Part shown: piece after piece, positions 1 to 23,206 of the stretch
How the letters are laid out: every line of letters starts with the position of its first letter
How positions within the stretch are numbered: position 1 is the stretch's first letter
From: a virus
Strand: one strand, 5' to 3'
DNA length: 23,206 bases
IMG/VR virus record: IMGVR_UViG_3300017751_003482
Location: 1 to 23,206 of that record
The notes under the pieces: generated by a model
Told to the model about the DNA's origin: nothing
Database searches by the model: none
What the model saw: only the letters and a program-made list of their open reading frames with translations
Made by a program: the position numbers and the translations under genes

Positions 1-1044
1 ATCATAGACATAGACTGCACCAGCATTTGACCCTTTGTCGTCATCTTGACCCGCACCAACAAAGATCTTGTCATCAGTAGCAGCGACCGACTGTCCAAAC
101 ACATGATAGTCTATAGGATCAAATGCTGTCAACTTAGTTGGTTGAGCAGAAAGGTCATTGGCATCATAGACATAGACTGAACCAGAATTAGTTGCGTTGT
201 CGTCATCTTGATGCGCGCCAACAATGATCTTATCAGCAGAAGTAGCAACTGAATATCCGAAAGTATCGTCCGCAGCACCATCAAACGCTGTCAACTTAGT
301 TGGTTGAGCAGATAGGTCATTGGCGTCATAGACATAGACTGAACCAGAACTAGACCCTCTGTCGTCGTCAGCATGCGCGGCGACAACGATCTTATCGGCA
401 GCAGTAGAAATCCTAAATCCGAAGAAATCGGCCGCGGCACCATCAAATGCAGTTAGTTTAGTCGGTTGAGCAGAAAGGTCATTGGCGTCATAGACGTAAA
501 TTGCACCGGAGTTAGACTCGTCACCATATGCACCAACAATGACCTTATCGGCAGCAACAGCAACTGATGAACCGAAGAAATCGGCCGCAGCACCATCAAA
601 CGCAGTTAACTCAGTTGGCGTAGCAGACAGATCGTTTAAGTCATAGACATAAACTGAACCAGAGTTGTTTCCATCTTGATCAGTAGCTGATGCTCCAACA
701 AAGATCTTGTCGCTAGTAGTTGCAACTGAGGCGCCAAAAGCATCACCCGCAGCACCATCAAACGCTGTTAATTTAGTCGGTTGAGCAGATAGATCGTTTG
801 CGTCATAAACATAAACTGATCCAGAGTTTGTACCATTGTCGTTGTCACCATATGCGCCAACGATAATCTTGTCAGCGGAAAAAGTAACAGAAGATCCGAA
901 CTGCTGACCATCCACAACACCATCAAATGCAGTTAGTTTCGTTGGTTGAGCAGAAAGATCGTTTGCGTCATAGACATAGACTGAACCAGAGTTGTTTCCA
1001 TTGTCGTCGTCATAAATTGCACCAACTACTACATAACTCGTACC
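1..1044 (-). repeat. FG-GAP beta-propeller D, highly homogeneous tandem repeat (cut by window edge)
   Basis: Seven SVYVYD motifs occur, the last one at the window edge. At DNA level the unit is about 162 bases: the gtcatagac-type landmark recurs near 1, 163, 325, 487, 640, 802 and 967. Copies are very alike, including LSAQPTKLTAFDGA and Asp-rich loops such as DNDNGTNSG. The homogeneity relative to A and B suggests recent duplication or gene conversion. Confidence 0.85.
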
Positions 1045-4000
1045 AGATTTAACCTCTTCGAACGACCAAGTGACCGCATCACCTTCCGGATCAGTAGCAG
1101 CAGCAGTAATGACAGTATCCTGACCTTGAGTCAGTGTATATGCTGCATCGACGTTAGAAACGACTGGAGCGAAGTTATGCGCTCTTGCGTCTGCTGTATC
1201 ATACATTGCAAGAGAAGATCCCAAGAATGCACGATCAGTTGGATTAGACTGGTGAATTGTATTCACCAGATTACCGCTCATGTCGTATACGCGGAGTTCG
1301 CCAGAAGCAGACTCTGATACGGTCTTACCGTAGTCGCCGACAACGATTCTGTTATTTGCAACAGAGATGCAAGTGTTTCCGGTAGATGCGATCTTTTGCA
1401 TATTCGATCCATCAAGGTCGAAGATGTAGAAGTGCTCCCCGCGATTTGCACCGACAACAACCTTTTCGTGTCCAATTGCGAGACCAGTACCGAAAGCACC
1501 GTCGTCATAGGATGTTGCTGCTGGATCATAAAGTCTTATTTCGTTAGAACCATCGAGGTCATAAAGATAAACAGATCCTGAGAAACTGTTAATAGATGGT
1601 CCGTCAGCAATAAATGCAGTAACTGCAATTTTTCCGTTACCAATAGCAATCTCATAATCACCGAATTGATCGCTCACGGTCTGACCTTCTGTAGCAGAAA
1701 TTGTATTTATGAACGTTCCCTGCATGTCGTAGATATAAACCTGACCTGAATCTGTAATGCCGTCGGCATCTGCCGTTGGAGCACCGACTACGATTCTTCC
1801 ATGACCCGCAGCAACTTTCCAACCGAATTTAGTCCAACCGTTTTGGTTTCCTGCTCCTGGTAATCCAGCAGCAGGTTCAGTAACTTTAATTTCGTTTGAA
1901 CCATCCAAGTCGTAGATGTAGAATGCTCCTACAGTAGAAGCACCTTCATAAGTACCGACGATGATCTTTCCATCGCTGATTGCAACTGATGTACCGTATA
2001 GGTTACTAGGTGCTGGAGGAGTTATCTCGATTGGTTCGTTTGTAGTTGCGAGATCGTATACGAAGACTCTCTGTTCAGTTCGTTGACCAACAACGAGAGT
2101 TGTACCGTCGATTGCCATGTTTTCGTCAGCACCGAACTGAGAATTATTATCCATACCTGCTGGGATGAACAATTCTTTTTCGTTTGATCCGTCAAGGTCA
2201 AACGCATACAACTTGTTCGAGTAGTTGTTATTTGATGCTGCTGCGATGATTCTTCCAACAGAAGTATCATTAACAACTGGTACTGGAATCTCGTAATCGA
2301 ACGTTGGTGTGACCGAAGTCGCATTACCTTCGCTGTCAGTCGCTGTAATACGCAACTGGAAGTTTGAGTCAGTAGTTCCTGGTGTTACTGTAAACACGTT
2401 ATCAGACTGTGATACTGTTACACCGTTGAGTGCAGATTCAGGAGCATATCCAGCAATCGTATTACCAAAGTAAGCATTCGGTCCCTGACCAATTAGTTTT
2501 GTCGGTTGAGCAGAAAGATCGCTTCTGTCATAGACATAGACTGAACCAGAGCCAGATCCTCCATCGTCATCAGTGTAACTACCGATCAAGATATTTGAAT
2601 CAGTTGCATAAACTGAATATCCAAAACTATCGTTCGCAGCACCATCAAACGCTGTCAACTTAGTTGGCGTTGCAGAGAGATCTGACATGTCATAAACATA
2701 TGCTGCTCCAATACTACTATTTTCACCCTGATCACCAACTACCAATATATCGTCGTCTGCGTATGCGTCAAGACCGAAAGTACTGTTCTCTTCGTGTCCC
2801 ATTACGATTACTGGTGCTTGATCAAGGTTGTTTCTATCATGGACGAATACGGCACCTTTACGAACTCCATTGCCGTCTTTGTATCGATAAGCACCAACAA
2901 TGATCTTGTCGCTGGTCAACATCAATTCGCGATCTCCAGTCTCAGTATTATCTTGATATCCTATATTGGAGACAACGGTCGGTGCCGCCGAAAGGTCGCT
3001 GACATCGTAAACATACAACCTTCCAACGTTTTGTGCTCCGAGTCCGTTATCATAATGTGTTGCTGAAACAACAAGACTTTGATTGTCTAATGCAACTACT
3101 GACCCGAATCGATCACCGCCATCGCCCAAGAACTCGCCTCCCGTCTGAGAGAGTTCAGTAGGAGATGCAGATAGATCGCTCAGAGAGTAAACATATACAA
3201 CACCATTACTATCTGGACCACCCGATGATTGTCCAACGAACAGATGAGTATCGTTTATAGCAAGACCTTCTTTACCAAAGTCACTACTCCCTTCAGGAGA
3301 AGTCAACTTAGTTGGAGCAACACTCAGATCAGATTGATCATAAACATATACTTTCCCATTCCAGGTTGATACCGCCATGTGAGAAGGAGTTACTGAAATT
3401 TCTTGACCGAACCTATCTCCGCTAGCAACATCAGATGGGTATATCTCAGTAGGAGATGAACTTAGATCTCCATTCTCATATACGAACACCGAACCTGAAT
3501 AGTTATTCTTGAGGAAGCTTCCTATCACAATCTGACTACTTCCTGCAGACGCTACTCCCTCAAACGACCAAGTGATCGCATCGCCTTCTGGATCAGTTCC
3601 GACTGCAGTAATTACAGTATCCTGACCTTGAGTCAGTTCATATGTCGAGTCAACGCCAGCGATTACTGGTGGTTGATTAACATATATGATGTTAGTTGTT
3701 ACAGTTGTTGTGTTGCCTTCCGAGTCAGTTGCTGTAATGCGCAAGTGAACGTCTGCGTCCTTAGATCCTGGTGTTACTGTAAACACGTTATCAGATTGTG
3801 TTACAGTAGTACCATCTGTTCTCAACGGAGCAGTATTTGCTGAAACTTTACTTCCAAACCTATCTTGATATACAGCATCGAATGCTGTTAACTTGGTTGG
3901 TGCTGCGGATAGATCATTTATATCGTAAATGAACGTAGAACCCGCTTGATTAGTGTCGTAAAGTGCACCGATGATAACATGATCGTCAGTTATCGCAACA

Positions 4001-5538
4001 TCTGATCCGAAGAATTCGAATTCGGTATCACCGTCATCTCCGACGAGTAATTGAGTTGCTTGAGCAGAAAGATCGTTTAGATCATAGACATAAGCAGCGC
4101 CTTGATATACCAATCCATCAATTGTTTTCCGATGAGAAGTGATTACAACTTTGTCATCATTTGCTGAAATGAATTCCCCGAAATTATCTTGACCGTGACC
4201 AGAAGGCGGAGTGGATCCATCAAACGCTGTTAGTTTCGTTGGGTCGGCAGAAAGGTCGCTTAGGTCGTAAACATAAACTGCACCAGTACCGGTACCTAGA
4301 TCGTCGTCGCCTATGGCACCAACAAATAATTTACTACTTGTCAACTCAACGTCGTTACCGAAGTAATCGTATGTACTGAGGTTTGATGGACCGATTTCAG
4401 TTGGATCAGCAGAAAGATTATTTATATCGTAAAGGTATACTATGCCTCCGTCCACGATATTCTGTCCAGCATCGTTTGTTACATCTTTCTTAGGAACACC
4501 GACAGCAAGATAACTTTCGTTCAGAGACATGTAAACCCCGAACGTGTGTTGATTACCGCGCGGATCTTCGAGTATCTTAATTGGATCAGCAGACAAATCA
4601 TTCAAGTCATAGACATATATGGCACCCGTGTACCCATTTGACGTACTAACGTACCCATCCCTTGCACCAATCACAAGTTTATTGCTATTGGTAGCGATAC
4701 TGCTTCCGAAAAAACTTCTCTCAATTTGATCAGGAGGAACTAGTTTGAATGGTTGAGCGGAAAGATCACTAGTGTCATAAACATAAACTGCGCCGCCATA
4801 GGTCAGACCGGAGTCAGTTTTGTCGCCAAATGCGCCAATGAAAATTCTTTCAGGAGTAACTAAAACTGCTCTGCCGAAACCATCGGACGCAGCACCATCA
4901 TACGCTGTCAACTTAGTTGGCGCTGCAGATAAATTGTTTGCGTTATAGACGTAAACTGAACCAGAGTCAGATCCATCGTCGTCATCGCTCGGAGAAGATA
5001 CAACCACATAACCGCCGCTTTTAATTTCCTCGAACGACCAAGTGATCGCATCACCTTCAGGATCAGTTCCGACTGCAGTAATTACAGTATCCTGACCATA
5101 CGTCAGGTTGTAAGTAGGTTGGATTCCAGAAACGAATGGTGGGAAGTTGATCATCAATTCTGGTTGGAATGATATTGTATCAATTACATAATCATCCTTT
5201 CCGTACCAACCAGTGTGGAATTTAAGGTCTGGATTGTAGTCTGCTGCGGTAGGTCGCATTGATACTGAATCGATTGCATAACCATCGACCTTACCGTTCC
5301 ATCCAGTGTGGTATTTTAGATCTGGATTATACACGGCGTCCGTTGGTTGTAACGATATTGAATCGATTACATAATCGTCGCCCTTACCGTACCATCCAGT
5401 GTGGTATTTTAAATCTTCGTTATAATCTGCAGAAACTGGTCTGAAGGAAGTTGTAACGACTACGACTCCCTCTATCTCTGCTTCAAACCAGCTTTGCTTA
5501 CTTCCTGCTAATGCCGACGTTAGGTGTCTAAAACGCAT
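1..5538 (-). CDS. Giant adhesin-like protein, FG-GAP propellers nested in Ig-like domains (3' end outside window)
   Basis: The frame is open for 1846 codons from ATG at 5538 to the window edge, so the C-terminus is missing. GGGAG lies about nine bases upstream of the ATG. Order: N-terminal stretch without an evident signal peptide (1-33), three 31-residue repeats (34-125), Ig/cadherin-like half domain, seven-unit FG-GAP propeller, second half of that domain, a second Ig-like domain with its own inserted propeller, a third propeller of a different sequence type (YDLDGSNE blades), then a third Ig-like half opening into a fourth propeller. Typical blade motifs are FGSSV, IIVGA, an Asp/Asn-rich loop such as DDDNGNNSG, and SVYVYD. 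FG-GAP propellers are known from integrin alpha chains and bacterial surface proteins, where the Asp-rich loops may bind calcium. Position after gp15 and a fibre-like gene suggests a virion appendage or adhesin. That role is inferred; the domain reading is direct. Confidence 0.85.
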   Translation of the reverse strand, partial: MRFRHLTSALAGSKQSWFEAEIEGVVVVTTSFRPVSADYNEDLKYHTGWYGKGDDYVIDSISLQPTDAVYNPDLKYHTGWNGKVDGYAIDSVSMRPTAADYNPDLKFHTGWYGKDDYVIDTISFQPELMINFPPFVSGIQPTYNLTYGQDTVITAVGTDPEGDAITWSFEEIKSGGYVVVSSPSDDDDGSDSGSVYVYNANNLSAAPTKLTAYDGAASDGFGRAVLVTPERIFIGAFGDKTDSGLTYGGAVYVYDTSDLSAQPFKLVPPDQIERSFFGSSIATNSNKLVIGARDGYVSTSNGYTGAIYVYDLNDLSADPIKILEDPRGNQHTFGVYMSLNESYLAVGVPKKDVTNDAGQNIVDGGIVYLYDINNLSADPTEIGPSNLSTYDYFGNDVELTSSKLFVGAIGDDDLGTGTGAVYVYDLSDLSADPTKLTAFDGSTPPSGHGQDNFGEFISANDDKVVITSHRKTIDGLVYQGAAYVYDLNDLSAQATQLLVGDDGDTEFEFFGSDVAITDDHVIIGALYDTNQAGSTFIYDINDLSAAPTKLTAFDAVYQDRFGSKVSANTAPLRTDGTTVTQSDNVFTVTPGSKDADVHLRITATDSEGNTTTVTTNIIYVNQPPVIAGVDSTYELTQGQDTVITAVGTDPEGDAITWSFEGVASAGSSQIVIGSFLKNNYSGSVFVYENGDLSSSPTEIYPSDVASGDRFGQEISVTPSHMAVSTWNGKVYVYDQSDLSVAPTKLTSPEGSSDFGKEGLAINDTHLFVGQSSGGPDSNGVVYVYSLSDLSASPTELSQTGGEFLGDGGDRFGSVVALDNQSLVVSATHYDNGLGAQNVGRLYVYDVSDLSAAPTVVSNIGYQDNTETGDRELMLTSDKIIVGAYRYKDGNGVRKGAVFVHDRNNLDQAPVIVMGHEENSTFGLDAYADDDILVVGDQGENSSIGAAYVYDMSDLSATPTKLTAFDGAANDSFGYSVYATDSNILIGSYTDDDGGSGSGSVYVYDRSDLSAQPTKLIGQGPNAYFGNTIAGYAPESALNGVTVSQSDNVFTVTPGTTDSNFQLRITATDSEGNATSVTPTFDYEIPVPVVNDTSVGRIIAAASNNNYSNKLYAFDLDGSNEKELFIPAGMDNNSQFGADENMAIDGTTLVVGQRTEQRVFVYDLATTNEPIEITPPAPSNLYGTSVAISDGKIIVGTYEGASTVGAFYIYDLDGSNEIKVTEPAAGLPGAGNQNGWTKFGWKVAAGHGRIVVGAPTADADGITDSGQVYIYDMQGTFINTISATEGQTVSDQFGDYEIAIGNGKIAVTAFIADGPSINSFSGSVYLYDLDGSNEIRLYDPAATSYDDGAFGTGLAIGHEKVVVGANRGEHFYIFDLDGSNMQKIASTGNTCISVANNRIVVGDYGKTVSESASGELRVYDMSGNLVNTIHQSNPTDRAFLGSSLAMYDTADARAHNFAPVVSNVDAAYTLTQGQDTVITAAATDPEGDAVTWSFEEVKSGTSYVVVGAIYDDDNGNNSGSVYVYDANDLSAQPTKLTAFDGVVDGQQFGSSVTFSADKIIVGAYGDNDNGTNSGSVYVYDANDLSAQPTKLTAFDGAAGDAFGASVATTSDKIFVGASATDQDGNNSGSVYVYDLNDLSATPTELTAFDGAAADFFGSSVAVAADKVIVGAYGDESNSGAIYVYDANDLSAQPTKLTAFDGAAADFFGFRISTAADKIVVAAHADDDRGSSSGSVYVYDANDLSAQPTKLTAFDGAADDTFGYSVATSADKIIVGAHQDDDNATNSGSVYVYDANDLSAQPTKLTAFDPIDYHVFGQSVAATDDKIFVGAGQDDDKGSNAGAVYVYD
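1045..1173 (-). other. Ig/cadherin-like domain 3, first half only in the window
   Basis: The text runs FAPVVSNVD, LTQGQDTVITAA, DPEGDAVTWSFEE and passes straight into propeller D. The second half (VSQSDNVFTVTPG-like) is not in the window and is expected just beyond the left edge. Confidence 0.65.
1174..2286 (-). repeat. Beta-propeller C, divergent FG-GAP type with YDLDGSNE blades
   Basis: Seven strand motifs are present: LYAFDLDGSN, VFVYDLATTN, FYIYDLDGSN, VYIYDMQGT, VYLYDLDGSN, FYIFDLDGSN and LRVYDMSGN. They alternate with KIIVG, RIVVGAP and KVVVGA strands. Unlike A, B and probably D, this propeller lies between complete neighbours (after Ig domain 2 and before Ig domain 3) instead of inside one. 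The blade text belongs to a different subfamily, suggesting a separate origin. Confidence 0.75.
2287..3672 (-). other. Ig/cadherin-like domain 2, split by propeller B
   Basis: The first half (3547-3672) reads PPVIAGVD, LTQGQDTVITAV, DPEGDAITWSFEG. The second half (2287-2451) resumes at YAPESALNGVTVSQSDN and continues FTVTPGTTD to ATDSEGNATS. The resumption text aligns with YAVTAGDLSGTTVSQSDN in the uninterrupted copy at the right edge, placing the insertion point directly after the TWSF strand. Confidence 0.78.
2452..3546 (-). repeat. FG-GAP beta-propeller B (seven blade motifs)
   Basis: Seven strand motifs can be counted: FVYENGD, YVYDQSD, YVYSLSD, YVYDVSD, FVHDRNN, YVYDMSD and YVYDRSD. It opens in mid-blade at SSQIVIGSF and closes with YFGNTIAG, the complementary half blade. 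Blade sequences have diverged more than in propeller D, and the Asp-rich loop is weak in blades 1 to 3. Confidence 0.8.
3679..5136 (-). other. Ig/cadherin-like domain 1, split by propeller A
   Basis: The first half (about 5017-5136) contains YGQDTVITAVGTDPEGD and ends at TWSFEE. The second half (about 3679-3840) resumes with TDGTTVTQSDNVFTVTPG and ends with ITATDSEGN. Joined, the halves match the uninterrupted domain encoded at 22910-23180, where TWSYAVTAGDLSG runs straight into TTVSQSDN. The reading is direct; the fold assignment comes from cadherin/Ig-like repeats with DPEGD and ATD-x-x-GN signatures. Confidence 0.75.
3841..5016 (-). repeat. FG-GAP beta-propeller A (seven blade motifs)
   Basis: Seven VYVYD-type strands can be counted: YVYNANN, YVYDTSD, YVYDLND, YLYDINN, YVYDLSD, YVYDLND and FIYDIND, most followed by LSA-x-PTKL-like text. 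The segment begins in mid-blade (YVVVSSPSDDDD) and ends with the FGSKVSA half of a blade, so its two ends would complete one blade together. It is flanked on both sides by halves of the same Ig-like domain. Confidence 0.8.
5164..5439 (-). repeat. Three tandem 31-residue repeats at the giant protein's N-terminus
   Basis: Residues 34-125 hold three copies of a unit with the core YNPDLKYHTGW followed by GK, D, Y and IDSIS. The repeats start at Pro34, Pro65 and Pro96. The period is 93 bases for the first two units; the third is one residue shorter. I do not recognise the family. The position before the first Ig-like domain suggests a stalk or an attachment segment, which is inference. Confidence 0.85.
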
Positions 5539-5561
5539 TTTCTATTCTCCCAAAATCCGTT

Positions 5562-5590
5562 AAAAAAAACAGAGGAACAGAATACCCCTC
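5562..5590 (-). terminator. Possible intrinsic terminator or attenuator upstream of the giant gene
   Basis: On the minus strand GAGGGG (5585-5590) can pair with TTCCTC (5572-5577) around a seven-base loop, using two G-U pairs. A run of eight T (5562-5569) follows. It lies between the 152-residue gene and the giant gene, and no TATAAATA box lies after it. If functional it would lower expression of the giant gene. The stem is modest, so confidence is limited. Confidence 0.45.
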
Positions 5591-5607
5591 CATTTCAATC
5601 TTCGTTA

Positions 5608-6066
5608 TTAAACTTCTACTGCTTCTCCGACGTAAGCACCGTAGATCGAAGAACCTACTTTCCAGAGGTTAATAATATGTGTGCCAGCAGTGCTAATGGT
5701 GTCAGGTGCTTCACCATTAATCCACTTTGTGGTTGGCCATGTGATAGCATGATTGTTGCTTACAATGTGAAGCGTAATGCTTTCACCAGAAACCCAACCT
5801 GCTGCATATGAATAAGTTGTTGCGCCTGACAGTGTATGAACTGCGAGGCTTCCGTTAGACGGATCGATTGAGACTGATGTCCCGTTAAGTGAGTCAACGC
5901 CTTCAACATAGTTGTCAGCAGTTACTGACCCAGAGAAAGTTGAAGGAACGAGGTCAGATACAGTAATTTTCTTAGATACGTCCTCACTAACATCAACGAT
6001 TGCTACAACGTCGTCGTTTGATGGAGTTCCTGAGAGTTGTGGAAGATCTGTAAATTTAATTGCCAT
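5608..6066 (-). CDS. Short fibre-like virion protein, 152 aa
   Basis: The start ATG at 6066 is preceded by AGGAGA at eight bases. Residues 1-40 (ITVSDL core, SGTPSNDDVVAIVDVSED) match the N-terminus of the 209-residue protein at 10159-10788, a module I associate with tail-fibre or tail-attached proteins of marine T4-like phages. The C-terminal half (HAITWPTTKWINGEAP, then INLWKVGSSIYGAYVGE) resembles a small C-terminal domain common at phage fibre tips. The middle is low-complexity Ser/Thr/Val text without a recognised motif. It is the first gene after a late-promoter-like box and is followed by the giant adhesin-like gene. Likely a trimeric short fibre or fibre adaptor; the role is inferred. 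Confidence 0.75.
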   Translation of the reverse strand: MAIKFTDLPQLSGTPSNDDVVAIVDVSEDVSKKITVSDLVPSTFSGSVTADNYVEGVDSLNGTSVSIDPSNGSLAVHTLSGATTYSYAAGWVSGESITLHIVSNNHAITWPTTKWINGEAPDTISTAGTHIINLWKVGSSIYGAYVGEAVEV

Positions 6067-6126
6067 TTTAGATTTCTCCTAAAATTTTTTAGTTTTAGTT
6101 TTATGACGACATTATAGGAATCTTGT

Positions 6127-6174
6127 ATTAGATTGATGATTCCAGTATAACCACCACATACATCAGAATCTAAT
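6127..6174 (-). other. Inverted repeat in the leader of the 152-aa gene
   Basis: On the minus strand ATTAGATT (6167-6174) pairs perfectly with AATCTAAT (6127-6134). A further inner stem is possible after a two-base bulge (GATG), and GTAT/ATAC can pair near the apex. There is no T-tract on either side, so it does not look like an intrinsic terminator. The leader between the TATAAATA box and the ATG is about 150 bases, much longer than the other leaders here. Confidence 0.45.
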
Positions 6175-6216
6175 TTACGAAAAAAAATGTGTGATATGAA
6201 CAAGCGATTTCTAACT

Positions 6217-6224
6217 TATTTATA
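6217..6224 (-). promoter_or_regulatory. T4-type late promoter box TATAAATA
   Basis: An exact TATAAATA on the minus strand sits just after the gp15 stop and about 150 bases before the ATG of the 152-residue gene. It probably drives the 152-residue gene and the giant gene. T4-type late promoters consist of this single -10-like box read by a phage sigma factor. Confidence 0.7.
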
Positions 6225-6236
6225 AGATTTTTTTTT

Positions 6237-6950
6237 CTAAGATGAGGCGCTGTCTTCGATACTGCTGAAAATTTCAGAACCGTCTAGACTTAGAGTGTCG
6301 ACGTCATATTGCGTAATGACAGATTGCCTTCTGGACAAATCTTTATATAGGTTAATTTTCATTTCGAAATCTAGCGTGTAGATAATAGTTCTTCTTGCTT
6401 CGAGAACTGCCTCGTAGTCGTCTGAAAAGGTGACACCCTGTAAGGTAATTGGTGTGTCTTCTTTGACATCTTCAAACTCTGTCAGCGGATTCACAGTAAG
6501 AGTATAGTGGGGTGTGAAATATGGTAGGATTTGTTCAACTACTTGTAGCGCATCGTCCTGAGACTTTGCATAAATGTTCAGTTGGAAAGAGATATTATAT
6601 GGTGAAGGACTGTATAGTTTAGAGCGAGTGCTCTCAGTATCCGTGTCACCTGCCTTTGGGCAGAAGTTCATTTTCGGTAATTGTCGAGTAGCATCATACT
6701 GCATCGCCACGATCTCGAATGACATACGAGGTAACTTGATCGCGATCTGACGTTCGTCCGCTCCAGTAGCGTTCATTTGATCAATACGCGCCAAGAAGTC
6801 TCTGCGTGGACCATAGGATAATGGCACTTTGGTTTCGCTCAAAATATTACCGGAACTGTTTTTACGAACAATGTGAATGTCATTAAACAGCGTACCGAAT
6901 ACAGCAACCGCCTTTCGTATTCTTTGATTGTAGAAATGATCACCGAACAT
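6237..6950 (-). CDS. 15: Proximal tail sheath stabilizer, gp15-like
   Basis: This 237-residue protein matches T4 gp15 (272 aa) through its length. The N-terminus MFGDHFYNQRIRKA corresponds to MFGYFYNSSFRRYA. VPLSYGPRRDFLARID corresponds to VPITYASKEHFMMKLN. VEQILPYFTPH (138-148) is nearly identical to the T4 text. In T4, gp15 forms the hexameric ring that caps the tail tube and sheath and joins the tail to the neck. Its ATG overlaps the gp14 stop by one base (TAATG), implying translational coupling. The C-terminus is shorter than T4's, lacking the Pro-rich tail. It is the last gene of the gp13-14-15 unit. Confidence 0.92.
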   Translation of the reverse strand: MFGDHFYNQRIRKAVAVFGTLFNDIHIVRKNSSGNILSETKVPLSYGPRRDFLARIDQMNATGADERQIAIKLPRMSFEIVAMQYDATRQLPKMNFCPKAGDTDTESTRSKLYSPSPYNISFQLNIYAKSQDDALQVVEQILPYFTPHYTLTVNPLTEFEDVKEDTPITLQGVTFSDDYEAVLEARRTIIYTLDFEMKINLYKDLSRRQSVITQYDVDTLSLDGSEIFSSIEDSASS

Positions 6951-7591
6951 TAGGTTGGGTCTCCGAATGGGTTGCTCTCAGTGAAGTCAATGATAGAATC
7001 GCCAACTTCTTCAAAGTCATTGTTCTGTGCTTCGACTGGTAAACTCTCTGCCGAGTCACCGTCATTAATATCATCAAGGTCAGCGATACCTGTGTCGAAG
7101 TCTTCTTTATTGTATTCAAAGAGTTCGCAACGCAGTTTGAACACTGGCAGGTTCTTTAATTGAAAGAACGGTTGCTGCGTTTCACAACGGGTGATCTCAA
7201 AAATAGAGTTAGAGAGCGTAAGATAGATCAGATCACCCTCGCGTGGGCGCGCGAATGACTCTGTTGCTGACTGTTCGTGATATGCTACAGTTGAATTCCA
7301 TCGACGTTTTGCTACAACAAACGTAGCAGCATCGCGGATCTCAACACCGAACTTAGTGAACAGATCGCCTTCCCCATCGAACCCTTCGGTGTTCTCGATA
7401 TACATCTCTATCTTGTATGCGTTGTCGAACCTTGATACTGAGTCATCGACAAAGATGCGGTCGCGGTTGACTATCTCGCGTGGAATGTAATAGACATCCT
7501 GCCCATACATCTTGAGCGATTCAATAATTATGTCCTCGTACATCAATTGTTCGCTACGAGTACCTTGTGAGAAATAAGGGTTAGTTGCCAT
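6950..7591 (-). CDS. 14: Neck protein gp14-like
   Basis: This 213-residue protein has the opening typical of marine T4-like gp14: MATNPYFSQGTRSEQ, then EDIIIESLKMYGQDVYYIPRE, and the strongly conserved stretch 61-98 with IEMYIENTEGF, FTKFGVEIRD and FVVAKRRW. T4 gp14 (256 aa) works with gp13 in the neck that connects the head portal to the tail. The Asp/Glu-rich C-terminus (165-213) ends in SNPFGDPT. The gene starts three bases after the gp13 stop, with GGGAT upstream, and overlaps gp15 by one base. The identification rests on sequence and on the 13-14-15 order. Confidence 0.88.
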   Translation of the reverse strand: MATNPYFSQGTRSEQLMYEDIIIESLKMYGQDVYYIPREIVNRDRIFVDDSVSRFDNAYKIEMYIENTEGFDGEGDLFTKFGVEIRDAATFVVAKRRWNSTVAYHEQSATESFARPREGDLIYLTLSNSIFEITRCETQQPFFQLKNLPVFKLRCELFEYNKEDFDTGIADLDDINDGDSAESLPVEAQNNDFEEVGDSIIDFTESNPFGDPT

Positions 7592-7594
7592 TGT

Positions 7595-8347
7595 TTATCC
7601 CATGAAGAAATCGACAGGCAGTTCGTATTCAGAACGAATCTTCTCGTCGAGTTTTTCAATTTCACTGTTTGCGTCTTCAAGTATCTGACGCCCGTTTAGC
7701 GTTACACCACCAGGAAGTTGCATACCCTCAAACTTGATTAGGTTCATACCCCATTGCTGCTTGATCAACGCAGTCGCATATTCTTTCAACCAGATATCGT
7801 TCCAGACAGTAGTATGATCGTTCTCGTTGATGATCTGAAATGCTTCTGCGATTAGGAACTGACCTTCTGAGATATCGCGATCTTCGATGTTTCCGTGCAG
7901 GTATAAGCGTCCCTGTTTGCGCGAGAATGTAGTCAGCGGCGTGCCGTCCAACAACATATCGAGGAAGTCAAGATACTGTTCTAATTGGTAGTAGTATGAC
8001 ATCCCGCCAGCAAAGTTCATGAAATCGCCCAGACTGTTTAACATCATCTGATAGCGTATATCAAACATATTGACATTGGCGTATGTAGGACTTAGAGGAA
8101 AGACTTTCGTGAGGTAAACGATCTCGTCAGAGATAGGAATGTACTTGTTGGCAATATCATCAGCAGTCATCTGATGTTTTAAGAAGATGCGCACAGTAGC
8201 ATCGCTATGGTATTCGCGATACTTCTGTAACGCATCGTCTACTTTATCTTCAATCTGATCTGGGTCAACGTTGACTTCGATCACTGGTTCGCCAAGTTTT
8301 CTCAGGCAATAGTCAATAAAGGTTTGTCTTGAATTAGGTGATGCCAT
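7595..8347 (-). CDS. 13: Neck protein gp13-like
   Basis: I choose the ATG at 8347 (MASPNSRQTFIDYCLRKLG, 250 aa) because GGAG lies six bases upstream and homologues start with MAS. An in-frame ATG at 8359 would place that GGAG inside the gene. The conserved N-terminal text (GEPVIEVNVD, DDALQKYREYHSDA, IFLKHQMTADDI) is that of marine T4-like gp13. T4 gp13 (309 aa) forms the neck ring with gp14 beneath the portal. It is the first gene of a three-gene unit with a TATAAATA box 32 bases upstream. The C-terminus (SEIEKLDEKIRSEYELPVDF) looks helical. Confidence 0.88.
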   Translation of the reverse strand: MASPNSRQTFIDYCLRKLGEPVIEVNVDPDQIEDKVDDALQKYREYHSDATVRIFLKHQMTADDIANKYIPISDEIVYLTKVFPLSPTYANVNMFDIRYQMMLNSLGDFMNFAGGMSYYYQLEQYLDFLDMLLDGTPLTTFSRKQGRLYLHGNIEDRDISEGQFLIAEAFQIINENDHTTVWNDIWLKEYATALIKQQWGMNLIKFEGMQLPGGVTLNGRQILEDANSEIEKLDEKIRSEYELPVDFFMG

Positions 8348-8379
8348 GAAGCACTCCATAAGTGTAAACGATTTTCATC

Positions 8380-8387
8380 TATTTATA
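8380..8387 (-). promoter_or_regulatory. T4-type late promoter box TATAAATA
   Basis: An exact TATAAATA on the minus strand lies in the 57-base gap between the subtilase stop and the gp13 start. It would begin the gp13-gp14-gp15 transcript. Confidence 0.78.
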
Positions 8388-8404
8388 CTTATACAAAACA
8401 TCCG

Positions 8405-10138
8405 TTACTGAATGGTGTATTCCTCACCAGTTTGAGAAATAAATTCAATTCCCAACTGCGAACCATATATCGTTTCAACTCCAAGATCTGGATCTGGAGC
8501 AAGACCACCACCGTCGCCTCCGGTATCAACACCAGTATCAACGCCTGTACCTGTACCTGTACCTGATCCAGGAGCAGTCTTAATAGAAACCAGACTAAAT
8601 GGACTGTCGACACCATATCGACTGAACAGGAACTTGTTCGGACCACCAACCAAACTTCCGGTGGTTGTCACGTAGTCACTGTTCCTTGATGTATCTTCAA
8701 TCATATCGTCGATAGCGTCAGCAATCATCTTCCTCTTGAGTCGTGCCGGAGAAATATTAGGTTGACTCTGCAGGTGTAATGCTGCTACACCGGCAACCTG
8801 AGGTGCTGCCTGACTGGTGCCATCAAGAACCATGATCTTATAGTTAGGATCTTCCGGATACGACAGAGTAGAACGACTCGAAGCAACTGTGTTACTTGCC
8901 GCACTCATAATGTTAGTACCTGCTGCCCACATATTAACTGCAGGACCACGGTTACTATTTTGTGCCGCGCCATCTGTAGAAGAACCAGAAACACGAGGTT
9001 CGTTGGAAATGTTACCGACAAAGAACGCATCTTCATGGTATGGAGATGCTGGGCGGTGATAGTAATAAGTGTTGCTGTTGATTAAAACAGAGTTATTATA
9101 ATCGTCGCCGCCAGGAACATCTGCTTTGTAGTATCCGTTACCTGCAGAAATACAGACGTGAATACCAGCATCGATCATTTCCTCGATCTCTACATCATAC
9201 GCAGTTATCTGAGCAGGAATAGAACGATTTCCGTTGCTGAACTTACTGACGATACCAAACTGAGAGTAAAGCGTAGAATCTGACTGACCACTATAGTCCC
9301 AAGAAGATCCACGATAAACACCAGAAGTAGGATTCAATGAAGTTGCGTGACGAACACCCCAACTCATATTAACAATCGTTGGACGACCGTTAGTCTTAGC
9401 ATTGTGCCAGAGGCGAATCATATCGAATGCTGTTGATGGTGAAGTACCAAACGGAACACCGCCAGTGCCGCCAAGATCTACAATCTTTTGAGAATAAATG
9501 TGAGCACCTTTCGCCCACCCATAGGTCTTACCGACAGCAATCGCAGCAACGTGAGTACCGTGACCGTCAGTATCAGTGTAGTGATCTGGATGTTGTGATC
9601 CAGAAATACCGCTTTCTGTATACCAATCAATTTGTTGTAGACGCGAGTTACCGTCAGCATCTTGCCACTCAGGGTGATCCGCTTGAATACCAGTATCCTG
9701 AATAACAACATCAACACCTGCACCGTCGAGCGCGAAGACGTAATCACTCTCAAGGTTTTCGTTTACGTCTTCTTGTCCGAAGTAAATGTTAGTTCTAGCG
9801 TTTGAGCGTCTCAAACCCCAGTTAACATTCGATGCAGTTGATGCGCCTTTTCTCTTAAATCTACCACCACGCTTTGCTTTCGCGTCGAGAGTAAATTCAA
9901 TGTCTTCTCTCATATGTGGCGGTATCTCAACCGCAAGAACTCGCTCATCAGATTGAAGTTCTTGTGCTTCTTCTTCTGTGAGCATCCAGTGCGTCATACG
10001 TTTTGATCCTTCACGAGGATCAGCAATCTGTACTGCACGATTAGGAATTGGTGAATCCCCAGTTGCAGCAGCAAGTTCCGTATCAAACGCTGTTAGGTCC
10101 ACTCCTTTGTGGACAATTACTACATATTCTTTTTCCAT
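8405..10138 (-). CDS. Subtilisin-like serine protease (S8 family), virion-associated
   Basis: This 577-residue protein has all S8 catalytic elements in order: Asp148 in VVIQDTG, His193 in DGHGTHVAA, oxyanion Asn334 in ISAGNG, and Ser442 in LDGTSQAAPQVAG. Residues 1-75 (YVVIVHKG start, LTEEEAQEL, VLAVEIPP) form an N-terminal domain that recalls both I9-type propeptides and a domain of marine T4-like structural proteins. Residues 524-545 are a Gly/Thr/Asp linker, followed by a short C-terminal tail. No signal peptide is seen. It shares a unit with the 209-residue fibre-like protein and lies just before gp13, among virion genes, so a particle-borne protease is more likely than the prohead protease (gp21 type, another family). 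Its substrate is unknown: host surface protein or virion maturation are both possible. AGGGGGGG precedes the ATG. Confidence 0.9.
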   Translation of the reverse strand: MEKEYVVIVHKGVDLTAFDTELAAATGDSPIPNRAVQIADPREGSKRMTHWMLTEEEAQELQSDERVLAVEIPPHMREDIEFTLDAKAKRGGRFKRKGASTASNVNWGLRRSNARTNIYFGQEDVNENLESDYVFALDGAGVDVVIQDTGIQADHPEWQDADGNSRLQQIDWYTESGISGSQHPDHYTDTDGHGTHVAAIAVGKTYGWAKGAHIYSQKIVDLGGTGGVPFGTSPSTAFDMIRLWHNAKTNGRPTIVNMSWGVRHATSLNPTSGVYRGSSWDYSGQSDSTLYSQFGIVSKFSNGNRSIPAQITAYDVEIEEMIDAGIHVCISAGNGYYKADVPGGDDYNNSVLINSNTYYYHRPASPYHEDAFFVGNISNEPRVSGSSTDGAAQNSNRGPAVNMWAAGTNIMSAASNTVASSRSTLSYPEDPNYKIMVLDGTSQAAPQVAGVAALHLQSQPNISPARLKRKMIADAIDDMIEDTSRNSDYVTTTGSLVGGPNKFLFSRYGVDSPFSLVSIKTAPGSGTGTGTGVDTGVDTGGDGGGLAPDPDLGVETIYGSQLGIEFISQTGEEYTIQ

Positions 10139-10158
10139 GGTTCAAACCCCCCCTTGGA

Positions 10159-10788
10159 TTAGAATTCGTAGACTAATACTGATACTGTTCCTTGCTCGAC
10201 AACGCTTCCATCGCCTTCTCTATAGACAGTTCCGAAGTCAACATAACCAGTTGAACGGTTGACAGGAACATAAACACCAGAGTGATAGTCTTGAAAAGTG
10301 ACCATTACAGCATAATCTTCAATGCTGGTAAATGCTGACGGAAATGTTAAACGAAAGTTGCCAGAACTTTGGCGGGTGGCGGTGATACCTGCAGAACCAG
10401 TCCAAGTAGGAGCATTGGTGCCGTTCAACTTTAGCATACCACCATAAGTTGGAAGTGGAACGCCGTTCGCTGTAACTGCATCAGTAGCAGTAAAGTTAAT
10501 GCTGCTTGCGCTGTTTAGATTAAATGGACCAGTACCAGTACTGACCAAAGTAGAAATAGAAAGGTCTCCGGTGAAAGAAACATCAGGGTTAAAAGTTACA
10601 TTCGCATTACCAGTTGTATTGATAGTAGCACTATCAAATACGAAAGAACCAACTTCTGATGTACCAGAAAGAAGATCGGCGACTGTAATTTGCTTCGAAG
10701 CGTCTTCGCTGACATCAGTGATCAGAATTACATCTGTATCAGATGGTGTCCCAACAAGTTGCGTTAATTCCGTGATTTTTGTTGACAT
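10159..10788 (-). CDS. Fibre-like virion protein, 209 aa
   Basis: Residues 1-42 (KITELTQLVGTPSDTDV, DVSEDASKQITVADLL) are paralogous to the N-terminus of the 152-residue protein at 5608-6066. The two proteins share nothing obvious after that. The middle (50-110) is Ser/Thr/Asn-rich beta-type text (SFTGDLSISTLVSTGTG). The C-terminal part (SGVYVPVNRSTGYVDF, SVLVYEF) looks like a small beta domain. Start at 10788 has GGGAGA seven bases upstream. The gene leads a late unit with the subtilase. It is most simply a short tail fibre or fibre base; no specific family is recognised for the C-terminal two thirds. Confidence 0.75.
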   Translation of the reverse strand: MSTKITELTQLVGTPSDTDVILITDVSEDASKQITVADLLSGTSEVGSFVFDSATINTTGNANVTFNPDVSFTGDLSISTLVSTGTGPFNLNSASSINFTATDAVTANGVPLPTYGGMLKLNGTNAPTWTGSAGITATRQSSGNFRLTFPSAFTSIEDYAVMVTFQDYHSGVYVPVNRSTGYVDFGTVYREGDGSVVEQGTVSVLVYEF

Positions 10789-10850
10789 GTTACTGTCTCC
10801 CTAGTTTGAGATTTTTTGTTGGTATGACAAATGAATTTATGATAATACCT

Positions 10851-10858
10851 TATTTATA
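10851..10858 (-). promoter_or_regulatory. T4-type late promoter box TATAAATA
   Basis: An exact TATAAATA on the minus strand sits immediately after the stop of the 780-residue fibre gene and 62 bases before the ATG of the 209-residue gene. Confidence 0.75.
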
Positions 10859-10862
10859 AAAT

Positions 10863-13205
10863 TTATCCTGCTGAGACTTTGAGAGTTCCAGCACTGTTCC
10901 AAAGTTGCCCTGCGTTTAACGGATCGGCGATTGGCAAATTACTGAATATGACTGTCGCACCGCTCGCAGTAAGATCGGTCATCGTGACACCAGCACCAAA
11001 CGTCCAATCGTTTGTAGTGTCGTATGTTAGTGAACCAGCAGCAGATGTACGAATGTCGATATCGTATTGTGTAGATGCACTAGTATTTGCTCCAATTGCA
11101 ATTGTGTTCGAAGTAGTTGCGTTCGCCCCATGACCTAATGCCAGAGCACTTGCCCCCCAAGCATTCGCTTGCATTCCAACTGCGACACCATTGCTACCAT
11201 TCTTGGTCGTAGCGTTCGGTCCAATCGCTACACCGGCATCTCGCTCAACTACAGCATTATTTCCGATTGCTACACCATTATTTCCGCCCGTACTAGAACC
11301 TACTCGAGCGTCGTTTCCGACTGCAGTTCCGCTAGTTCGACCAGATTGTACCTTTGCATTTCTACCGATAGCTACGTTAAATTGACCGTTTGAGGATGCA
11401 GTTGGACCAATTACTACTTGTTGTAGTTCACTACTAGAAGCAGAAGCACCTGGACCGATAGTTACACCAGTATTCCCTGCGCTACCCAAGATGTTGTCAT
11501 CTACAATGCCTTGTACACCAGCAGAATCCAAACCACCGCCACCAGTTGGAGCAGTCGTCATAGAAGTTCCATCTGAGAACTTGAATTCTGGTGAAGTTAC
11601 TGTAGCACCAAAGACCCAATCTGAATCGATCGAGTAAATCAGTGAACCAGCAGCAGATGTACGAATGTCGATACCGAACTGATCAGTTCTATCTAACGCA
11701 CCACTAGTAGCATTCAAGATGATATTGTTGGCACCTTGATTCGCTGCACCTGCTTGTCGACCAATAGCAATCGAACGAGTGCCTTGGTTCTCATAACCAG
11801 CAGCACGACCAATGGCAACAGAGTTTGTTGCTTGTCCAGTGAAAGCAGCATCGCGACCAATGGCAACAGAACTAACTCCCTGAGATGTGTTACCTGCTTG
11901 GAAACCTACAGCAGTTGCACTATTTAATTGATCGGTCTCACCTGCTTTATAACCAACCGCAACAGTGTTGCTTGCCTGACGCGTTTTACCCGCTTCATAA
12001 CCAACAGCAACAGTTGCCGACGTAGTGGCATCATTTTCTAATTGTGCGTTCATGCCTACCGCAACAGAAAGTGAGCGTTGATGCGCAGATTGACCTGCAT
12101 TTGTACCGATCAATACAGCACCATCGCCGCCAGTGGTATTACCCGCACCGTAACCTATCGACAGAGAATTATCTACAGCAGCAGTTGCTTCTTTGCCTAT
12201 CGCGATAGCGCTTCTTGCTGTCGCCTGTGCTTCATCTCCTAATGCTACGCTATATGTTCCAGTGGCATCGGTAGAAACGCCGATTGCAGTAGAACGCGAA
12301 CCAGTCGCATCCGCGTTCGCGCCAAGCGCGACTGACTCAGTACCCGCGTTAGATGATGAGGAACCATAACCGATGGCAATAGCATAATTTTTCATATTTG
12401 TTCTACCGGCATTGTAACCCATAGCGATAGTATCAAACTGCGCGCTTGAGATATCAGTACAGGCATTTGTTCCGATAGCAATAATGTTGTGCGCCTGACC
12501 GCCACCGCCCAAAGCAGCACCACCTGCATTATCGCCGATTACAACATGACCGGATCCACCATCAATATAACGACCAGCACTAGTACCGATCGAGATACTG
12601 TTGACGCGATCCGAAATAGCATTCTTACCGATTGCAATACGGTCTGCGTTAGCACCAATCTTCATTGTATATGAATTTGGAGATTCTGCTCCGACAAGAT
12701 CCGAGTCGATCATCGCTTCGACAGCAGCAGAATCTAGACCACCGCCGGCAGCAGGTACTCTCGCCGCAACATAGTCGGAATCAACTGTTGCTGGGATATC
12801 CGCAGCAGTAATGTAGTTAGTGTCATTGGTAAATGAACTGAGCGCAGTTGGTGCATCTGTCAGTGAAGAGTATGCGAAGTCTTGTGGTGTCTGTCGCGCT
12901 TGGACATATGCTGCGTCAACTGTTGAAAGTATCTCACTATTTGCAATAGACTGCGCGGTTGCCGAGTCGATTCCTACACCGTCAAGTGTTACTCTTGCTT
13001 GCACATAATCGCTGTCTACAATTCCGATTACGTCAGCAGAATCGAATCCATTTGCACCAGCAGGAACACGTGCCGCAACATAATCAGAATCGATCAGATC
13101 AATAACAGCGGCAGAGTCGAGCGCGCCAGCAGGAACGATGCTTCGAATCTGAGTTCCTGTTACAACATTTTCAACAACATATTTTGAGTATTTGTTCGTA
13201 GACAT
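10863..13205 (-). CDS. Long tail fibre with two YadA-head-type beta-roll domains
   Basis: This 780-residue protein starts with a stalk (1-165) of repeated DSAAVIDLIDSDYVAARV-like units. Head 1 (about 189-497) has roughly nineteen repeats of the YadA-head pattern, [SN]xAIGxxA with 14-18 residue spacing (VALGANADATG, VAVGYEAGKT). A cap with GIDIRTSAAGSL follows at 511-521, then a second stalk unit LDSAGVQGIVDD. Head 2 (about 591-710) has about nine repeats and ends in the same cap, IDIRTSAAGSL. The C-terminus DPLNAGQLWNSAGTLKVSAG is common on fibre-type proteins of marine phages. YadA heads are trimeric left-handed beta-rolls used for adhesion, so a trimeric receptor-binding fibre is likely. 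The gene follows the 118-residue gene by nine bases; GTAAAGG serves as ribosome site. Confidence 0.85.
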   Translation of the reverse strand: MSTNKYSKYVVENVVTGTQIRSIVPAGALDSAAVIDLIDSDYVAARVPAGANGFDSADVIGIVDSDYVQARVTLDGVGIDSATAQSIANSEILSTVDAAYVQARQTPQDFAYSSLTDAPTALSSFTNDTNYITAADIPATVDSDYVAARVPAAGGGLDSAAVEAMIDSDLVGAESPNSYTMKIGANADRIAIGKNAISDRVNSISIGTSAGRYIDGGSGHVVIGDNAGGAALGGGGQAHNIIAIGTNACTDISSAQFDTIAMGYNAGRTNMKNYAIAIGYGSSSSNAGTESVALGANADATGSRSTAIGVSTDATGTYSVALGDEAQATARSAIAIGKEATAAVDNSLSIGYGAGNTTGGDGAVLIGTNAGQSAHQRSLSVAVGMNAQLENDATTSATVAVGYEAGKTRQASNTVAVGYKAGETDQLNSATAVGFQAGNTSQGVSSVAIGRDAAFTGQATNSVAIGRAAGYENQGTRSIAIGRQAGAANQGANNIILNATSGALDRTDQFGIDIRTSAAGSLIYSIDSDWVFGATVTSPEFKFSDGTSMTTAPTGGGGLDSAGVQGIVDDNILGSAGNTGVTIGPGASASSSELQQVVIGPTASSNGQFNVAIGRNAKVQSGRTSGTAVGNDARVGSSTGGNNGVAIGNNAVVERDAGVAIGPNATTKNGSNGVAVGMQANAWGASALALGHGANATTSNTIAIGANTSASTQYDIDIRTSAAGSLTYDTTNDWTFGAGVTMTDLTASGATVIFSNLPIADPLNAGQLWNSAGTLKVSAG
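11029..11061. repeat. 33-base direct repeat, copy 1 (fibre cap motif)
   Basis: This stretch, starting agtgaaccagcagcag, is identical to 11641-11673. It encodes the DIRTSAAGSL cap after head 2 of the YadA-type fibre. Confidence 0.85.
11641..11673. repeat. 33-base direct repeat, copy 2 (fibre cap motif)
   Basis: Identical to 11029-11061 and offset by 612 bases (204 codons, in frame). It encodes the cap after head 1. The pair brackets stalk 2 plus head 2. Confidence 0.85.
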
Positions 13206-13214
13206 TTTATACCT

Positions 13215-13571
13215 TTACTTTGTAACCGATGGCGCAACTGTAATAAGTCCTTCGAGGACGCGCTCAATGATGAGTTCTTCGTCACTATCCTCGAACATAA
13301 TCTCTACGTCATACACGTATTTTCTTCGAGGGTTTAGCGAGTCTGTTTGTGTGTTCGATAGTGAAAGCGTGACAATACCATCAGTCGCAGGTTGAGCAAC
13401 GAATGCAGTGAATGTGGTTTTGTCGGAATCGCTGGCGGCATAGTTAGGTGCCATCTTTGCTGCTACTGAGTAACCCGTAAGGTCGATCGCGCTTTTATCT
13501 TGATCGACCAGACGCAACTCCAGCGCGATGTCTGAACCCTGATCAAATGTAAAATCTTCGTAACGTGCCAT
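13215..13571 (-). CDS. Small Ig-like baseplate/fibre-associated protein (BppU-N-like), 118 aa
   Basis: I choose the ATG at 13571 (MARYEDFTFDQGSD) over a TTG four codons upstream, because GGAAG then sits about six bases before the start. The text IALELRLVDQDKSAIDLTGY, ATDGIVTLSLSNTQTD and YVYDVEI, ending VLEGLITVAPSV, follows the strand pattern of the N-terminal Ig-like domain of phage baseplate upper protein BppU and of small proteins I have seen in marine myophages. It heads a late unit with the YadA-type fibre nine bases downstream, so a connector between fibre and baseplate is a reasonable guess. The family assignment is tentative. Confidence 0.7.
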   Translation of the reverse strand: MARYEDFTFDQGSDIALELRLVDQDKSAIDLTGYSVAAKMAPNYAASDSDKTTFTAFVAQPATDGIVTLSLSNTQTDSLNPRRKYVYDVEIMFEDSDEELIIERVLEGLITVAPSVTK

Positions 13572-13604
13572 ACTCGCTTCCAAAAAATAAATTTATCTTG
13601 ACAC

Positions 13605-13612
13605 TATTTATA
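13605..13612 (-). promoter_or_regulatory. T4-type late promoter box TATAAATA
   Basis: An exact TATAAATA on the minus strand lies in the gap after the 76-residue gene and 33 bases before the ATG at 13571. Confidence 0.78.
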
Positions 13613-13620
13613 GTAAAATA

Positions 13621-13851
13621 TCAGTTCATTTTTGAGACAACAATCTCAAGCATCTTCTTGATATCAGATATGTCCGTCTCAAGGGAAGAAACTCTCTGCT
13701 TGAGTTCTTGTTCTTCCTGCTTTTTCTTTCTTCTTAACTCTTTCTTTTCTCTCGCTTGTTGAATAGCAGACTTATCAACATTAATCAATGCGTTCGTTTC
13801 CGTATCACGAACGAGACCCGAGTGCCCCTTAACTTGTACATATCGACTCAT
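13621..13851 (-). CDS. Small coiled-coil protein, 76 aa, function unknown
   Basis: Residues 1-28 (MSRYVQVKGHSGLVRDTETNAL) form a short conserved head seen in small proteins of marine T4-like phages. Residues 30-76 are strongly charged (KKELRRKKKQEEQELKQ) and continue with heptad spacing of hydrophobics (V, L, I, I, M, L, I, V), predicting a coiled coil. It starts three bases after the stop of the 1791-residue gene, with only a weak ribosome site, so coupling is likely. The context suggests a structural or assembly role near the baseplate; no function can be assigned. Confidence 0.75.
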   Translation of the reverse strand: MSRYVQVKGHSGLVRDTETNALINVDKSAIQQAREKKELRRKKKQEEQELKQRVSSLETDISDIKKMLEIVVSKMN

Positions 13852-13854
13852 AGT

Positions 13855-16800
13855 TTATACCGCTAGGAATCGAATTCCGGCACTCTTAATTGTAGGTGCC
13901 TTACCGCCGCCAGTCATAACATATTTTAACTGCGCTTGGTTAAACGGATTTATTGCGCCGCCCATACCGCCTACAAGGAAATTTGCCTCACGGAATGTCA
14001 AATCGTTATCCCTAGAGATCGTCGTTTGGATTGGTTGTTCAATCCAACGTTGATCAAGAATATTCTCATCAGATGCCGCGACGCGATAGTACAACCTTAG
14101 ATCTGACCCGAACGGTAAATTTACCATTAGTCTCGCATCAATACCCACTGCCGCTTCTTCTAGTGTGATCGGAGTAGTAATGTGACGCGAAGCACCTGTA
14201 CATCCATATGGACTCGTTTCGTCAACTGGATATATGTGTGGCGTAATCTCTGGGTTATCCATCTTATAACCTGCCATAATGAGAGAAGTGCGCTGTAGAT
14301 CGACAATCGGAGAAACATAATCGTTCGACGTCTTCATATCTACCTTGATGTATGATGAGTAATTACCTGCACCCAACTCTGATGTTTCAGTCGTTTCGTT
14401 GTAGATTGCTTTCGTTTCAGTGAAGTCAACATTCTGTTTCGGAGTAACACGTGCATACTGCGGATCAACATCGAATCGTGATGCGCCTTCAGAAATAAAC
14501 GAACCGGAAGTAAACTTCGCTGATATATCAACCGAAGTAAAGTTCGGAATGATTGATTCGATATATGGGTTGGCAACATTGAACACTTTATTCTTTCTTG
14601 CCAGTGTTCGATCGCCACCACCGTATCCAGTGGCAGTTGCCGAAGAACCAACGTCAAACGTGTATCCGTGTATGTCAGCAGAGTCAATCGTTTGCGTTGT
14701 ATTAATGCTTGTTGCCAAGATACCATTGACATCAGAACAACTATCCAAAGAAGTAGTATCGCCTGTTTGGAAACCATGATTCGGATGCGACACATACACG
14801 CGCGAAGAACCTGCAGTTGTACGAACAGGATTCTCTTCAAGCAGCGCTGCCGGTAGATTGGCGTTGCGAAGAATCAAACTACCACCGCCAAGATCAAAGC
14901 GCGCTCGCGTCAACTTATACATTAAGTCTTGATCTTTCGATTCGACCCATACCATGCCGTTCTGTGGTAGGTAAAGCGAACCAGGAGCAGGTTGAGTAGT
15001 AATGTATCTCGAGGTTGAACCGAATAATGTTTCTTTCGTCTTCGCGCTGAACAGTTCATACTCAGTTGACTGTGAAGTGACAACAATCGCATACTCGGTC
15101 CATGGTTGTAGATAAATTGGTTCATCAAATACGAATGAAGTGGGGTTCCCTTGTATTGTCGACATCTGCGGATCAGTACCGATCGCCTCAACTTCAGAAG
15201 CATTTAAATATACATGCGAATCAGGTACGATATTTGTCGTCGACGGTTTACCATCTTCAACTGGACGTAAGTGAACAGACACTGGGATACCAGTTGTATC
15301 CTTTGTACGGAAGAACAGATCAACCTTGGTCAGTACTACGCCAAACTGATTGTCCACGTAGAACGTTTGTGACATAGGATTCTGAGGAAGCGAGAGCACA
15401 TTAATCGCTGGACCTGCAAACTGATTTGTATTTACATTAACATAGTCAGAAAGAACCTGTGACATTTGTCCACTAGCATCTAACCCTGCCAAGGCAGCGG
15501 CAGAAAGTGGAGAAGTCGCCGAACCATACTGCCCAGCAAGTTTAGGATCAACGATACTAACCTGAGAAGCAGTCACCTGATTGAGTAGATCCCTAGATTC
15601 AGATGCAGAATATGTTTGAACGCGGGTCGGTAAATTTGCCCAAGGTAGAATTTGCTGGCGTGCACGGTTCGATAGAATATTATGATAACGCTTGTGGAAT
15701 GCGCCCAATGCTGAGTAGTATGCGAAACATTTACTGTCGGCAGCAGTCCAGTCGTTTGTGTTGATGTCAAGAAGTTTAAACTCGCGAACACCAGTACGGA
15801 AACGAATATATGTGCGCTTCCTAATCTTACCGCGACGATATTGTACAATGTCATATAATGGTTTGATATTCGGAATAAAGAATGAACCGATGACCTCACC
15901 GTTTTCGTCAGCGATTAATTCGCTTTTCCCTTGTGGGTGCTCAACCAAGTTAGATTGACGGAATTGGTTACCAATGTCATCTTTACGGTCTGCCCAACGA
16001 ACGAAGGTAGACTCTTCTCTACACCAGTCAGAAACATCTTGACCATCAAAGAATGGTGTGAATTTAGTATTTGGTTTTAGACCTTTTGCATGGAAGAAAA
16101 CTTTTCGTGAGCGCATCCAAGGGATCAAAGCAACATCAACGCATCTTCCGTCTACGATAGATCGTAATGTGTCAGAAGAAATCACACGGGAAACATACTT
16201 ACCGTTAGCAGTGTCAGTTGGTATGCTACTAAATGTTGAGTTGTATTTTTCGCTACCGAAGAACGAACGACGTTGTTGCTCACGAACTTCACGCAACTTA
16301 TTTCTTGGTTTCTTGTTATAGTCTAGATGAATATCTTCAACACTTCGACCACACCAGTTCCACATCCAGTTATTCCAGAGGAATGCTTGACGTCGATCAA
16401 CCCTAGAAGCACCGCCAAGGGCAGTTTCTGCCTCTTCGTGTGATTCTTTCCATTCGTCTGACGAAGGCGAGAGTTTCAATGTCCCGACATTATCGACTAA
16501 ACCGAATGGATTAATATTTACAGATCGCGAAGCGAGCGACTGATATGCCCACTCAGCGGAATCGTAGTTTAGATAAACTTGGTCACCGCTCTTAACAACA
16601 TTGTTTCCGACAGGGTTCAGTGTGTCATCCCATACCAAACGAATATTATCTTCGTCAACAGATGGGCGAATCAAACGACTCTCTGGATCAATAGATGCCG
16701 CATAATCTTGGTTGGTTGTATCTGCTCCAGTTTGATCTGAGAAATCATCAACCAGTGATCCGCTTTCGGTACGCTCATTACCATCACTATCGTATGATGG

Positions 16801-19230
16801 AGTCATACGCTGTTCCATTTCTAGGAAAGTGAGGGTCGTATACTCTTCAAGTTGATCAAGTTTCGCTTCGATCTTAGCAATGTCTGCCATCGTGTAACGC
16901 TTGTGTTCGATAGGAGTTGATTGTAGATCGTGCTCATCCAGAGTATTAGCGTTCATTATGATCTTGTACAATTCAAGCGCATTATCTGGCGTTGGTTTAA
17001 ACTGAGGTTTCTCTGCCTGTTGACCCATGAGCAACTGAACGTCGCCTTCTTGAGTTATGATCAGTTTATCGGCACGCGGTAGGAAGTAACTTACATCTGC
17101 CGTAATGTTGGTTCCATTACGCGGCAACGCGTGAATGTTAGAGAACGTGCCGTCGTTCTTGTCTGGACGGAAGTCAAGGTAGTTAAATAGACTGACTTCA
17201 GTACCATCCTGCAGAGTATGTGTAGGAATATCTTTGTAGTCGATAGCATACGACGTCGCGTCATAAAAGTCTCCAGCACCGCGTGTGAAGTGCTGATAGT
17301 TGACATAAATTTGACTCGGGGCAGAGTCTTGAGAGTTTAGAATCAAGCGGCTGTCTGCATAGAAATTATCGCGTTGACCGTCATCAAATACGAACCTTCC
17401 TAGCATATCGAAACCAGCAGCATCAAAGTTTCTTGCTGAATCTACTGCGTAAATATCTGGAACTTGGAAGTCATAGAAGTTGTACGTGTTACCTTCTGCG
17501 TCAGATGATGTCTGTAATGACAACGTTGCTGTAGAAGAAGTCAGAGTCTTAGAGCGACGCGTTGCTGTCTTAGTATAATAGTAAATGATTTCATATGTCT
17601 TTCCGGCAGTAAGTCCACCAGATATCTGAGCATCTCTGCCGCCATTATTGGTTGTTACAATTGTTCCAGACTGGAAAGATTCATCGTCAGCAGCAATTAC
17701 CCAAAGAGAGGTATCGCTATATGCTTCTCCTACAGGTAACTGTGACATTGTGATCACACCACCAGGAGCACTCTGAGACTGACGTGCTTGAACTGTCATC
17801 GTTATATCAGAGAACGATTCAGGTCTTGGTCTTGCTGTAGGGAATAACAGATCGTTGTCTGTTGTCTGGAATAGTCGAGCATCAGTTCCTTGAAGAACAA
17901 GGTTGAAGTAATCTGTTGCTGATGTACCAATACTTCTTGCAGTTTTAAGATCTTGATCTGAGTCGACATGCACATCAAATACATATACTTTGTGGAACGC
18001 ACCGTCTTCTTCTACTGCACGAATTCTAGCAGTACCTATACTCGTTCCCGCGCCACTAAGTGAATTATACAAATTAACTTCAGAAAAGTCAAGGTCCGGA
18101 AGTCCTCGGCAACTATCAACGAGGAAGTAGTTTCCGTAGACCGCAGGAATTAGATCGTTTGCAACTGTCTCTGTTTCCAGAGGTTTCGGTATGTTCAACT
18201 TGATTGGCGATTGATTCTCTACACGATAACCGTTGACATATGCAGACCCAGACGAAATGACGAGATCAAGGTTCGAGTCACTAACAACGCCATCTTCGAA
18301 GTGAATGGTGAACGGGTTTACGATATAGTCGCCTGACTCTTCATTAGTACGAAGCGCCATCAACTCGTTTATTTTGTTGTATGCGTCTGACTCTTGAATC
18401 TCTTCGACGATCTTTGAGTTCTCAACTCTTGCGAGGAAAACGAACGTGTCGTCCACGGACAATTGATCCTGAGTTGTCAATGTCAATCTGATACGATAAC
18501 GGTCGGCACCAGGAGAAGCAGTGTTAACGATACCGTTAGTGTTATCATAAAGATCCGTCGTATCATTGACAGTGATAACTTCTTGTTCAACCTTGAAACC
18601 AACGACTGCGTCTACTGAATTAGAATATGGTGAAATAATAGTTGACTGCGCGTTCGCATGCACGAAACGACCAAGTACAAAGAATTCTCCCTCTCCGACA
18701 TCAAAACGAACACCCTTACCTGTTGCGTTTGGTGTTTCAGTAACAATTTCGTATGAATTGTCAGTTAGGTTTACTGATTCGAGTGTCTCGTTGTCACCGA
18801 ATACTGTCGGCGTGCCGGATACTGCTGCGTTGTTACTGTTAATGTACTGAACATATAATGTATTAAAAGTAAAATCACCAGCAAGCGGTTCGACGCGCAG
18901 AACCTTTGCCTTCACACCAGTTGTTGTGTTCTGAAATACAGTTCCTACAGGAATATTAGCAAATGCGCCACCGGAATTTACCGAAGCGATTTTAATGAAG
19001 TCGATGCTAGCATTGATTGCAGAACCACCAGAAGAAACAGCGGCACCTTCTTTAAATACATTGCGACCGAACCGCCCCATCTCTTCATAGATGAGCGTCT
19101 GTAGTTGAGTTAATTCTCTCGCCTGAAGTGCTCGACCAGAGTTGAACAATATCTGATGATAATTATCGTTCTGGTCGAAGTCGTCGCTGTATAGACTTGG
19201 GAGTGTACTTGATGTAAATACTGTTGCCAT
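13855..19230 (-). CDS. Very large baseplate/tail structural protein, DUF4815-like
   Basis: This 1791-residue protein starts at ATG 19230, three bases after the gp8 stop (AGGAT upstream, overlapping that stop). The N-terminus (SDDFDQNDNYHQILFN, SGRALQARELTQLQTLIYEE) is the signature I associate with DUF4815, here spanning roughly the first 600-700 residues. Around 1030-1065 is VALIPWMRSRKVFFHAKGL followed by KPNTKFTPFFDG, a motif recurring in large tail proteins of marine T4-like phages. Later text (QTFYVDNQFGVVLTKVDLFF) is beta-rich. A cluster WNNWMWNWCG occurs near residue 950. In T4 gp9-gp12 follow gp8; this protein occupies that place but I see no clear similarity to them. A peripheral wedge or fibre-holding role is inferred. 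No membrane segment or catalytic motif is visible. Confidence 0.82.
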   Translation of the reverse strand: MATVFTSSTLPSLYSDDFDQNDNYHQILFNSGRALQARELTQLQTLIYEEMGRFGRNVFKEGAAVSSGGSAINASIDFIKIASVNSGGAFANIPVGTVFQNTTTGVKAKVLRVEPLAGDFTFNTLYVQYINSNNAAVSGTPTVFGDNETLESVNLTDNSYEIVTETPNATGKGVRFDVGEGEFFVLGRFVHANAQSTIISPYSNSVDAVVGFKVEQEVITVNDTTDLYDNTNGIVNTASPGADRYRIRLTLTTQDQLSVDDTFVFLARVENSKIVEEIQESDAYNKINELMALRTNEESGDYIVNPFTIHFEDGVVSDSNLDLVISSGSAYVNGYRVENQSPIKLNIPKPLETETVANDLIPAVYGNYFLVDSCRGLPDLDFSEVNLYNSLSGAGTSIGTARIRAVEEDGAFHKVYVFDVHVDSDQDLKTARSIGTSATDYFNLVLQGTDARLFQTTDNDLLFPTARPRPESFSDITMTVQARQSQSAPGGVITMSQLPVGEAYSDTSLWVIAADDESFQSGTIVTTNNGGRDAQISGGLTAGKTYEIIYYYTKTATRRSKTLTSSTATLSLQTSSDAEGNTYNFYDFQVPDIYAVDSARNFDAAGFDMLGRFVFDDGQRDNFYADSRLILNSQDSAPSQIYVNYQHFTRGAGDFYDATSYAIDYKDIPTHTLQDGTEVSLFNYLDFRPDKNDGTFSNIHALPRNGTNITADVSYFLPRADKLIITQEGDVQLLMGQQAEKPQFKPTPDNALELYKIIMNANTLDEHDLQSTPIEHKRYTMADIAKIEAKLDQLEEYTTLTFLEMEQRMTPSYDSDGNERTESGSLVDDFSDQTGADTTNQDYAASIDPESRLIRPSVDEDNIRLVWDDTLNPVGNNVVKSGDQVYLNYDSAEWAYQSLASRSVNINPFGLVDNVGTLKLSPSSDEWKESHEEAETALGGASRVDRRQAFLWNNWMWNWCGRSVEDIHLDYNKKPRNKLREVREQQRRSFFGSEKYNSTFSSIPTDTANGKYVSRVISSDTLRSIVDGRCVDVALIPWMRSRKVFFHAKGLKPNTKFTPFFDGQDVSDWCREESTFVRWADRKDDIGNQFRQSNLVEHPQGKSELIADENGEVIGSFFIPNIKPLYDIVQYRRGKIRKRTYIRFRTGVREFKLLDINTNDWTAADSKCFAYYSALGAFHKRYHNILSNRARQQILPWANLPTRVQTYSASESRDLLNQVTASQVSIVDPKLAGQYGSATSPLSAAALAGLDASGQMSQVLSDYVNVNTNQFAGPAINVLSLPQNPMSQTFYVDNQFGVVLTKVDLFFRTKDTTGIPVSVHLRPVEDGKPSTTNIVPDSHVYLNASEVEAIGTDPQMSTIQGNPTSFVFDEPIYLQPWTEYAIVVTSQSTEYELFSAKTKETLFGSTSRYITTQPAPGSLYLPQNGMVWVESKDQDLMYKLTRARFDLGGGSLILRNANLPAALLEENPVRTTAGSSRVYVSHPNHGFQTGDTTSLDSCSDVNGILATSINTTQTIDSADIHGYTFDVGSSATATGYGGGDRTLARKNKVFNVANPYIESIIPNFTSVDISAKFTSGSFISEGASRFDVDPQYARVTPKQNVDFTETKAIYNETTETSELGAGNYSSYIKVDMKTSNDYVSPIVDLQRTSLIMAGYKMDNPEITPHIYPVDETSPYGCTGASRHITTPITLEEAAVGIDARLMVNLPFGSDLRLYYRVAASDENILDQRWIEQPIQTTISRDNDLTFREANFLVGGMGGAINPFNQAQLKYVMTGGGKAPTIKSAGIRFLAV

Positions 19231-19233
19231 GTT

Positions 19234-20565
19234 TTATCCTAATTCAATAACTATTCGAATGTCTTCGGTTTGGTTACTTGTTCGATCAATTACTTCTGAA
19301 ACATTATTTAGGTACAGAATATCACCCGAATATGCATCAATTTCTGGGTCAGTTTGAGAAGAGATAGAAGCAGTCACTGTGTCGTCAGTAATTGTTAATC
19401 CGTTAGTGAAAGGTTCAAATCCTGTGTCCAAATCTTGGTAGTAATATAATTGCTCATTAATTGTATCGTGAAAGAACACCTTTCCCGTTGCTCCGTTTGT
19501 GCTTGTTCGAAATACTGCATCCTTAGGAAACATAGTACCAAGAGGGATTACTGAACCAGGAACAAGATTCAATCGCTTCATACCGATTCCGGTGTTTCCT
19601 GTGAAGTCTGAGTCTGAGTTGAACTTGCTAGGGTTACGAATCAACGCAACCTGCCGAAAATCGTTTTCTGCTAAAATCGTGCCAGTCTCGTCTCCCTGAA
19701 TGTCAACTTGGAACATCAAAGACTTAGACTTTAATGAGACAACTGGGTTTGCGTTTAGTCCACTTTTTGGAGCGAAGACTGGAGTTACTGCACCGTTGCC
19801 ACCAGTTACCTCTGCTGACGCGATGTCATACCCTGCCCCGTGCATATAATCGCCTTCGCTATCTGTTTCCAGATTAATTGACTGGATACTGCCGCTAGAG
19901 ATAGAAGCTGAAAAGTCAGCAGGAGAAGTGGGGGTTCCACTAATTGTAAGATCCGCGCTTCCTCCGGAATATGTTGTTCCGGCAGAATTAATCGTGAATC
20001 CTAGGATCTCACCATCGACTGAACTGTTTTGTAGCGCGAGTTGTTCAATTTCTTGAGCAATCGTAGGATTACCAGTTACCGTTTTAACAGGCATATAACT
20101 GCGCGTTTTGAAATTAGAGAAGTCGAGGTTAGACATCGTGTACATATATCGCCACAGATATCCGTCTCCGGTAGCGAACGTCTTAACGTCGTTATTTGCA
20201 AGTGCCGAAGTAGGTTCGATTGTAGACACTGCGCTCGGAGACTCGACACAAACGAATACTTCGTTGACTGAATTTACAACGTAGAAATTAGTTTGGTTCG
20301 GATCTTGATCTGTGTACGCATTGTAGATATCATTATTCTGCCATTCTACTGTAGGAATAACGAAAGAAGCATTGCTCAATACCTTTACTGCTTGGAGAGC
20401 ATTCCTGAACTTTAATTGTTCTGCTCTCGAATCAGCATTAGCATCCGGAGTGTAACTTTCTGCACGAGAGATACCAACATAGTAAGTTGCATCACCCCCT
20501 TCAACATCTTGTATCAGCTGATTGAATAAAAGGGTTCGAAAATCGTTTGTAACTACGGATGTCAT
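19234..20565 (-). CDS. 8: Baseplate wedge protein gp8-like
   Basis: This 443-residue protein is longer than T4 gp8 (334 aa) but shares its landmarks. GDGYLWRYMYTMSNLDFSN (133-151) corresponds to GDGYVWEYLFEIPPDVSIN. DFRQVALIRNPSKF corresponds to GFRQISIITNPLEA. The C-terminus SGDILYLNN followed by NQTEDIRIVIELG corresponds to SGEMIYMEN and DQTEEINILFTF. T4 gp8 is a dimer in each baseplate wedge, bound to gp7, gp6 and gp10. The extra length lies mainly between residues 185 and 290 (Gly/Ser/Thr-rich, SGGSADLTISGTP), which looks like an inserted beta domain. It heads a unit with the DUF4815-like gene. The ribosome site AAGAGA is moderate. Confidence 0.86.
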   Translation of the reverse strand: MTSVVTNDFRTLLFNQLIQDVEGGDATYYVGISRAESYTPDANADSRAEQLKFRNALQAVKVLSNASFVIPTVEWQNNDIYNAYTDQDPNQTNFYVVNSVNEVFVCVESPSAVSTIEPTSALANNDVKTFATGDGYLWRYMYTMSNLDFSNFKTRSYMPVKTVTGNPTIAQEIEQLALQNSSVDGEILGFTINSAGTTYSGGSADLTISGTPTSPADFSASISSGSIQSINLETDSEGDYMHGAGYDIASAEVTGGNGAVTPVFAPKSGLNANPVVSLKSKSLMFQVDIQGDETGTILAENDFRQVALIRNPSKFNSDSDFTGNTGIGMKRLNLVPGSVIPLGTMFPKDAVFRTSTNGATGKVFFHDTINEQLYYYQDLDTGFEPFTNGLTITDDTVTASISSQTDPEIDAYSGDILYLNNVSEVIDRTSNQTEDIRIVIELG

Positions 20566-20591
20566 AATTCAGTCTCTTAACATTATGAAGT

Positions 20592-20599
20592 TATTTATA
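20592..20599 (-). promoter_or_regulatory. T4-type late promoter box TATAAATA overlapping the gp6 stop
   Basis: An exact TATAAATA on the minus strand overlaps the last codons of gp6 and lies 26 bases before the gp8 ATG, nearly the same spacing as upstream of gp6. Confidence 0.78.
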
Positions 20600-22358
20600 C
20601 GGTGTCTGTTATAATTGCTGTCGCGCTTGACTCTTCGCCATCGAACAAGAGGATATTGTTTCTTGTTGGATTGATCGTCGCTTGATTCGCCGGAATCGCA
20701 GTGATCTTAAAGAAGTCGCCAGTAATTAAAGTGCTATTAAATCCAGACAGGATAAGTGTTCCCTCTGCTGGATCATAGTATCCGACGTTATCAATCTCAG
20801 GTTTTCCAGTAGCAGTATCAATGACCTCGATGACAGTACTGTCGAGACGATTCTGTAAAAAGCACACCTTACCGTTCAAAAAGAAATTCTTAGACTTAAT
20901 CGTGTGTATCTCATCACTTGGCGCTGAAATAGAAGTCGGGAATGTAATAGTATAACTGTCGATTAATGACTGTGGTATAAAACGATGCTGCATCTTGACG
21001 ATCGCGCGACTTGAAAGAACTGAAGGATCTGAATCGTCAATGCGCGTCAATAAGTTTGAGCGTCGGAAAGACTGATCGAACTGTCCGAGTTGTTCGTCAA
21101 AGTATACTCTAACTGTCTCTGAAACCTTCGCTTCAATTGATGTTTCTGAAGAGGACGTTAGGTATGGGTTGAACTGAAAGAATGTTTCTACTTCGAGGTA
21201 TGTGAGGTTCGGGTCTACAAAATCTAGGTCAAACGAAGCGACGGAAAGGTCTTTCGCTAGGTTCGTGATGTTACCTTTCGTGACATCTTGTACGGTTTCA
21301 TCTTCGGTTTCGAACAGAATAGAAACAAACACTTTTCCATACTCTGGCGGTACGTTATCTTCACCGCCCCAAGATTTTATATCGGCAATCACTGTCCCGT
21401 AGTTTCTCTGAATCAAGGCTGAGTAATCTTCTGCAGTGACCATACGGTTTTGTGCTGCGTAAAGATATGGCGCATTTTTCCTGATAGACTCAATGCCTTC
21501 TTTAAATGAACCTGATGTGGAATTAGAAACAGTTCTGAGAGAAGGAAATAATCCGGTCGTATCTTCAAACGTTACAGCACCGTTTGCTTCTGGACCTGAT
21601 ACTGTTTCATATAGAACCTGCACTCTATTTCCTGGGCGCGGAATCTGATCTGTTATAATACCATTACCGAACGATATTTCATAAAAACCGTTTGGCGTTT
21701 CTTTGATCACGAATATCTTTGAGTCGCTGTTGATATTTGTTGCTTCATTAATATTTGTATACGCATCGTACACTGAAGTTGAGGTGTTATCGTACACGCG
21801 CACGCGAACCATCTCGATATCTAGGTTTGCTTCAGGAATAACATAAGTATCATTCTCCCCTGCTGTTCCTGAGATAAAGTTCTTTGAACGAGGCACACCT
21901 TCATACACTGGAATGTTTGCATTACCGTCAATTGTCATTGTATAGTTGACACCTGTAAATACTGGAGTCATGACGTCACGAGTTCTAAACGTATATGTCT
22001 TGTTGTTCACTGTCGTGGTAAATGCAGTGCCAATAGGAACTGTGCCAGGATCTGATGGTGTAGTCAACTGTAATACTGCAACTGATGCTGACCTTGACCT
22101 AACAGTGTATCCTAGTGCGCCAGCGAGACCGACCATTGACGAACGCAACTGAGCAGTTGATAGGAATGATTCGTTCAAGGCAAAGTTTGCCATCAGGGCA
22201 TTCTGGTGAGTGTTGTAGGCAAGTACGTCTAGCAGGTTAGATAAACCTGATGCTTCAAAATTATAGTCGGCGAACTCCGGTTGTCTTTGGAAATATTCTT
22301 TTAGACTATTCTTTATTGTATTAAAATCAAGTTCCGCAGAACGTATTGTGGTTGCCAT
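20595..22358 (-). CDS. 6: Baseplate wedge protein gp6-like
   Basis: This 587-residue protein compares with 660 in T4 gp6. Residues 45-82 (VLAYNTHQNALMANFALNE, then STAQLRSSMVGLAGALGYT) are the hallmark of gp6/baseplate-J proteins of T4-like phages. The middle contains a baseplate-J-like stretch (YEISFGNGIITDQIPRPGN) and RMVTAEDYSALIQRNYG, also typical of the family. In T4, gp6 dimers form the continuous inner ring of the baseplate and join neighbouring wedges. It stands alone in its unit: box 27 bases upstream, GGAGA eight bases before the ATG, and the next box at its stop codon. T4 gp53 and gp25 homologues are not in the window. Confidence 0.92.
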   Translation of the reverse strand: MATTIRSAELDFNTIKNSLKEYFQRQPEFADYNFEASGLSNLLDVLAYNTHQNALMANFALNESFLSTAQLRSSMVGLAGALGYTVRSRSASVAVLQLTTPSDPGTVPIGTAFTTTVNNKTYTFRTRDVMTPVFTGVNYTMTIDGNANIPVYEGVPRSKNFISGTAGENDTYVIPEANLDIEMVRVRVYDNTSTSVYDAYTNINEATNINSDSKIFVIKETPNGFYEISFGNGIITDQIPRPGNRVQVLYETVSGPEANGAVTFEDTTGLFPSLRTVSNSTSGSFKEGIESIRKNAPYLYAAQNRMVTAEDYSALIQRNYGTVIADIKSWGGEDNVPPEYGKVFVSILFETEDETVQDVTKGNITNLAKDLSVASFDLDFVDPNLTYLEVETFFQFNPYLTSSSETSIEAKVSETVRVYFDEQLGQFDQSFRRSNLLTRIDDSDPSVLSSRAIVKMQHRFIPQSLIDSYTITFPTSISAPSDEIHTIKSKNFFLNGKVCFLQNRLDSTVIEVIDTATGKPEIDNVGYYDPAEGTLILSGFNSTLITGDFFKITAIPANQATINPTRNNILLFDGEESSATAIITDTV

Positions 22359-22385
22359 TTGACTTCTCCAGGTTCATAACAAGTT

Positions 22386-22393
22386 TATTTATA
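22386..22393 (-). promoter_or_regulatory. T4-type late promoter box TATAAATA
   Basis: An exact TATAAATA on the minus strand lies directly after the terminator at 22397-22421 and 27 bases before the gp6 ATG. Confidence 0.82.
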
Positions 22394-22396
22394 TAC

Positions 22397-22421
22397 AAAA
22401 AAGGGGACCGAAGTCCCCTTT
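22397..22421 (-). terminator. Strong intrinsic terminator with UUCG tetraloop
   Basis: On the minus strand AAAGGGGAC and GTCCCCTTT form a perfect nine-pair stem closed by TTCG, the stable C(UUCG)G loop, and a run of T follows. It ends the transcript of the upstream adhesin gene just before the gp6 promoter. Confidence 0.93.
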
Positions 22422-22450
22422 GAGCAAATATTAAGTTTAGTATGCAAAGA

Positions 22451-23206
22451 TTAAGCGTCGTTAATTTTGATATCAGAGAAATCCCAAACCGCAGTGTTTG
22501 ATGGATAAGGTTGAGTATACGCGAGACGAACCCTTACCGTTAGAGAAGTTTCTCCTGCTGGCATTGTAAATGTGACACTTTGTGTATCGCTAGTTGCTCC
22601 TGCTGCCCAATCGAGAGTTCCACCTTCACCCCACTCCAAAGGTCCTGGTCCATCTATGTCATCCCAATTGGCATTCTGAAGAGTAAATTCAGCGACATGA
22701 TCATTTTGACTAGTATCTCCGGTAGCAGAAATAACATAACTAGCACCTCCAGTCAAACCAGTAACTGTATATTGTCCAACATTACCATTACCGGCGATTC
22801 TGGTAAATCTAAACGTACCATCGGTTGGTTCGCTTACAGTGCTACTGCCGAACATGTACCAGTCACTTACCTGCGTGGCATTCCAATAGTTTGTTGGTTC
22901 TACATAATCGTATGTGAAATCACTCACATGCGTTGAGGCATTTCCGTTAACATCTGTTGCAGTGAATGTCAACTGGAATGTAGCATCTGCAGTTCCAGGA
23001 GTTACTGTGAACACGTTATCCGATTGAGATACAGTTGTTCCGGAAAGGTCACCTGCGGTCACTGCATAAGACCATGTAACTGTGTCACCTTCTGGGTCAG
23101 TCGCAACACCGGTGATCACTGTGTCCTGACCTTGTGTCAGAGTATATGATGCGTCTATTCCTGAGATAACAGGTGGGTCGTTAGGTTCTGGTTCTGGTTC
23201 TGGTTC
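22451..23206 (-). CDS. Ig/cadherin-like plus jelly-roll-like adhesin (5' end outside window)
   Basis: The frame is open from the right edge to the stop at 22451, giving 251 residues of C-terminus. It begins with an EPEPEPEP linker. An uninterrupted Ig/cadherin-like domain follows (PPVISGID, LTQGQDTVITGVATDPEGD, TWSYAVTAGDLSGTTVSQ, FTVTPGTAD, ATDVNGNAS). The C-terminal domain of about 150 residues has VGQYTVTGLTGGASYVIS, VTFTMPAGETSLTVRVRL and WDFSDIKIND, a pattern of carbohydrate-binding jelly-roll modules. The Ig-like domain is a close relative of the split domains in the giant protein at 1-5538. Position upstream of gp6 suggests a virion surface protein; glycan binding is inferred from the fold pattern only. 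Confidence 0.82.
   Translation of the reverse strand, partial: EPEPEPEPNDPPVISGIDASYTLTQGQDTVITGVATDPEGDTVTWSYAVTAGDLSGTTVSQSDNVFTVTPGTADATFQLTFTATDVNGNASTHVSDFTYDYVEPTNYWNATQVSDWYMFGSSTVSEPTDGTFRFTRIAGNGNVGQYTVTGLTGGASYVISATGDTSQNDHVAEFTLQNANWDDIDGPGPLEWGEGGTLDWAAGATSDTQSVTFTMPAGETSLTVRVRLAYTQPYPSNTAVWDFSDIKINDA
23184..23206. repeat. Hexanucleotide tandem repeat (ggttct) encoding Glu-Pro linker
   Basis: Nearly four copies of ggttct run to the window edge and encode repeated Glu-Pro on the minus strand. The full copy number is not visible. Such repeats can change length by slippage. Confidence 0.8.

Follow-up and report, generated by a model that had tools for sequence, protein, structure and literature searches.

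Several described systems resemble parts of the protein analysed here. In the evolved Dit proteins of siphophages, a CBM is inserted in the galectin domain, so that a binding domain sits in a loop of a conserved virion β-domain and projects outward (PMC9437275). Recent domain shuffling has been documented in phage receptor-binding proteins, with mosaic domain exchange in tail proteins (PMC10684548). Tentaclins and Hoc-like Ig proteins display presumed binding domains on an Ig-chain stalk on the phage (PMC10743442), and BapP of Pseudoalteromonas tunicata is a long adhesin that contains a propeller together with Big_9 and cadherin-like sandwiches (PMC12153261). The integrin alpha chains share with our protein the seven-bladed FG-GAP propeller and the Ig-like domains, and cyanophage structural proteins with FG-GAP repeats (S-TIM5, AEZ65754; S-MbCM6) belong to the same propeller family. 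Propellers nested in other folds also exist, as in the prolyl oligopeptidases. Neither a propeller nested in an Ig domain nor repeated Ig sockets with exchanged propellers has been described in the open-access literature that we searched.

The DNA analysed, referred to below as the window, is a complete IMG/VR record of 23,206 bases. A gene for a giant protein of 1,846 residues runs from position 5538 to position 1 on the minus strand, its 3' end being open at the contig edge. The protein comprises three split Big_9 Ig domains, with propellers A, B and D nested in them, and a bare propeller, C. The features and the evidence for each are as follows.

5152–5538, minus strand: N-terminal segment (residues 1–129); conserved start MRFRHLTSAL and about three 31-residue repeats.
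5023–5151, minus strand: N-half of Ig domain 1 (residues 130–172); joined halves match positions 2–88 of the 89 in Big_9 with 28.1 bits.
3808–5022, minus strand: propeller A with linkers, a nested, seven-bladed FG-GAP propeller (residues 173–577); FG-GAP_2 profile, seven motifs and AlphaFold2 tandem model.
3679–3807, minus strand: C-half of Ig domain 1 (residues 578–620); alignment to the uninterrupted copy and Big_9 profile.
3556–3678, minus strand: N-half of Ig domain 2 (residues 621–661); joined halves match positions 1–87 of 89 with 29.1 bits.
2419–3555, minus strand: propeller B with linkers, nested and predicted to be seven-bladed (residues 662–1040); AlphaFold2 model with 28 strands, mean pLDDT 85.8 and pTM 0.78.
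2281–2418, minus strand: C-half of Ig domain 2 (residues 1041–1086); alignment to the uninterrupted copy, Big_9 profile and AlphaFold2.
1177–2280, minus strand: bare propeller C between Ig domains 2 and 3 (residues 1087–1454); direct reading, 90% identical in contig L004.
1054–1176, minus strand: N-half of Ig domain 3 (residues 1455–1495); motif spacing, 88% identical in L004.
1–1053, minus strand: nested propeller D, cut at the contig edge (residues 1496–1846); seven motifs, 95% identity to a nested propeller of contig L005.
22907–23182, minus strand: uninterrupted Ig domain (Big_9, 25.7 bits) in another gene, P0002; an empty socket for comparison.

The first-pass annotation had placed the nested region at 2287–5136, which was nearly right, if slightly short; the corrected span is 2281–5151. 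It had not covered the third Ig domain, which is split likewise and whose propeller, with seven motifs, leaves the contig at base 1, nor had it noted that propeller C is not nested. The N-terminal segment, which contains a tandem repeat at 5161–5416, is 89% identical to that of L004, and protein WJE88002 of the virus C48C1 starts similarly. This segment probably serves as an attachment or stem region, the attachment role being inferred.

Propellers A and B had been claimed to interrupt an Ig-like domain at the same place, and an uninterrupted version had been reported at the right edge of the window. Both claims hold. The DPEGD of the DPEGD...TWSF motif lies at residues 159, 649 and 1483, and the strand that follows the insert begins with TVTQSDN at residue 578 and TVSQSDN at residue 1041. 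The gap between the Ig core motifs amounts to 407 residues in A and 380 residues in B, compared with 9 residues in the P0002 copy. Joining the halves of A and of B gives sequences that align almost gap-free with this copy; the exceptions are an indel of two residues close to the junction and small differences at the ends (57–66% identity to the first row of the alignment). Against Big_9 (PF17963), the joined halves scored 28.1 bits (A) and 29.1 bits (B), above the Pfam cutoff of 23.6 bits, and spanned the profile from position 1–2 to position 87–88; the N-half alone gave no Big_9 match at all, and the C-half alone remained under the cutoff. L004 carries three uninterrupted Ig copies with loops of 9–14 residues between nested Ig domains of the same protein, and across the family the same position measures 9–14 residues in uninterrupted copies versus 337–411 residues in split ones. 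Across six contigs, the window and five others, 22 aligned units show the same split, which is therefore not due to chance. Contig ends truncate two of these units in the N-half; unit D of the window, which is open, and the L004 unit that contains stop codons are not part of the alignment. It is thus confirmed that propellers A and B were each inserted at the same loop of one Big_9 Ig domain.

In a long array, however, the same residues would also serve a tandem arrangement, in which each C-half combines with the N-half of the following unit into a circularly permuted Ig domain between propellers. Such a permuted piece does score on Big_9, though only as two separate stretches, the better of which covers profile positions 1–38, whereas the natural order spans positions 1–88. 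Moreover, the whole of bare propeller C lies between the C-half of Ig domain 2 and the N-half of Ig domain 3. Arrays open with an N-half and close with a C-half, a lone unit exists in contig L023, and the uninterrupted copies run from N to C. The permuted Ig domain is rejected because of the profile control and propeller C, and we give the tandem arrangement hardly any credence.

Nesting of the propellers also agrees with two other checks that the first-pass annotation had proposed, a profile search and a structure prediction. When the whole giant protein was searched against Pfam, FG-GAP_2 (PF14312) matched with an E-value of 1.7e-157 over 19 stretches. Seven VYVYD-type motifs were counted in A (residues 195–536) and seven in B (residues 684–1000), as had been claimed, some of them degenerate (VYVYN, FIYD, VFVHD). 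Unit B was modelled with AlphaFold2 together with 22 homologous units. In the resulting model (mean pLDDT 85.8, pTM 0.78), Ig strands flank the propeller on both sides, and both Ig halves reach a pLDDT of mostly 80–90 despite the 376 residues between them. The 28 propeller strands follow the order B-C-D, six times A-B-C-D, and a final A. The expectation of a closed ring of seven four-stranded blades with 3+1 closure is thus met for propeller B in a predicted, not a solved, structure. The additional claim that each propeller starts mid-blade and ends with an FG half was right in kind; the model begins with B-C-D and ends with a lone A strand, a 3+1 division instead of two halves. The pairing of the Ig halves is supported by the profile match, pLDDT, pTM and the strand pattern, and not by measured three-dimensional contacts. 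A two-unit model of A and B reached a pLDDT of 80.0 and a pTM of only 0.49, and the relative placement of the two units therefore remains undetermined. In Foldseek searches, integrin alpha chains led the matches in the PDB, at only 10–15% identity, and the S-TIM5 structural protein was the best match among viral models, aligning over 390 columns with an rmsd of 2.6 and a TM-score of 0.78 (on the target). A PDB search by sequence gave no match.

Scans of viral contigs revealed the same nesting in five related IMG/VR contigs (L004, L005, L040, L023 and L042). The L005 gene, a frame of 4,241 codons, and the L004 gene, with 3,839 codons, two adjacent in-frame stops and 308 further in-frame residues, each encode seven nested units; proteins of about 4,200 residues thus contain as many as seven. 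L040 has five in at least 2,630 codons, L042 has one, and L023 has a single unit in a different repetitive protein. That protein (L023:7323-14745, at least 2,474 residues) consists mostly of short repeats of the YTRTR/FAGNYxRN type, unlike the Ig arrays. The two stops of L004 (L004:19464-19469) lie inside its last nested propeller, and whether they reflect a sequencing error, decay or real termination is unresolved. Outside IMG/VR, the complete genome of C48C1 (OQ984149, Kyanoviridae) encodes a protein of 1,480 residues whose N-terminus is similar and which contains two nested units, as read from its sequence. Its first joined Ig domain scored 20.3 bits on Big_9, below the cutoff, and the second had no match, so the Ig assignment is weaker here. 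No relatives of C48C1 were found among the viral contigs searched. In the bacterial genomes, the only finds were proteins with Ig domain and propeller in tandem, encoded on contigs that bear a MAG label, one of them equal in length to an IMG/VR contig (55,371 bases), and a Vibrio protein whose Ig match was weak. The giant protein of Sinorhizobium phage Phosso was considered as a nested case and rejected; in the part read, its FG-GAP-like array had no Ig split by eye. This protein (XYS97267.1, L056:101-11179, 3,692 residues) consists largely of tandem FG-GAP-like repeats, with an apparent glycine-rich stretch and a lectin-like stretch inside the array.

Comparison of these relatives led to what is the larger finding, absent from the first-pass annotation: the exchange of propellers between scaffolds. 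Over 253 unit pairs, the mean identity was 73% and 66% for the two Ig halves and 40% for the propellers. Unit 6 of L005 and unit 5 of L040 share 1,130 consecutive identical propeller bases, whereas their Ig halves are 58% and 60% identical. Similarly, window propeller B is 91–92% identical to that of L005 unit 7, with Ig halves at 67% and 58–60%, and window propeller D is 95% identical to that of L005 unit 1, with the N-half at 70%. The reverse is seen at the last Ig socket of L004, L005, L040 and L042, where the C-halves are 94–97% identical and the propellers 27–50% alike. Relative to L004, the closest homologue, the Ig halves of the window are 77–98% identical, bare propeller C is 90% identical, and the first, second and third nested propellers are 75%, 40% and 27% identical, respectively.

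A three-way comparison located the switch points. In L040 unit 5, flanks resembling L005 unit 7 (90–100%) surround an insert identical to that of L005 unit 6; the switches lie at ITWSFEEV on the left and at SALNGTTVAQSDNVFTVTPG on the right, within tens of bases of the junctions. Window unit B combines L004-like flanks with an insert like that of L005 unit 7, with switches at corresponding places, the right one being less sharp. Single-propeller scans gave close copies of B in L005 alone; for the cassette of L005 unit 6, close copies were confined to L005 and L040. All other matches to either were weak. On the strength of these alignments, we show that the nested propellers behave as cassettes that are exchanged among conserved Ig sockets, the breakpoints lying at the junctions. 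The tip domain of the protein appears to be exchanged as well. A laminin-G-like lectin domain (Laminin_G_3, 43.7 bits) forms the C-terminal end of the L005 protein, and a bare propeller that of the L040 protein.

Most members of the family are metagenomic, so that mosaics made by assembly are possible in principle. The gene is repetitive, collapsed repeats could have yielded chimeric contigs, the switches are located at conserved segments, and the adjacent pair of in-frame stops that interrupts the last L004 propeller would fit such an origin. At the two junctions, however, the sockets of L005 units 6 and 7 have exact stretches of no more than 20 and 16 bases in common, which is short for assembler joins without excluding them. 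Furthermore, cassette pairs differ by up to 8–9% in protein, which cannot arise from misjoined identical reads, and socket and propeller are discordant in several contig pairs. We thus regard assembly chimeras as a quite improbable source of the mosaics.

The differences between related propellers are unevenly distributed over the predicted ring. Loops were labelled by the strands that they connect, the D-A and B-C loops forming one face and the A-B and C-D loops the other. Window B and L005 unit 7 differ at 17 of 137 positions on the D-A/B-C face versus 1 of 74 on the A-B/C-D face (p = 0.004). For L005 unit 3 and L040 unit 1 the counts were 14 of 102 versus 2 of 74 (p = 0.015), and for window A and L004 unit 1 they were 57 of 166 versus 11 of 74 (p = 0.002). 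The test was devised post hoc, the D-A/B-C loops exceed the others in length and are more difficult to align, and the strand labels of the second and third pairs were transferred by alignment. Because the insert enters before strand B and exits after strand A, the Ig domain should lie near the A-B side of the ring, and from this topology we infer that the variable D-A/B-C face points away from it. The dN/dS ratios were mixed. They reached 1.06 and 0.85 in two propellers that were shared recently, against 0.22–0.30 in others; diversifying selection is therefore not established.

These low ratios in several pairs, the conservation of bare propeller C and the absence of a known ligand would also suit propellers that merely extend, thicken or decorate the fibre as structural spacers, their exchange being neutral recombination between repeats. 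Spacers would not need to branch out of the backbone, though, and the concentration of variation on one face in three pairs, together with the replacement of heads on sockets that stay conserved, speaks against them. We consider this explanation unlikely, while noting that FG-GAP propellers are also found in proteins that do not bind receptors, which counts against a role as binding heads.

The giant gene adjoins genes for a tail sheath stabilizer, head closure, a head–tail adaptor and a baseplate wedge, and its product is therefore likely a virion protein. Further genes on the minus strand encode a subtilase among the structural genes (8405–10138; Peptidase_S8, 94.8 bits) and a fibre-like protein with YadA head repeats and weak similarity to a tail spike family (10863–13205). 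Two proteins (5608–6066 and 10159–10788, minus strand) have the N-terminal motif LxQLxGTPSxxDVxxIxDVSEDxSKxITVxDL in common, which is possibly a virion attachment segment. Separately, a cupredoxin-like domain with a KCxLHxxMG-type ending occurs at or near the end of phage structural proteins, namely at the C-termini of the L004 giant protein and of C48C1 WJE88004 (L043:16455-19256), and in L050/L052. Its Pfam match is weak (Cupredoxin_1, E = 0.005, under the cutoff), and the KCxLHxxMG residues are candidate copper ligands.

Some propeller families are enzymes, and with the subtilase and YadA-head fibre genes nearby, the propellers might be depolymerases, for example glycan lyases or hydrolases. 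Over the propellers, however, the only Pfam matches above cutoff were FG-GAP_2 and one Kelch match, in a search with family profiles that did not include catalytic sites, and the propellers average only about 40% identity. An enzymatic role seems to us very improbable.

We consider it likely that the giant protein is a fibre-like virion protein in which a stalk of Big_9 Ig domains carries nested propellers as lateral, exchangeable binding heads, its function and virion location being inferred. The backbone of such a fibre would be a chain of Big_9 Ig domains. In the majority of the family's Ig domains, the loop after the TWSF strand has given way to an entire seven-bladed FG-GAP propeller. The D-A/B-C face, directed away from the stalk, would bind ligands on the host surface, probably glycans. 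Recombination in or beside the conserved Ig anchors ITWSFEE and QSDNVFTVTPG could swap heads and leave the stalk unbroken, with the result that each phage would carry two to seven interchangeable heads. Ligand binding, the glycan nature of the ligands and the adaptive value of the exchange are, like the virion location, inferences. As to the full socket-and-plug proposal, according to which Ig sockets accept whole propellers and recombination at the anchors may move them between sockets and phages to give combinatorial sets of heads per fibre, we find the grounds for and against it evenly balanced. If correct, it would explain how phages change recognition without disturbing the fibre backbone, offer a natural rule for placing large domains in Ig loops, and render recognition by uncultured marine phages testable head by head.

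Tandem arrangements also occur in more distant phages. Marine phage proteins from contigs L050, L052, L015, L022 and L028 carry a propeller, and those from L014 and L017 a LamG-like or lectin domain, C-terminal to the Ig domain (domain types assigned by eye). These Ig domains belong to the same family and have either the QSDNVFT strand or one closely similar to it, but they are intact. It is plausible that the order of Ig domain followed by binding domain is the ancestral arrangement. The S-TIM5 protein, the nearest viral fold, has 407 residues and consists of a single propeller without an Ig socket. In integrin alpha chains the propeller precedes the Ig-like thigh domain in tandem, whereas the propellers of the giant protein lie inside Ig domains. 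BapP differs by a five-bladed, N-terminal propeller in tandem with its other domains (PMC12153261), and tentaclins by a C-type lectin at one end that is varied through DGR mutation, without nested propellers (PMC10743442); no Pfam match to a C-type lectin was found in the giant protein (P0001). Evolved Dit proteins use a Dit/galectin host and a CBM guest, with one insert per protein (PMC9437275). In the giant protein the host domain is Big_9, Pfam scans revealed no Dit family, and the guests are seven-bladed propellers, up to seven per protein, exchanged socket by socket. In comparison with the shuffling documented in receptor-binding proteins (PMC10684548), the guest is swapped in the middle of a host domain and at fixed sockets. 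Virion proteins with inserted binding heads were thus already known, and so, separately, were mosaic tail fibres; what is new is that the two are combined, in a design that is repeated and branched, bears up to seven heads per protein and confines exchange to the guest domain.
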